From Meiothermus ruber DSM 1279 (GTDB taxonomy: Bacteria; Deinococcota; Deinococci; Deinococcales; Thermaceae), in the NCBI RefSeq assembly GCF_000024425.1, contig NC_013946.1, positions 2,356,001 to 2,420,000 on the forward strand: a stretch of 64,000 bases of DNA. The letters run 5' to 3'. Positions 1 to 64,000 of this stretch are shown here, piece after piece. The notes beneath the pieces were generated by a model that saw nothing but the letters and a program-made list of their open reading frames with translations, ran no database searches and had not been told where the DNA came from. How positions within the stretch are numbered: position 1 is the stretch's first letter; every line of letters begins with the position of its first letter. A program made the translations under genes and the position numbers.

Positions 1-59
1 AACCGAGCGGCCTCCTCGGCCTCTTTGTCGAACCAGAGATTGGGCACGATCTTGAACAT
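1..59 (-). CDS. VOC/glyoxalase-superfamily protein, N-terminal fragment
   Basis: Only the first 19 codons lie in the window; the gene runs off the left edge. The reading starts MFKIVPNLWFDKEAEEAAR, which resembles the opening strand and helix of PhnB-like (3-dmu-9_3-mt) VOC proteins. A GGAGG Shine-Dalgarno sits a few bases upstream of the ATG. The superfamily call rests on this short stretch alone, so the substrate cannot be inferred. Confidence 0.55.
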   Translation of the reverse strand, partial: MFKIVPNLWFDKEAEEAAR

Positions 60-98
60 TCAGCACCTCCTGGTGCGCCCACAGGACGCAATTACCCT

Positions 99-479
99 TC
101 AGGCCGCGAGTTTGACCGAAATCTTACGAACACCTGGGGTGGATTGTACTTCTGTCAGAAGCGACTGCAAGGCCTCAAAATTGTGCCGCTCCACCACCAG
201 CACGGCCTCGGAGGCCCCCAGCAAGGCATCGGCCTTGATCACCCCTGGCAGGCGGCCCAGGGCCTGCACGATACGCTTGGGTTGGGCACAGGAAACAAAC
301 ACATACGCGGACACACGACGGATATCCTCCACAACCGAAGCCTGGGTCTGCTGGGCGAGTTGCATCATGCGGGCCTCCTGTACTGCTTTGTGAACGCTGG
401 GGCCAACCCCCAAGGTTTCCTCGAGCAGACGCTCGTGCCGGTAGCGGGCTTCTATTTCTGCAAAAAAAGTAGAAAACAT
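99..479 (-). CDS. Lrp/AsnC-type ligand-binding (RAM) domain protein without HTH
   Basis: About 126 aa. The last roughly 75 residues (from SAYVFVSC to KISVKLAA) have the alternating strand-helix pattern of the AsnC/Lrp ligand-binding RAM domain, including an LGRLPGV turn. The N-terminal half is helical and lacks the winged HTH of true Lrp regulators, so this is probably a stand-alone effector-binding protein. It begins 15 bases after the 98-aa gene upstream and is probably co-transcribed with it under the RDRM-containing promoter. An in-frame GTG two codons upstream (485) is an alternative start. Family assignment is by pattern only. Confidence 0.55.
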   Translation of the reverse strand: MFSTFFAEIEARYRHERLLEETLGVGPSVHKAVQEARMMQLAQQTQASVVEDIRRVSAYVFVSCAQPKRIVQALGRLPGVIKADALLGASEAVLVVERHNFEALQSLLTEVQSTPGVRKISVKLAA

Positions 480-494
480 GGTCACCCCGCGGGG

Positions 495-791
495 CTAGCT
501 AGCGAAGGGAAGGGGCCGTTGTTCGGGCTGAACGAAACGGTGAAACAGCCTGGATAGGCGGCCCTCGGAGTAGAAGGTGGTGCGGTAGAGGACGGTGGCC
601 TCGAGCCAGGCCTGGGCCAGAGGCCGGGCCGCCGGGCGAAGCAGGGGCATTTTGGCGCGCAGTTCGTTCTCCAGAGCCCACAGCCCAATCTGGCCTTTGC
701 GGTTATCCAGCTCGATAAGGGCATTGAGCACCTCGCTGGGGTGTGCTGCACCACGCCCTACGGACTTCCAGATGATTTCGCTAACGTTCAT
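495..791 (-). CDS. Conserved-looking 98-aa protein, putative DdrO-controlled gene
   Basis: I do not recognise the family. The ATG at 791 is preceded by a good GGAGG and is preferred over an upstream in-frame start at 833 that would read through the RDRM. The protein begins MNVSEIIWKSVGRG and is mostly amphipathic helix with a basic C-terminal half; there is no signal peptide or membrane segment. The promoter (TTGCGT, 18 bases, TAATAT on the minus strand) overlaps the RDRM-like palindrome at 806-822, so control by DdrO is likely by inference. The RAM-domain gene follows directly. Confidence 0.7.
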   Translation of the reverse strand: MNVSEIIWKSVGRGAAHPSEVLNALIELDNRKGQIGLWALENELRAKMPLLRPAARPLAQAWLEATVLYRTTFYSEGRLSRLFHRFVQPEQRPLPFAS

Positions 792-805
792 ATGTCCGCC
801 TCCTG

Positions 806-822
806 TTATGATATTAGCATAA
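806..822. promoter_or_regulatory. RDRM-like DdrO operator
   Basis: TTATGATATTAGCATAA is a 17-bp element with perfect TTATG/CATAA arms and an ATT core, matching the Deinococcus radiation/desiccation response motif (recalled consensus TTATGTNATTNACATAA) at all but two fixed positions. It lies between the 98-aa gene and ddrO. On the minus strand it covers the -10 box TAATAT, so a bound repressor would block that promoter. A further CATAAC half-site lies at 831-836. Function is inferred from motif and context. Confidence 0.7.
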
Positions 823-862
823 TCTATCTGCATAACGCAATATCCAAGCAGAACATTACGTC

Positions 863-892
863 TTGACCGTAGAAAATTTTTATGCTACCGTC
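863..892 (+). promoter_or_regulatory. ddrO promoter, probably leaderless, with inverted repeat
   Basis: TTGACC (863-868) and TACCGT (886-891, fitting the TAnnnT -10 pattern) are 17 bases apart, and the ddrO ATG lies 7 bases after the -10 with no Shine-Dalgarno, as expected for a leaderless mRNA. An imperfect inverted repeat, GACCGTAG (865-872) and CTACCGTC (885-892), spans both boxes and could be an extra operator. Confidence 0.45.
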
Positions 893-898
893 AGAACC

Positions 899-1291
899 AT
901 GACACTAGCCGAACGCCTTCGTGAGCTGCGCACCCAGCAGGGCTGGCGCCTCAAAGACCTCTCCGAGAAAAGCGGGCTCTCGGTGCCCTACCTGTCTGAC
1001 CTCGAGCGGGGCCGCACCAACCCCTCGCTCGACACCCTGCAAACCCTGGCAACCTCCTACAACCTATCGGTCAACGACCTGCTGGCCCCAGTAGACTTCT
1101 ACGGCGAGCGCACCGAAGCCTCGCTGCCCAAGGGCCTGGCCGAACTCATCGCCGACCCCCAACTCGGGGCCGAGATCACCCCCGAGTGGCAGCGCACCCT
1201 GGCCCGCATCGAGCTGCGGGGCAAGCGCCCGGAGTCCAAACGCGACTGGTACGAGATCTTCCTGCACCTCAAGCGGGTGCTGGAAGGCTAG
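899..1291 (+). CDS. ddrO: DdrO, XRE-family repressor of the DNA-damage/desiccation regulon
   Basis: The 130-aa product has an N-terminal XRE HTH (residues about 5-60: [20 protein letters not shown], then [19 protein letters not shown]) and a C-terminal helical dimerisation domain ending [14 protein letters not shown]. Length and sequence closely match remembered Deinococcus DdrO, including the segment [11 protein letters not shown]; the IrrE cleavage site known in Deinococcus, Leu106-Arg107, falls on the same residues here. In Deinococcus DdrO represses RDRM promoters and is cut by IrrE after DNA damage. The ATG at 899 is chosen over TTG 863, which lies in the -35 box. A gene for an IrrE homologue lies 1.9 kb downstream. 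Confidence 0.88.
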
Positions 1292-1333
1292 AACAGCCTC
1301 TAAGTTAAGGTTGGGGCGGCACCAGGTGAATTA

Positions 1334-1924
1334 ATGAAGACGCTCATTACAGAATTCATTAGCCTTGACGGAATCGTCCAGGCGCCTGGTGCCCCAAGCG
1401 AAGACACCGACGGCGGCTTTGCCCATGGTGGGTGGATGGCAAAGTACTTTGACCCGGAGGTGATGGGAGGTACGTTTGACGAGCTTGCTAGGCAAAGCGA
1501 CGCGCTCTTACAAGGACGCCGCACCTATCAGAACTCGGCCGTCGCTTGGCCTACTCGGTCGGGGGATTCCTTCTCGGACTGGATCAACCAGGTGCAGAAG
1601 TACGTCGTGTCCAATACGCTCACCGAGAAGGACATTACTTGGAAGCCCACCTCTATCATCCGCGGCGACGACCTCCTCGAGGCCGTGTCCGAGCTCCGTG
1701 CGCAGCCGGGTGGCTACATCTACGTGTACGGCAGCGCAACATTGGTGCGGTCGCTGCTTGCTGCTGACCTTGTCGACGAGTTGCTGCTAACGGTTGCGCC
1801 GATTCTCCTTGGCAGGGGCAAGACCATCTTCCCCACAACCGAGAAGATGGCCTCGTTCGAGCTGGTGTCTTCAGTCAAAGCAAAAACCGGTGCGCTGGTG
1901 TGCCGATATGTGCGCGCCCGGTAA
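1334..1924 (+). CDS. Dihydrofolate reductase/RibD-C family protein
   Basis: The 196-aa product fits the RibD C-terminal/DHFR-like fold: an N-terminal strand MKTLITEFISLDGIVQAP, a GRRTYQ motif at the NADPH site, an IYVYGSATLVRSLL segment (GG/GS loop and helix) and DELLLTVAPILLGRGK. Many genomes carry such stand-alone domains; substrates are unknown, and they are not riboflavin enzymes in the absence of the deaminase half. Codon use is less biased to G/C third positions and CTCGAG is rarer than in neighbouring genes, which suggests acquisition by transfer. It lies between ddrO and irrE with a similar gene downstream. Confidence 0.8.
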   Translation: MKTLITEFISLDGIVQAPGAPSEDTDGGFAHGGWMAKYFDPEVMGGTFDELARQSDALLQGRRTYQNSAVAWPTRSGDSFSDWINQVQKYVVSNTLTEKDITWKPTSIIRGDDLLEAVSELRAQPGGYIYVYGSATLVRSLLAADLVDELLLTVAPILLGRGKTIFPTTEKMASFELVSSVKAKTGALVCRYVRAR

Positions 1925-1980
1925 GCCCTTGTCTTAGCAAAGGTCATTAGGCCGCCCATCAAACCCAGGAGTGCAGAATC

Positions 1981-2619
1981 GTGAGCAAAGTTTTCGTCAA
2001 CATCTCCCTTAGCCTGGATGGTTATATGGCGCCAGAAGGCATGGACTTGGCCCATTTCAGCGATCCAGGGTACAAGAACTGGGGTGCAAAATGGGGTGCA
2101 CTCATGGCCTGGGCGCTTAAGCAGCAGTATTTGCGCGATAAACTCAAGTTGGGGCCTGGAGGAGAGACCGGCCCTGTGAATGAGATGGTTCGCCACATCT
2201 TTGAGCGCACCGGTGCTCACATCATGGGCAAGCGGATGTTCGATGGGGGCGAGCGCGGTTGGCCCGAAGAGGCCCCGTTTTACACACCGGTTTACGTTCT
2301 TACCCATGAGAAGCGCGAGCCCTGGGTGCGCCCCGGCGGGACGACCTTTTACTTCATCAACGACGGGCCGGAGCGTGCTCTAGAACTGGCCCGGGCGTCC
2401 GCAGGCAGTCGTGATATTCGCATCTCGGGTGGAGCAGATGTAATCCAGCAGTACCTGAACCTGGGTGTTGTGGATGAGCTGGAAATCGCCCTGGTTCCGG
2501 TCTTGTTCGGTGGCGGACGGCGTCTCTTCGAGAACCTACGTGAGCCTGTACCAAAATTTCGCATTGACAAGATCCTCGATACTCCGGATGCCACACACTT
2601 GCACTATGTGCGTCAGTGA
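1981..2619 (+). CDS. Second dihydrofolate reductase/RibD-C family protein
   Basis: 212 aa from a GTG start with AGGAG about 11 bases upstream. The protein opens SKVFVNISLSLDGYMAPEG, has IMGKRMFDGGERGW around the cofactor site, RDIRISGGADVIQQYL (the glycine-rich loop) and ELEIALVPVLFGGGRRLF, all hallmarks of the RibD-C/DHFR-like family. It diverges strongly from the gene just upstream, so the pair is not a recent tandem duplication. The relaxed codon use again differs from surrounding genes. A role in reductive detoxification or NADPH-dependent reduction is possible but not shown. Confidence 0.8.
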   Translation: MSKVFVNISLSLDGYMAPEGMDLAHFSDPGYKNWGAKWGALMAWALKQQYLRDKLKLGPGGETGPVNEMVRHIFERTGAHIMGKRMFDGGERGWPEEAPFYTPVYVLTHEKREPWVRPGGTTFYFINDGPERALELARASAGSRDIRISGGADVIQQYLNLGVVDELEIALVPVLFGGGRRLFENLREPVPKFRIDKILDTPDATHLHYVRQ

Positions 2620-2724
2620 GGATGGCCTCTGACACGGAGATTCGCCGCTTAGTCGGCCAAAGAAGCGGAGCGTTAGAAGCAGGCAGCCACCAATGGCCGT
2701 CCTCTCATAGGTCATAATAAGCCT

Positions 2725-3192
2725 ATGGAACGCCCCGTTCGCACCCTCGAGTCCGGCTTTTTTGTGGCGGGGTACGAGGTACGCACCAGCCTGGCCCTGG
2801 AGCAAGACCCCCAGACCGCCCGGATTCCCCCGCTGTGGCAGAAGATTGAAAGCGGGGCGCTCGAGCTGCTCATCCCCAAGCGCCGGGCCAAGGGCAAGCC
2901 TTTTGTAGTCTATTACCACTACGACGGCGAGCAGGGGCCTTTCTCGGTGCTGCTGGGCTACCAGGTGATGGGGCAGGACGACGTGCCACCTGGCCTGAGC
3001 GGCCTGAACGTCCCTGGGGGCCAGTACCTGATGTTCAGCGTGCCCAGCGCCAGACCGGGGTCGGTAAAAGAGGCCTGGCAGCAAATCCGGGCCTATTTCC
3101 AGCAACCCGGCGCACCCCAAAGGGCCTACACCTTCGACTACGAGGTCTACGAAAACACCCAGCGGGTTTCGCTTTTTGTATCCATCCGGTAA
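2725..3192 (+). CDS. GyrI-like effector-binding domain protein
   Basis: 155 aa. The whole chain fits one GyrI-like/AraC effector-binding (SOUL-type) domain: MERPVRTLESGFFVAGYEVRT at the start, then IPPLWQKI, a YYHYDGEQGPFSVLLGYQV strand, GGQYLMFSVPSA and the terminal YDYEVYE-type strand (here FDYEVYENTQ). No DNA-binding domain is attached. Such proteins bind amphipathic small molecules, and some protect DNA gyrase. It ends 12 bases before irrE and is probably co-transcribed with it; an involvement in the damage response is speculative. Confidence 0.75.
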   Translation: MERPVRTLESGFFVAGYEVRTSLALEQDPQTARIPPLWQKIESGALELLIPKRRAKGKPFVVYYHYDGEQGPFSVLLGYQVMGQDDVPPGLSGLNVPGGQYLMFSVPSARPGSVKEAWQQIRAYFQQPGAPQRAYTFDYEVYENTQRVSLFVSIR

Positions 3193-3204
3193 TCTGGCAA
3201 GAAG

Positions 3205-3930
3205 ATGTCCAGCGATCTCAGGTCGAGGGTCACCGCACTGGCCGAGCAGTATCGCAAAGCCCACGCCCCCCTAACCCCTGAGCGTTTGGCTGCGGGCATC
3301 GGCGCAAGCCTCTCTTACGGCCGGCTGCCAGAGGGCCGGTTTGGGGCCTGGATGCCCGGGCAGAATCACATCCTGATTGACCAGGACTCCCCGCCCAAGC
3401 GCCAGCGCTTTACCCTGGCCCACGAGGTGATGCACATACTGATCCAGCAGGACGACGACCTGCTCTCCGAGCTGCACGAAGCGTATGCGGGTCAGGAGCT
3501 GGAAAAGGAGCTCGAGGCCCTCTGCAACCTGGGGGCCGCCGAGATGCTGCTGCCCGGCCAGGCGGTGGAGGCGGCCATCGCCCAAAAAGGCCAGACCCCC
3601 CGGCTGATACCCGAGCTGGCCGAGCTGCACCAGGTTTCGGAGGAGGTGGTGATCATCGCTCTGGCCGAGCGGGGCCCGGTTCCTTCCGTCGTGCTGATGG
3701 CCGGCAGCAAGCCCCTGCGGGTTTACTTCAGCGCCAAGCACCCCCGCCTTACGGGCTGGGTGAGCCGCGGCACGGGCTTTCGCCGCGACGACCCTTTGGT
3801 GGTGACCTTTGAAACCGGCCTGCCGCAAAAGACCACCGCGCGCTTACCCAATCACGAGGTGCTGTACGGCCTCGAGGCCTATCCCAGAAATGGGCGGGTC
3901 TATGCGGTGTACAAAGTATTGCAGAATTAG
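3205..3930 (+). CDS. irrE: IrrE/PprI-like ImmA-family zinc metallopeptidase
   Basis: 241 aa. Residues 70-80 hold the zincin motif HEVMH (His73, Glu74, His77), and CNLGAAEMLLP supplies the third ligand Glu113, the same spacing as described for Deinococcus IrrE. A short helical segment (about 133-155, ELAELHQVSEEVVIIALAER) corresponds to the HTH-like middle part, and the C-terminal 80 residues form a GAF-like sensor half. In Deinococcus IrrE cleaves DdrO to switch on the radiation regulon. COG2856 proteins also occur in phage and ICE regulation, but the ddrO gene nearby favours the damage-response role. Confidence 0.82.
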   Translation: MSSDLRSRVTALAEQYRKAHAPLTPERLAAGIGASLSYGRLPEGRFGAWMPGQNHILIDQDSPPKRQRFTLAHEVMHILIQQDDDLLSELHEAYAGQELEKELEALCNLGAAEMLLPGQAVEAAIAQKGQTPRLIPELAELHQVSEEVVIIALAERGPVPSVVLMAGSKPLRVYFSAKHPRLTGWVSRGTGFRRDDPLVVTFETGLPQKTTARLPNHEVLYGLEAYPRNGRVYAVYKVLQN

Positions 3931-4003
3931 CCCCAACTGGAGCCAGTCATGTTAACCTCCAGCACCTTCAGCAGGGGCCTGGCGGCGTAGCCTAAAGCCC
4001 GGT

Positions 4004-4420
4004 ATGGAGCCAAAATATCCGATTCCCACCGTGGGCGCTTTGGTGAAAGGGCCTTCGGGCCGGGTGCTGATCGTCAAGACCAGCAAGTGGCAGGGCTGGT
4101 GGGGGGTGCCGGGGGGCAAGGTTGAGTGGGGCGAACCCCTCGAGGCCGCTTTGCAGAGGGAGTTTCGCGAAGAGGTGGGCCTCGAGCTCGCCAACATCCG
4201 CTTTGCTCTGCTGCTGGAGGGGGTGTTCGACCCCCAGTTTTACAAACCCATGCACTTTCTGTTCGTCAACTACTTTGCCGAAAGCCCGGATGAGACCGTC
4301 TGTCCCAACCAGGAAATCCTCGAGTGGGCCTGGGTCACCCCAGAGGAGGCGCTCCGGTATCCCCTGAACAATATCACCCGTGCTCTGCTGGGGGCCTATA
4401 CGGGAAGGGGGGCCATATGA
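4004..4420 (+). CDS. NUDIX hydrolase
   Basis: 138 aa with a perfect Nudix box GX5EX7REUXEEXGU at residues 38-60 (Gly38, Glu44, Arg52-Glu53, Glu56-Glu57, Gly59). The family hydrolyses nucleoside diphosphates linked to another group using Mg2+; the substrate cannot be read from sequence. The small size and the FLFVNYFAE strand resemble ADP-ribose or NADH pyrophosphatase-like single-domain enzymes. Its stop overlaps the next gene's start in an ATGA tetranucleotide, indicating translational coupling to the SDR gene. Confidence 0.9.
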   Translation: MEPKYPIPTVGALVKGPSGRVLIVKTSKWQGWWGVPGGKVEWGEPLEAALQREFREEVGLELANIRFALLLEGVFDPQFYKPMHFLFVNYFAESPDETVCPNQEILEWAWVTPEEALRYPLNNITRALLGAYTGRGAI

Positions 4421-5130
4421 GCCGGGTGGCCCTGGTGACCGGCTCGGCCAGGGGCATCGGGCGGGCCATTGTGCTGGCACTGGCGCGGCAGGGGTTCGAT
4501 GTGGCGGTACATTATCACACCAGCGCCCTCGAGGCCGAGCAAACCCGCCAGGAGGCCCTTCGGCACGGGGTGCGGGCCATCCGGGTGCAGGCCGATGTCA
4601 CACGGGTCAAGGAAGCCCAGGGGCTCATCGAGGAGGTGGCCGGGCAGCTCGGGGGCTTGCAGGTACTGGTCAACAACGTGGGCAACTACCTCAAGAAGCC
4701 CATCGAAGCAACCACCCCCGAGGAATGGCACGCCATGCTGGACTCCAACCTGAATGCGCCTTTTTACCTGACCCAGGCCGCCCTCCCCTACCTGGGCCAG
4801 ACCGGCTATGGGCGGGTGGTGAACATCGGCTTCGCCGGCGCACAGAACCTGCTGGCCCGCCCGGAGATTACCCCCTACGTCATCGCCAAAACCGGCCTGA
4901 TTCTGTACAGCAAGGCCCTGGCCCAGCGCCTGGCCCCCAGGGGCATCACGGTGAATGTGGTCGCGCCGGGGGTGGCCGAGAACTCCGTCTCCAAGCCTCT
5001 GAAAGAAATTCCCATGGGCCGGCTGGCACATCTGGAAGAGCTGGCTCGAGCGGTGCTGTTCTTTGTGGATGAGCAAAACGGCTACATTACCGGACAGGTC
5101 ATGGAGGTTTCGGGGGGATGGAATCTTTGA
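4417..5130 (+). CDS. Short-chain dehydrogenase/reductase
   Basis: 237 aa Rossmann enzyme: TGSARGIG cofactor loop at residues 9-16, NNVGNY in place of NNAG, and a YVIAK catalytic Tyr-Lys pair. It resembles FabG-like 3-oxoacyl reductases and 7-alpha-hydroxysteroid-type SDRs; the C-terminal GYITGQVMEVSGGW segment is standard. The ATG at 4417 overlaps the NUDIX stop codon. No neighbouring fatty-acid genes support a FabG assignment, so the substrate stays open. Confidence 0.88.
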   Translation: MSRVALVTGSARGIGRAIVLALARQGFDVAVHYHTSALEAEQTRQEALRHGVRAIRVQADVTRVKEAQGLIEEVAGQLGGLQVLVNNVGNYLKKPIEATTPEEWHAMLDSNLNAPFYLTQAALPYLGQTGYGRVVNIGFAGAQNLLARPEITPYVIAKTGLILYSKALAQRLAPRGITVNVVAPGVAENSVSKPLKEIPMGRLAHLEELARAVLFFVDEQNGYITGQVMEVSGGWNL

Positions 5131-5237
5131 CACTCCCACGGATAAGCACTCTTACATGCAGCACAGGTTTTTATAGCTCTTCTGTTATCGGAGAACGATC
5201 TTGCCGAAACTAGCGTCCAGGTTACGTTCAGTTTGTG

Positions 5238-5341
5238 TATAAGGTGGCATGCTGTGTAGGTGCAGTTGGACTAGACTGCAATTGGTGCTTGGGCTCGTGT
5301 GAAGGGAAGCAGCCCAGGACACCACGCAATAGATTCCCTTC
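5238..5341 (+). promoter_or_regulatory. Candidate structured leader RNA (H-type pseudoknot) of folE2
   Basis: A TATAAG box at 5238-5243 would start RNA near 5250. A 6-bp hairpin follows, TGCAGT (5261-5266) with ACTGCA (5275-5280). Then comes a two-part stem: TGGTG (5283-5287) pairs CACCA (5320-5324) and TGGGCT (5290-5295) pairs AGCCCA (5311-5316). Its loop contains GAAGGGAA (5301-5308), which is perfectly complementary over 8 bases to TTCCCTTC (5334-5341) downstream, giving an H-type pseudoknot. The arrangement looks like a ligand-binding leader, but I could not match it to a known riboswitch class. Confidence 0.5.
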
Positions 5342-5393
5342 TCATATGCACTCGTCAGACTGCTCGAGGTTGCTGACGAAGAAGGAGACGCCC

Positions 5394-6425
5394 TTGCTTA
5401 GCTTCGACAATAAGCAAATCCTCGATACACCCCCCCTCAAAATCGAAAAAAACGGTGGCAAAAAAGCCTACCTGTTCCGCAACACCGACGGCGCGGAACC
5501 CGTCATCGCCCGCCACTACGACCACCAGTTCCGGCCCGACGCGGCCTACAAAGCCAGCCTCCCCGACATGACCGAGACCGTGGACTCGGTGGAGGGGGCC
5601 AACGTCGCCATCCAGCAGGTGGGCATCTCGGGCTTCCGGCTCCCGCTCAAGTTCGCCACCCCAGCCGGCGAGGCCCTGACCCTCGAGGCCCGCGTCACCG
5701 GGACGGTCTCGCTCCAGGCCAACCTCAAGGGCATCAACATGAGCCGCATCATCCGCACCTTTTATGCCCACAAAGACGAGGTTTTTAGCCTGGACACCCT
5801 GGCCCAGGTGGTGCACGACTACCGCCGCGACCTCGAGAGCATGAGCGCCCGGGTCAAGGTGGCCTTCAACTACCCCCTGCTGGTCTCAGCCCTGCGCTCC
5901 GGCCTCGAGGGCTACCAGTACTACAGCGGCAGCTACGAGGCGGTACTGGAAGAAAACGGCACCCTGCGGCGCTTTGTCGAGCTCGACTTCGTCTACTCCT
6001 CGGCCTGCCCCTGCTCCGCCGAGCTGGCCGAGCACGCCCGCGATGTCCGGGGGGTGTACGCCATCCCCCACAGCCAGCGCTCCAAGGCCCGCATCAAGGT
6101 GGAGGTCGCTCCGGACACCTCGCTGCACCTGGAAGACCTGATCCATCACGCCCGCGCGGCCCTCAAAACCGAGACCCAGGTGATGGTCAAGCGCGAGGAC
6201 GAACAGGCCTTTGCCGAGCTGAACGGGGCCTACGTGAAGTTTGTGGAGGACGCCGCCCGGCTGCTCTACGAGCAGCTCATCGCCGACCGGCGCATCCACG
6301 ACTTCCAGGTGGCCTGCTCGCACCTCGAGAGCCTGCACTCCCACGACGCGGTCTCGGTCATCGCCAAGGGCGTACCCGGCGGCTTCCGCGCCGATTTCAA
6401 CGACTTCAGCACCCTCCTGTGCTAG
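5394..6425 (+). CDS. folE2: GTP cyclohydrolase IB (FolE2)
   Basis: Converts GTP to dihydroneopterin triphosphate for folate (and queuosine-type) synthesis. The sequence contains the FolE2 signature [16 protein letters not shown] with the active-site/zinc Cys pair, the GISGFRLPL segment and the C-terminal [21 protein letters not shown]. The TTG at 5394 is preferred because AAGGAG lies 7 bases upstream, giving 343 aa; an ATG at 5346 is the alternative, and the extension from 5235 runs through the structured leader and is not FolE2-like. The stop codon interlocks with that of convergent sufU in CTAG. Confidence 0.9.
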
Positions 6426-6865
6426 GCCCCCTGAGCCTTGGTTCTGGCCTCCTGGGCCGCCTGCTCGAGGGCGTTCCAGGCCAGGGTGGCGCACTTGACC
6501 CGGGCCGCCAGCTTGTGCACCCCCGACAAAGCCGCCAGATCGCCCAGCTCCGGTGAGGGCGGCGTACCGTCCAGAATCATGGACTTGAACTTGCGCTCGA
6601 GCTCGAGGGCCTCGGCCCAGGTCTTGCCCTTGACCAGGTCGGTCATCAAGGAAGCCGAGGCCTGCGAGATGGCGCAGCCCTGCCCGCGAAAGCGCACATC
6701 GGCGATCTGCTCGCCATCGGTCTCGACCAATAGCTCGATCTGATCGCCACAGGAAGGGTTATCCCCCACGACCCGCACGTTGGCTGATTCCAGCGAGCCA
6801 TAGTTGTGCGGCGACTTGTAGTGGCGCAGGATGATCTCTTTGTACAGCTCCTCCAGGAGGCTCAT
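6422..6865 (-). CDS. sufU: SufU-type iron-sulfur assembly/zinc sulfurtransferase protein
   Basis: 147 aa. Starts [21 protein letters not shown] and contains the three conserved cysteines in [15 protein letters not shown] and VKCATLAW plus the Asp in GD. The 18-residue insertion between the last two cysteines is the SufU rather than IscU form. It works with SufS, accepting the persulfide sulfur for Fe-S cluster building. sufS lies 24 bases upstream in the same direction; sufBCD are not in the window. Confidence 0.92.
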
Positions 6866-6889
6866 ACGGTCTATTGTAAGTCCCCCGTG

Positions 6890-8116
6890 CTATAGCCAGT
6901 CTTTGAAAAAGTCGCGCACCCTCTTCAGGGCCTCGATGAAGCGATCCACGTCTTCTTTAGTGGTGTAGACGTAAAAGCTGGCCCGCACCGTGGCCGCCAC
7001 CCCCAGCTTGCGGTGCAGGGGCTGGGCGCAGTGGTGCCCGGCCCGCACCGCGATACCGTACTGGTCGAGGGCGGTGGCCACGTCGTGGGCGTGGATACCG
7101 CCCAGTACAAAGGGAATCACCCCGCTCCGGTCGGGGCCGCGGGGGCCAAAGGTGCGCACTTCGGGGAGTTCTTCGTCGAGCCGCTTCAGGGCATAGGCGG
7201 CGAGCTCGAGCTCGTGCTGCCACACGTTCGCCATACCCAGGCGCTCGAGGTATTCCACCGCCGCCGCCAGCCCAATGGCCTCGGCCACCGCCGGGGTTCC
7301 GGCCTCGAAGCGCTGAGGGGGCTGGGCATAGGTGGAGCGATCTAGGTAAACTTCGCGGATCATGCTGCCGCCCCCCAGAAAAGGGGCCAGGGTTTCCAGC
7401 ACCTCGTAGCGCCCCCAGAGCACCCCGATGCCGGTAGGCCCCAGCATCTTATGCCCGGAAAACGCATAGAAATCGGCTCCCAGAGCCCGGACATCCACGG
7501 GCATGTGGGGGGCCGACTGGGCCCCATCCACCACCACCAAAGCCCCCACAGCCCTGGCCGCCTGGGCGATCTGGGCCACAGGGTTAACGGTGCCCAGCAC
7601 ATTGGAGACGTGCATCACGCTCACCAGCCTGACCCGCTCGGTGAGGAGGGTGCCGAGGTGCTCCAGCTGCAAGCGCCCATCATCCCCAAGGGGTATGGCT
7701 TTGATCTTGGCCCCCGTGCGCTCGCAGACCAGGTGCCAGGGCACCAGGTTGGCGTGGTGCTCCATCTCCGTGAGGAGAATTTCGTCGCCGGGCCGCAGGT
7801 TGCGCAGCCCCCAGGCATAGGCCACTAGGTTGAGGGCCTCGGTGGTGTTGCGCACAAAGATGATCTCGCGCTCCTCGGCCCCAATAAAGCGGGCCAGGGT
7901 GCGGCGGGCCTGCTCGTAGGCCTCGCTGGCCTGCGCCGAGAGGGTGTAGGCCCCCCGGTGCACGCTGGCGTTAAGTTCCCGGTAGTAGCGGGATACCGCC
8001 TCGATGACCGCTTCGGGCTTCTGGCTGGTGGCCGCCGAGTTGAGGTAGACCAGCTCGGGATGGCGCACGAGCAGTGGAAAGTCCTGGCGAAGGGTTTGCG
8101 GCGTAACGATAGCCAT
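6890..8116 (-). CDS. sufS: Cysteine desulfurase SufS
   Basis: 408 aa class V aminotransferase-fold enzyme that takes sulfur from cysteine. PLP is bound by Lys in SGHKMLGPTG; TEMEHHANLVPW is the SufS helix, and the catalytic cysteine is in RAGHHCAQPLHR. The ATG at 8116 gives the usual N-terminus; another in-frame ATG six codons upstream (8134) also lacks a clear Shine-Dalgarno. Operonic with sufU. Confidence 0.93.
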   Translation of the reverse strand: MAIVTPQTLRQDFPLLVRHPELVYLNSAATSQKPEAVIEAVSRYYRELNASVHRGAYTLSAQASEAYEQARRTLARFIGAEEREIIFVRNTTEALNLVAYAWGLRNLRPGDEILLTEMEHHANLVPWHLVCERTGAKIKAIPLGDDGRLQLEHLGTLLTERVRLVSVMHVSNVLGTVNPVAQIAQAARAVGALVVVDGAQSAPHMPVDVRALGADFYAFSGHKMLGPTGIGVLWGRYEVLETLAPFLGGGSMIREVYLDRSTYAQPPQRFEAGTPAVAEAIGLAAAVEYLERLGMANVWQHELELAAYALKRLDEELPEVRTFGPRGPDRSGVIPFVLGGIHAHDVATALDQYGIAVRAGHHCAQPLHRKLGVAATVRASFYVYTTKEDVDRFIEALKRVRDFFKDWL

Positions 8117-8248
8117 GTGATCAGGGTAGCCCATCGGCGTCCGAATGTTTAGGACAGAGGGTTCATTTCAAGCCCGCGGTCGGGGATGTGTTGAGGGTAT
8201 AAGCGAAGCGTCGCAAAATAACGCTGATATAACACCCGGCAGAATATC

Positions 8249-8262
8249 CTCCTGAAAAGGAG
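8249..8262 (+). promoter_or_regulatory. Shine-Dalgarno-sequestering hairpin with GAAA tetraloop
   Basis: CTCCT-GAAA-AGGAG forms a 5-bp stem closed by a GNRA tetraloop; its 3' arm is the ribosome-binding site of the gene starting at 8269. A -10-like TATAAC lies at 8228-8233, so the hairpin would sit in a short leader. Such a hairpin could damp translation at low temperature. Confidence 0.4.
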
Positions 8263-8268
8263 CTGCGT

Positions 8269-8916
8269 ATGCGCCAATTGCTTGGGGCCTCGATACTGGT
8301 ACTGGCCTCTTCAGCTTGGGCCCAGTGCAACCATCCCTTTTTCCCGGTGCGCGAGGGCTGGGTCTGGAGCTACCGCTCGAGCCCGGATAACTCGACCCAC
8401 ACGGCCCGTATCATCAAGGTGAGCGACAAAGGTTTTGTCCAGCGTATAGCCTTCAAAGACTTTAGTTTCGATATCCGCTGGGCCTGCGATGCCAAAGGCC
8501 TCACCCAGCTCGAGTACCTCCAGCCGCCGGGCAACCAAGGGATACAGATGAACCTCAAAACCCGCAAAGTGAGCGGGGTGGTAATTCCCCAGGGAATGCG
8601 GGTTGGAACCGCCTGGAGCTACGGCTACGAGGTGGCGGGCGAGGCCAAACAACCGAACATGACCCTGCAGGTCGAACAAACCATGAGCGTGGTTAGCAAG
8701 GTGGTGGGCCAGGAGAGCCTTGGCGTGCCGGCAGGGCGTTTCAGTGCCTACAAAGTCGAAAGCACCTTGACCATCCGTGGAAGCATGAAGTCGGCGGGGC
8801 AGAGCATGCCGATGAACTTCGAGGTGAAAACCACCTCGTGGTATGCCCAGGGGGTGGGGTTGGTCAAAACGCAGTCCGAAGGGGTAACGGTCGAGCTCCT
8901 AAGCCTTAAGCGCTAG
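8269..8916 (+). CDS. Secreted protein of unknown function
   Basis: 215 aa with a Sec signal peptide (MRQLLGASILVLASSAWA, cleavage after Ala18). The mature part begins QCNHPFFPVREGWVWSYRSS and is strand-rich; the pattern 'PxxxGxxWxY...VPAGRFSAYKVE...WYAQGVGLVKTQS' recalls the DUF3108/TapB-like beta proteins seen in periplasmic proteins of thermophiles. Exact role unknown. It converges with, and overlaps by 18 bases, the membrane-protein gene on the other strand. Confidence 0.8.
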   Translation: MRQLLGASILVLASSAWAQCNHPFFPVREGWVWSYRSSPDNSTHTARIIKVSDKGFVQRIAFKDFSFDIRWACDAKGLTQLEYLQPPGNQGIQMNLKTRKVSGVVIPQGMRVGTAWSYGYEVAGEAKQPNMTLQVEQTMSVVSKVVGQESLGVPAGRFSAYKVESTLTIRGSMKSAGQSMPMNFEVKTTSWYAQGVGLVKTQSEGVTVELLSLKR

Positions 8917-9231
8917 CCAGACCCACACCCCCACCGCAAACAAGGCCGCCAGGCCCAGCGCCAGCCGGAAGAGCCGCACCAGGTGGGTGGCCCCAAAAAA
9001 AAGCAGCGCGCCCACCCCGGCCATCCAGGCCCCGGCGGTGGCGAGGTGGCGGGCCATCCCATCCAGAAAACCCGGCAGGTCGAGCCGGATGCGCAGCAGG
9101 TTCTTCTCGAGGTCGGGGTCAATGGGCTGGCCGGCCAGGGTGAAGGCCAGCCAGGCGAGCAGCGCTCCCAGCACCACCAGCAGCCCGCCCAGAAGCTCGA
9201 GCCACAACACAGACGCCGCACTGGTGTTCAT
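8899..9231 (-). CDS. Small integral membrane protein
   Basis: 110 aa with three hydrophobic segments (about 8-33, 64-86 and 88-108) and a charged loop LEKNLLRIRLDLPGFLD between the first two. I do not recognise the family. Its start lies 18 bases from the divergent MFS gene and has no Shine-Dalgarno; TATCCT ends 6 bases upstream, consistent with a leaderless transcript. Confidence 0.65.
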   Translation of the reverse strand: MNTSAASVLWLELLGGLLVVLGALLAWLAFTLAGQPIDPDLEKNLLRIRLDLPGFLDGMARHLATAGAWMAGVGALLFFGATHLVRLFRLALGLAALFAVGVWVWLALKA

Positions 9232-9236
9232 GGGGG

Positions 9237-9243
9237 TAGGATA
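9237..9243. promoter_or_regulatory. Overlapping divergent -10 boxes
   Basis: TAGGATA reads as TAGGAT on the plus strand, 7 bases before the MFS ATG, and as TATCCT on the minus strand, 6 bases before the divergent ATG. Both fit TAnnnT. The 18-bp intergenic space leaves no room for Shine-Dalgarno sites, so both genes would be leaderless; the -35 regions would lie inside the opposing genes and are weak. Confidence 0.35.
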
Positions 9244-9249
9244 CAGAAC

Positions 9250-10428
9250 ATGCCGGCGGCTTTTCGGATTTTTGCCATCCTGTTGTTGGCCTACTTTCTC
9301 TCCTACTTTTTCCGTGCGACCAACGCGGTCATCTCGCCCGATTTACGGCGCGACCTGGGCCTCACCCCAGCCGAGCTGGGCCTGATGACCAGTTTGTTTT
9401 ACCTGACCTTTGCCATCGCGCAACTGCCCTTAGGCGCGCTCCTGGATCGCTTTGGCCCGCGCTTTGTGCACCCGGCCCTGATGCTGTTGGGGGCCATGGG
9501 GGCCCTGATTTTTGCCTCGGCCCAGGACTTTTTGACCCTTTCGGTGGGGCGGGCGCTACTGGGGATTGGCTTTGCAGCCGCCCTGATGGGCGCATTGAAG
9601 GCGTTTTCGCTGTGGTTTCCTGCCCACCGCTACGCCAGCATCAGCAGCCTGTATGTGGCCCTGGGGGCCTCGGGGGCCATTGCGGCCTCCTCGCCTTTGG
9701 CCTGGCTCAAGGAGCAGATCGGCTGGCGCGGGGTGTTCGAGTGGGGGGCCCTGGTGATTGTGCTGGTGGCGCTGGTGGTGGCCCTAGGGGTACGCAACGC
9801 CCCCAAGGGCATGGCGCTGCCCCAGAGCACCCAGGCCGGCAACGCCAGCCTGATTTGGCGAAGCAGCCAGTTCTGGCGCATGGGCTGGCTCAACTTTATG
9901 GTGGGGGGCGGGTTTCTGGCCTGGCAGACCCTGTGGGGCGGCGACTTTTTGTTCAAGGTGCGGGGGCTGGGGAGCCTCGAGGTCGGCAGCGTGCTCTTCA
10001 CCTTCTCACTGGCCGCGCTGCTGGGCTTTTTGCTGTGCGGCCCCCTGGCCGACCGCTGGGGTCTGCCGCGGGTGTTGCTCTCGGCCAGCCTTGGGTTTAC
10101 CCTGGGGCCCCTCCTGCTGGCCCTGTGGCCCCAGATGCCTGCTTTGGGCCTTTACCTGACCTACGGGCTGATGGGCTTTACCGGCGCCTTTAACATCCTG
10201 AGCCTGGCCCAGGCCCGCCTGGTCTTCCCCACCGAACTCACCGGGCGGGCCGTTACGGCCATCAACTTCATGGGGTTCATGGGGGTGTTTCTGCTTCAGT
10301 GGGGCATGGGGGTGGTGCTGGGGTTGAGCGAGTACAGCACCGCTTTGCTCGTATGGGCGACCCTCATCGCCCTGGCAATTATTGGGTACTTGCCCTTGGC
10401 TCTGGGGCAAAGGAAAAGCGCCCTTTAA
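9250..10428 (+). CDS. Major facilitator superfamily transporter
   Basis: 392 aa, twelve predicted membrane helices. The N-terminal half has the MFS loop 2-3 motif as GALLDRFGPR, and FRATNAVISPDLRRDLGLT precedes helix 2, as in the NNP/OPA-like nitrate or organophosphate-type carriers and 'MFS_1' sugar-like carriers. The inner loop ADRWGLPRVLL repeats the motif in the second half. Substrate unknown. The ATG at 9250 begins the first helix; longer readings from 8983 overlap the divergent gene. Confidence 0.88.
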   Translation: MPAAFRIFAILLLAYFLSYFFRATNAVISPDLRRDLGLTPAELGLMTSLFYLTFAIAQLPLGALLDRFGPRFVHPALMLLGAMGALIFASAQDFLTLSVGRALLGIGFAAALMGALKAFSLWFPAHRYASISSLYVALGASGAIAASSPLAWLKEQIGWRGVFEWGALVIVLVALVVALGVRNAPKGMALPQSTQAGNASLIWRSSQFWRMGWLNFMVGGGFLAWQTLWGGDFLFKVRGLGSLEVGSVLFTFSLAALLGFLLCGPLADRWGLPRVLLSASLGFTLGPLLLALWPQMPALGLYLTYGLMGFTGAFNILSLAQARLVFPTELTGRAVTAINFMGFMGVFLLQWGMGVVLGLSEYSTALLVWATLIALAIIGYLPLALGQRKSAL

Positions 10429-10472
10429 TCTGTTTTCATAGCCTGTGCCAGCCCAACCGATATGCTAAGCCT

Positions 10473-12788
10473 ATGCCGCGCATTCTCTGGCTTGGCCTGC
10501 TCGTGCTGGTACTCACCGCCTGTCCGAACCAACCCCCCGCACCCCCGCCGTCCAACATCTCGATAAGCCTTAATCCCAGCGGGAATTTCTCGTTGGACAT
10601 TGGTCAGCAACGACAGGTTGTGGCTACCGTAACCAACACCACCAACACCGCCGTCACCTGGTCTAGTAGCAATCCGGCTGTAGCCAGCGTGAACAACGGA
10701 CTGGTGGAAGGGCAATCCGCCGGTACCGCCACCATTACGGCCCGTAGCGTGGCCGACTCCAGCAAATCGGCCTCGGTTAGCGTGACGGTGCTCGAGCCCC
10801 CCGCACCCCCGCCACCCGGCAACGGCACCATCAGCGGAACGGTTCGCATTTCCCTGCAAACCGCGCTGCCATCCGCCGACCCGTCGGCGCCTTTCGTGGA
10901 AGGGGAGCTGATCGTGCAGTTCAAGCCGCAGGTGAGCCTGCAATCGCTAAGCAAGCTCTCGGCAGCAGGGGTGGAGCTTCAGCAGGTCAGGCCGCTGGGC
11001 CTCGAGCGCACCTTCCTGTACCGGGCCGGCCTGAGCCGGGCCGAGACCCTGGCCGTGCTGGCCGAGCTGCAACGCCGCAGCGATGTGGCCTTTGCCCACC
11101 CCAACTACCTGCTTTTTGCCCAGGCCACGCCCAACGACCCCTTGTACGCCGATCAGCGCTGGCACTACGAGGCCATCGGGCTGCCCCAGGCCTGGAACCT
11201 CGAGACCGGCAGCTCCAACCCGGTCACAGTGGCGGTGATTGACGGGGGGGTGGTGGCCGGCCATCCCGACCTGGCCGGAAAACTGCTGCCCGGCTACGAT
11301 TTTTACTCCGATGCTACCAACTCGGGCGACGGCGATGGGCGGGATGGCAACCCTGAAGACACCGCGCCCGGCAGCGACTACCACGGCAACCACGTCACCG
11401 GCACGGTCGCCGCGGCGACCAACAACGGCCTGGGGGTGGCGGGGGTGGCCTGGGGGGCCCGGCTGCTTCCGGTGCGCGCCCTGAGCGGGGGCAGCGGCAC
11501 CCTGGCCGACGTGGCCGACGCCCTGCGCTGGGCCGCCGGTCTGAGCGTGGCCGGGGTTCCTGCCAACCCCAACCCGGCCAAGGTCATCAATATGTCGCTG
11601 GGGGGGCCCGTGGCCTGCACCAACGCCCCGGCCCTCCAGCAGGCCATCAACGAGGCCAGCAACGCCGGGGCCCTGATCGTGGTGGCGGCGGGCAACTCCA
11701 ATGCGGATGCCAGCACCTTCAGCCCCGCGGGGTGCAGCGGGGTGATCACGGTGGGGGCGACCAATGCTGCCGGCAACCGCGCCTCGTACTCCAACTACGG
11801 CAGCCGCATTGACCTGATGGCGCCAGGGGGTGAACCGGACGGGCTGCAGGTGGTGAGCACCCTGGCGAGCGGCCAGTACGGCGGCAAAGCCGGCACTTCT
11901 ATGGCCGCCCCCCACGTGGCGGGTGTGCTGGCCCTTATGAAAAGCAAGAAACCCACCCTCACCGCCGCCGAGGCCATCAGCCTGCTGAAGGAGACCGTCA
12001 AGCCCTTGACTGCGACCCAGTGCAACCGGCCCAGCGGGAGCGAGTGCGGCGCCGGCCTGCTGGATGCCAGGGCGGCCCTGGAGCGACTCAACACCCCACC
12101 CCCACGTTCTCTGGTGCTCTCGGCCAGCCCCAACGCCCTGAGCCTGAACACCGACCAGAGCGCCCAGGTCACCCTGCGCATTGCCCGCACCAACTTTACA
12201 GAGGCGGTTGCCCTCAGCGTAACCGGGCAGCCAGCCGGCACCACCCCGAGCTTTAATCCGCCCAGCCCGGTTGCAGGCAACAGCACCACCCTGAACATCC
12301 CGGCTGGCAGCACCCCCGGCACCTACACCCTGGTGGTGCGGGGCAGCGCCAGCGTGGGCGGGCAGACCGTGGAGGCCGAGACCCGCATCACCCTCAGCGT
12401 GCAGCAGCCCCCGACCACCCCTCCACCCGCCCAGAGTATCCAGGGCACCCGCATCTACTTTGACGCGGTGCTGCGCGAGACCCCCACGCTCAGCCTGCTG
12501 CTCGATTTCAACCCCACCCCCATCAACCAGAGCGGCACCCAGGCCCCCTACACCCGCACCGGCCTTTCTACCAGCGGGCTGGTGGGCTACCGCATCTCGG
12601 CCTGGAAGGATGTCAACAACAACGGCACCCAGGACGAGGGCGACCTGTTCGGGTGGTACCGGGCGAACGGCAATATCGCCTATGTGATGCCCGATGCCAG
12701 CAGTATTGACATCGTCCTCGAGCCCGTTCTTTCCACCACCTTCACCCGCGAGAAGTGGCTGCGGCAGATGGGCTACCCCACCCGCTAG
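10473..12788 (+). CDS. Subtilisin-family (S8) serine protease lipoprotein with Ig-like domains
   Basis: 771 aa. A lipoprotein signal ends in LTAC (Cys17), followed by a Pro-rich linker and a Big_2-type Ig domain (about 28-110). An inhibitor-like propeptide region (about 120-215, containing GELIVQFKP) precedes the protease. The catalytic triad is visible: Asp257 in VIDGG, His304 in HGNHVTG and Ser476 in GTSMAAPH. The C-terminal part has another Ig-like segment (LVLSASPNALSLNTDQSAQV) and a final strand-rich domain. Likely a surface-anchored protease digesting extracellular protein. Its stop interlocks with rlmH. Confidence 0.9.
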   Translation: MPRILWLGLLVLVLTACPNQPPAPPPSNISISLNPSGNFSLDIGQQRQVVATVTNTTNTAVTWSSSNPAVASVNNGLVEGQSAGTATITARSVADSSKSASVSVTVLEPPAPPPPGNGTISGTVRISLQTALPSADPSAPFVEGELIVQFKPQVSLQSLSKLSAAGVELQQVRPLGLERTFLYRAGLSRAETLAVLAELQRRSDVAFAHPNYLLFAQATPNDPLYADQRWHYEAIGLPQAWNLETGSSNPVTVAVIDGGVVAGHPDLAGKLLPGYDFYSDATNSGDGDGRDGNPEDTAPGSDYHGNHVTGTVAAATNNGLGVAGVAWGARLLPVRALSGGSGTLADVADALRWAAGLSVAGVPANPNPAKVINMSLGGPVACTNAPALQQAINEASNAGALIVVAAGNSNADASTFSPAGCSGVITVGATNAAGNRASYSNYGSRIDLMAPGGEPDGLQVVSTLASGQYGGKAGTSMAAPHVAGVLALMKSKKPTLTAAEAISLLKETVKPLTATQCNRPSGSECGAGLLDARAALERLNTPPPRSLVLSASPNALSLNTDQSAQVTLRIARTNFTEAVALSVTGQPAGTTPSFNPPSPVAGNSTTLNIPAGSTPGTYTLVVRGSASVGGQTVEAETRITLSVQQPPTTPPPAQSIQGTRIYFDAVLRETPTLSLLLDFNPTPINQSGTQAPYTRTGLSTSGLVGYRISAWKDVNNNGTQDEGDLFGWYRANGNIAYVMPDASSIDIVLEPVLSTTFTREKWLRQMGYPTR

Positions 12789-13222
12789 CGGTGGTAAGGC
12801 TCGCCGCGCTTGAGCGTCTCGATGCGGTAAAGCTGCTCGAGCAAAACCACCAGGGCCAGCTCGTGCTGCAAGGTAAGCCTGGATAGGGCCAGAACCCAGT
12901 CGGCCCGGTCGCGCACAGCCTGGGCGTGGCCCTCGGCGCCCCCAATCAGGAAGGCCACCCCTTTCTCGGCCTGCATCTCCCAGCTTTCCAGGCGGGCTCT
13001 GAGGGCCTGTGTGTCCACCATCTGCCCCCGCTCATCCAGCACCACCCGACGGTAGCCCTCGGAGGCCTCCAGCAGGCGCTGCCCCTCCTGGGCCTGGGGG
13101 CCTTCCTTGAGGTAGAGGAGCTCGAGCCGCGTGTAGCGCTCCAGGCGTTTCTCATACTCTGCCAGACCCGCCCTGGCGTATGGCAGTCTGGGTTTGCCGA
13201 TTACACAGATCCTCAGCTTCAT
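12785..13222 (-). CDS. rlmH: 23S rRNA (pseudouridine1915-N3)-methyltransferase RlmH
   Basis: 145 aa SPOUT methyltransferase that methylates pseudouridine 1915 in helix 69 of 23S rRNA. Visible features: MKLRICVIGKPR start, VVLDERGQMVDTQALRARL, the SAM-binding knot loop FLIGGAEGH, and the terminal HELALVVLLEQLYRIETLKRG with YH near the end, as in the family. Length is slightly below the usual 155. Confidence 0.92.
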   Translation of the reverse strand: MKLRICVIGKPRLPYARAGLAEYEKRLERYTRLELLYLKEGPQAQEGQRLLEASEGYRRVVLDERGQMVDTQALRARLESWEMQAEKGVAFLIGGAEGHAQAVRDRADWVLALSRLTLQHELALVVLLEQLYRIETLKRGEPYHR

Positions 13223-13317
13223 ACCCGCCCCAGGGGTCAGTCTATGGCATCCCAGGCTCCATCAGCCGCATGGCCTGCAGAAGGCGTGCTACCGGCCACA
13301 TCCTGACCCCACCCAAA

Positions 13318-13344
13318 TTGAGCTGGCCCGAAACCGGCTATAAT
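13318..13344 (+). promoter_or_regulatory. Promoter of the branched-chain dehydrogenase operon
   Basis: A perfect TATAAT at 13339-13344 is preceded by TTGAGC at 13318-13323 with a short 15-base spacer. Transcription would start near 13351, leaving a leader of about 230 nt before the E1 alpha start codon. Confidence 0.6.
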
Positions 13345-13350
13345 CTTGGG

Positions 13351-14692
<1,342 letters not shown>

Positions 14693-14705
14693 AAGCGGAG
14701 GATAT

Positions 14706-15680
14706 ATGCCAACCATGACCCTGATCCAGGCCATAAATGCGGCCCTGGACGAAGAGATGAACCGCGACGAACGCGTGATGTTGCTAGGCGAAGACGTGGG
14801 CAAACGGGGCGGGGTGTTCCTGGCTACCGAGGGCCTCCAGCAAAAATACGGCCCCGACCGGGTGATGGACACCCCCCTCTCGGAGGCCGCCATTATCGGG
14901 GCGGCGGTGGGGCTGGCCGCGCACGGGATGCGCCCGGTGGCCGAAATTCAGTTTGCTGACTACGTGTTCCCCGGCATCGACCAGCTTTTTTCTCAGGCCG
15001 CCAAACTGCGTTACCGTTCGGGCGGCCAGTTCAGCGCGCCCATGGTGGTGCGCATGCCCACCGGCGGCGGCGTGAAGGGCGGGCACCACCACTCGCAAAG
15101 CCCGGAAGCCCACTTTGCCCATACCGCCGGCCTGAAGGTCATTGTGGTCTCGACCCCTTACGACGCCAAAGGGCTCCTGAAGGCGGCCATTCGCAACGAC
15201 GACCCGGTGGTCTTCATGGAGCCTAAGCGCCTGTACCGGGCGGTAAAAGAAGAGGTACCCGCCGACGACTTTCTGCTGCCCATCGGCAAGGCGGCGGTTC
15301 GCCGGGAGGGCCGGGACATCACTCTGGTTTCCTACGGGGGGCCGATGGTCGAGACCCTCAAAGCCGCCGAGGAGATGGCGGCCGCGGGCCTTGACCCCGA
15401 GGTGATCGACCTGCGCACGGTGATGCCCTGGGACAAAGAAACGGTACTAGCCTCGGTGGCCAAAACCGGCCGCCTGCTGATGATCTCCGAAGCGCCGCGC
15501 ACGGCCAGCATCGCCTCGGAGGTTACCGCTACCGTTTCGGAAGAACTCTTCGACCAACTGCTGGCCCCGCCCCTGCGGGTCACCGGGTTCGACACCCCTT
15601 ACCCGCTGGCGCAGGATAAGCTCTACATGCCAACCGTTACCCGTATCCTGGCTGCAGCCAAACGTCTACTGGACTATTAG
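14706..15680 (+). CDS. bkdA2: Branched-chain 2-oxo acid dehydrogenase E1 beta
   Basis: 324 aa transketolase-like subunit. [55 protein letters not shown] and [20 protein letters not shown] are diagnostic of E1 beta; the E in TPLSEA activates TPP. It starts 13 bases after E1 alpha with GGAGG upstream and completes the alpha2-beta2 decarboxylase. Confidence 0.92.
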
Positions 15681-15689
15681 GGAGGAAGC

Positions 15690-17090
15690 ATGCCTAAAGA
15701 AGTGGTGCTGCCCGAGCTGGCAGAGTCGGTGGTGGAAGGTGAAATTCTGCGGTGGCTGGTGAATGAAGGCGATGCCTTGAAAAAAGACCAGCCTTTTGTG
15801 GAGGTCATGACCGACAAGGTCACGGTGGAGCTACCGAGTCCCTACGAAGGGGTGCTGCTGCAAAAGCTGGTCAAGGAGGGGCAGGTGGTGCCGGTGCACG
15901 CCCCCATCGCCCTGATTGCCGAGCCTGGGGAGGTAAGCGCGGTGGTTAGCGATAAAAAGCCCGCCCCGGCGCCCAGCCTGCAAGCCCAGGAAGAGCGCTC
16001 CATTGTGGAGCCGGGCCAGGTGGCAGAAGACGACGGGGCCAGCCTCTCGTTGTTCAAACCGGATAACAAGCCAGAGCAGGTCAAAAACCCCTTCACCAAA
16101 GCCGCGCCGCTGGCATCGGGGCCAAGCGCTGCCACGGTTCAGGCCCACGGACGGGTGATCGCGGTGCCGGCGGCCCGCAAGCTGGCCCGCGAGCTGGGGC
16201 TGGACATCGCCCAGATACCGGGTTCGGGGCCCAACGGGCGGGTGCGGGTGGAGGACGTGAAGGCCTACGCCGAGCAAAAAAGCCGTGCCACACCGCCCGT
16301 TGCCGCACCTTCGGCATCCGAGCGCGGTGCGCCCCTGCTGGGCCTGGCGCCGGTGCAGTACAAGACCCCCAAGGGCTACGAGGAGCTCGAGACCCGCGTA
16401 CCCCTGCGCGGCCTGCGCCGGGCCATCGCCCAGCAGATGATGGCCTCGCACCTTTACACGGTGCGCACCCTCTCGGTGGACGAGGTGGACATGACCGAGC
16501 TGGTGGCCCTGCGCAACCGGCTCAAGCTCGAGGCCGAAGCCCAGGGGGTCAGGCTCAGCTACCTGCCCTTCATTTTCAAGGCGGTGGCGGTGGCGCTCAA
16601 AAAATTCCCGGCCCTCAACAGCTCGCTGGACGAGGCAAGGCAGGAGGTGGTGCTCAAGCACTACGTTAATATCGGCATGGCCGTGGCCGCCGAAAATGGC
16701 CTGATTGTGCCGGTGGTGCGGGACGTGGAGCGCAAAAGCCTGCTGCAGATTGCCCGCGAGATTAACGAGCTGGCCGAGAAAGCCCGCAGCGGCAAGCTGA
16801 CCCCGGAGGAGGTAAGCGGCTCCACCTTCAGCATCACCAACATCGGCTCGATTGGGGCGCTGTTCAGTTTCCCCATCATCAACGTGCCGGACGCTGCCAT
16901 CCTGGGTGTGCACTCCATCCAGAAGCGCCCGGTGGTTGGCGAGCGCGACGAAATTGTGGTGCGGCAGATGATGTACCTCTCGCTCTCCTTCGACCATCGG
17001 CTGGTAGACGGGGCCGAGGCGGCCCGCTTCACCAAAGAGGTCATCCGGCTCCTGGAGAAACCCGAACGGCTCTTCCTGGAAGCCCTGTAG
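15690..17090 (+). CDS. bkdB: Dihydrolipoamide acyltransferase E2 of the branched-chain complex
   Basis: 466 aa. Domains in order: one lipoyl domain with Lys43 in MTDKVTV, a flexible Pro/Ala linker, a peripheral-subunit-binding domain (about 150-190, VIAVPAARKLAREL...GPNGRVRVEDV) and the catalytic domain with DHRLVDG near the end. It carries acyl groups from E1 to CoA and forms the complex core. It follows E1 beta by 9 bases with GGAGG. Confidence 0.93.
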   Translation: MPKEVVLPELAESVVEGEILRWLVNEGDALKKDQPFVEVMTDKVTVELPSPYEGVLLQKLVKEGQVVPVHAPIALIAEPGEVSAVVSDKKPAPAPSLQAQEERSIVEPGQVAEDDGASLSLFKPDNKPEQVKNPFTKAAPLASGPSAATVQAHGRVIAVPAARKLARELGLDIAQIPGSGPNGRVRVEDVKAYAEQKSRATPPVAAPSASERGAPLLGLAPVQYKTPKGYEELETRVPLRGLRRAIAQQMMASHLYTVRTLSVDEVDMTELVALRNRLKLEAEAQGVRLSYLPFIFKAVAVALKKFPALNSSLDEARQEVVLKHYVNIGMAVAAENGLIVPVVRDVERKSLLQIAREINELAEKARSGKLTPEEVSGSTFSITNIGSIGALFSFPIINVPDAAILGVHSIQKRPVVGERDEIVVRQMMYLSLSFDHRLVDGAEAARFTKEVIRLLEKPERLFLEAL

Positions 17091-17108
17091 TTTTTCGCTC
17101 TGCGGATT

Positions 17109-17137
17109 TTGTTTTTCACACCTAGCCTGACTAGAAT
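17109..17137 (+). promoter_or_regulatory. Internal promoter of lpd
   Basis: TTGTTT (17109-17114), 17 bases, TAGAAT (17132-17137), then 9 bases to the lpd ATG. lpd can therefore be transcribed separately from E1-E2, sensible for a subunit shared between complexes; the mRNA would be leaderless or nearly so. Confidence 0.5.
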
Positions 17138-17146
17138 GGGGTATCT

Positions 17147-18541
17147 ATGTCCACCATCTACGACGTTATCGTGATTGGAACCGGCCCTGGCGGCTACCAC
17201 GCGGCCATCCGGGCCGCCCAGCTCGGCAAGAAGGTGCTGGCCGTGGAGGCCGAGCACGTGGGGGGGGTCTGCCTGAACGTGGGCTGCATCCCCACCAAGG
17301 CGCTCCTGCATGCTGCCGAAGAGCTGGAAGGCACCAAGCATGCCAGCGCCTTCGGTCTGGAAGTTAAGGAGGCCAGGCTCGACCTGAAAAAGCTGGGTGG
17401 CTGGCGCGACGGCATCGTCAAGAAGCTGACCGGCGGGGTTTCACAGCTTTTGAAGGGCAACAAGGTCGACCTGAAAACCGGCTTTGCCAGGTTTGTTGAT
17501 AAAAACACCATCGAGGTAGGCGGCGAGCGTATCCAGGGCAAGACCTTCATCGTGGCTACCGGCTCGGAGCCCAACACCCTGCCGGGCTTCGAGGTGGATC
17601 AGAAAGACATCGTGGACTCCACCGGGGCCCTGCGCGTCGAGGATAAGTTCCCCAAGCGGATGCTCTGCATCGGGGGGGGTGCGATTGGGCTCGAGTTCGC
17701 CCAGGTCTACAAGCGCATGGGGGCCGAGGTCACGGTGATCGAGTTCATGGGCCAGATTCTGCCCGCCGCCGACCCCGAGACTGCGGGCCTCTTGGCTAAA
17801 ATCCTGGGCAAGCAGGGCATCCATATCAAAACCCACACCAAAGGCGTAAAGGTCGAGCGCAAGAAAGATGGCCTGCACGTCACCCTCGAGCACACCCAGA
17901 CCGGCCAGCAGGAAACGCTGGTGGTGGACAAGATTCTGGTGGCCACCGGGCGCCGGCCGCGGGGCAAGGGGCTGGGCCTCGAGGCCATCGGGGTGGTGGT
18001 AGACGAGCGCGGTTACATCCCCACCAACGAAAAAATGGAGACCAACGTACCTGGCATCTACGCCATCGGCGACGTCACCCGCCCGCCCCTGCTGGCCCAC
18101 AAAGCCATGAAGGAGGGCCTGATTGCCGCTGAGAACGCCGCCGGGGGCAACGCGGTGATGGACTACCAGATTCCCAACGTGGTCTACACCAGCCCCGAGT
18201 GGGCCGCAGTGGGCCTGACCGAGGAAGAGGCCACCAAGGCCGGCTACAAGGTCAAGGTGGGCAAGTTTCCGCTCTCGGCCTCGGGCCGGGCCATGACCCT
18301 GGAAGCCACCGACGGCCTGATCAAGCTCATCGGCGACGCCGAGACCGACCTGTTGCTGGGGGGACATATCGTGGGCCCCAACGCTTCCGACATGATCGCC
18401 GAGATCGCCCTGGCCCTGGAGATGGGCGCCACCGTGACCGACGTGGGCCTCACCGTGCACGCCCACCCCACGCTCTCCGAGGGCATCATGGAGGCCGCCG
18501 AGCACCTGCACCGCCAGGCCATCCACATCGCCAACCGCTAG
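17147..18541 (+). CDS. lpdA: Dihydrolipoyl dehydrogenase E3
   Basis: 464 aa flavoprotein that reoxidises dihydrolipoyl groups with NAD+. FAD motif [10 protein letters not shown], redox disulfide Cys42-Cys47 in [16 protein letters not shown] motif [10 protein letters not shown], a second FAD segment [16 protein letters not shown] and the C-terminal HAHPTLSE with the catalytic His-Glu pair are all present. Last gene of the dehydrogenase set. Confidence 0.95.
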
Positions 18542-18564
18542 GCTTTCTGGTATAACTGCCTTGC

Positions 18565-19107
18565 ATGCGGATTCGTGCGACCCTAAACGCCCTGGCCCTC
18601 CGGCTCGACGGCAACGAAACCCCGGAACTGCTGCACAAAGCCCTGGCCGACCTGCCCCCGCTGCCCCTCGAGGTCGAGGTGGCCGGGGTGGTGGGCCAGG
18701 GGGTGCTGGAGGCCCTGCTCGAGCTCGGACGCGAGCGGGGCTTGCAGCTCAGGCCGCCGCGGGGCGAGAAGTACATCCCCTACACCGAGGTGATTGACCA
18801 GACCGTTCGCTCGGGCGTGCGCATCGAGTCGCCGGGTACGCTGGTCATCCTGGGCGACGTCAACGCCGGGGCCGAAGTGGTGGCCGCTGGCGACATCATC
18901 GTGGTGGGCAAGCTGCGCGGCCTGGCCCACGCCGGGGCCACCGGCCAGGAAGAGGCCGCCATCTGGGCCATGAGCCTGGAGGCCAAGCAGATCCGTATCG
19001 CCCACCATGTGGCCCAGGCCCCTGCCGGCGAGGCCGGCGCGCGCAACCCCGAGCGGGCCAGGGTTGTGAATGGTCAGATTGTGCTCGAGGCCTGGGGCAG
19101 GCGCTAG
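18565..19107 (+). CDS. minC: Septum site-determining protein MinC
   Basis: 180 aa. The C-terminal beta-helix domain is clear: VRSGVRIESPGTLVILGDVN, then GAEVVAAGDIIVVGKLRGLAHAGATG. The N-terminal half is shorter than in E. coli but fits the FtsZ-inhibiting domain. MinC blocks FtsZ assembly away from mid-cell with MinD; minD/minE are not adjacent. TATAAC ends 8 bases before the ATG, suggesting a leaderless transcript. Confidence 0.9.
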   Translation: MRIRATLNALALRLDGNETPELLHKALADLPPLPLEVEVAGVVGQGVLEALLELGRERGLQLRPPRGEKYIPYTEVIDQTVRSGVRIESPGTLVILGDVNAGAEVVAAGDIIVVGKLRGLAHAGATGQEEAAIWAMSLEAKQIRIAHHVAQAPAGEAGARNPERARVVNGQIVLEAWGRR

Positions 19108-19160
19108 ACAGCCCAGGTCAATTTCAGTACAGAGGCGCGGTCAGCCGCAACAGGCCGGGG

Positions 19161-19598
19161 CTAAAAACCAATCCCCCCCGCCGACTCCCCGTAGCGCTTG
19201 AGCACCAGGTCAATCACCCAGCCCGTCACCGCCACATACAACCAGACCGGCACCGTCCAGCGGGCCCAGGCCTTATGGATAGCAAAACGCTGCTTGAAGG
19301 CGTTGTAGAGCAACCACAAGACCAGTGGGCCGTTCAGGGCGGCCAGGATGGTGTGGCTGATTAGCAAGGCATAGTAGGCACCGCGCCACTCCTCGGGCCC
19401 GACGTAGCGGGTGGTGCCGTACAACCCCCACTTAAGCAGGTAAAACACCAAAAACAGGGCCGCCAGCACGGTAGCCAGCAGCATCACCCGGGGATGCCAG
19501 ACCCGATCCCCACGCTTGATGAAGATAACCCCCACCACCACCGCCAGCCCCGAAAGCGCAATGAGCGCAGCGGCGATGTCTCCTAGCAACTCTCCCAT
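19161..19598 (-). CDS. DUF420 membrane protein (CtaM-like)
   Basis: 145 aa with four membrane segments and the DUF420 pattern: HPRVMLLATVLAALFLVFYLLKW, YYALLISHTILAALNGPLVL and HKAWARWTVPVWLYVAVTGWVI. The family (YozB/CtaM) helps cytochrome oxidase assembly, with histidines near the membrane. GGAGG precedes the ATG at 19598. No oxidase genes adjoin it here. Confidence 0.75.
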   Translation of the reverse strand: MGELLGDIAAALIALSGLAVVVGVIFIKRGDRVWHPRVMLLATVLAALFLVFYLLKWGLYGTTRYVGPEEWRGAYYALLISHTILAALNGPLVLWLLYNAFKQRFAIHKAWARWTVPVWLYVAVTGWVIDLVLKRYGESAGGIGF

Positions 19599-19811
19599 CT
19601 AAAAACCCTCCTTTATCGTTTTGGCCTGCATCCCTCAAAAACCCACAGCCCCCGCATGCGCACAGCAAACTCCAAAAGGGATCGCATCGCAGGTGAACAG
19701 CGTACCTGACCGTCTGTCTCTGTGGGGATCACCCCACCATGCACAAGCGCGTTTGGCATCTTTGGTCGGGGCTTTGGCAGCCCTCGAGCAGTGTATCGAC
19801 TTGCCGGCTTC

Positions 19812-20198
19812 TTATCCCTGGCGCTGGCTCACAAATTCGCGATTGAGCTTCTCTGCCAACCGGCGTACCCGCTCCTGCCTCGAGCTGCGGGCATAGCTAT
19901 AACCCAGCATGAAAAAACGCTCAGCTTCATTGCGCTTGTCCAGTTGACGCTGTAGTTGCGCCAACCGCAGGTAGGCCAGGGCCATCATGCCATCGCGCTC
20001 CCTGGAAGGGCGGGCCACTTCCAGCAAAGCCACCGCTTCTTTTAGCACGTCCACCGCCTGTTCGGGCGAAGCCTCCCGGGCATCGCGTATCAATCCTGCG
20101 GCCTGGTCAAGCAAGCGCTGCACAAAGCTCAGTATATCGGGCCAGAAACCCTGAAGGTAGACCGGCTTTTTCCAGTTAAGCCATTTCTTGCGATACAA
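19812..20198 (-). CDS. Hypothetical helical (TPR-like) protein
   Basis: Up to 128 aa from a TTG; a GTG at codon 26 (VQRLLDQAAG) is a more natural start because the first codons overlap the promoter of the divergent aldolase gene. The chain is almost all amphipathic helix (AVDVLKEAVALLEVARPS, MMALAYLRLAQLQRQLDKRN, AERFFMLGYSYARSSRQ), resembling two TPR-like hairpins. No family recognised. The 213 bases between it and the DUF420 gene show no other feature. Confidence 0.5.
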   Translation of the reverse strand: MYRKKWLNWKKPVYLQGFWPDILSFVQRLLDQAAGLIRDAREASPEQAVDVLKEAVALLEVARPSRERDGMMALAYLRLAQLQRQLDKRNEAERFFMLGYSYARSSRQERVRRLAEKLNREFVSQRQG

Positions 20199-20221
20199 TC
20201 GCCTGGCAATAAAAGGTCGTT

Positions 20222-21082
20222 ATGATAATTCCTCCCCTACCCACCCCCTTCGATGTAAACGGCCACCTCGACACCGCAGCCTTTCGCGAACTGGCCCAGG
20301 CCATCGAACCCCATGTGGACGGGCTGCTGTTCTACGGCTCCAACGGCGAGGGCGTCCACCTGACCCGCGAGGAGCGGGCGGCGGGCCTGGCCGTCCAGAC
20401 CCCCCAGAAGCCCGCCATGGTGGGCCTGATGGAAGAGACCCTGGCCCAGGCCGCCATCGCCCTCGAGGAGGCCGCCCGCCTTGGGGCCAAAGTGCTGGTC
20501 ACACCCCCCCGCTACTACGAGGCCAACCTGGGCCCCGACGGCCTGCTGCGCTACTTCGGCGGGATTGCCGATATGGGCCGGGCCGAGGTCTGGCTGTACC
20601 ATGTGCCGGCCAATACCAAAGCCCCGCTACCCTTGCCGGTGGTGGCCGAGCTGGCCCGGCACCCCAGGATTGGAGGACTGAAAGACTCCAGCGGAGAGCT
20701 GGCCCGCATGGCCTTCTACGCTTCGCAAAACCTGGGCATCCAGCTTTACACCGGCCACGCCCCCACCTTTTTGGGGGCTTTAGCACACGGGGCCCACGGG
20801 GGTATTCTGGCGGTCTCGAACCTGGCCCCCAAACCCTATAAAAAGCTGCTCGAGCTCTGGCGGGCCGGCCAGGTGGCCGAGGCCCAGGCCCTGCAAGCCG
20901 AACTCGAGCCCTTTGGCCGGATGCTGGCCCAGGGGGGCTTTGTGCTCCTGAAGCAGGCCCTGCGCCACCTGGGCCTGCCCGGAGGCTACCCCCGCCCCCC
21001 CTACCCCGCCGAAAGCCCGGTCTGGCCCAGCTTCAAGCCCCTTCTGGAAGCCTTCAAAGAACGGGGCTGGACGGTGGGTTAA
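20222..21082 (+). CDS. Dihydrodipicolinate synthase/N-acetylneuraminate lyase family aldolase
   Basis: 286 aa TIM-barrel class I aldolase. GLLFYGSNGEG replaces the DapA GTTGE motif, the Schiff-base lysine is in GGLKDSSGEL, and the catalytic Tyr in YHVPANTKAPLP. The deviation from GTTGES and the Pro-rich C-terminus suggest a 2-keto-3-deoxy acid aldolase or related lyase rather than true DapA. AAGG precedes the ATG and TACAAT lies at 20194-20199. Confidence 0.85.
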   Translation: MIIPPLPTPFDVNGHLDTAAFRELAQAIEPHVDGLLFYGSNGEGVHLTREERAAGLAVQTPQKPAMVGLMEETLAQAAIALEEAARLGAKVLVTPPRYYEANLGPDGLLRYFGGIADMGRAEVWLYHVPANTKAPLPLPVVAELARHPRIGGLKDSSGELARMAFYASQNLGIQLYTGHAPTFLGALAHGAHGGILAVSNLAPKPYKKLLELWRAGQVAEAQALQAELEPFGRMLAQGGFVLLKQALRHLGLPGGYPRPPYPAESPVWPSFKPLLEAFKERGWTVG

Positions 21083-21148
21083 GGCCCGTTTAGTGAAAAA
21101 TCTGCGCTGTGCGGCCCCGGATTGGGTAAGCTCAACTGGGAGGCAACC

Positions 21149-21934
21149 ATGAAGCGATACGCACGGTGGCTCTTGTTGGGACTGGCTTTGCTGCTAAGCG
21201 CTTGCGTACCCCAGGCGGTGCGGCCCCAGGCCCCCCAGGTCGAGCTGTTGCAGTTTAGCCTGGTTTCCATAGACCCCTTCAGCGGGCGGGGCGAGTTTGA
21301 CGTGCGCCTGCGCCTGACCAACACCAACTCCTTTACCCTGCCCTTGCTGGACAGCACCCTCACCGCCGAGCTGGGGGGCTCGCAATTCCGCCTGACCCTG
21401 CCCGCTCTGGAAATCCCCGCCGGGGCCAGCCGCGAAGCCCAGACCCGCCTGGTGGTGCCCCTGGTGGAGGGCACCCGCGCCCTGGCCAGCCTGGTGGGCG
21501 GCCAGAGCACCCGCTTCCGCCTCCTGGGTGAGCTGCGTGTGCAGCTCGGCCCGGCAGTGGTTCCGATTGGGCCGGTGACGCTCCTGGACCGCGAGGTGCG
21601 CATCCAGTTTACCTTCCGGCTCCCCACCATCCGCCTGGTCGAGATCCGGCTGGACGGGCTGGCCGTCCGGCTGGTGCTGGAGGTAGAGAACCCCAACCCC
21701 ATCGGGTTTACCCTGGAAGGCCCGTTGCGCCTCCTGGTTGGGGGGCGGAGCGTGGCCGAGAGCGCGTTCAACCTGGGGCTCGGGCCCAATGGGCGCAACC
21801 GGGGCGAGCTGCGCCTGGGTTTGTCGGGGCTGCCGGGGCTGGGGGGTGTGAGCGTAGACCTGGGGCTTACGGCCCGCATTCCGGGCATCCTGGATCGGCC
21901 GGTAGTGCAGGTTTTGCAGGGGGTGTTGCGGTAG
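21149..21934 (+). CDS. LEA14/WHy-domain lipoprotein
   Basis: 261 aa. Lipoprotein signal LLLGLALLLSAC (Cys20) is followed by two copies of a beta-sandwich: LRLTNTNSFTLPLLDSTLTA and, later, LVLEVENPNPIGFTLEGPLR, both with the N-x-N-x-F/P pattern of WHy/LEA14 domains linked to desiccation tolerance. GGGAGG lies upstream of the ATG. Likely anchored in a cell-envelope membrane. Confidence 0.82.
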   Translation: MKRYARWLLLGLALLLSACVPQAVRPQAPQVELLQFSLVSIDPFSGRGEFDVRLRLTNTNSFTLPLLDSTLTAELGGSQFRLTLPALEIPAGASREAQTRLVVPLVEGTRALASLVGGQSTRFRLLGELRVQLGPAVVPIGPVTLLDREVRIQFTFRLPTIRLVEIRLDGLAVRLVLEVENPNPIGFTLEGPLRLLVGGRSVAESAFNLGLGPNGRNRGELRLGLSGLPGLGGVSVDLGLTARIPGILDRPVVQVLQGVLR

Positions 21935-22068
21935 GCATCTGAATTTGCCAGACACCTGGGTTCGCGGACAAAAGTAGCCTGCGAGGGCACGTCTATGCCC
22001 CACCTGAACAGGGGCCGTGCAGGGTTCTGGTAGGCTTGAATAAGCGTCTGATGATAATCTAAAGCCTG

Positions 22069-22974
22069 ATGAACGCTGTGCTCGAGGCCACCGGCCTGCG
22101 CAAACGGTTTGGCAGTCTGGTTGCGGTGGATGGGGTGAGCCTGCATCTGGCGGCGGGGGAGGTGCTGGCCTTCCTGGGCCCCAACGGGGCGGGCAAGACC
22201 ACCACCATCAAGATGCTGGCCGGGCTGCTCTGGCCCGATGGGGGCCAGGTACAACTGCTGGGCCAGAGCCCTCACCAAAACCCCTGGGCCTTGCGCCACC
22301 TGGGGGCGGTGCTGGAAGGCAACCGCAACGTCTACTGGCGCATGACCGCACTGGAGAACCTGGTCTATTTTGGGGTGGCCCGTGGGCTGCGCTACCAGGC
22401 GGCCCAGCGCCGGGCGCGGGCTTTGCTCGAGCAGCTCGAGCTTGGCGCCAAAAGCCACACCGAGGTGCGCCACCTTTCACGCGGGATGCAACAAAAGCTC
22501 TCGCTGGCGGTGGCCCTGATGCACGACCCCGAGCTTTTGCTCCTGGACGAGCCCACCCTGGGGCTGGACGTGGAGAGCGCCCTGCGGGTCGAAGGCATGG
22601 TGCGGGAGCTGGCCCAGACCGGCAAGGCCATCCTCCTGACCACCCACCAGCTCGAGGTGGCCCAGCGCCTGGCCAGCCGCATCGCCATCATCCAGCAAGG
22701 GCGCATCGTGCTGGAGGGCCGCACGCCCGAGCTGCTGGGTCGCTTTGCCGGGGAGCACTACCTGATCGAAACGGAAACCCCGCTCTCACCCGCGCAGCTC
22801 GGCCACCTGCGCTCGCTGGGCCTCGAGGGCGAGGGGCCACCGTATGTGTACCAGGGCGATAGCGACGGGCTGTGGCGGCTGCTCGAGGCCCTCAAGCCCA
22901 CACCCCTCAAGAAGGTGGCGCGGGCCGAGGCCGATCTGCTCGAGGTTTTCCTGAAGGTGGTGGGCCGTGCTTGA
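22069..22974 (+). CDS. ABC exporter ATP-binding protein
   Basis: 301 aa. Walker A GPNGAGKTT, Q-loop, signature LSRGMQQKLSL, Walker B LLLLDEPTLGLD and switch His in TTHQ are complete. The C-terminal 80 residues form the extension typical of CcmA/DrrA-type exporters. TAATCT ends 8 bases before the ATG. The permease gene overlaps its end by 8 bases, so the two form one transporter; cargo unknown. Confidence 0.93.
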   Translation: MNAVLEATGLRKRFGSLVAVDGVSLHLAAGEVLAFLGPNGAGKTTTIKMLAGLLWPDGGQVQLLGQSPHQNPWALRHLGAVLEGNRNVYWRMTALENLVYFGVARGLRYQAAQRRARALLEQLELGAKSHTEVRHLSRGMQQKLSLAVALMHDPELLLLDEPTLGLDVESALRVEGMVRELAQTGKAILLTTHQLEVAQRLASRIAIIQQGRIVLEGRTPELLGRFAGEHYLIETETPLSPAQLGHLRSLGLEGEGPPYVYQGDSDGLWRLLEALKPTPLKKVARAEADLLEVFLKVVGRA

Positions 22975-23737
22975 CCTGTTCTGGGTGGAGTTCAAACGCA
23001 GTTGGCTGTATCTGCGCCGTTACCCCAGCGAGTTTGTGGGGGCTGTGGTAAGCCTCAGCATCCTTTTCTTGCTGCTGTTCTTGGGGGCCCGGTTCCTGGC
23101 CGGGCCCGGGGCCGACTTTGGCGAGCGAACCGAGGCCCTCCTGGTGGGGTTTTTGCTCTGGACGCTCACCATCTTCGCCTACAACTCGCTTTCCTTTGGT
23201 CTCTCGGAGGAGGCCCAGACCGGAACCCTCGAGCAGCTCTTCCTCACCCCCTACGGCCCCATTCCCCTGTTTTTGCTACGCAACCTGGCCGGCCTGGGAA
23301 CCCATCTCCTGATGCTGGGCAGCATTGCCCTGGTGCTAATGCTCCTGACCGGGGCCCGCCTGAGCTTCCCTCCCTTGGTGGTGCTGCCTATTCTTACAGT
23401 ACTGATTGGCAGCTACGGCCTGGGCTTTGCCATGGCCAGCCTGGCCCTGCTTTTCAAGCGGGTGCAGCAGATCCTGGGGATCAGTCAGTTTCTGCTGATT
23501 TTCTTGTTGCAGGTGCCGCTCGAGGGCAGCGGTTGGCTGGCTCAACTGGGCTACTTCCTACCCCTGGCCCCTGGCGCCCACCTGGCCCGACAGATGATGA
23601 GCGCCGGCGCCGGCCTAGACTGGGGCCTGCTGGGCCTGGCCTTTTTGAACGGGCTCTGCTACCTGGGGCTGGGCCTCTTGATCTTTAGCCGGGCGGTGCG
23701 CACGGCCAAGCGGCGCGGGCTTTTGTTTGGGTATTAG
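22967..23737 (+). CDS. ABC-2 type exporter permease
   Basis: 256 aa from GTG with six hydrophobic segments and the ABC-2 pattern (FKRSWLYLRRYPSEFVGAVV at the start; GLSEEAQTGTLEQLFLTPYG coupling helix). It overlaps the ATPase gene by 8 bases and is translationally coupled. Resembles DrrB/NodJ-like exporters. Confidence 0.9.
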   Translation: MLDLFWVEFKRSWLYLRRYPSEFVGAVVSLSILFLLLFLGARFLAGPGADFGERTEALLVGFLLWTLTIFAYNSLSFGLSEEAQTGTLEQLFLTPYGPIPLFLLRNLAGLGTHLLMLGSIALVLMLLTGARLSFPPLVVLPILTVLIGSYGLGFAMASLALLFKRVQQILGISQFLLIFLLQVPLEGSGWLAQLGYFLPLAPGAHLARQMMSAGAGLDWGLLGLAFLNGLCYLGLGLLIFSRAVRTAKRRGLLFGY

Positions 23738-23782
23738 TGCGCTGCTAATAAGAGCCGAGCACACAGCACCACAAAACAAAGC

Positions 23783-25303
23783 TTATTCCAGCCCCCCCAC
23801 CGCCTGCTCAGCCACCCGCACCAGCTCGCCGGAACGAATCAGTTCGCACAGGCGGCCCAGCTCGGGTTTCAGGTAGCGATCACGGTCGAGGTGGGGAATC
23901 TCCTGCCGGATGCGACGGTAGACCACCTCCACCCCCCGGCCCGGGCGCAGGGGGGCGTGGAAGTCGAGGGCCTGGGCCGCCGAGGCCAGTTCGATGGCCA
24001 GCACCCAGAGGGTGTTCTCGAAGATGCTGCGGGCCTTGCGGCAGGCGATGGTGCCCATCGAGACGTGGTCTTCCTGGTTGGCGCTGGTAGGAATCGAGTC
24101 CACCGAGGCCGGGTGGGCCAGCACCTTGTTCTCGCTCACCAGGGCCGCCGCGGTGTACTGGCTGATCATCAGGCCGGAGTTGAGGCCGCTGCCCTCGGCC
24201 AGGAAGGCCGGCAGGCCCGAGAGGGAGGGGTTCAGCATCTGCTCGATGCGGCGCTCGGAGATGCTGGCGAGTTCGGCCAGGGCCATGCCGGCGTAGTCGG
24301 CGGCCAGGGCCAGGGGCTGACCGTGAAAGTTGCCCGCCGAGAGGGTGCGGCCCTCCTCGGGCAGGATCAGGGGGTTGTCGGTGACGCTTTGGAGTTCCCG
24401 CAGCAGCACCGCCCGCACGTGCTCGAGCGCATCGCGGCTGGCCCCGTGCACCTGGGGGGCGGCCCGCAGGCTGTAGGCATCCTGCACCTTGTCGCAGTCC
24501 TGGTGCGAGCGCATGATCTCGGAGTCCTGCAACAGCCGCCGCACGTTGGCGCAGGTCACCCGCATACCGGGGTGGGGGCGCAGGCGGGCCACCGCCTCAT
24601 CAAAGGGCCGGTGGCTGGCCTTCAGGGCCTCCACGCTCATGGCCACCGCGATATCGGCGGTTTTGAGCAGCACCTCGCTATCCAGCAGCAGCAGCGCCAG
24701 CAGCGAGGCCATGGCCTGGGTGCCGTTGATCAGGGCCAGTCCTTCTTTAGCCTGCAACTCCAGCGGCGCCAGGCCCACCGCCCGCAGCACCTCCGCCGCG
24801 GGCCGCACCTGGCCCTGGTAGGTCAGTTCGCCCTCGCCAATCAGCGGCAGGCACATATGGGCCAGGGGGGCCAGGTCGCCCGAGGCCCCCACCGAGCCCT
24901 GCGAGGGCACCACTGGAATCAGGTCGTGGTTCAGAAAGTCCAAAAGCCGCTCCACCACCTCCACCCGCACCCCGGAGTAGCCCAGGGCCAGGCTCTGGGC
25001 CCGCAGCAAAAGCATCCCCCGCACCACCTCGGGGGGGAACACCTCCCCCACCCCAATGGCGTGCGAGAGCAGCAGGTTGCGCTGCAGCAGCCGGAGGTCT
25101 TTGGCCTCGATGCGCACCGTAGCCAGCTTGCCAAAGCCGGTATTGAGGCCATAGACCGGCTGGTTTTGCTCGACGAGCTGCTCCACAAAGGCCCGGCAGC
25201 GCAGCAGGCGCCCCCGTGCGGCCTCGCTCAGGCGCACCGGCGCTTTTTCCCGCACCACCCGGCGAAAATCGGCCAGGCTCAGTTCTGTATCCAGTTCTAG
25301 CAT
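23783..25303 (-). CDS. hutH: Histidine ammonia-lyase
   Basis: 506 aa. Deaminates histidine to urocanate. The Ala-Ser-Gly that forms the MIO cofactor is in [25 protein letters not shown] and [14 protein letters not shown] are family hallmarks. The ATG at 25303 is chosen because earlier in-frame ATGs overlap the operator. Transcribed away from hutC-hutU-hutI across a shared 60-bp control region. Confidence 0.95.
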
Positions 25304-25335
25304 CGCTTCCTCGCTTGACCCATTGCCGGGCAAGG

Positions 25336-25347
25336 TTGTATATACAA
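25336..25347. promoter_or_regulatory. HutC operator palindrome
   Basis: TTGTATATACAA is a perfect 12-bp palindrome in the 59-bp space between hutH and hutC. HutC-type GntR repressors bind TGTATATACA-like sites, so one dimer here could control both directions. Urocanate is the usual inducer. Confidence 0.8.
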
Positions 25348-25362
25348 GCGAGAGGATAAACG

Positions 25363-26058
25363 GTGAAATACCTGCGCGTCAAGGAAGCCGTGTTGCAGGA
25401 GCTGCGCAAGCCCAGCCCCGGCTTTCCCCTATCGGAGAACAGCCTGGCCCGCCGTTTCGGAGTGAGCCGCATGACCGCCCGCCGGGCCTTGCAGGAGCTC
25501 GAGCAAGAGGGGTGGCTCCGGCGCACCCAGGGGCGCAGCAGCACCCCCGCCCCCCGGCGCTTCAGCCAGGGCTTCCTGCGGGTGCGCCCCTTCTACGAGT
25601 TCGCCCAGGCCCAGGGGGCCAGGCCCAAAACCCAGGTGATGGCCGCCGAGCTGCGCCCCACGCCCCCAGAGGTACAGACCCGGCTGGGGGTAAAGCAGGC
25701 AGTTTATGTGGAACGGCTGCGCTTTCTGGATGAGGAGCCGGTGCAGCGCGAAGCACGGTATCTGAACGCCGAGCTGTGTGGGGACATCCTCGAGCACGAC
25801 CTCACCAGCGAGTCCATCCACGACCTGCTCGTCCACACCCTGGGTCTGCCCCTGACCAAAGTCTGGCAGCGGCTGGAGGCGGTGGCTTTGGAGCAGGAAG
25901 TCGCCCGCCTGCTCCAGCAGCCCGAGGGCGCACCGGCCCTGCGCCTCGAGCGCGTCACCTACACCCTCCTTCAGCCCGTCACCTGGGTGGAGTATCTGAT
26001 GCGGGCCGACCGCTACTACCTGGAAGACACCTTTATCCCCCAAGGAGAACGCCCATGA
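25363..26058 (+). CDS. hutC: Histidine utilisation repressor HutC (GntR family)
   Basis: 231 aa from GTG. N-terminal winged HTH ([20 protein letters not shown], then [18 protein letters not shown]) is joined to a UTRA ligand domain (about 80-225) with [19 protein letters not shown] and [17 protein letters not shown]. Its position between hutH and hutU and the palindrome upstream support the HutC role and autorepression. Stop overlaps hutU in ATGA. Confidence 0.9.
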
Positions 26059-27707
26059 GCTACAAAGCCCCCCGCGGAAACCAACGCACGGCCCCAGGCT
26101 GGATTCAGGAGGCCGCCAAACGGATGCTCCTCAACAACCTCGACCCCGAGGTGGCCGAGAAGCCCGAGGAGCTGATCGTCTACGGCGGGCGCGGCAAGGC
26201 AGCCCGCAGCCACGCGGACTTGCAGCGCATCTTGGCGGTGCTCGAGCGCCTGCAAAACGACGAAACCCTGCTGGTGCAGTCGGGGCGGGCGGTGGGGGTC
26301 TTCAAGACGCAACCCCTGGCCCCCCGGGTCATCCTCGCCAACTCCAACCTGGTGCCTAACTGGGCCACCTGGGAGGAGTTCGACCGGCTCGACCGGCTGG
26401 GCCTGATGATGTACGGCCAGATGACCGCCGGGAGCTGGATCTACATCGGCACCCAGGGCATCCTGCAGGGCACCTACGAGACCTTCGCCGCGGCGGCCCG
26501 CAAGCACTTTGGTGGCTCGCTGAAGGGCACCATCACCGTGACGGGCGGGCTGGGCGGCATGGGCGGGGCCCAGCCCCTGGCCGTGACCCTCAACGGCGGG
26601 GTGGCTATTTGCGTGGAGATAGACCCCGAGCGCATCCAGCGCCGCCTGGACACCGCCTACCTGGACGTGCGGGCCGACTCGCTGGACGAGGCCCTGCGGC
26701 TGGCCGAGGAGGCCAAACGCAAAGGCCAGCCCCTCTCCATCGGCCTGCTGGGCAACGCCGCCGAGGTGCTGCCCGAGATGGTGCGGCGGGGCTTCACCCC
26801 CGAGCTGGTCACCGACCAGACCAGCGCCCACGACCCCCTGTACGGCTACATTCCCGTGTTGAAGGCCGACGAAGACCCGGCCCTGCTGCGCCAGCGCGAC
26901 CCCGAGGGCTACAAAAAGCGCGTGCTATCGGATATGGCCGCCCACTGCCGGGCCATGGTGGAGATGCAAAAAAACGGCGCGGTGGCCTTCGACTACGGCA
27001 ACAACCTGCGGGCCTTCGCCAAGCTGGGGGGCTTCGAGGAGGCCTTCAGCTATCCCGGCTTTGTACCGGCCTTCATCCGCGACCAGTTCTGCGAGGGGCG
27101 GGGGCCTTTTCGCTGGGTGGCGCTCTCGGGCAAACCCGAGGACATCTACAAAACCGACCAGGCCATTCTGAAGCTCTTCCCCGAGGACGCGGGTCTCTCC
27201 CGCTGGCTCACCGAAGGGGTCAAGAAGTTCAAGTTCCAGGGCCTCCCGGCCCGCATCTGCTGGCTGGGTTACAAGGAGCGCGATAAGGCCGGGCTTTTGT
27301 TCAACGAGATGGTACGCAAGGGTGAGCTCGAGGCCCCCATCGTAATTGGGCGCGACCACCTGGACGCAGGCAGCGTGGCCTCCCCCTACCGCGAGACCGA
27401 GGCCATGCTGGACACCTCCGACGCAGTGGCCGACTGGCCCATCCTGAACTTCGCCCTGAACGCGGTCTCGGGCGCGGCCTGGGTCAGCTTCCACCACGGC
27501 GGCGGGGTGGGGATGGGCTACAGCCTGCACGCCGGGCAGGTCACGGTGGCCGACGGCTCGGAGGAGGCGGCTTTTAGGCTCGAGCGCGTCCTGACCAACG
27601 ACCCCGGCACCGGCGTAATGCGCCACGCCCACGCCGGTTACGAGCAGGCCAAACAAGTCGCGCGGGAGCGCGGGCTCGACCTGGCCGGGTGGGAACAGAC
27701 AGGATGA
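26055..27707 (+). CDS. hutU: Urocanate hydratase
   Basis: 550 aa NAD+-dependent enzyme converting urocanate to imidazolonepropionate. Recognised by [29 protein letters not shown]-like [36 protein letters not shown], the [12 protein letters not shown] segment and [13 protein letters not shown]. Starts within the hutC stop codon and ends within the hutI start (ATGA), so the three are translationally coupled. Confidence 0.96.
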
Positions 27708-28891
27708 AACGGGTATTTACCGGCATCGCTGAGCTATACACGCCCTACGAAAGACTCGAGCAGGCCGCTTTGGCCGTGCAGGACAGGCGGTTTGTCTGGG
27801 TGGGGGCTGAGTCCAGTCTACCCCGCGAATATCGAAGCTGGCCCCGTACCGACCTGGGCGGGCGCGGGGTGGTGCCCGGCATCGTGGATGCCCACACCCA
27901 CCTGGTGTACGGCGGCGACCGGCTGGGCGAGTACCTGCAGCGCGCACGGGGCGACAGCTACGAGGCCATCCTGGCCGCGGGCGGTGGGATTTACGCCACG
28001 GTGCGGGCCACCCACGCGGCCTCCGAAGAGGAGCTATACGAGCTGACGCGGGCTCGAGCCCACCTCTTCCTGGCCCAGGGGGTCACCGCCCTGGAAATCA
28101 AGAGCGGCTACGGCCTGCTGCCCGAGGCCGAGCTCAAGATGCTGCGGGTAATCAAAAAGCTCAAAGAAACCCTGCCCCAGCGGGTCTTCCCCACCCTGCT
28201 GGCCCACGTGGTTCCCCAGGGCTGGGCGCGCGGGGAGTACGTGGCGATGTTCTGCCAGGAACTCATCCCCGAGGTGGCCCGCAGCGGCCTGGCCGGGGCG
28301 GTGGACGTCTTCTGCGATCAGGGGGCCTTTACGCTCGAGGAAACCCGGAAAATCCTCGAGGCCGCCCTGTCCCACGGCCTAAAGATTAAGCTCCACGCCG
28401 AGCAGATCGCCCACACCGGGGCCACCCGGCTGGCAGCGGAACTGGGGGCTTTGTCGGCGGACCACCTCGAGCAGTCCACCCCCGCCGACTGGCAGGCCCT
28501 GGCCCGCGTCGGCACCGTGGGCACCGTCCTGCCGGGTGCGGCGGTGATCCTGCGCAAACCCTTCCCCAAGGCCAGGGCCATGTGGGATGCAGGCGTGAAG
28601 GTTGCCATTGCCACCGACCACAACCCCGGCAGCAGCCCGCTTTATAGCCCCTGGCTGGGGATGCAGCTTACTATCAGCCTGGGCGGTCTGAGCGCCGAGG
28701 AAGCCCTGGCGGCCCATACCGCGCACGCCGCGCTCGCCCTGGGGCGGACAGACCTGGGCCGGATTGCGGTGGGGGCACAGGCCGATTTTGCGGTGCTCGA
28801 CTCGAGAAAGGCGCTCGAGGGCCTCTACCGCTGGGGGCATCTGCCCTTATGGAAAGTGTTCGTGGGTGGGACGGATTGTGTTGCCACCTAG
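27704..28891 (+). CDS. hutI: Imidazolonepropionase
   Basis: 395 aa amidohydrolase that opens imidazolonepropionate to N-formimino-glutamate. Metal ligands are visible in [12 protein letters not shown], in [11 protein letters not shown] and in ATDHNPGS. Overlaps hutU by ATGA. No formiminoglutamase gene (hutG/hutF) follows; the next gene converges from the other strand. Confidence 0.95.
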
Positions 28892-28897
28892 CCGCTT

Positions 28898-29485
28898 TCA
28901 CTCCAGCGCCCGCCACAGATACCAGGCTGCGTGGGAGCGGTAGGGCCTAAAGCGCTCGCCCAGCGCCTCTAGCTCGTCCCGCTCGATCACCCCATACAGC
29001 TTCTGGGCCCCTTTGCGAATACCCAGATCCAGCACCGGCCAGACATCGGGGCGGCCCAGGCCAAACATCAAAAACATCTGCACCGTCCAGACCCCAATGC
29101 CCTTTACCTGGGTCAGGTGGGCAATAAGCGCCTCGTCGGAGTGGTGCTCGAGGCCCTGCAAGCCACCCTCCAGCGCAAAGCGCGACAGATCCTGCACATA
29201 GCGGGCTTTGGCGCTGGATAGCCCCACCGCCCGTAAGTCCTCGAGAGCAGCCCGGTACAGCACCTCGGGCTCGAGGGCAAAGCGGCTGGATAAGCGCCGC
29301 CAGATAGTATCGGCGGCCTTGCCCGAAAGCTGTTGGCCAACAATGGAGCTGAGTAGCACCTCGTAGGGTGCGCGCCGCGGAAATGGGTGGGGTGCAAAGG
29401 GAGCCGGGCCGTGTTGGTGGGCCAGCTTTCGCATAACTGCATCGGCAAAGTCAACCTGGAGTCTGGGGAGCCTCGAGCGAGCCAT
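28898..29485 (-). CDS. alkA: DNA-3-methyladenine glycosylase II (AlkA-like HhH-GPD)
   Basis: 195 aa. The helix-hairpin-helix and catalytic region reads LTQVKGIGVWTVQMFLMF, with the catalytic Asp in VWPVLDLGIRKG. SSIVGQQLSGKAADTIWRRL is the usual N-terminal helix pair. The protein lacks the extra N-terminal domain of E. coli AlkA, as in small thermophile enzymes. It removes alkylated bases from DNA. The ATG at 29485 overlaps nothing but lies 9 bases after moaC; GGAGGGG is upstream. Confidence 0.88.
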   Translation of the reverse strand: MARSRLPRLQVDFADAVMRKLAHQHGPAPFAPHPFPRRAPYEVLLSSIVGQQLSGKAADTIWRRLSSRFALEPEVLYRAALEDLRAVGLSSAKARYVQDLSRFALEGGLQGLEHHSDEALIAHLTQVKGIGVWTVQMFLMFGLGRPDVWPVLDLGIRKGAQKLYGVIERDELEALGERFRPYRSHAAWYLWRALE

Positions 29486-29493
29486 GGCCGATT

Positions 29494-29970
29494 CTACCCC
29501 TCCCGCCGCCACTCTCCCGACTTACCCCCCGACTTGTGTAGCAAGCGCAGGCTGGCAATTTCAAGGCCCTTGCTGGCCGCCTTGAGCATGTCGTAGACAG
29601 TGAGGGCAGCCACCGCGCAGGCCGTCAAAGCCTCCATCTCCACCCCGGTCTCGGCCTTGGTCTTGACAGTGGCGGTAATGTGAACGCGGGCTTCCTCTGG
29701 CCGGAACTGCAGTCGCACGTCGGCGCTGGTGATGGGCAATGGATGGCACAGGGGAATCAGCTCTCCAGTTTTTTTGGCTGCCATTATCCCGGCCAGCTGG
29801 GCTACGCTCAGGGGATCGCCTTTGCCCACCCCACCTTCCTGGAGGGCTTCCACTGCCTCCGGGGTAAGCAACACGGTCGCCTCAGCAGTCGCCGAGCGCA
29901 GGGTGGCAACCTTTTCGCTCACGTCCACCATGCGGGGCTTGCCGTCTTCAAAGTGCGTCAGTTTACCCAT
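29494..29970 (-). CDS. moaC: Cyclic pyranopterin monophosphate synthase MoaC
   Basis: 158 aa. Molybdenum cofactor synthesis, second half of the GTP-to-cPMP step. Family sequence [63 protein letters not shown] is complete, including the catalytic Lys of MLKA. A TTG two codons upstream (29976) is an alternative start. moaA is not in the window. Confidence 0.95.
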
Positions 29971-29985
29971 GTCCAAAAGCCTACT

Positions 29986-30756
29986 TCAGATGTCTTTCCG
30001 TTCAAAAATCAGCAGGGCCAATACAGCAAAACCCACCGTATAGATGATGAGCAGGGGCAGGCCCAGCCCCACCGCTGCTGGACGAATGTAGAGGTCGAGG
30101 TAGCTGGTCAGCAAAAACGGCTGCAAGGCCGGAAAAGCGATGAGAAGCCGCATCAGTAAAAGGGTCGAGACCGCCGCCAGGGCCGCCGAGGTGGTGCTCA
30201 GAAAGATTACCGCATAGAGCATCGCCAGTGCCGAAAGCGGCCAGAGCACCACCCCAGCCAGCGCATGAGCCCGCAGCAGCTCCAGCAGCGCCTCCGCAGG
30301 GCTGAGCTGCCCCACACCGGCAAAGCTGCCCGCCCCCAGGCCGGTGCCACCGAAAAAGCTCCCCAGGCCAAAGGGCAGGCCCGCCACTAACGAACCCGCC
30401 AAGCTGACCGCCAACAAAATGAAGGGATAGGCCAGTACCACGATGATCTTAGCCAGCAACAGGCGGCTGCGCGGACTGGGCCGCAACAGCACCGACTTGA
30501 GGGTGCCCATCGAGACCTCCGAACCCAGCACCTCCGCCGCAGCCATGGCGGTCAGGAATGGAAACAAGAAGTCCATTCCGGTCAGCAGGGATAAGGCCGG
30601 CACCTGCCAGCCTGAGACCAGCTCGAGGCCGTACTGGGCCCGCAGGCCTGGGGCAAACGCCCATAGAACCGGCAGCACCAGGGCCGCCAGCAGGCCAATC
30701 TGCACCGAGCGCAGTCGCACCAGCTTGCCAAACTCCCAGATCAATACCCGTAGCAT
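29986..30756 (-). CDS. ABC transporter permease (ABC-2 type)
   Basis: 256 aa with six hydrophobic segments. Starts MLRVLIWEFGKLVRLRSVQI and has the coupling segment AEVLGSEVSMGTLKSVLLRP characteristic of ABC-2 permeases. It follows the ATPase gene by 54 bases and precedes moaC by 15, so all may be one transcript. Exported substrate unknown. Confidence 0.87.
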   Translation of the reverse strand: MLRVLIWEFGKLVRLRSVQIGLLAALVLPVLWAFAPGLRAQYGLELVSGWQVPALSLLTGMDFLFPFLTAMAAAEVLGSEVSMGTLKSVLLRPSPRSRLLLAKIIVVLAYPFILLAVSLAGSLVAGLPFGLGSFFGGTGLGAGSFAGVGQLSPAEALLELLRAHALAGVVLWPLSALAMLYAVIFLSTTSAALAAVSTLLLMRLLIAFPALQPFLLTSYLDLYIRPAAVGLGLPLLIIYTVGFAVLALLIFERKDI

Positions 30757-30810
30757 CTTCTACTCCCAACGGAAAGCGCGTTGTTCTCAAGCCGCAGCCT
30801 GGCCTTGCTT

Positions 30811-31728
30811 CTACACATTTTTTACCCTTTCCCGGTAATAGTCGTACAGATCGAAGTAGTCGGGTTCCAGAAACTGCACCTGGTAGTGCTCGCGCACCAA
30901 GGCGGCCAGGGCCACGTTGGGCGAGCCTTCAAAGATCACGTTCACACCGCGCAGGCTCACGTTTTGCACACCCGGCACCGTCTTCAGGAAGGCCGCCGCC
31001 CTGGCCGGATCGTCCACCCGCAGGCGGTAGGTCTCGCCTTTGGTAGCGAGCTTAACCTCCTCCAGCAGCCTTCCCCCGCCCAGGATGCCCACTTTATCGA
31101 CGTACGCCGAAACCTCGCGCAGGTGGTGGGTGGAGAGCAGCACCGCCACCCCCTTCCAGGCCAGCTCTGCAAGAATTTCGTGCACTTTGTTGATGCCCTG
31201 CGGATCCAGGCCGCTGGTTGGCTCGTCCAAAATCAGAATCTGTGGCTCGTGCAGAATGGCCGAGGCCAGCCCCAGGCGCTGACGCTGGCCCAGCGAGTAG
31301 GTGCGCACCGGCTGGTCGGCCACCGATAGCAGCTCGAGCCGGGCCAGCACCTCCCGTATGCGGGTTTCCATGTTGGTCAGACCGGTCAGGAAGGCGATCA
31401 TCTCGAGGTTCTGACGCCCGGTCAAATGGGGGTAAAAAGCTGCTGGGGCCTCCACCACCGCCCCCAGGGCCCGCCTCGCCACATAGCCGCCGTTGTAAAC
31501 ATCCTGGCCCAGCATCCGCACCACCCCGGAGGTGGGGAAGGCCAGGCCCGTGAGCAGGCGAATTAGGGTGGTTTTACCCGAACCGTTGGGCCCGGCCAGC
31601 GCATACACTTCCCCCGGCTGCACGGCAAAGGTGATGTTTTCCAGGACAGGTCTGCGCCCGTACTTTTTCCCTAACCGCTCCGCCTCGAGGGCGGCCCCTG
31701 GGGTACCGGCTGCCACTGCTTCGCTCAT
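30811..31728 (-). CDS. ABC transporter ATP-binding protein
   Basis: 305 aa. Walker A GPNGSGKTT, signature YSLGQRQRLGLA, Walker B ILILDEPTSGLDP and switch STHH are present, plus a C-terminal extension of about 90 residues. The ATG at 31728 begins MSEAVAAGTPG; longer readings to 31800 have no support. Partners the permease downstream. Confidence 0.92.
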   Translation of the reverse strand: MSEAVAAGTPGAALEAERLGKKYGRRPVLENITFAVQPGEVYALAGPNGSGKTTLIRLLTGLAFPTSGVVRMLGQDVYNGGYVARRALGAVVEAPAAFYPHLTGRQNLEMIAFLTGLTNMETRIREVLARLELLSVADQPVRTYSLGQRQRLGLASAILHEPQILILDEPTSGLDPQGINKVHEILAELAWKGVAVLLSTHHLREVSAYVDKVGILGGGRLLEEVKLATKGETYRLRVDDPARAAAFLKTVPGVQNVSLRGVNVIFEGSPNVALAALVREHYQVQFLEPDYFDLYDYYRERVKNV

Positions 31729-31821
31729 GGCTGAGATTATACGTATGTAACGCGCCGCGACATGTTTAGGTTTGGCAGGTGGTAGCGGTGGCGCGATCAA
31801 CTTCGGAGTAGACTGTTAGGC

Positions 31822-32397
31822 GTGATTTTTTCGCTCGAGCAAGCCCCGGCGCAACCCCTGGGCGAAGTAACCGATTTACAGCGGCTCCTCAAAGCGGGCC
31901 TGGCCGTGACACCCACGCTGGTGTTGCTGGGCGTAGAAACCGAGTTCTACCAACTGGGCAACCTGGCCGAGCAGATCCGGCGGGCCTTTGATGGGGTCTT
32001 TGGCGCGCGTCTGGACGAAGAGAAGCTAGAAAAAGCCTGTGCTTTCGCAGAAAAACTGCTGCGCGAATCGTACCTGCTGCCCGAACGCGCCGACGAGGTG
32101 CGCGCGGCCCTGCCGGAAGGCCCGGTGCTGGTGCGCTACGCAGGCGAGGCTCCTTTTGGCCTCGAGACCGGTAAACAAGAAACCCTGTGGGCGCTCAAGC
32201 GGCTGTGGGCTAGCCGCTGGCAGGTGGATGCGGTGTTGCAGCGGGGGCCCGGGCTGGCCCCTCCCGAGGTAGCCAGCCTGGTACAGGTAGCCGATGAGCT
32301 GGTTCTGGACGAGGCGCTTTCAGCGCAGGCCGGCCAGGTTTTGGGGCGTTCAGTCAGGGTCTGGGCCAGCCAGGGGCGGGTGGTGCGGGTGGCATAG
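31822..32397 (+). CDS. Degenerate PEP synthase/PPDK N-terminal-like protein
   Basis: 191 aa from GTG. The order of motifs recalls the ATP-grasp nucleotide-binding half of PEP synthase or pyruvate phosphate dikinase: LLKAGLAVTPTLVLLG, a helical block, LPEGPVLVRYAGEAPFGLET (family: VAVRSSATAED...), then GKQETLWALKRLWASRW (family: GQQETFLNV...CWASLW). The Arg-Ser-Ser-Ala core is replaced by RYAGE and the later ATP-grasp lobes and swivelling His domain are absent, so catalysis is unlikely. First gene of a tight unit with the PHP phosphatase and PolX. Remote similarity is by eye only. Confidence 0.5.
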   Translation: MIFSLEQAPAQPLGEVTDLQRLLKAGLAVTPTLVLLGVETEFYQLGNLAEQIRRAFDGVFGARLDEEKLEKACAFAEKLLRESYLLPERADEVRAALPEGPVLVRYAGEAPFGLETGKQETLWALKRLWASRWQVDAVLQRGPGLAPPEVASLVQVADELVLDEALSAQAGQVLGRSVRVWASQGRVVRVA

Positions 32398-32405
32398 GAG
32401 GGAAA

Positions 32406-33197
32406 ATGTACGACAGCCACATGCACACCCCGCTCTGCAAGCACGCCGTGGGCACGCCTACACAGTACGTACAGGCCGCCAAGGACGCCGGGCTCGAGGG
32501 TATCATCATAACCGACCACAGCCCCATGCCGGCCTGGTTCGACCCCGAGGTGCGCATGGAGCTGGAGGAGCTGCCCTTCTACCATGCCCTGCTCGAGCGG
32601 GTACGGGCCGAGGCCGGCGATTTTTATGTGGGGATTGGCCTCGAGGCCGACTACCACCCCGGCACCGAGTACTTCGTGAAAAGGCTGCTGTCCCGCTACC
32701 CCTACGACTACATCATCGGCTCGGTGCACTACCTGGGGGCCTGGCCCCTCGACAACCCGCGCTATGCGAGCGAGTTCGAGGAGCGTGACCTGCGCGAGGT
32801 CTACCGGGCCTACTTCAAGCTGGTGGCCGAGGCCGCCCGCACGGGCCTTTTCCACGCGATTGGGCACCTGGATCTGCCCAAGGTGATGGGCTACCGGCCC
32901 CCCGAGGGCTACGCCGACCTGGCCGAGGAGGCCCTGGAGGTGATAGCGGGCGAAGGGCTGGCCCTGGACGTCAATACTGCCGGATGGCGCAAAAAAGCCG
33001 GCGAAATTTACCCCAGCCCCGCGTTGCTGGAGCGGGCCCGCGCCCTGGGGATTCCCGTGGTGCTGGGCTCCGACGCCCACCGCCCGGAGGACGTGGCCCA
33101 CCGCTTTTCCGACGCCATCGGGATTCTGCGCAGCGTGGGGTACACCGAGGCGGTGGTGTTTCAAGCAGGCCAGCCCCGGCCCTATGCTTTAGGCTAA
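32406..33197 (+). CDS. PHP-domain histidinol-phosphatase-like hydrolase
   Basis: 263 aa. PHP metal motifs in order: DSHMHTPLCKHA, ITDHSPMP, GLEADYHPG, IGSVHYLGAWPLDNP, AIGHLDLPK and LGSDAHRPEDV. This pattern matches HisJ/HisK-type histidinol phosphatases, which finish histidinol synthesis. GGAGG lies upstream of the ATG; the gene begins 8 bases after the PEP-synthase-like gene and ends 4 before polX. No other his genes are near, so a different phosphoester substrate is possible. Confidence 0.85.
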   Translation: MYDSHMHTPLCKHAVGTPTQYVQAAKDAGLEGIIITDHSPMPAWFDPEVRMELEELPFYHALLERVRAEAGDFYVGIGLEADYHPGTEYFVKRLLSRYPYDYIIGSVHYLGAWPLDNPRYASEFEERDLREVYRAYFKLVAEAARTGLFHAIGHLDLPKVMGYRPPEGYADLAEEALEVIAGEGLALDVNTAGWRKKAGEIYPSPALLERARALGIPVVLGSDAHRPEDVAHRFSDAIGILRSVGYTEAVVFQAGQPRPYALG

Positions 33198-33201
33198 GGC
33201 T

Positions 33202-34812
33202 ATGAACCGTAAAGACCTGGCGGGGATGCTCGAGTACGCCGCCGACTTGATGGAGGTGCTGGGCGAGGGGGAGTTCAGGGCCAAAGCCTACCGCCACGCC
33301 GCCCGCAACCTGGAGCAGCAAGAGGCCGACCTGGCCGAGCTGGCCGCACGGGGCTTCAAGGGGGTGCCGGGGGTGGGGCCGGCATTGGCCCCCCTGCTCA
33401 CCGAGATTGTGCAGACCCAGGAGTTCCCCTACCTGGCCGAGCTCGAGGGCCGCGTACCGCCGGGGGTGCTCGAGCTCTTCCGGGTGCAGGGCCTGGGCCC
33501 CAAGCGCATCCGGGCGCTGTGGGAGAATGGGGTCAATAGCCTGGAAGAACTGGTGCGCTGGGCCGAACAGGGCAAAATCCGCACCCTGCCGGGGTTTGGG
33601 GCCAAGAGCGAGGCCAGCCTGCTCGAGGCGGCCCGCTACGCCCTGAGCAGTATGCGCCGGGTGCTGCTGCCGGTGGGGCTGGAGGCAGCCCGGCTGCTGC
33701 TGGCCGACCTGGAAAACGCCGGACTCAAGGCCGAACTGGCCGGCAGCGTGCGGCGTGGGCTGGAAACCGTGGGCAATCTGGATCTGGTGGTGGTGGGCAC
33801 CCCCCAGCAGGTGCGCTCGGCGCTGGGCCGCTTCGTGGAGGAGGTGCAGGGAGACGTACTGTTGGGGCGGCTCGAAGGCCTGCCCTTGCGGGTGTTCTGC
33901 ACCGATGCGGCCTCGTTTGGCAGCGTGCTGGTGCAGGCCACGGGTTCGCGGGAGTGGCTGGAAGCCCTGGGCGCCATTCCCCCTGCGCTTGCAACCGAAG
34001 CGGCGGTGTTCGAGGCCCTGAACCAGCCCTTTGTGCCGGCCTACTGGCGAGAAAAGGAGCACCTGGGGCTGCCAGCACCCCAGGCCATGCTGCAACCCCC
34101 GCAGCTCCGGGGCCTGATTCACGTGCACTCCACCTACTCCGACGGCAGCGCCACCCTGCGCCAGATGGCCGAGGCCGCCCTGGCGCAGGGCCTCGAGTAC
34201 ATGGTGATCTGCGACCACTCCCAGAGCGCGGCCTACGCCGGGGGCCTGCGCCCGCCGGACGTGCTGCGCCAATGGGCCGAGATCGAAGCCCTCAACGCCG
34301 AGCTGGCCCCCTTCCGCATCCTGCGCGGCATCGAGTCCGACATCCTGCCCGACGGCTCGCTGGACTACCCCGACGAACTGCTGGCCCGCTTCGAGGTGGT
34401 GGTGGGCAGCCTGCACACCAGCCTGGGCCTGGGCAGGGCCGAGCAGACCCAGCGCCTCTTGCGGGCCCTGGACAACCCCTACCTGAGCATCCTGGGCCAC
34501 CCCAGCGGACGGCTGCTGCTACGGCGCAAAGGGGCCGAGGCCGACTGGGAGGCGGTGCTGGAGCGCGCCCAGCAAAACCAGAAGGTGGTGGAGTTCAACT
34601 GCAACCCCTACCGCCTCGACCTCGACTGGCGGCTCATGCTGGCCTGGCGTGACCGCCTCAACTTCTCGCTGGGCCCCGATGCCCACAGCCTCGAGGGCCT
34701 TTCCGATATCCAGTACGGCCTGCTCTACGCCCACAAAGCGGGCCTGCACCCCGACCAGGTGGTGAACACCTGGCCCGCCGAGCGGGTGGTGGCGCTAAAG
34801 AAGATGGGCTAA
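33202..34812 (+). CDS. polX: PolX-family protein, polymerase site lost, PHP nuclease retained
   Basis: 536 aa. N-terminal HhH 8-kDa domain (RAKAYRHAARNLE, GVPGVGPALAPLL), then the family X palm and a C-terminal PHP domain. In the palm, AGSVRRGLETVGNLDLVVVG has Asn192 where the first catalytic Asp of G-D-x-D is expected (Asp194 kept), and GLPLRVFC has Pro228 where VDLRVV has the third Asp. Two of three metal-binding aspartates are thus missing, so nucleotide transfer is unlikely. PHP motifs are intact: HVHSTYSDG, CDHS, GIESDILPDG, SLHTS, LGHPSG, GPDAHSLEG. Predicted to be a 3'-5' exonuclease/AP endonuclease-type repair protein. Stop overlaps the convergent CBS gene. Confidence 0.85.
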   Translation: MNRKDLAGMLEYAADLMEVLGEGEFRAKAYRHAARNLEQQEADLAELAARGFKGVPGVGPALAPLLTEIVQTQEFPYLAELEGRVPPGVLELFRVQGLGPKRIRALWENGVNSLEELVRWAEQGKIRTLPGFGAKSEASLLEAARYALSSMRRVLLPVGLEAARLLLADLENAGLKAELAGSVRRGLETVGNLDLVVVGTPQQVRSALGRFVEEVQGDVLLGRLEGLPLRVFCTDAASFGSVLVQATGSREWLEALGAIPPALATEAAVFEALNQPFVPAYWREKEHLGLPAPQAMLQPPQLRGLIHVHSTYSDGSATLRQMAEAALAQGLEYMVICDHSQSAAYAGGLRPPDVLRQWAEIEALNAELAPFRILRGIESDILPDGSLDYPDELLARFEVVVGSLHTSLGLGRAEQTQRLLRALDNPYLSILGHPSGRLLLRRKGAEADWEAVLERAQQNQKVVEFNCNPYRLDLDWRLMLAWRDRLNFSLGPDAHSLEGLSDIQYGLLYAHKAGLHPDQVVNTWPAERVVALKKMG

Positions 34813-35246
34813 GGGTTGGCCTCGGCGCCCACCAAAAGCTCGGCCTCGCGCTGCAAGAAGGCCCGTAGCACATCGGTGACGGTCACAATGCCCACCAGCT
34901 TGCCCTCGTGCACCACCGGCAGGCCCCCCACCTTGTACTCGAGCATCAGCTTGGCGGCGGCCTGCAGGGGCAGGGTATCGGCCACGCTGATGGGGTCGCG
35001 GGTCATGATCTCGCCCACGCTGAGCCTGGAAATCAGATAATTGATCTCCCAGATGGAAAGCGAGGTGGCATCGGAGGGCATGGCTTCTTTAAGGTCGCGG
35101 TCGGTCACGATGCCCACCAGCCGGCCTTCTTCAACCACCGGTAGACGGCGGAAGCCTCCCTTTTTCATGATCTGCGCAGCCTCGGGCACGGCCACGTCCG
35201 GGGTAACAACCTGGGGATCTGGGGTCATGAAGTCTTTGACCAGCAT
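34809..35246 (-). CDS. Two-CBS-domain protein
   Basis: 145 aa made only of a CBS pair: MTPDPQVVTPDVAVPEAAQI...VGIVTDRDLKEA and MTRDPISVADTLPLQAA...LVGIVTVTDVL. Such Bateman modules bind adenosine nucleotides and regulate partners. The ATG at 35246 begins the first domain; the upstream 186 bases to the next gene carry no recognised feature. Partner unknown. Confidence 0.92.
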   Translation of the reverse strand: MLVKDFMTPDPQVVTPDVAVPEAAQIMKKGGFRRLPVVEEGRLVGIVTDRDLKEAMPSDATSLSIWEINYLISRLSVGEIMTRDPISVADTLPLQAAAKLMLEYKVGGLPVVHEGKLVGIVTVTDVLRAFLQREAELLVGAEANP

Positions 35247-35446
35247 AAGGATTACCTCGAGCCCAAGGTACTCCTGAGGGCGGGGGGCAGATGTCTCTAC
35301 CCCAGCGATCGACCCTGCCGCCCGCCAGCCGCCGTGAGACAGCCCTGGTTGGAGCGCTGGCGCTGCGAGGCAGCCCCCACCGCCCATACCGCCCCAGTCC
35401 CGACGGGCAGCGGCTCGAGGCAGGTTCACCACCTTAAGGACTTGCC

Positions 35447-35776
35447 CTAGTAGACCCGCCCGCCCAGCGGCACCTCGCGCTCTGCCGAAAGCAGCACCAC
35501 CCGCCCCTGTTCGTCGGGCAGGCCCAGCACCAGCACCTCAGACTTGAAACCGGCAATGTTGCGCTCGCCCAGGTTGGTCGCACAGATCACCAGCCGCCCC
35601 ACCAGGGCCTCGGGGGTGTAGAGGTCGGTGAGCTGGGCACTGCTCTGCTTAATTCCCAGCGGGCCCAGGTCTATCCACAGTTGGTAGGAGGGTTTGCGGG
35701 CTTTGGGATGGGGTTCGGCTTTTTGAATGCGTCCGACGCGCAGCTCGAGGAGTTGAAAGGCTTCGTAGGGCGTCAT
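35447..35776 (-). CDS. csaA: CsaA-like tRNA-binding-domain protein
   Basis: 109 aa OB-fold protein. ELRVGRIQKAEPHPKARKPSYQLWIDLGPLGIKQSSAQLT matches CsaA over its whole length (LDLRVG...S-S-A-Q), followed by NLGERNIAGFKSEVLVLG. CsaA is described as a dimeric chaperone linked to protein export and binds tRNA. The ATG at 35776 is chosen on family length. Confidence 0.9.
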   Translation of the reverse strand: MTPYEAFQLLELRVGRIQKAEPHPKARKPSYQLWIDLGPLGIKQSSAQLTDLYTPEALVGRLVICATNLGERNIAGFKSEVLVLGLPDEQGRVVLLSAEREVPLGGRVY

Positions 35777-35818
35777 GGGGCAAGTTTCCACACCCCAGAA
35801 CCCGCCGTCAAGGGGGTT

Positions 35819-35846
35819 TTGCCTTTGGGCCTTCCTGTGCTATTCT
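35819..35846 (+). promoter_or_regulatory. SRP RNA promoter
   Basis: TTGCCT (35819-35824), 16 bases, TATTCT (35841-35846), placing the start near the first paired base of the SRP RNA at 35854. Confidence 0.6.
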
Positions 35847-35853
35847 CGAGGTC

Positions 35854-35956
35854 GCGTCCTCGGTCTGACGCGGCGCACCAGCGTGAACCGGGTCAGGGCC
35901 GGAAGGCAGCAGCCCTAAGCGCCACGGAGCGGGTGCCGTCAGGGAGCCGGGGACGC
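35854..35956 (+). ncRNA. ffs: Signal recognition particle RNA (4.5S, small type)
   Basis: About 103 nt. The conserved domain IV hairpin is obvious: GGTCAGGGCCGGAAGGCAGC followed by AGCCCTAAG, with the symmetric and asymmetric loops bound by Ffh. The ends pair as GCGTCC (35854-35859) with GGACGC (35951-35956). The tail TTTTCGTTTTT follows and would terminate transcription. It forms the RNA core of the SRP with Ffh for co-translational targeting. Confidence 0.95.
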
Positions 35957-36071
35957 TTTTCGTTTTTCCCGTCCTGGGCGAGCATTAATTTGACCAAAGC
36001 ACCTGGAGCCAACTACAAAACGGCAAACTTGACCGCTTCTCACCAAACGGCACCGTATACTTCGCTCTGGG

Positions 36072-37088
36072 ATGTTGCCGCGGTATCTTTTGCGCGAGAC
36101 GCTATCGCTGTATCTGCTGGGCGTCCTGCTATTCGTCGGGCTAATTACCTTCGATCTGCTCTCTTCACTCTCAGGGGCCTTCCTGCGGGCTAGGACACCC
36201 GTGGGTGAAATTGTCCAGATGGTGGCCTACCGGGTGCCCCACACCCTGGGCATCGCCCTGCCGCTGGGCCTGGTGTTCGCCTTGCTGGTGGCGCTGGCCC
36301 GCTGGATTCGTCAGTCCGAGCTCAAGGCCGCCTACGCCGCGGGCATTCCGCCACGCGTTTTCATCGGGCCGGTATTGCTGTTGGCGCTGGCGGTGGGGGC
36401 GGTTGTGCTGCTCAACGAGGGCTGGCTCAAGCCCATCGCCCAGGAGCGGTTTGAGGCTTTGCAGTACAAGATCTACTACGGTTCTGAGCCCTCCGGCGTG
36501 CTCACCGAGCGCACCTACACGCCCCAGGGTTTGGGCATTTACTACGCCCAGCGCATCTACCCGCCCCCCGAGGGCCAGACGGGCTCGCGGCTCGAGGGCG
36601 TCCGGGTGGTGGAGTCGGGCGGTTCGGTCTGGAGCGCCGAACGGGGGGTTTGGGTAAGCGGGGCCTGGCGGCTGCAAAACGCCTACCGCGTAGACCCCAG
36701 CGGCCAAATCTTCCAGGAGGCCGAGCATCCCCTGCCCTTCCCCGTGGGGGTGCAGCCCAAAGCCGTCTCCTACGAGGCCCTGCGCATGCCTGAGCTCCAC
36801 GCCGTAGCCAGCGCCGACCCCGCCGCCCAGTTTCCTTTAGCCCGCCGCTATGCCAACGCCGTCGGCACGGTGGTGCTGGCCTGGCTGGCCATCGTGATTG
36901 GCCTCTCGCTGCGCGAGTCGGCCTGGGCTTTTATTGCTGTGGTGGGCCTTATTTTCGGCTACTGGACGCTTTTTACCCTCTCGGCCCAGTTCGCCCGCTT
37001 CGACCTGCTGGGCGCCTACGGGGCCTGGCTGCCCAACATCGTGTACGGTGGGCTGGCCCTGCTGGGAACCTGGAGGCTGGCCCGATGA
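36072..37088 (+). CDS. LptF/LptG-family permease (first)
   Basis: 338 aa. Three N-terminal membrane helices, a periplasmic beta-jellyroll (about 125-250) and three C-terminal helices, the LptF/LptG layout. LLRETLSLYLLGVLLFVGLI, IRQSELKAAYAAGIPPRVFIG (coupling helix with E-x-A...G) are typical. In Gram-negatives LptF/G with LptB extract LPS for transport by LptC-A-D. A TATACT lies at 36056-36061, just upstream of the ATG. Confidence 0.88.
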   Translation: MLPRYLLRETLSLYLLGVLLFVGLITFDLLSSLSGAFLRARTPVGEIVQMVAYRVPHTLGIALPLGLVFALLVALARWIRQSELKAAYAAGIPPRVFIGPVLLLALAVGAVVLLNEGWLKPIAQERFEALQYKIYYGSEPSGVLTERTYTPQGLGIYYAQRIYPPPEGQTGSRLEGVRVVESGGSVWSAERGVWVSGAWRLQNAYRVDPSGQIFQEAEHPLPFPVGVQPKAVSYEALRMPELHAVASADPAAQFPLARRYANAVGTVVLAWLAIVIGLSLRESAWAFIAVVGLIFGYWTLFTLSAQFARFDLLGAYGAWLPNIVYGGLALLGTWRLAR

Positions 37089-37107
37089 ATCGGGGCCGGA
37101 GGTGGCC

Positions 37108-38148
37108 GTGAGCGTGCTGGATCGCTACCTGATCAAAGAAGTAGGGGCCTCGGTGCTGGGCGCCCTGGCGGTGGTGGTGCTGGCCTTGTTGGGCGGGGCT
37201 TTGTACGAGGTGCTGGCGCCCCTCCTGGCCCGCGGCGCCGATCCGTGGGTGGTGAGCCAGTACCTGGCCTTCCGGGTACCCGAAGCGCTGGTGCGCGGGG
37301 CACCGCTGGCCTTTTTATTCGCGCTCTTGCTGGTGCTCTCGCGCATGGGCGAGGAGTCCGAGCTCAAGGCCATGCTGGCGGGGGGGGTCTCCAAGCTGCG
37401 GGTGTTGTTTCCGCTGCTTTTGTTGGGCACCCTCTTGTTTGTGATCTGCCTGGCCGCCGCCGACAGCCTGGTGCCGCGCAGCTTGCAGCAGGGCCAGAAT
37501 GTGCTGCGCCAGGCCGTGCTGCAAAAGCCCAGGGCCCTCCTACAACCCGGCACCCGGCTGGTGGACGCCTACGGGCGCATCGTGTACGTGGGTGAGGTGA
37601 GCGATGCCGGCATCGGGCAGGTGCGGGTGATCACCGCTGAGGAGATCCTGGTGGCCGAGCAGGGCCGCTTCGAGCAAGGCACCCTGGTGCTCTCCCAGGG
37701 CATGCGGGTGACCTATGGGGGGGCCCGGCCCCGCACCGTCGCGCGGTTTGAGCGGGCCACCGTGCCGCTGGTGGAGCTTTCCCTCGAGCCCCCTGGGGGC
37801 CTCTTTAGCCTGACCGTGGCCGAGCTGCGCCAGCGCATCGCCCAGTACCGCGCCCAGGGGCTACCCTACCACGCCGAACTCACCGCCCTGCACCGCAAGT
37901 GGGCCGAGCCCGCGGCGGTGTACTCGTTCGCCATTTTTGCGGTGGGGCTGGCCTTCTTTCTGCTGGGTGGCAGCCGCAGCCTGGGCATGCTGGGGGTGGT
38001 GGTGCTGACCTTCATCTACTACGCCACCTGGAGCGTGGGCCGCATCATGGGCGAGCAGGGGGTGCTGCACCCCATCCTGGCGGCCTGGGGGCCCAATTTG
38101 CTCTACGCGCTGGCCGGGCTGGCCCTGCTGCGGCTGGGGAAGAGGTAG
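37108..38148 (+). CDS. LptF/LptG-family permease (second)
   Basis: 346 aa from GTG with GGAGG upstream. Same architecture: LDRYLIKEVGASVLGALAVV, LSRMGEESELKAMLAGGVSKLRV, a jellyroll rich in GTRLVDAYGRIVYVGEV, and three terminal helices. It pairs with the permease 19 bases upstream and precedes the LptD-like gene. An lptB ATPase gene is not in this cluster; another ABC ATPase could serve. Confidence 0.88.
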   Translation: MSVLDRYLIKEVGASVLGALAVVVLALLGGALYEVLAPLLARGADPWVVSQYLAFRVPEALVRGAPLAFLFALLLVLSRMGEESELKAMLAGGVSKLRVLFPLLLLGTLLFVICLAAADSLVPRSLQQGQNVLRQAVLQKPRALLQPGTRLVDAYGRIVYVGEVSDAGIGQVRVITAEEILVAEQGRFEQGTLVLSQGMRVTYGGARPRTVARFERATVPLVELSLEPPGGLFSLTVAELRQRIAQYRAQGLPYHAELTALHRKWAEPAAVYSFAIFAVGLAFFLLGGSRSLGMLGVVVLTFIYYATWSVGRIMGEQGVLHPILAAWGPNLLYALAGLALLRLGKR

Positions 38149-38150
38149 GC

Positions 38151-41132
38151 ATGTGGGCGATGAAACCAGCGCTGGGCAGCCGGTACAGGCCCACAAGGGC
38201 TGGCAAAGGGCATCTGACCTGGTGGCGGACAGGTGCAGCCTCTCCGCTGCTTTCCTTCCTGCTCTTATGCCTGATTTTTCTCGCACCCGCCTTCGCCCAG
38301 GAGAACCCGCCCACACCCGAGGCGGGCGGCAAGAAACTGAAAATCCTCGAGGCCGAACGCCTGGAGCTGCGCAACGAGGCGGGCGAGGAGCTGGTGATTC
38401 TGGTGGGCAACCCGGTCAAGATGGAGCGGGACGGCGAGCGCATCGAGGCCTTCAGGGTCATCTACAACCGCACCCGCAAGCGCCTGATGCTCATGGGGGG
38501 GGTGCGTTATCAGGACAAGCAAGGCCAGCTCATCGAGGCTGGGGAGCTCGAGCTCTTCACCGACGACGAGAGCTTTGAGGCCCTTGAGGTAAAGATCGAG
38601 TCGGGCGAGTTTTTCCTGAGTGGCCCCATCTGCCAGCGGGCCGCCGGGCAGATTCTGTTGCAGGAGGGCTACCTGACCCCCTGCCAGCGCTGCGAACAGG
38701 AAGAGGCCGACTACGCCTTCCAGGCCCGCGAGGTGGTGCTCTATCCGGGCGACCGGATTATCGCTCGAGGGGTCTGGGTCTTGCTGCGCGGGGAGCGCAC
38801 TTTGTACCTGCCGGTGTTGCTGCTGTTCCTGAACGAGCGGCGGCCCAAGCTCGAGTTCGGCCAGAGCGAGAGCGATGGGGTGTTCGTAGCTGCCGACCTA
38901 CCCTATGTCTCGGACTTTGGCATTGGCTTTACCCTGCTGCGCTACTTTGAGCAGCGGGGCTGGGGTTTTGGCTTCGACCACTTTGGCATCGGGGCGGCCC
39001 AGGAGCGCTACCAGTTCCTGTACCTGCCCCCACCCGCCGGGCAGGCATTGCCCGACAGCGATCCCCGCAAGGACGGCATCTTCAAGTACCGCTTGAGCTA
39101 CAAGCTGGAAGAACCCGACCGGCGAATAGAGGGGCTCATTCTGCGCGACGACAGCGCCCAGGATGAACCGCGTTTTTTGCAGGGGGCGGGGGGCCAGCCC
39201 GACTACACCACTTTCCTGATCGAATGGGCCACCCGCGCCACCCCCAGCCACCCCGAGCCCCTCTACCGCCTGACCCTGGACGGCTACATAGATCACAACC
39301 CCCTGGCCCTGCCCAACGAGCGCACCACCCCCCAGCGGCTCCCGGAGGCCGAGATTACCTTTCCCAGGGGCCTCGAGGGCGAGTTTCGGCTGAATGGGCG
39401 GGTTCTGCTGGGCTACTACGAGGCCCCCTCCAACCCCCTCAACCGCAGCGCCCGGCGGCTGGGGCCCTACATCGGGGCGGGCCGGCTCTGGGTGGAGCAC
39501 CGCAGCAGCTACCGCCCTGCCACCCCGCCCTGGCCGGGCCTGAGCTTTAGCGTCGAGAACACCTTCATCGGGCGCTACTACAGCACCCAGAACCTCGACG
39601 AGAACGGCAACCCCACCGAGTTCGAGCGGCTCATCCGCTGGAACACCAGCGCCAGCCTGGGCCAGACCCTGGGGGCCTTTAGCCTCAACCTGCGCCTGAG
39701 TCGCAACGTGGTGGAGGGGGAAACCCCCTTTCAGTTCGATTATGAGCGGCCCCAGCGCAACAGCCGCCTCGAGGGCTCCTTCAGCTTCAACCCCGACCCT
39801 CTTTTTTCCTTCACCGCGCGGGCCAGCCGCGACCTCGAGCGCCGCGTCTTCGACCCGCTGGCCGAGTTCGCCCTCACCTCGCGCCCTTTCCTCTGGCTCA
39901 ACTTTACCGCCAGCGCCAGCCGCGATATCGAGCTGGGCCGCTGGGGCCTGCTGCGCAGCAGCCTGGGCCTCACGCCGGCCCCCTTCAGCCTCAACCTGAG
40001 CTACGAGCGGCAGCTCGAGCTGGGCCTCGACCGCCTGCTCACCCTGAGCGCGGCCTACAACCCCCTGCCCTTCAACTTCTCACTGCGCACCAGCTACCGC
40101 TACTGGGACGTGCAGGAAAAAGAAACCCGGCCCCCCGAGCAGATCCCCCTCATCGCCCGCTACGATCCCCTCGAGCTTTCCGCCAGCTACAATCCCCCCG
40201 GCAACACCACCTCGCTCACCCACAGCCGCGACCTCAACAACGGGCAAGCCATCCGCACCGAGCTGAACCTGGTCTTGCAGGAAGCCCCCAACACCTTCCG
40301 CTTGCGTCAGAGCTTCACCCACCTCTACCAGCCCCTGCCCTCCCTCACCAACCCCACCCCCACCACGGTTCCGGCCGTGCTGGACGGACTGGCCCAGCTC
40401 ACCCTGAGCCTGCATACCTTTGTGTTCGCCCAGACCATCGGTTTCAGTCCCGGCAGCGAGACCCGCTTCCGGCTGGGCTACCAGTACAGCGCCGACCTGT
40501 TGCAGGCCGACCTGCTGTGGAATTACCGCGAGGGCCTGCTGCGCAATCCTCGGCTAACGGTGCGAGCAGCGGTGCGCGAGCCCGAGATCTTCATCAACGA
40601 GGTCTCGGCGGAGTTTCACTTTCCCGAGAGCGAAAACCCCCTTACCCTCGAGGACGACACCCAGGCCTTCCTGCGCTTTTTGCGCTTTACCGGCGAGCTG
40701 GAGCTTCTCCCCGCGCCGCTGCGCCCGGAAGACCCCCCCGGCCTCTCGCTGCAAGGGTTCGTGGGCCTCGAGCGCCTCTCGGACAACAGCGGGCGCTTCC
40801 GTGTAACCCTGCGCGAGTTTGGCCCCACCATAAGCTTTATGGGCCAGGAGAAAACCCGCCTGTTCTACCGCATCGTCTGGAACGCCCCCGAAAGCGGCGG
40901 GACAAACCCCAAGGAGTTTTTTCTGCCCAACCTCGAGGGCACCCTCCTGCGCCCCCGCTTCGACCTGATTATCGACCGCTGCTGCTGGGCCTTCCGGGCC
41001 AGCCTCGATATGCTCAAACAGGAGTTCAAGTTTTCCTTTGCCTTAGGGGGTGAGGCCGCCGAGTTTTTGTTCAACCAAAACAACATCGTCCTGCCCGGCG
41101 GCCTCAAACTCCCCTCCCCAGGAGGATCTTAG
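38151..41132 (+). CDS. LptD/OstA-like outer-membrane beta-barrel protein
   Basis: 993 aa. Signal peptide with AFA cleavage near residue 49, then an OstA jellyroll (KILEAERLELRNEAGEELVILVGNPVKMERDGERIEAFRV region) and a long C-terminal barrel of alternating strands. Cys161, Cys178 and Cys181 lie in the N-terminal part (PCQRC), and an adjacent pair Cys944-Cys945 in DRCCWAF near the C-terminus corresponds to the CC pair of E. coli LptD, which is disulfide-bonded to the N-terminal domain. Probably inserts a lipid or glycolipid in the outer membrane. The start is 2 bases after the permease stop. Confidence 0.8.
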   Translation: MWAMKPALGSRYRPTRAGKGHLTWWRTGAASPLLSFLLLCLIFLAPAFAQENPPTPEAGGKKLKILEAERLELRNEAGEELVILVGNPVKMERDGERIEAFRVIYNRTRKRLMLMGGVRYQDKQGQLIEAGELELFTDDESFEALEVKIESGEFFLSGPICQRAAGQILLQEGYLTPCQRCEQEEADYAFQAREVVLYPGDRIIARGVWVLLRGERTLYLPVLLLFLNERRPKLEFGQSESDGVFVAADLPYVSDFGIGFTLLRYFEQRGWGFGFDHFGIGAAQERYQFLYLPPPAGQALPDSDPRKDGIFKYRLSYKLEEPDRRIEGLILRDDSAQDEPRFLQGAGGQPDYTTFLIEWATRATPSHPEPLYRLTLDGYIDHNPLALPNERTTPQRLPEAEITFPRGLEGEFRLNGRVLLGYYEAPSNPLNRSARRLGPYIGAGRLWVEHRSSYRPATPPWPGLSFSVENTFIGRYYSTQNLDENGNPTEFERLIRWNTSASLGQTLGAFSLNLRLSRNVVEGETPFQFDYERPQRNSRLEGSFSFNPDPLFSFTARASRDLERRVFDPLAEFALTSRPFLWLNFTASASRDIELGRWGLLRSSLGLTPAPFSLNLSYERQLELGLDRLLTLSAAYNPLPFNFSLRTSYRYWDVQEKETRPPEQIPLIARYDPLELSASYNPPGNTTSLTHSRDLNNGQAIRTELNLVLQEAPNTFRLRQSFTHLYQPLPSLTNPTPTTVPAVLDGLAQLTLSLHTFVFAQTIGFSPGSETRFRLGYQYSADLLQADLLWNYREGLLRNPRLTVRAAVREPEIFINEVSAEFHFPESENPLTLEDDTQAFLRFLRFTGELELLPAPLRPEDPPGLSLQGFVGLERLSDNSGRFRVTLREFGPTISFMGQEKTRLFYRIVWNAPESGGTNPKEFFLPNLEGTLLRPRFDLIIDRCCWAFRASLDMLKQEFKFSFALGGEAAEFLFNQNNIVLPGGLKLPSPGGS

Positions 41133-42251
41133 ATGAAGCAACCAATCCAAATCCTCAGCCTGGGCCTGCTGCTCTGTCTCTCGGCCTGCACCGGCAGCAG
41201 CGAAGAACCCACCCGCGCCCTGCTGGCCGCCAGCATCAACAACCCCAGCAGCGGCACCTACCAGGTGCGCTTTTTTCAAAGCACCACGCTGCAACCCGGT
41301 AGCACCGATACCCCCCGCCTGGTCGGGAGCTGGAACCTGGACGCGCCCATCATAACCCTCCTTTACCGCCGCAGCCTGGGCGCAGGCAACGACCAGCTCT
41401 GGGTGCTCACCCCGAGCCGCCTGCGCCGCTACAGCACCAACAACCTCACCATAGACGATGTGGGCACCCCCCAGCTCGACGGCTTTGACGAGGCCCTGAA
41501 CGTGGACTGTAGCCAGGGCTACCTGCGCCCGGGGCAGAGCAACATCCTGCTGGTCTGTCCGCCCGCCCCCACCACCCCCCCGCGCCCCATCGAGGAGTAC
41601 CGGGCCTGGATCATTCCCTTTACGGCCACGGCCCTCCCCACCCCCATCAATTTTCTGGACGCCAACCTGGTGCGCCTCAGCACCCCGGCCCGGTTTACCC
41701 TGGGCCCCAACGACCAGCTGCTCTACCTGACCCCCAGCCAGTTCGGGCAGTACGATTTTCTCAACCCCTACATCGAGCGGCCCTTGAGCCTGAGCACCTC
41801 GAGCCCCACCGATCTGATTTTTGTGAACGGCCAGGCCCTGGGGCTCTTCGACGACAACGACTCCACCAGCACCGACACCACCCTGGCTTCCTGGAACCTC
41901 AGCGCGACCGGAGCGGTAGGGCTCAGCCGAGACAGTAATATCGCTGCGCGGTTGTTCGCTCGAGGGGCCCCGCCGGTCTTCGTGCTGGGCACCGGCCTGG
42001 CCCGTTACGAGGGCAGCTTCCAGCTCCCGCGCGAGACCGAGAGCGGGCTTTTGCGCACGCGCCGCTACAGCACCGCCAGCGTGGGGGTTGACCAGTTTCT
42101 CTACCTGGCCGACCTGGACACCCCCACGCTTTTGGTTATAGACCTGACCGTGAACATCGCCAGCGCCCTGACCACCACAGGCGTACGTTCTTCTGCCCTG
42201 GGCAGCTTTCCGGAGGGCATCACCAGCCTGGCTTTTATCCCGGTGGAGTAG
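41133..42251 (+). CDS. Lipoprotein with beta-propeller-like repeats, unknown function
   Basis: 372 aa. Signal peptide with lipobox LSAC (Cys19). The rest is strand-rich with repeated segments such as DQLWVLTPSRLRRYS, DQLLYLTPSQFGQYD and DQFLYLADLDTPTLLVIDL, suggesting a beta-propeller. It begins right after the LptD-like stop with AGGAGG inside that gene's last codons, so it belongs to the same operon and may serve the same envelope process. Confidence 0.75.
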   Translation: MKQPIQILSLGLLLCLSACTGSSEEPTRALLAASINNPSSGTYQVRFFQSTTLQPGSTDTPRLVGSWNLDAPIITLLYRRSLGAGNDQLWVLTPSRLRRYSTNNLTIDDVGTPQLDGFDEALNVDCSQGYLRPGQSNILLVCPPAPTTPPRPIEEYRAWIIPFTATALPTPINFLDANLVRLSTPARFTLGPNDQLLYLTPSQFGQYDFLNPYIERPLSLSTSSPTDLIFVNGQALGLFDDNDSTSTDTTLASWNLSATGAVGLSRDSNIAARLFARGAPPVFVLGTGLARYEGSFQLPRETESGLLRTRRYSTASVGVDQFLYLADLDTPTLLVIDLTVNIASALTTTGVRSSALGSFPEGITSLAFIPVE

Positions 42252-42291
42252 GCCCCTATCCCCTCGACCAAACCTGGGGTAGTTTGGGGGT

Positions 42292-42687
42292 ATGGAGATA
42301 CACCACATCGGCATCGCGGTGCAGGATTTACAGGAGGCCGCCCAGCCCTACCTGGGCCTGGGGTATGCGCTCGAGGCCCAGGGCAGTGTGGAGAGCCAGG
42401 GGGTTGAGGTCTGGATGCTCAGGAGCGGGGGAAGCCGCCTCGAGCTCCTCCAGGCCACCCGCCCCGACTCGGCCATCGCCCGCTTCATCGAGAGGCGCGG
42501 GCCGGGTCTGCACCACATCGCCCTCGCCACCCCCAACATTCGGGCCGAGCTAGAGCGCCTGGCTGCGGAAGGTGCGCCATTGATTGACGCCACCCCCCGC
42601 CCCGGTTTTGGGGGCCACCTGGTGGCTTTTATTCATCCCAGATGGTCGGGTGGGGTGCTGGTCGAGCTGGTGGAGGCCCACACCTGA
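42292..42687 (+). CDS. mce: Methylmalonyl-CoA epimerase
   Basis: 131 aa VOC protein. Opening IHHIGIAVQDLQEAAQPYLGLGY, metal ligands His3/His4-region, GPGLHHIALATPNI and the final LVELVEAH glutamate fit the MCEE family, which interconverts R- and S-methylmalonyl-CoA. The propionyl-CoA carboxylase subunit at 56 kb supports such a pathway. Confidence 0.88.
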   Translation: MEIHHIGIAVQDLQEAAQPYLGLGYALEAQGSVESQGVEVWMLRSGGSRLELLQATRPDSAIARFIERRGPGLHHIALATPNIRAELERLAAEGAPLIDATPRPGFGGHLVAFIHPRWSGGVLVELVEAHT

Positions 42688-42688
42688 G

Positions 42689-43273
42689 CTACCCCCAGCG
42701 CAGATGGCCCGCACGGTAGGCCCGCCAGGCCGCCAGCACCACGCCAAAAACCACCCCGGCCAGCAGAATCAGGTAGATGTAGCGCTCGAGGTGCGGGATT
42801 TTCGAGCCCACATAGTAGGCCAGCAGGGTCAGGCCCTGCGTCCAGAGCAGGCTGCCCAGCAGGCTCAGGGCAAAAAAACGCAGCCAGGGCATCTTAATCG
42901 TGCCGCACATAAAAGGCACCACCGCCCGAAAAACCGGCACATAGGGGCCAATCAGAAGCGAGAGCGGGCCGAAGCGGGCCATAAAGCGCCGGGTACGCTC
43001 GAGGTCTTCTGCCCTGACCCTGGCTTTGTTCAGGAGCGCAGGCCCCACCTTGTAACCCAGGTAGTAGCCCAGGTTGTTACCCAGCACCGAGCCCAAAAAA
43101 AGCGCCAGCAGTGCAAAGGACAATTGAAGCTTTTGGGCTGCGGCCAAGAGTCCCACCGCAATCAAAAGCGAGTCGCCGGGCAGGAAAAACCCCACCAGCA
43201 GGCCGGTCTCAGCAAATACCGTGGCAAAAATACCCAGATACCCCACGGCCTGCACATACGCGGTAACGTCCAT
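42689..43273 (-). CDS. DedA-family membrane protein
   Basis: 194 aa. VFAETGLLVGFFLPGDSLLIAVGLLAA, GSVLGNNLGYYLGYKVGP, then RFGPLSLLIGPYVPVFRAVVPFMCG are the DedA (SNARE-associated/VTT) motifs, with the E...PG and F/GR...R region. The family includes flippases for undecaprenyl phosphate and phospholipids. The ATG at 43273 is chosen; its stop lies one base from mce. Confidence 0.88.
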   Translation of the reverse strand: MDVTAYVQAVGYLGIFATVFAETGLLVGFFLPGDSLLIAVGLLAAAQKLQLSFALLALFLGSVLGNNLGYYLGYKVGPALLNKARVRAEDLERTRRFMARFGPLSLLIGPYVPVFRAVVPFMCGTIKMPWLRFFALSLLGSLLWTQGLTLLAYYVGSKIPHLERYIYLILLAGVVFGVVLAAWRAYRAGHLRWG

Positions 43274-43360
43274 GCGCTCCACCCTAACGCAAAAAGATGA
43301 AAAGCAGCAAGCCCGCCGGCACGACCGGACACCCGGCCCAGGGCTCGCCCCGAGCATCCT

Positions 43361-44062
43361 TCAGCGCGGGGGAAAAATTTGTAATTCCATCACCCGGCCC
43401 CGGGGGCTGCGGCTGGCCGCATAGACCAGGCTCTCGCCGATCTCGGCGGGGTCTACCCAGGCCATAGGGTCGGCCTCGGGCATCTCCCTGCGGTTGGCCG
43501 GGGTGTCCACGGCACCCATGGGGTACACGATGGCTACGCGTATGGCAGTACCGGATAGTTCGGCGTCCAGCGAACGCAGGTAGGTGGCCACGGCGGCCTT
43601 GGCCGCGGCGTACAGGGCCACCCCCGGCCCCACCCCATGCCAGGCTGCTGCTGCGGAAATCCCCGCGATAAAGCCATCTTTTTGGCTGAGCAGCTCGGGG
43701 ATGATGGCCCGGGTCATGTAGAACAGGGTGCGCATGTTCAGGTCGAACATGCGGTCGTAGAGGTTGGGCTCGGTGTCTTTGACCGGGGCATAGGCAAAGC
43801 CACCCACAGTGTGAATCAGGCCGTCCACCCGGCCAAACTGGGCCTTAACCTGGCGCACCAGCATCTCGGCGTCGGGGTAGTGGGTCAGGTTGGCTACAAA
43901 GGCCCGCGCGCCCAGCTCCTGCGCCCGCTCGGCAATGGTGGTCTCGTAGGCATCGGCCAGGGCCAGCCTGGCGCCGGCCTGGGTAAAGGATCGGGCGATC
44001 GCCCCGGCAATGGCCCCACCCCCACCGGTAAGAATATAGACTTTGCCCTCCAAGGTCTGCAT
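43361..44062 (-). CDS. SDR-family oxidoreductase
   Basis: 233 aa. TGGGGAIAGAIA nucleotide loop (unusual G-G-G-G-A-I-A-G), VANLTHYPDAE, HTVGGFAYAPV in place of NNAG and YAAAKAAV with the catalytic Tyr-Lys. Substrate unknown. It diverges from the osmC gene. Confidence 0.85.
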   Translation of the reverse strand: MQTLEGKVYILTGGGGAIAGAIARSFTQAGARLALADAYETTIAERAQELGARAFVANLTHYPDAEMLVRQVKAQFGRVDGLIHTVGGFAYAPVKDTEPNLYDRMFDLNMRTLFYMTRAIIPELLSQKDGFIAGISAAAAWHGVGPGVALYAAAKAAVATYLRSLDAELSGTAIRVAIVYPMGAVDTPANRREMPEADPMAWVDPAEIGESLVYAASRSPRGRVMELQIFPPR

Positions 44063-44106
44063 GGCTCAATTATCCGCACCAGCCTCCGAGCACCTGTCTT
44101 TAGGCT

Positions 44107-44164
44107 CACATTCGGCAGAATGTGCAGGGATGGAGTTATTTTACCCTGGCGCATCCAATATTAT
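44107..44164. promoter_or_regulatory. Inverted repeat and promoter of osmC
   Basis: CACATTC (44107-44113) and GAATGTG (44118-44124) form a perfect 7-bp inverted repeat with a 4-base spacer. TTATTT (44136-44141), 17 bases, TATTAT (44159-44164) follows as the likely osmC promoter. The repeat could be an operator shared with the divergent SDR gene. Confidence 0.4.
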
Positions 44165-44205
44165 CGGGGTGGCTCCATAAGAGCCCGGTTACCCTAAGGA
44201 GATCT

Positions 44206-44643
44206 ATGGCAACGAAAAAAGTAGTACTGCACCGCTTGGGAGGACACCGGTTTGTGGGCATCAACGAGCAGGGGGACAAGGTAATGGTGGACGGCGACCA
44301 GCCCTCCACCGGCCTGCGCCCCATGGAACTCCTGCTGGCCGCGCTGGCCGGTTGCACCGCCTACGACGTGGTGGACATCATGGAGAAAAAGCGCCAGCCC
44401 CTGGCCCGCTACCGGGTAGAGGCCGTGGGCGAGCGGGCCGAGGAGCACCCTAAGCGCTATACCCACATCGTGGTGACCCACTACGGCGCAGGGCCCAACG
44501 TCACCAAAGAGGCCCTCGAGCGCGCGGTGGAGCTCTCCCACACCAAGTACTGCTCGGTCTCGGCCACCCTCAACGCCCAGATCGAGACCCGGGTGGTGGT
44601 GGAGCCCTGGCAGGACGAGCAGCAGCTTCAATCGCAACGCTAG
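44206..44643 (+). CDS. OsmC-family protein
   Basis: 145 aa. RPMELLLAALAGCTAYDVVDIM carries the first peroxidatic cysteine and SHTKYCSVSATLN the second, with the expected Glu/Arg environment. OsmC/YhfA proteins reduce organic hydroperoxides with dihydrolipoyl partners. AAGGAG precedes the ATG at 44206. The stop interlocks with addA. Confidence 0.88.
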   Translation: MATKKVVLHRLGGHRFVGINEQGDKVMVDGDQPSTGLRPMELLLAALAGCTAYDVVDIMEKKRQPLARYRVEAVGERAEEHPKRYTHIVVTHYGAGPNVTKEALERAVELSHTKYCSVSATLNAQIETRVVVEPWQDEQQLQSQR

Positions 44644-47402
44644 CGGCGCAGCCCCTCCCCTTTGGGCATGATCTCGCCCAGGGCGGCCTCCAGGATGGCC
44701 TTGTCCAGCCGCTCCACCCAACCAAAGCGCAGGTAGACCAGCCGCACCTCGGGCTCGATCTGCCAGGCCTGGCGAATGGCCGCCAGGTAGATTCCCAGTT
44801 GTACCAAATACCGCTCGGGCCGCATCTCCTGGTCGGTCTTGTAGTCTTCCAGATACCACTGCTGGCCCACCCGGTACAAGCGGTCAATCACCCCCTGCCA
44901 GACCGTAGAGCCCAGCGGCAGGGCCACGGCGAACTCGGGGTAGTCCTCGTCGCGGGGCCAGGGGAGTGCGCGGCCCAAAAGTTCCTGGTAGTGCTCCAGC
45001 AGGGCCTGCACCTCGGCCATGATGCCCCTGCGCTCGTCTGGGCCGAAGGGGAACATGACCTCCTGGGCCTCGAGGTTGGCCAGGTGTTGGGGGTTGTCGG
45101 GGCGCCAGTTCTGCCCGATGGCGTAGTGCACCAGCGTCCCGATGGCCCGGGCGCGGCCCGGAACGGCCTCACCCTCCTCGGGGTCGGGCAGGGGCAGGGG
45201 CTCGGCCTCGAGGCGCTTCAGCGCCGAGGGCGAGAAAAGCGGGGGAAACGGCTCGGGCTCGAAGCGGGCATCCACCCAGGGCGAGGGCTGCAAAGGCGCT
45301 GGCTGGCTCAGCACGCGCACCGGCGGCGCTGGCTGGTAGGGCCAGGTTTGTAGGTGAAAATCCGGGCGGTGGTAGGGCTTGCTGGCCGGGCCCAGGTTCA
45401 TGGCCTCGAGCACCTTACCCCAGCCCTCGGGCTGGCCGTGGCTGGCGCTGGCGGTGAGCAGCAGGGTATCGCGGGCCCTCGAGGCCGCCACGTACAGCAG
45501 GCGGTAGCTCTCCTCCTCTTCCTGTAGCTTCACCTGCTGCCTAAAAGCCTCGAACTGTGGGGTTTCCGGCAGGGCCACCCACCGCCTCAAGCGCCCCCCA
45601 TCCCCCCCATTCGGCCCCTGCCCCAGGTACAGCGGCTGGGGCCGGTGCACATTCATCCGCCCCAGGTCGAAGACCGCCACCAAAGGCCATTCCAGCCCTT
45701 TGGCCTGGTGGACGGTCAGAATCTGCACCCCCTCACCCGACTGCGGCACATCGCCGGCGTCGGCCTGCCGCGAGAGCAGCTCGAGCCGCTCCAGAAGCCC
45801 CTCGAGGTTCTGGGGTGGGCGCGGGGCGAAGTAGAAGAGCAGCGCGTCCACGTTCTCCCGCGCGCGCGGCTCCAGGAAGTCGTGGTAGGGGCGGCCATCC
45901 ATCAGGGGGGCCCGGATCAGGAATTTGAGCACCTCGAGCGGGGCCATCAGGCGCACCTGGGCTTGAATCTGGCGAAGGCGTTCGTACACGCTGGGCCAGT
46001 GCTGGGCCAGGCGGCCCAGGGGGTCGTCGGCCCGCAACACCCCCTCGATCTGGGGAAGCTCGAGGGGCTTCAGGGGGCCGGCCTCGGTGTGCTGCCCGAA
46101 GGGGCTGCGCAAAAAAACCGCCAGCGACAGGCCCCTGGGGTCGAGGGCGGCCCGCAGGGCATGGTACAGGTCACGCACCTCCTGCCGCTCGTAGTAGCCC
46201 CGCCCCTGCAACAGCACGTAGGGAATCTGGGCCTCGGCCAAGGCCTCTTCCAAAAAGCGCACGCTGCCGTATGAGCGCACCAGCACCGCCATCTGGCTGT
46301 ACTCGATGGGGCCGCGCAGGGCCGCGAGCCGCCCGGCCAGCACCCGCGCCTCCTGCTTGCGCAGCTCCTCGAGCGGGAGCTCCCCCACCACCCAGTGCAC
46401 CTCCAGCCGCCCCTGCTCGGGCCGCACCCCCTCGACCGGGGGGGCTTCCTCGAGGCCAAAGCCCAGCCCCTCTTTAGCCAGATACCCTGTAAGGCCGTTC
46501 AGAAAGCGCACCAGCACCCGGCTGTGCCGGTAGCTATGGGTCAGGGGGGGTTCGGACTTACCTTCCCGCAGGGCCTTGCGGAAGACCGAGACATCGGCGT
46601 TGCGAAAGGCGTAGATGGACTGCTTGGGGTCGCCCACAATCTCGATGGGCAGCCTGGCCTGCTCGAGGGCCGCAAAAAAAGCCCCTTGCACGGGGTTCAC
46701 GTCCTGGTACTCGTCCACCAAAAGCACCCGCACCCGCTCCAAAACCCGCTTCATGGCCCTATCATTCCTGGCGAGTTCTAAAGCCTTGCGCTCGAGCTCG
46801 GAGGGCGAGAGCAGGTTGGCCCCCAGGCGGGCCTCGTAGGCGGCGTACACGGTCTGGTACACCTGGAGCAGATGCTGGTTGGCCTCCCCCGCCGCCGGCT
46901 CAAAAACCTCGGCCTGGGAGCGCCTGGAAAAAAGGTGCAAAAGGGGCTCGGTGAGTTCGTCGGAGACCAGGCCAAACAGCGGGTGGTGGGCATCCTGGGC
47001 CAGGTAGCGCAGGGTCTGCCACTCCTCCTCGAAGATAGCCTGGGCCTCCCAGTCGCCCAGCATGGAAAAGTCGGGGTCGAGGTGCAGGAGCGGGGCCGCA
47101 AGCCGCAGGCACTGGGCCATAAAGCCGTGAATGGTGCTGAGGGTGGCCCCGGCAATCTCGCGGGCCGCCTCCTGAAAAGCGGCCCGGCTCCCCCCTGAAG
47201 CCACAAAGCTCAGGTGCCGCCCGGTTTGCAACACCTCCTCGATGGCCGCCGCCACCCGCACCCGCAGCTCGTCGGCGGCCTTGCGGGTAAAGGTGACGCC
47301 GGCAATGCGGCGCAACGGCGTACCCTTAGCGATGAGCTCGAGGTAGCGCAAGACCAGGCTGGCGGTCTTGCCGGTTCCGGCGGAGGCGACACGAACTTTC
47401 AC
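44640..47402 (-). CDS. addA: AddA-like UvrD/RecB helicase-nuclease
   Basis: 920 aa from GTG. Helicase motif I ASAGTGKTASL, motif Ia GVTFTRKAADELR, motif II LLVDEYQDVNPVQ, motif III GDPKQSIYAFR, motif V QILTVHQAKGLEWPLV and motif VI LLYVAASRARD are present; the C-terminal RecB-type nuclease keeps GVIDRLYR and LEDYKTD. Shorter than Bacillus AddA (about 1230). It overlaps the doc gene by GTGA, so it is translated after the toxin; an AddB-like gene lies 2 kb away on the same strand. Expected to process double-strand ends for recombination. Confidence 0.88.
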   Translation of the reverse strand: MKVRVASAGTGKTASLVLRYLELIAKGTPLRRIAGVTFTRKAADELRVRVAAAIEEVLQTGRHLSFVASGGSRAAFQEAAREIAGATLSTIHGFMAQCLRLAAPLLHLDPDFSMLGDWEAQAIFEEEWQTLRYLAQDAHHPLFGLVSDELTEPLLHLFSRRSQAEVFEPAAGEANQHLLQVYQTVYAAYEARLGANLLSPSELERKALELARNDRAMKRVLERVRVLLVDEYQDVNPVQGAFFAALEQARLPIEIVGDPKQSIYAFRNADVSVFRKALREGKSEPPLTHSYRHSRVLVRFLNGLTGYLAKEGLGFGLEEAPPVEGVRPEQGRLEVHWVVGELPLEELRKQEARVLAGRLAALRGPIEYSQMAVLVRSYGSVRFLEEALAEAQIPYVLLQGRGYYERQEVRDLYHALRAALDPRGLSLAVFLRSPFGQHTEAGPLKPLELPQIEGVLRADDPLGRLAQHWPSVYERLRQIQAQVRLMAPLEVLKFLIRAPLMDGRPYHDFLEPRARENVDALLFYFAPRPPQNLEGLLERLELLSRQADAGDVPQSGEGVQILTVHQAKGLEWPLVAVFDLGRMNVHRPQPLYLGQGPNGGDGGRLRRWVALPETPQFEAFRQQVKLQEEEESYRLLYVAASRARDTLLLTASASHGQPEGWGKVLEAMNLGPASKPYHRPDFHLQTWPYQPAPPVRVLSQPAPLQPSPWVDARFEPEPFPPLFSPSALKRLEAEPLPLPDPEEGEAVPGRARAIGTLVHYAIGQNWRPDNPQHLANLEAQEVMFPFGPDERRGIMAEVQALLEHYQELLGRALPWPRDEDYPEFAVALPLGSTVWQGVIDRLYRVGQQWYLEDYKTDQEMRPERYLVQLGIYLAAIRQAWQIEPEVRLVYLRFGWVERLDKAILEAALGEIMPKGEGLRR

Positions 47403-47842
47403 AGGTGTGGGTCGGTATAGTCCTGATTACAGGCCATCAGCAAGAAAGCTCGAAATCCTTCCAGGCTCAAATAACCGGCTGCCATGAGCACCATCATATC
47501 CTCAATCTCGAGCGCCGGGCGGCTAATGTAGTAGCCGTTGGCGTGGAGGGTGGTTTCGACCGCAAGCCAGGCCGTTCGCTTATTGGCATCGTGAAAAGCG
47601 TGGTTCCTGGCCAATCGAAAACCCAGGGCCGCTACTTTGGTAAAGAAGGTGGGATAAGCATCCGCGCCCCCAGCGCTCGCAATAGGTGCGGACAGGGCCG
47701 ACTGTAGGGCCGCCGCATCCCGAATCCCCTCCAGGCCCCCAAAGCGTACCAGGGCGTTGTGGTGCAGTGTAACAACCAGTTTTCCTGTGGGGTAGCGGTG
47801 GCCTTTGTAACGATAGAAGAAGCTAGCGCTGGGCAAGGCCAC
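47399..47842 (-). CDS. doc: Doc/Fic-family toxin
   Basis: 147 aa. The Fic motif HAFHDANKRT is at residues 81-90 and VRFGGLEGIRDAAALQSAL at 32-50 is the Doc (death-on-curing) hallmark. Doc kinases phosphorylate EF-Tu. The GTG at 47842 is chosen because AGAGG lies 6 bases upstream and it follows the antitoxin reading with a 20-base overlap; the reading further upstream is in the antitoxin's other frame. Its TGA overlaps the addA GTG. The first 20 residues extend beyond the usual 126-aa Doc. Confidence 0.88.
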   Translation of the reverse strand: MALPSASFFYRYKGHRYPTGKLVVTLHHNALVRFGGLEGIRDAAALQSALSAPIASAGGADAYPTFFTKVAALGFRLARNHAFHDANKRTAWLAVETTLHANGYYISRPALEIEDMMVLMAAGYLSLEGFRAFLLMACNQDYTDPHL

Positions 47843-47993
47843 GTAATACCTCTGCGTTGCGCTCCAGGGCCTCCGCCACAATGCGCTCCTGTTCTTCGAG
47901 GGGAGTCTCCTCGAACTCGAGCTCCTCGAGCTGGGGAAGCTCAACGGGTGCAGGAACTTCGAGTTGAATGGGTTGGGTTTTGGCAGTGGACAT
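47823..47993 (-). CDS. Putative antitoxin of Doc, 56 aa
   Basis: Too short for the usual ORF cut-off. ATG with AGGAG 6 bases upstream; the 56 residues start MSTAKTQPIQLEVPAP and continue as an acidic helical tail (LEEQERIVAEALERNAEVLR). It overlaps the doc start by 20 bases, the classic antitoxin-first arrangement. It does not look like Phd or AbrB; a helix like this could occupy the Fic site directly. Function is inferred from position. Confidence 0.7.
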   Translation of the reverse strand: MSTAKTQPIQLEVPAPVELPQLEELEFEETPLEEQERIVAEALERNAEVLRGLAQR

Positions 47994-48057
47994 GGCACTC
48001 CTGAGACAAATAAGTATAGCAATGTCCTGCTAGAATATCGAGCGATAGAGGGCTTTT
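47994..48057. promoter_or_regulatory. Divergent promoter region of the TA-addA operon and aminotransferase
   Basis: Minus-strand TATACT (48018-48013) lies about 20 bases before the antitoxin ATG. Plus-strand TAGAAT (48031-48036) lies 21 bases before the aminotransferase GTG. The -35 regions are weak. Confidence 0.4.
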
Positions 48058-48903
48058 GTGAAATACGCCAGCATCAACGGAACCATCATCGAACACGACA
48101 AGGCCAGCCTGCACATCTCCGACCTGGGCCTGCGGCGGGGGTATGCGGTATTCGAGTTTTTCCGCATTTTGCGGGGTGTTCCGGTGTTTCTGGAGGATCA
48201 CCTCGAGCGCTTCGAGCGCTCGGCCCGGCTGCTGGAGCTTACCCCACCCTTCGGGCGGGAAAAGCTCGAGGGCCTGATTCGGGAGCTGATAGAGCTCAAC
48301 AACCTGCGGGAAGCCGGCATCCAGATGCTGCTCACCGGGGGCTACTCCCCCGATGCCTTCACCCCCGGCCAGCCCAACCTGATCATCGCGCCCATGGCGG
48401 TCACCCCACCCCCAGCCCAGCTCTACCAGCAGGGGGGCAAGGTCATCCTGCACCAGAACCTGCGCGAGCTGCCCGAGGCCAAAACCACCGACTACCTGGT
48501 CGCGGTGAAGCTCGCCAAACGGGTGCGGGCCGAGGGGGCCACCGAGGTGATCTATCACGATGGAAAAACCGTGTACGAGGGCGGGCGCAGCAGCCTGTTG
48601 ATCATCCAGCAGGGCACCCTGATCACCGCCCAGGCGGGCGTGCTGCCGGGCATCACCCGCAAGCACCTGCTGGAGGTGGCCCGTCCGATTTTGCCCATCC
48701 AGGAGCGGCCCATCACCCTGGCTGAACTCTACTCCGCCGACGAGGTGCTGCTGACCGGGGCCACCCGGCAGGTCATGCCCATCACCCAGATTGAAGATCG
48801 GCGGGTGGGCGATGGGCAGGTAGGGCCTTACAGCCAGCAGTTGATGAAAGCCTTCCAGGAGCACCTCGATGCCTATCTGAACCACCGCATGGTGCTGCGC
48901 TGA
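48058..48903 (+). CDS. Class IV aminotransferase (BCAT/ADCL/D-AAT fold)
   Basis: 281 aa from GTG. KYASINGTIIEHDKASLHIS, GLRRGYAVFEFFRILRGVPVFLEDHLERF, then Lys in the AVKLAKRV region and EGGRSSLLII, PGITRKHLLEVA and ATRQVMPI are fold-type IV hallmarks. EFFRI with a single Arg suggests an aminodeoxychorismate lyase or D-amino-acid aminotransferase-like role more than BCAT. The catalytic Lys is in DYLVAVKLAKR. Confidence 0.83.
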   Translation: MKYASINGTIIEHDKASLHISDLGLRRGYAVFEFFRILRGVPVFLEDHLERFERSARLLELTPPFGREKLEGLIRELIELNNLREAGIQMLLTGGYSPDAFTPGQPNLIIAPMAVTPPPAQLYQQGGKVILHQNLRELPEAKTTDYLVAVKLAKRVRAEGATEVIYHDGKTVYEGGRSSLLIIQQGTLITAQAGVLPGITRKHLLEVARPILPIQERPITLAELYSADEVLLTGATRQVMPITQIEDRRVGDGQVGPYSQQLMKAFQEHLDAYLNHRMVLR

Positions 48904-49425
48904 GCGCAGGGGGCTTGGGAGGGTTGCATACTTTCAGTGCTCTCACGGCCGGAGGGCTTCGGGTTCAGTACACGGTGGGGCCTGGGGGCCGACCTGTTGC
49001 TGCCCCCGCGCCCGGGGGCCTCGGCTTTTGCCCGCGGTTCGTACATAGAAGACGGTCTGGCTGTTGCTCTGAGCGTAACCTGGGAGACCTACATCGCTTA
49101 CCGCTAGGTGGCCTCGACACTGAACGGCGGTGGCGTAGGGTTGGACACGGGGTATTGCTGGCCCATGGCCCTCGAGACCGACCAGGGGTATATCGGGCCC
49201 CGCCTATACAGCTACGTGCAGTGCCAGAGTACCAACAACGCCCCCCTGCAGTGCGGTGGGCTGCGCCTGAACCCCGGCTTTAGCATCGGGGCCAACCTCA
49301 ACCTGGGGCGCTTTGTGGCCGCGCCGGAAATCCCGCTGTTTTTACTGCCTCCGGACGAGGCCTATGCCACCCTCCGCCTGGCTTCGCCGTTCAGTTTTTC
49401 GCTGTCTTTCCGTTTTTGAAGGAGG
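48904..49425 (+). pseudogene. Remnant of a secreted/outer-membrane-type protein with in-frame TAG
   Basis: One reading frame runs from the aminotransferase stop at 48901 to 49419, broken only by a TAG at 49105-49107. The first part (EGFGFSTRWGLGADLLLPPR...SVTWETYIAYR) and the second (VASTLNGGGVGLDTGYCWP...FSFSLSFRF) have the short alternating strands and terminal aromatic Phe of a beta-barrel end. There is no signal peptide and no good start, so this appears to be the decayed C-terminal end of a larger gene. Confidence 0.55.
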
Positions 49426-51762
49426 CTAACTGTACTGCGCCTCACGGCAGACGTCCCGAACACCACAGCTACGGCAACGGAAACCGGGGTTGGGTTCCAC
49501 CACCCCGGTTTTGTACTGGGCGTAGGTCTCCTGCGCTTTGGCCAGTAGGTTCTCGAGCGCCCCCCAGAGCCGTTCGATGGGCTTGCCGTACACCAGCAGC
49601 GGGTCGCCCAGCACCGGCCAGGCCCACAGATAAACGCGCTGGACGCGCTTCGGGAAAGTCGAGAGCAGGTAACCGGCGGCCCAGCGCTCACTCCAGCGCT
49701 CGCGCACCTGCTGGTCGGCCTTTTCTGCGGGGGTCTCGGGGGCTACAAAGCGGTAGATGTGCACCTCGCCGCCCTTGCGCAAAACCCCGTCCAGCCGCGC
49801 TTCCAGCCCCGCACCATTCAGCCTGAAACCCAGGCTGAGCTCGCTCAGCAGGGCGTAGTGGTGGCGCATCCAGCCCTCGGTCTGGGGGAACTGCCGGGCC
49901 AGGGCCTCGAGGCGGGCCGGCACCAGCTTCTCGGCCTTGCGCAGCTCGTGCGTCCACTGCTGCCACCACTCCAGCAGTCGCTCGTCCTTGGGGATGAGCT
50001 GCTGGGCCCAGAACTGAAAGCTGCACTCGCGGTAGCGCCGCAGGTCTTCCACCCGAGGCGCCCCCAGGCTCGCCCGACCCAAGGGGGCCCGGTAGCCTCC
50101 TTGCTGGGCCAGCTCGAGCCGGCTGGCCGGGGGCAGCTTGGGCAGGTAGGGCGGGGTGCTGCCCACCAGCATGGGCTCGGGTTCCAGCGGCCCCTCCTGG
50201 CTGGCCTCGGGGTAGGTGATGATCACCTCGTCGGCGCGGGTTTTGAGCTCCTGCAAGAGCAGGCGGTCGCGCCCCAAAAAGCGTTTGGGCAACCCCGCAG
50301 CTTGAAGGGCTTGCTCGAGGCCCACCCGCAACTCCTCGGGGACGAAGTAGTCCTCCTGCTCGCCGGTGTTGTAGGCCCCCTCCACCGCATAGGTCAGATA
50401 GAGCTTCTTCCAGCGCTGCCCCGAGGCCAGGTTGGGCGTGAGCACCGCCACCCCGCCCGGCGGGCGCTGGGGCTCGTAGGTCTCGGCCAGCAAGGCCGCC
50501 CACCAGTGGCGGAAATCGGGGCCCAGGGCGATGCGGTGGGCTTCGTAGGCCCGTTCCAGCAGGCTGACCCGGCGGGGGCTGTGGCGCACCTCGGGCAGCG
50601 AGTCCAGCAGCTCCTCGGCCCAGGCCAGCGAGGGGTGGAAGCTGTGGTTCCACCCCCGGCCTTCGAAGAACGAGCCTGCTTCACCGGGGGGCTTCAGGCG
50701 CGAGAGCCAGGCCGCCCACAGGTCTTGCATCCCCAGCTCAGCGGCCAGGCGGGTGGTGGCCTCGAGGCCCACCAGGCCGCGCTCGAGCGCCGCTCGGCCC
50801 AGCGGGGCCAGGTCGGGCACGGCCATCAGGCGGCTGGGCGTGGGGTAGTCGGGCAGCTCGAGGAGCTCGAGCAACAGCCGCCCCTCGGGGGTGTCGGCGG
50901 CGGTGCGAAGCCGGTAATCCACCAGGGGCAGGCCATACTCGTCGGCCAGGGTGAGCAGGGCAGGAATCCGCGACTCCGGCGCCACCACCGCCACATCCAG
51001 GGCCGCCAGGCCCTGCGCCAGGTCGCGCTTGATGGCGCGCAGCACCCAGCGGGCCTCGCTCACCGGGTTCTGGGCGCGGTAAACCTGGGCCGGAATTGGG
51101 CGCGATTCCAGTGTCTCATCAGGGGCGAGTCCGGGCGGGGCTTCGGGTAAACTAACCCAGACCGGAACATAGCGGGACAGCGCCCGCAACAGCCGCAACT
51201 CCTGCACCCCCAGTTCGCGAAAGCCATCCACCACCACCAGGTCGGGCTCGAGCTGCACCGGCCCCTGCGCCAGCAGTTCCAGCGCCCCCGAGCGAAAGTC
51301 GTCGTAGTCCCAGCGGCCCAAGGTGGTCTTGAGCTCCTCGTAGCGGGCATATACCTGCCGCAAGCGCCGGGTCTCGGGGCTCTGGTTGGGAATCTCCTCC
51401 GGTTTTACCCCGTTGCGCTTGGCCTCGGCGATGGCGCGGGCAAACAGGCGGGCCTCACCGGGCTTGGGAATTGGATTTTCTGAATTCTGCAGGGCCTCCC
51501 CCACCAGCGCCACCCGGCCCGGCCCGGTCAGGATGGGCTTCAGGCCATAGCTGGCCGCCAGCAAGCGGTAGTAGAGCTGCTGCGAGGAGAGCACCTCGAG
51601 GCCCAGCACCGCGCCTTTTTGGGTGGCCCGGCGGTAGACGTAGGCTTTTTGCGCGGGCAGGCACACCCACCAGACCCGTTGGCGCTGTTGCAAAAAAGAC
51701 TGGGCCAGCTCGAGCAGGCGGGTGGTCTTGCCGGAAGCCGGGGGGCCAACCAGGAGGTGCAT
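49426..51762 (-). CDS. addB: AddB-like Fe-S nuclease-fold protein with eroded nuclease site
   Basis: 778 aa. N-terminal Walker A GPPASGKTTRLL, helicase-like middle part, and a C-terminal PD-(D/E)XK fold flanked by the four cysteines of the AddB iron-sulfur staple: YRECSFQFW, then CRSCGVRDVC at the end. In the nuclease region GLEARLDGVLRKGG stands where the family has G-x-I-D-R-x-D and HIYRF where it has x-D-Y-K, so the catalytic Asp and Lys appear missing. Likely a structural/recognition partner of AddA. Shorter than Bacillus AddB. Confidence 0.75.
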   Translation of the reverse strand: MHLLVGPPASGKTTRLLELAQSFLQQRQRVWWVCLPAQKAYVYRRATQKGAVLGLEVLSSQQLYYRLLAASYGLKPILTGPGRVALVGEALQNSENPIPKPGEARLFARAIAEAKRNGVKPEEIPNQSPETRRLRQVYARYEELKTTLGRWDYDDFRSGALELLAQGPVQLEPDLVVVDGFRELGVQELRLLRALSRYVPVWVSLPEAPPGLAPDETLESRPIPAQVYRAQNPVSEARWVLRAIKRDLAQGLAALDVAVVAPESRIPALLTLADEYGLPLVDYRLRTAADTPEGRLLLELLELPDYPTPSRLMAVPDLAPLGRAALERGLVGLEATTRLAAELGMQDLWAAWLSRLKPPGEAGSFFEGRGWNHSFHPSLAWAEELLDSLPEVRHSPRRVSLLERAYEAHRIALGPDFRHWWAALLAETYEPQRPPGGVAVLTPNLASGQRWKKLYLTYAVEGAYNTGEQEDYFVPEELRVGLEQALQAAGLPKRFLGRDRLLLQELKTRADEVIITYPEASQEGPLEPEPMLVGSTPPYLPKLPPASRLELAQQGGYRAPLGRASLGAPRVEDLRRYRECSFQFWAQQLIPKDERLLEWWQQWTHELRKAEKLVPARLEALARQFPQTEGWMRHHYALLSELSLGFRLNGAGLEARLDGVLRKGGEVHIYRFVAPETPAEKADQQVRERWSERWAAGYLLSTFPKRVQRVYLWAWPVLGDPLLVYGKPIERLWGALENLLAKAQETYAQYKTGVVEPNPGFRCRSCGVRDVCREAQYS

Positions 51763-51801
51763 GAGCTCACTATAGCGAGCCGCTCCTGGCTTCGAGAAGT
51801 A

Positions 51802-52308
51802 CTAGCGAAGCTCGAGCGGAAACCGCACCACCGAGCGCTGGTAAACCGCCAGCCAGCGAGGGTTGGGGATGGGCTCGAGGTTCTGCCTCAGCAACAACAC
51901 CCCCACCACCCGGCCCTGGTGGGTCAAAAAGCAGCGGTAGCCGGTGGGAACGGCCACGTACCAGTTACCCAGGCTCAGGCTTTGCGGTAGTTCTCCTAGA
52001 CCCTGAGACAGCCGGTTGCGCAGCCGAATCGCGTCTTGTAGTGGGCGCTCGAGCGCCACCACCGCAATATCCTCCAGGCCCAGCGGAACCGGCTGCAGGT
52101 CGATGTTAACGGTCAGCCGGGCCAGGGCGGCTTCCCCGGTGCCCAGTACCACCCGCAGCAAGAAGCGCTGGGGGGCTACCCGCTCGGCGTAGGCAAACTG
52201 GGGGCGCAGGGCCTGAAAAACCCCCTGGCAGCGCTCGAGCACACCCAGCTCAACCGACTGCGCCCAACCCCAGGCCCCCAACACCAGCAAACAAAAACAA
52301 CGCCTCAA
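51802..52308 (-). CDS. Secreted protein of unknown function
   Basis: About 168 aa from a TTG that follows GGGGGC; the product starts with a signal peptide (RRCFCLLVLGAWGWAQ). The mature chain is strand-rich with no recognised motif; TVNIDLQPVPLGLEDIAVVALERP and LRNRLSQGLGELPQSL stand out. A longer reading to 52350 has a less natural start. Confidence 0.55.
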   Translation of the reverse strand: MRRCFCLLVLGAWGWAQSVELGVLERCQGVFQALRPQFAYAERVAPQRFLLRVVLGTGEAALARLTVNIDLQPVPLGLEDIAVVALERPLQDAIRLRNRLSQGLGELPQSLSLGNWYVAVPTGYRCFLTHQGRVVGVLLLRQNLEPIPNPRWLAVYQRSVVRFPLELR

Positions 52309-52378
52309 GCTGCCCCCATCGCGGCAATAAAGCCAACCGCCCCCGACCACGGTTCAAAGCAATGCCACCTGCCTTCTA

Positions 52379-53644
52379 TCAATCATCCTTCAGTTCTTCC
52401 CCGGCGAGCTCGAGCCCCACAGGCCACTTTACGCGATGTGGCTTAAGCCCACCTGAAAAGGCATCCACCCCAACCCCCGCAGAACCGGCATCTGGGAAGC
52501 GCGCCAACCCCAAAGCGCTATAAACCGGCCCCAATGGGTATCCGGCCAGGCGGAGCTTCTCCCTCAGGCCGGCCACCACCTCAAAGCTGCTGAGGAAGGT
52601 TCCGGGGTAGTAGTAGCCCAGAATCTGGCGGAAGTCCCAGCCCTGTAATGCCAGCCCTCGAGCCCCCCACTGGCTCATGCCCACCCCGTGGCCGCTGCCC
52701 TGTCCAAACACCTGCCAGCCCTCAAAGCGCACACGGGTGGAAGGCAGCCCCAAACCCCGCAGCAGGCGGGTAGACTGTGGTGCATCGAGCTCCACGCTGC
52801 CGCTATTCCCCACGATGCGCAGGCGTAGGGGACGGCCGCTCTCACTTACCAGCAGCGGGGTCACCGCCTGCACCACCCCAACCTGCATACCCAGCCCAGC
52901 CAGGCCCCGCGCCACCGCTTCGGGCGTCAGGGTACGGCTCCAGCTACTGTTGGGGCTCACCGCAAAGGGGTCGGGCCGGGCTACCAGATAGGGGACGGTG
53001 TTGCCCCAGACTTCAGCGGAAGCCGCTGTGTAGCCGCCTGAGTCGGCATGGTAGACCGCGGTAATTGGTTTTTGGTTGAAGCTCACGATCAGCGAGCGGG
53101 TAGCATACACCGCGCTCGAGTGCCGGGGGTTTTCCGCCGAGCGCCCCAGATAAACCTGACAGCGCTCGGTAGCGCATAGATCGTAGAGGCCCCGGGGATT
53201 AAGCCGGTATAAGGCAAAAGTACGGGCCAGGATGGCCTGGGCTTGCAAGACCGCGTCCGGGAAAGAGGCCGGCACCTCGGCCGGCACAACCCCCAGCAGG
53301 TAGTCTTCGAGCCAGACCCGGTTGACCAGCAACACCCGCCCCGCCTGCCACACCGCCAGCAGGTTTCCCCGGTAGCTACGGCCCTCCAAGGCAAAACCTT
53401 CAGCGGCCACAAACTCAACCCACGGGCCCGCGCTAAGCCCATCCACCAACACCTCGCCCGGGCCGGCCGTTACTCGAAACTGGCCCGTGCCCACATCTCG
53501 AGCCCCATAGGCTGTCTGCTGCCGGTGAGGCCCCAGTCGAACGGTAGCCGACGGGGCTTCGGCCAACAAAACCCGCAGCAGCAGGTCTGGCTGGGCTTGT
53601 GCAAACCCCAGCAGGAGCAGCCCCATCCATAAAACGCGCCTCAT
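52379..53644 (-). CDS. SpoIID/LytB-domain secreted protein
   Basis: 421 aa with signal peptide (MRRVLWMGLLLLGFAQA). The SpoIID domain is evident: LEDYLLGVVPAEVPASFPDAVLQAQAILARTFAL, CQVYLGRS, AVYHADSGGYTA, and the terminal GSGHGVGMSQWGARGLA. SpoIID family members cleave stemless peptidoglycan; in non-sporulating bacteria they act in cell-wall remodelling. The ATG at 53644 is chosen for the signal peptide. Confidence 0.9.
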   Translation of the reverse strand: MRRVLWMGLLLLGFAQAQPDLLLRVLLAEAPSATVRLGPHRQQTAYGARDVGTGQFRVTAGPGEVLVDGLSAGPWVEFVAAEGFALEGRSYRGNLLAVWQAGRVLLVNRVWLEDYLLGVVPAEVPASFPDAVLQAQAILARTFALYRLNPRGLYDLCATERCQVYLGRSAENPRHSSAVYATRSLIVSFNQKPITAVYHADSGGYTAASAEVWGNTVPYLVARPDPFAVSPNSSWSRTLTPEAVARGLAGLGMQVGVVQAVTPLLVSESGRPLRLRIVGNSGSVELDAPQSTRLLRGLGLPSTRVRFEGWQVFGQGSGHGVGMSQWGARGLALQGWDFRQILGYYYPGTFLSSFEVVAGLREKLRLAGYPLGPVYSALGLARFPDAGSAGVGVDAFSGGLKPHRVKWPVGLELAGEELKDD

Positions 53645-53793
53645 AGCAACCTTCCTCAAGTATAGGCTCACCGCCAAGACGGTCGCGTTCATCTGGCCTT
53701 GAGGTCGAGCAGCAGGCGCCCAATGCCCCGGTGCATAGCAGGTACAATCAGCCTACAGAAGCGGCACAATCCACCCTGCGCTGCCCGGTGGGG

Positions 53794-53842
53794 TTGTGCA
53801 TTTCATTCTGTTGTGGGATACTCTTATTAGTAATGATTACTA
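53794..53842 (+). promoter_or_regulatory. Promoter and operator of the metal ATPase
   Basis: TTGTGC (53794-53799), 17 bases, GATACT (53817-53822), then the perfect 7-1-7 palindrome TAGTAATGATTACTA (53828-53842) across the expected start site. It resembles Fur/Zur- or ArsR-type operators; a metal sensor probably represses here. The regulator gene is not adjacent. Confidence 0.6.
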
Positions 53843-53870
53843 TTTTCATATCGAGCGAAAGGATCCTTCC

Positions 53871-55793
53871 ATGAATGCAGTCTTCACGCCGTCCACAACG
53901 ATACAAACCCAACGGCCACCGTTTTGGAGCCACGAGGTCAACCGGGGGTTTTTACTCTCCGGCCTCACCCTGCTGGGTGTGGTGGGGGGCTTTCTGGCTA
54001 AAGGCTATGGGCTGGGTTGGCTGCAAGACGGCCTGTGGGCGCTGGCTTTTTTAGCAGGTGGAATACCGGCAGCGCACAAAGCCATCCTGAGCCTGGTACA
54101 GCAGCGGAAGCTGGACGTGGATCTCCTGATGGTGGTAGCAGCCCTGGGCGCGGCCTCAGTGGGCCAGGCGGGGGATGGGGCCATCCTGCTTTTTTTGTTC
54201 AGCCTCTCCAACACCCTGCAAAGCTGGGCCATGAACCGCACCCGACGGGCCATCGAGGCCCTCATGACCCTGCACCCCGAAGGGGCCAATGTATTACTCC
54301 CCGACGGAAGCGAGCAGTGGAAGCCATTGGATGCTCTATCGCCCGGCGACATCCTGGTCGTGCGCCCCGGTGAGCGTTTCGCCGCCGACGGCCTGGTGGT
54401 GGATGGGTACACCGACGTCGACGAAAGCGCCCTTACCGGCGAGAGCGTTCCGGTAGACAAAAAACCCGGTGATCCTGTAAGAAGCGGTACCCTCAACGGA
54501 CACGGAGTGGTGCGGGTGCGGGTTGAGCGTCCGGCCAGCGAAAGCACCCTGGCCAAGCTGATCAAGCTGGTGGAAAACGCCCAGGCTAGCAAAAGCCGTA
54601 CCGAACGTTTCGCTGAGCGTTTCGAGGGTCCTTACACCATTGCAGTACTGCTCTCGGCCCCGGTGGTGTTCGCGGTGGCCCACCTGGTGTTTGGCCTCGA
54701 GGCGGCTCAAGCCTGGTACCGCGCCATGACCTTCCTGGTGGTGGCCAGCCCCTGCGCGGTGGTCATTGCCACGCCAGCCGCGGTGCTGTCGGCTATGGCT
54801 GCCGGCGCCCGGGCCGGGGCGCTATTCAAAAGCGGAGCAGCTTTGGAAGCTCTGGCCAAAGCCAACATCTTTGTCTTTGATAAAACTGGCACCCTCACCG
54901 AAGGGCGCATGAAGCTGGTGCAGGTCGTCGTGCTGCAAGGCAGCGAGGCTGAGGCCAGAGCCCTGGCAGCCGGAATTGAGCGCTACAGCGAGCACCCCAT
55001 CGCCCAGGCCATCGCCCAGAGCTGGGAGGGCCCCACCCCAGCGATCAGCCAGGTACGGGCCATACGGGGCCACGGGGTGGTGGGGGCTCTGGCCGACGGC
55101 ACGCCGGTCTGGGTGGGCAACCGCCGTCTTTTAACCAGCCTGGAGGTGGGCCTCGAGCCCCCGGTCGAGCGTCAGCTCGAGGCCATGGAAAACCAAGGCC
55201 TGACCACCGCCATTCTGGGCCTAGATCGTCGTATCGTGGCTTTGTTGGGTGTGGCCGATACCCCCCGCCCAGAGGCCGCCCAGGCCATCGCCAAGCTCCA
55301 GCGACAGGGCGCGCGGGTCATCATGCTCACCGGCGATCGCAAGGCCGTGGCGCAGAATATCGCTGCACAGGTGGGCATTTCAGAGGTCTACGCCGAGCTT
55401 TTACCCGAGGACAAGCTCGAGCGCATCCAGCAACTCCGCCAAGAAGGCACAGTGGTCATGGTTGGGGACGGCCTTAACGACGCCCCTGCGCTCAACGCTG
55501 CCGACGTGGGGGTCTCGATGGCCGCAGGTGCCGATGTTTCACTGGAGAGCGCCGATCTGGTGCTTATGAAAAACGACCTCAACCGCCTGGTCGGGGCTCA
55601 GCAACTGGCCCGCGCCACCGCCCGCACCGTCTATTTCAACCTGAGCTTTGCCCTTGGCATCATCATCGTGGTGGGGGCTTTTGCCCTGGCCGGCCAGGTA
55701 CCCCTCCCGCTGGGGGTGGTGGCCCACGAGGGCGGCACGGTGTTTGTGGTCTTGGTCGGCCTGCGTCTACTGGCCCACCGGCTGGGCAACTAG
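53871..55793 (+). CDS. P1B-4-type heavy-metal-translocating ATPase (CoaT-like)
   Basis: 640 aa. The membrane metal site reads SPC (Ser293-Pro294-Cys295), and the last membrane helices contain HEGGT, both signatures of P1B-4 pumps that export Co2+ (also Zn2+, Fe2+). Phosphorylation Asp337 is in DKTGT, the actuator has TGES and the hinge GDGLND. There is no N-terminal metal-binding domain. The ATG at 53871 follows AAAGGA; the palindrome upstream suggests metal control. Confidence 0.9.
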   Translation: MNAVFTPSTTIQTQRPPFWSHEVNRGFLLSGLTLLGVVGGFLAKGYGLGWLQDGLWALAFLAGGIPAAHKAILSLVQQRKLDVDLLMVVAALGAASVGQAGDGAILLFLFSLSNTLQSWAMNRTRRAIEALMTLHPEGANVLLPDGSEQWKPLDALSPGDILVVRPGERFAADGLVVDGYTDVDESALTGESVPVDKKPGDPVRSGTLNGHGVVRVRVERPASESTLAKLIKLVENAQASKSRTERFAERFEGPYTIAVLLSAPVVFAVAHLVFGLEAAQAWYRAMTFLVVASPCAVVIATPAAVLSAMAAGARAGALFKSGAALEALAKANIFVFDKTGTLTEGRMKLVQVVVLQGSEAEARALAAGIERYSEHPIAQAIAQSWEGPTPAISQVRAIRGHGVVGALADGTPVWVGNRRLLTSLEVGLEPPVERQLEAMENQGLTTAILGLDRRIVALLGVADTPRPEAAQAIAKLQRQGARVIMLTGDRKAVAQNIAAQVGISEVYAELLPEDKLERIQQLRQEGTVVMVGDGLNDAPALNAADVGVSMAAGADVSLESADLVLMKNDLNRLVGAQQLARATARTVYFNLSFALGIIIVVGAFALAGQVPLPLGVVAHEGGTVFVVLVGLRLLAHRLGN

Positions 55794-55831
55794 CCGCGCC
55801 TCCAAGGCCCGGACACCTGCCCATAAACAGC

Positions 55832-55858
55832 AATCCGGGGGTTTGGTTCCCCCGGATT
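55832..55858. terminator. Terminator between the ATPase gene and tRNA-Ala
   Basis: AATCCGGGGG and CCCCCGGATT form a perfect 10-bp stem with a 7-base loop. On the minus strand a TTGCTGTTT tail follows, fitting the end of the tRNA transcript; it also sits 39 bases after the ATPase stop and may work both ways. Confidence 0.7.
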
Positions 55859-55871
55859 CTGCGTCCCTGAC

Positions 55872-55949
<78 letters not shown>

Positions 55950-56044
55950 CGCGAACAGCAATGGAAAGTATAGGGGGCCAGCGCCAACTCGTCAAGCCTG
56001 GTCGGCGGGGTGGCATCTGAGCAGGTTGGTAAGATACAGGCATT

Positions 56045-57610
56045 ATGGCAGACAACACACGGGCTTTGATGGAGGAGCTACTGGCCGAGATGGAAGAACG
56101 GCGCAAGCGCATCATCGCTGGCGGAGGGCCGGAACGACTGAAAAAACAGCACGAAGCCGGCAAGATGACGGCCCGTGAGCGCATTGAATACCTGCTCGAC
56201 CCAGATAGCTTTGTTGAGCTGCAACCCTTCGCCGAGCACCCGGAAAGCGAGCTAATGCGTGGGATTCAGGCCCCCGCCGATGGGGTGGTTACCGGCTATG
56301 GTCAGATCGGGGGCCGTACGGTTTTCGTTTTTAGTCAGGATTTTACCGTGCTGGGCGGGAGCCTGGGCAAAACCCACGGACAAAAAATAGCCCGTCTGAT
56401 GGATATGGCGGTCAAGGTGGGCGCGCCCATCATCGGCCTCAACGACTCGGCAGGGGCCCGCATCCAGGAGGGCGTGGATAGCCTTTCGGGCTATGGCGAG
56501 GTGTTCTACCGCAACGCCATCTACTCCGGGGTGGTGCCGCAGATCTCGGCCATCCTGGGGCCTTGCGCCGGGGGGGCCGTCTACAGCCCGGCCCTCACCG
56601 ACTTTGTGCTGATGAGCAAAGGTAAAAGCTACATGTTCATCACCGGGCCGGAGGTGATCAAGAGCGTGACCCGTGAGGAGGTCACCTTCGAGCAACTGGG
56701 GGGCTCGGAGGTTCACACCACCAAGTCGGGCGTAGCCCACCTCGAGTGCGAGGGCGACCAGGGCGTGCTGGACACCATTAAGAAACTCCTGGTGTACCTG
56801 CCGCAAAACGCCAGAGAAAAACCCCCTCTACGGAACAACGGCGACTCCAAGCAGCGCAAGACCCCAGAGCTTTTAAATCTGGTTCATCCCGACCCGCGCC
56901 GCCCCTACAGCATGCACCAGATCATCGAGACCATCGTGGACGAGGGGGTGTTTTTGGAGCTGCACCCCCAGTTCGCCAAAAACATCATCGTGGGCTTTGC
57001 CCACCTGGGGGGCCAGAGTGTGGGAATTGTAGCCAACAACCCCCGCTTCATGGCCGGTGCGCTGGACATCAACGCCTCGGACAAAGCCGCCCGCTTTATT
57101 CGTACCTGCGATAGCTTCAACATTCCCATCCTGACCCTGGTGGATGTCACCGGCTTTCTACCAGGGGTGGCCCAGGAGCACCAGGGCATCATCCGCCACG
57201 GGGCCAAGATGCTGTACGCCTATGCCGAGGCCACCGTGCCCAAGATCACCCTGATTACCCGCAAGAGCTATGGCGGGGCTTACCTGGCCATGAACTCCCG
57301 CGACATGGGGGCCGATGTGGTGCTGGCCTGGCCCACCGGGGCGGTGGCGGTGATGGGGGCGGAGGGGGCTGCCAACATCATCTACCGCAAGGAAATCCAG
57401 TCTTCACCCGACCCCGCGGCGACGCGTCAGGCCAAAATTGCCGAGTACAAGAAAGCCTTCGACAACCCCTATGTGGCGGCCAGCCGGGGCTATATTGACG
57501 ATGTGATTGACCCCGCCGAAACCCGCCGGCTCCTGATAAGGCACCTCGAGATGCTCTCCAGCAAGCAAGAAGAACGGCCCTATAAAAAGCACGGGAACAT
57601 CCCGCTGTAG
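56045..57610 (+). CDS. pccB: Acyl-CoA (propionyl-CoA) carboxylase beta subunit
   Basis: 521 aa biotin-dependent carboxyltransferase. KMTARERIEYLLDPDSFVEL, GLNDSAGARIQEGVDSLSGYGEVFYRN, GPCAGGAVYSPALTDF and the second half KSYGGAYLAMNSRDMGAD are diagnostic. It carboxylates propionyl- (or another) CoA using biotin from the alpha subunit, which is not in the window. TAAGAT lies shortly upstream of the ATG. Confidence 0.93.
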   Translation: MADNTRALMEELLAEMEERRKRIIAGGGPERLKKQHEAGKMTARERIEYLLDPDSFVELQPFAEHPESELMRGIQAPADGVVTGYGQIGGRTVFVFSQDFTVLGGSLGKTHGQKIARLMDMAVKVGAPIIGLNDSAGARIQEGVDSLSGYGEVFYRNAIYSGVVPQISAILGPCAGGAVYSPALTDFVLMSKGKSYMFITGPEVIKSVTREEVTFEQLGGSEVHTTKSGVAHLECEGDQGVLDTIKKLLVYLPQNAREKPPLRNNGDSKQRKTPELLNLVHPDPRRPYSMHQIIETIVDEGVFLELHPQFAKNIIVGFAHLGGQSVGIVANNPRFMAGALDINASDKAARFIRTCDSFNIPILTLVDVTGFLPGVAQEHQGIIRHGAKMLYAYAEATVPKITLITRKSYGGAYLAMNSRDMGADVVLAWPTGAVAVMGAEGAANIIYRKEIQSSPDPAATRQAKIAEYKKAFDNPYVAASRGYIDDVIDPAETRRLLIRHLEMLSSKQEERPYKKHGNIPL

Positions 57611-57611
57611 C

Positions 57612-58610
57612 CTACCTCGAGCGCTGCATCCGCCCCTGGGGGCGGGCCGATAAAACCTGGTCGAAGCTGCTACGAGCACGGGCTTTCATGGCCTCAATAG
57701 CGCTCCAGTTGGGCTGACGCCGGGTTAATACCGCCGAGGCCAGCAGATCGGGGTCGCCGGGCATGTCCACATACACCGCCCCGGCATCCCGGCAAAAGCC
57801 GGCCACCTTGGGGTCGTAGGCGATGCCGGCAAAGGGCGTTCCGGCTGCCGCCGCCAGGATGGCCCCGTGCAGGCGCACCGAGATCACATAGCCGGCCTGG
57901 GCCAGCAGATAGCTCACCCGGCGCGGATCCCAGGCCAGCTCGCGGGTAAAGCTGCTGAACTTTTCCAGCACCGGTTCATCGAAGCCCGGTTGCAGGGCTA
58001 GAACCACCACCTCGAGGCCCTCCACCCGCAGCCGGTCGGCCAGTTTGTGCAGATTGGCATTGGCCGCCTCGGTGCCGTACTTGGGCACCAGCACCACCAT
58101 GTTGGGCTCGCGTTCCACCGGCGGCGTGGGGAGCAGCAGGGCCGGGTCAGCCCCCAGGTGCACCTCCAGTCCCAGGCCGCGCCCGTACTCGAGCGAACCC
58201 TCATCGCGAAAGTAACAGGGCACCCCGCGCAAGGCCCGCCGCACCCGGCGTTCCCCTCGCTGGCTCAGAGGCCCCAACGACTGGTTGAATACGTACACGG
58301 CCTTGCCCCGCCGCCGGGCCAGGCCCAACATGGTGAGGTAGTACCACAGGCTCAGGCTGGAGGTTTTGTCCTGCAGCAGACCTCCACCGCCCGATAAAAG
58401 CAGATCAATCCGGCCCAGGGCCTTCCAGACCTCGAGGGGGTGGGTGCGTTTGACGGCTTCCACCCCGTAGCGCTGCGCGGTCTCGGCGGGGTTGTTGGAA
58501 AACACCACGGCCTGGTGTCCACGGGCCCGCACCTCCTGCACGATGGCCTCTAAAATAGCCTCGTCGCCCGCATTCTGAAAGCCGTAATAACCGCTAACCC
58601 CGACGCGCAT
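57612..58610 (-). CDS. csaB: Polysaccharide pyruvyl transferase CsaB
   Basis: 332 aa. GVSGYYGFQNAGDEAIL, LSGGGGLLQDKTSSLSLWYYL and VISVRLHGAILAAAAGTPFAGIAYDPKV are CsaB hallmarks. It adds pyruvate ketals to the secondary cell-wall polymer, making the ligand for SLH domains of S-layer and outer-envelope proteins. ATG 58610. It follows the DUF5693 gene by 43 bases, in one transcript with it. Confidence 0.93.
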   Translation of the reverse strand: MRVGVSGYYGFQNAGDEAILEAIVQEVRARGHQAVVFSNNPAETAQRYGVEAVKRTHPLEVWKALGRIDLLLSGGGGLLQDKTSSLSLWYYLTMLGLARRRGKAVYVFNQSLGPLSQRGERRVRRALRGVPCYFRDEGSLEYGRGLGLEVHLGADPALLLPTPPVEREPNMVVLVPKYGTEAANANLHKLADRLRVEGLEVVVLALQPGFDEPVLEKFSSFTRELAWDPRRVSYLLAQAGYVISVRLHGAILAAAAGTPFAGIAYDPKVAGFCRDAGAVYVDMPGDPDLLASAVLTRRQPNWSAIEAMKARARSSFDQVLSARPQGRMQRSR

Positions 58611-58653
58611 AGACCCTCCCATCCATCTTGGCATGCCCGGGCCTTAGATGCTT

Positions 58654-61100
<2,447 letters not shown>

Positions 61101-61117
61101 TTAGAGTATACGGCGGA

Positions 61118-62059
61118 ATGGTGGTGCTCACCGGCGAGATCCTGGTTGACTTTATTGGTCGCAACCTCCTATCGAAGCCCACGCTCTCGTATCACGGGGT
61201 GCTGGGGGGGTCGGCCCTCAACACCGCCGCCATTCTGGCCCGTCTTGGGATACCAACGCGGTTTGTGGGTGAGCTTGGACAGGATTTTTTAGGCGACTGG
61301 GCCCTGGCCCGCATCGCCGAGCGCAAGATCGAAACCCGCTTTATCCAGCAGCTCCCGGAGGTGGCCACCCCTCTGAGCCTGGCCGAGCTGGATTCCCAAG
61401 GCAACGCGCGGTTTAGCTTCTACCGCGCGTTTGGTGCTACCCGGTTCAGCCCGGATAGCGCAGCCATGGCCCGGGCCAGGTGGTTTCACTTTGGCTCGCT
61501 ATCGGCCTTCGACCCCCGCAACATCCCGGGCATCCAAAGCCTGCTGGAGATTGCCCTCGAGTTCGATGTGCTGGTAAGTTTCGACCCCAACCTGCACGCG
61601 CCCCCCAGCGAGGCCTACTGGGAACAGTTGTTGCGCTATATGCCGTACGTTTCGGTGCTGAAGGCCAGCCTGGACGACGCCCGGCGGATGTTCCCTCAGG
61701 CGCCCGATGAGCCCCAGGTCTTGCTCGAGCACCTCGTTGAGCTCGGCGCCCCGGTTACGGTGCTCACCCTGGGGGCCGGCGGGGCCATGGCCGCTTTCCG
61801 CACCCGGATGATGCGGGTTCCTTCGGTGCGGGTAGCCGTGGCCGATACCACGGGGGCCGGCGACGCCTTCATGGCCGGGCTCATCTACAGCATGATCAAG
61901 CAAGACATTGGCTCGAGGATGGAACTCCTGACCTGGGATGGCACCCAGCTCCCGGTCATCCTGGCCGCCTCCTGCCACCTCGCCGCCATCACCTGCACGG
62001 TGGAAGGGGCCAGCCCCCCCGAGCAGCCCCTGCAGGCCTGGTGGGAGCGTTTTGGTTAG
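61118..62059 (+). CDS. PfkB-family carbohydrate kinase
   Basis: 313 aa ribokinase-fold enzyme. GGSALNTAAILARLGIPTRFVGELGQDFLG near the N-terminus and DTTGAGDAFMAGLIY near the C-terminus, with the catalytic Asp in GAGD. Similar to fructokinases and 2-keto-3-deoxygluconate kinases. The aldolase at 20 kb would be compatible with the latter but is not linked. ATG at 61118. Confidence 0.9.
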   Translation: MVVLTGEILVDFIGRNLLSKPTLSYHGVLGGSALNTAAILARLGIPTRFVGELGQDFLGDWALARIAERKIETRFIQQLPEVATPLSLAELDSQGNARFSFYRAFGATRFSPDSAAMARARWFHFGSLSAFDPRNIPGIQSLLEIALEFDVLVSFDPNLHAPPSEAYWEQLLRYMPYVSVLKASLDDARRMFPQAPDEPQVLLEHLVELGAPVTVLTLGAGGAMAAFRTRMMRVPSVRVAVADTTGAGDAFMAGLIYSMIKQDIGSRMELLTWDGTQLPVILAASCHLAAITCTVEGASPPEQPLQAWWERFG

Positions 62060-62162
62060 GGTTTCCCAGTCCGTGGCAAATTGGACTGCGATGATTCATG
62101 CGGCTTCACAAGGGTACACATCAAGTCAAAAATCGCACCACACATCAGATCCCACAGGCAAA

Positions 62163-62188
62163 CAACCCCAGTCGCCTGACCGGGGTTG
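62163..62188. terminator. Terminator between the PfkB and sugar-ABC ATPase genes
   Basis: CAACCCC-A-GTC, loop GCCT, GAC-C-GGGGTTG forms a 10-bp stem with a symmetric internal mismatch. On the minus strand it is followed by TTTG, matching the end of the ABC ATPase gene 18 bases away; it likely serves the convergent PfkB gene as well. Confidence 0.65.
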
Positions 62189-62206
62189 CGTTGAATGTCT
62201 AGCGCT

Positions 62207-63352
<1,146 letters not shown>

Positions 63353-63371
63353 TATTGGCCTCCAATCTGAT

Positions 63372-63495
63372 GCCAAGCCGCCATGCTGGCTTGGCGCGTA
63401 CCGCGTTCCCGCGCTGTGAGACCTCGCCCTGGCGAGCCCATCGGGGATTCATCTGGTACGCGGCCAGTTTACCCAGTTTGCGCAACCAACTTCAA
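63372..63495 (-). promoter_or_regulatory. Promoter and inverted repeat of the sugar-ABC ATPase gene
   Basis: On the minus strand TTGAAG (63495-63490), 18 bases, TAAACT (63471-63466). Between this promoter and the gene, GCCAAGCC (63372-63379) and GGCTTGGC (63388-63395) form a perfect 8-bp inverted repeat with an 8-base loop and no T-run, more like an operator or leader hairpin than a terminator. Confidence 0.5.
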
Positions 63496-63539
63496 TACCT
63501 GGCGTGACGCTGACACCCCAGGGTCTTAAAGCGGTACAG

Positions 63540-64000
63540 CTATTCGCCCGCCGGGCTGGCCTGCTTGCTTTTTAGCTGCTGCACCACCAGCTCAGAGATA
63601 TCCAGCACCCTGGGGGCCTGGCCCTCGGGTTCCTGGGCGGTCTCGAGGTTCATCATCTGCATACAGAAGGGACAGCCCACCGCAATGGTCTCGGCCCCGG
63701 TGCCCCTAAGCTCGCGGTAGCGGTGGGTAGAGACCCGCTCCTGGCCGGGCTCCTCCTCTTTCCAGAACTGGGCCCCGCCGGCCCCGCAGCAGAAGCTATT
63801 GGTGCCGTGGCGCGGGGGCTCCTTGAGCGCAAGGCCGGCCGCCTGGATGACCTGGCGGGGTTCTTGCAGCACCCCGTTGTGCCGGCCCAGGTAGCAAGGG
63901 TCGTGGTAGGTAACCGCCCCGCTCATGGGCAGGAGCTCGAGCCGCTTAGCATCAATCAGCTCGGCGATGAACTCGGTGTGGTGCTTGACCGTGTAGCGGC
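63540..64000 (-). CDS. Fe-S oxidoreductase with CCG domains (GlcF/HdrD-like), C-terminal part
   Basis: The gene continues past the right edge; about 153 residues are visible. The CCG (DUF3400-type cysteine-rich) motif is clear: TYHDPCYLGRHNGV, then SFCCGAGGAQFW, and AVGCPFCMQMMN. Such proteins carry 4Fe-4S clusters and pass electrons in glycolate/lactate oxidation or heterodisulfide-type complexes. The substrate cannot be told from this end. Confidence 0.88.
   Translation of the reverse strand, partial: RYTVKHHTEFIAELIDAKRLELLPMSGAVTYHDPCYLGRHNGVLQEPRQVIQAAGLALKEPPRHGTNSFCCGAGGAQFWKEEEPGQERVSTHRYRELRGTGAETIAVGCPFCMQMMNLETAQEPEGQAPRVLDISELVVQQLKSKQASPAGE

Follow-up and report, generated by a model that had tools for sequence, protein, structure and literature searches.

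A conserved pseudoknot and a loop-conserved hairpin form a candidate cis-regulatory RNA in the folE2 leader of Meiothermus

Introduction

What kind of element, if any, occupies the leader of folE2, the gene for GTP cyclohydrolase IB, in Meiothermus ruber DSM 1279? An earlier note on this DNA, made from the single sequence, had proposed a new riboswitch there, with an H-type pseudoknot between positions 5238 and 5341 as its core. Two classes of folate riboswitch have been described, THF-I and THF-II (PMC6800512, PMC9881143). The leader was analysed here within the window, that is, the whole stretch of 64,000 nucleotides under study (2356001-2420000 of the 3,097,457-base genome, G000), and by comparison with related genomes. 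All positions given below are those of the window.

Results

The folE2 gene and its surroundings

The following features define the coding context of the leader:

4417-5130, forward strand: gene upstream of folE2 for an SDR of the TmpR type, a bifunctional dihydropteridine/dihydrofolate reductase (NF012208, 389.8 bits, cut-off 325)
5382-5387, forward strand: Shine-Dalgarno (SD) sequence AAGGAG, identical in 16 of 16 Meiothermus leaders
5391-5396, forward strand: CCC-TTG, the TTG start codon at 5394 with a kept CCC before it (CCC in at least 90% of the leaders; duplex energies)
5394-6425, forward strand: folE2, GTP cyclohydrolase IB, 343 aa (NF010200, 292.9 bits against a cut-off of 215; PF02649 above its cut-off)

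The product of 5394-6425 passed the equivalog model for FolE2 (NF010200), and from the comparison of leaders its translation is read as beginning at TTG 5394. A longer FolE2 starting at 5235, which the earlier note had raised as an objection to its own proposal, was rejected, because only some species have an open 5′ frame there, and the SD at 5382 and the TTG at 5394 are conserved. A UUG start with the CCC kept ahead of it apparently occurs throughout the folE2 genes of Meiothermus.

A genome search found no folE1 in M. ruber. As this absence is accompanied by a match to a pteridine/dihydrofolate reductase immediately upstream, the locus was placed in folate or pterin metabolism, and the TmpR-like gene and folE2 together suggest a pterin gene cluster. 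The two cyclohydrolase genes are mutually exclusive in the compared genomes (G000-G069), and each of the 41 genomes searched for folE1 has either folE1 or folE2, when set against the folE2 search of the order. Two Meiothermus genomes without folE2 (G006 and G011) both carry folE1, which amounts to a switch within the genus.

In most Meiothermus the end of a TmpR-like gene is found just upstream of folE2. In the window, this gene is itself preceded by a Nudix hydrolase gene (4004-4420), possibly for a dihydroneopterin triphosphate diphosphatase, although the corresponding model scored 23 bits against a cut-off of 103.

The 5′ end of the leader

Two elements were located ahead of the pseudoknot region:

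5220-5250, forward strand: conserved block GGTTACGTTCA-N6-GTATAAGGTGGCAT, single copy per genome, solely before folE2, in 15 of 18 genomes of the genus
5261-5280, forward strand: hairpin P1, TGCAGTT-GGACTA-GACTGCA (RNAfold), with arms 5261-5267 and 5274-5280

The promoter-like block lies 5′ of the folded structure; TATAAG at 5238-5243 is likely its -10 element, and transcription would accordingly start near 5250. Judged from sequence, this speaks against the transcript start beyond 5341 that the earlier note had named as a refutation. Scanning the block revealed no consensus sigma-70 promoter and no -35 match, so that it may be an activator-dependent promoter or else a part of the RNA. The same block can also be written GGTTACGTTYA-N6-GTAYAAGGTGGCAT, being conserved on both sides of TATAAG. 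Most of the 16 leaders form a stem of differing sequence at the place of P1; it is missing in L002, cut off in L012 and overlaps the downstream stem S1 in L016.

A loop-to-tail pseudoknot in M. ruber

The pairings that had been claimed in the single sequence are all present at their positions:

5283-5324, forward strand: stem S1, inner part 5290-5295/5311-5316, outer part 5283-5287/5320-5324, with compensatory changes at 8 of 9 aligned pairs
5301-5308, forward strand: 5′ strand of S2, GAAGGGAA, SD-like, 99.2% of cells paired with 5334-5341, three pairs doubly changed
5334-5341, forward strand: 3′ strand of S2, TTCCCTTC, anti-SD-like, supported by the covariation of S2 and the tree null, with a possible alternative pairing to the SD

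The loop GAAGGGAA and the tail TTCCCTTC are indeed perfect 8-bp complements. The argument that such a match is unlikely by chance was overstated for one sequence, as around 1% of hairpins have one by chance: an 8-nt loop-tail match was obtained in 0.9% of tail shuffles and in 6 of the 684 six-bp hairpins of the window. The minimum free energy of the leader was unexceptional as well (z -1.1). In a single sequence the match is thus only mildly unusual, and it is the comparison between species that decides.

Conservation of the pseudoknot in Meiothermus

When the leaders of all 16 folE2-bearing Meiothermus genomes were aligned, the S1/S2 pseudoknot was found upstream of folE2 in every one of them. 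The compensatory substitutions that the earlier note had asked for were seen in both helices: double changes affected 8 of the 9 aligned pairs of S1 and three pairs of S2. For instance, the outer pair of S2 changes from G-C to C-G in L007 and L008, and its inner pair is G-C or, in L001-L005 and L013, A-U. One mismatch in S2 was detected, in L012. When the partners were slid by 1-3 columns the covariation signal was lost, and comparison with shuffles likewise supported the covariation of S1, S2 and the downstream hairpin P3.

To account for shared ancestry, substitutions were placed at random on the folE2 gene tree. In none of 4000 simulations under this tree-preserving null did S1, S2 or P3 attain the values of the real leaders for pairing and double changes together, and for S1 each measure had p ≤ 0.003 under the tree-aware null. 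Single-pair covariation was non-significant, except marginally, once all column pairs were corrected for; because this test lacks power with 16 sequences, helix-level tests were used, and it is at that level that significance was obtained.

A model of the pseudoknot recovered all 16 Meiothermus folE2 genomes with one match per genome, located at folE2, and eleven other genomes gave borderline scores (E 8e-4 to 0.05). By its covariation, with a loop strand paired to a 3′ single strand, S1/S2 is a real conserved H-type pseudoknot of the predicted folE2 5′ UTR. Its loops contain no invariant bases. Since these unpaired positions vary, the pseudoknot does not appear to be the strongest candidate for a recognition site.

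A hairpin with a near-invariant loop before the SD

A third helix was found downstream of the interval of the original proposal (5238-5341), ending a few bases ahead of the SD:

5352-5379, forward strand: hairpin P3, a covarying 7-bp stem with the 14-nt loop ACUGCUCGAGGUUG (5359-5372), proposed recognition element

P3 also precedes folE2 in three genomes of a second family of the order (G053, G057 and G061), with other stem sequences and the same loop. In the 19 genomes of both families, the loop is invariant at 12 of its 14 columns (ACUnCnCGAGGUUG), 98.5% of the stem cells pair and 5 of the 7 stem pairs are doubly changed (3 of 7 within Meiothermus). The pseudoknot has no such counterpart in the second family. 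A kissing dimer through CUCGAG was considered and discarded, as the palindrome is lost in that family. In three of its loci (L139, L140 and L141), another hairpin, able to include the SD, comes after P3.

In a sample of 111 genomes of the phylum, a P3 model found all 19 folE2 genomes, always before folE2 and once per genome; as it was built from those same 19 sequences, the result lies in the model responding nowhere else. The remaining 92 genomes produced just two borderline scores (E 0.004, 22 bits), which were taken as chance, and P3 is absent from the Meiothermus species that use FolE1. Beyond the phylum, no P3 was detected at folE2 in other phyla (among 80 loci, the one clear match was L017, from Meiothermus), in 8 genomes reached through these loci (one weak score of 19 bits), or, by a search that had no positive control, in 291 genomes from the phylum to which G112 belongs. 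The identity of FolE2 to the copy in the window is 70-74% in the second family, compared to about 60-66% in the next phyla.

This distribution suggests a genus-level pseudoknot and an older P3 core. With its conserved unpaired bases in a structured, conserved 5′ UTR, a feature of the riboswitch class, P3 (5352-5379) rather than the pseudoknot is the strongest candidate for a recognition site. The original idea of a riboswitch upstream of folE2 was therefore sustained in part: the conserved structured RNA, the true H-type pseudoknot and the pterin/folate context hold, whereas the best recognition candidate lies outside the interval that had been proposed.

Comparison with known RNA classes

A search of the whole window against Rfam at gathering scores gave no match to THF-I, preQ1-I/II/III, ZTP or cobalamin riboswitches, in agreement with the earlier opinion that the ZTP, THF, THF-II, preQ1 and cobalamin classes do not fit. 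When the leader (5100-5450) was scanned with cmscan at E ≤ 10 against all families of Rfam 15, the only matches were Rothia-sucC and CRISPR-DR22, far below their gathering scores. As Rfam offers no match, no known THF, preQ1 or ZTP class appears to fit, and the element is a candidate cis-regulatory RNA of folE2, conserved, supported by covariation and new to Rfam.

The nearest likeness is to THF-II (the folE motif), also a small RNA near the SD in the 5′ UTR of a GTP cyclohydrolase gene, with a proposed translational action. THF-II lies upstream of folE (FolE1), in Rhizobiales and in metagenomic sequences. Its two stems flank an asymmetric internal bulge, the ribosome binding site is in the right arm of its P1, and its model contains no pseudoknot (PMC6800512, PMC9881143). 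In the folE2 leader, by contrast, the conserved bases of P3 sit in a terminal loop, with the SD 3′ of the stem, P3 has neither a ribosome binding site in the right arm of a P1 nor a conserved asymmetric P1-P2 bulge, and Rfam gave no match at E ≤ 10. THF-I likewise has a pseudoknot and serves folate genes including folE, but its fold is a three-way junction in which the pseudoknot joins a loop to an internal loop (PMC9881143), and it too had no Rfam match.

A further parallel concerns the pseudoknot. In preQ1-II and other H-type pseudoknot riboswitches, a pseudoknot upstream of the SD controls translation, and FolE-type enzymes also feed queuosine synthesis. The folE2 leader shares the H-type pseudoknot upstream of the SD; it differs in the lack of an Rfam match, in the unconserved loops of its pseudoknot and in having the conserved loop in a separate hairpin. 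P3 itself resembles the translational operators bound by proteins, hairpins in which a sequence-conserved loop on a pairing-conserved stem stands directly before the SD. To our knowledge, no such operator is known for a GTP cyclohydrolase.

In a literature collection with few subscription journals, no paper was found that by title or abstract reports a riboswitch for FolE2, describes this element, or treats a Meiothermus riboswitch with a pseudoknot or the GTP cyclohydrolase of Meiothermus.

Discussion

Proposed mode of action

The folE2 5′ UTR (about 5250-5396) is in our opinion probably a cis-regulatory RNA that controls the initiation of FolE2 translation, with a pathway product as signal, P3 for recognition and the pseudoknot for switching. 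The leader would be ordered as a 5′ hairpin, the H-type pseudoknot S1/S2 and P3 with its near-invariant 14-nt loop before the SD. No terminator was found in the leader, which points to translation control rather than attenuation.

In this scheme P3 would be the recognition site and the pseudoknot the switching part, in which the SD-like GAAGGGAG and the anti-SD-like CUCCCUUC strands may exchange each other for the CCC-UUG region and the SD AAGGAG. With the pseudoknot formed, the start site would be free; with the pseudoknot lost, it would be masked. As the signal is probably a product of the pathway, folate synthesis would thereby be under feedback at its first step.

The start site repeats the SD-like/anti-SD-like pattern of S2 as AAGGAG ... 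CCC-UUG, and duplex energies make the CCC-TTG region a possible alternative partner of the S2 5′ strand. For this strand against the start region, energies of -7.3 to -10.9 kcal/mol were calculated in 14 of 16 leaders, with -6.6 in L012 and no pairing in L016, the latter counting against a partner swap. The S2 3′ strand against the SD gave -3.5 to -8.4 kcal/mol, compared to -9.0 to -12.4 for S2 itself. Most leaders would allow the S2 strands other partners through these short complementarities; such pairings are not evidence independent of S2, because SD-like and anti-SD-like strands pair trivially. The strands of S2 also drift slowly: their 16 columns took 12 substitutions, whereas the 12 columns of inner S1 took 27, as expected if they have further partners.

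Function as a switch is likely. The signal may be a reduced pterin or folate that binds the RNA directly, to which we give somewhat less than even weight, or a protein on P3, FolE2 first of all, to which we give slightly less.

Alternative explanations

Among the specific explanations the one that we tentatively place first is a metabolite riboswitch: as an aptamer P3, perhaps together with the pseudoknot, would bind THF, DHF, a dihydropterin or GTP and thereby reduce FolE2 translation. In its favour are the near-invariance of an unpaired loop whose stem covaries, its position beside the SD and before the first folate enzyme, and the neighbouring pteridine/dihydrofolate reductase gene; THF-II also demonstrates that an aptamer can be limited to folE (PMC6800512). 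The models of THF-I, THF-II, preQ1 and ZTP gave no match, though, a hairpin with a 14-nt loop is small for an aptamer, and the pseudoknot loops that might complete it are unconserved. Many cofactor riboswitches occur at several genes, so the restriction of P3 to a single site per genome, together with its absence from FolE1-using relatives, also speaks against this explanation. That restriction is what would be expected of a translational operator, a possible reading that we place next, in which FolE2, another folate enzyme or an RNA-binding protein on the P3 loop would block or open the SD. P3 strictly follows folE2 (19 of 19, with no clear match in the other 92 genomes, and absent from FolE1 Meiothermus), it ends only a few bases from the SD, and a loop conserved in sequence on a stem that keeps only its pairing is the usual sign of a protein operator. 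Against it, the presence of the pseudoknot is left unexplained and we know of no RNA-binding role for FolE2. Slightly more doubtful than either is the specific form of the riboswitch proposal in which P3 (loop ACUnCnCGAGGUUG) would be the folate/pterin aptamer of a new class and the genus-specific pseudoknot its partner-swapping platform. For the folE2 leader as a whole, 'riboswitch' is a plausible label.

Regulation may also not be involved. In a thermophilic genus, strong stems and a pseudoknot without invariant loop bases could belong to a constitutive leader that senses nothing and serves only mRNA stability or an open start region at about 60 °C; as neither the 12 invariant loop positions of P3 in two families nor the strict linkage to one gene is explained in this way, we regard it as unlikely. 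It is very improbable that a DNA-level feature, such as an operator palindrome or a promoter architecture, has been taken for RNA structure: the strongly conserved block at 5220-5250 would suit it, but the stems of S1, S2 and P3 vary between species with pairing kept and with G·U pairs, which argues for RNA, and no palindrome explains the crossed S1/S2 helices.

Significance

The folE2 leader is a compact RNA of about 150 nt at one gene of a cultivable host, and the cis-regulatory role proposed here is directly testable. If P3 binds a folate or a pterin, it would represent a new sensor class, the third of the folate type and the first for GTP cyclohydrolase IB. If it binds FolE2 instead, a metabolic enzyme would have an unexpected RNA-binding role.
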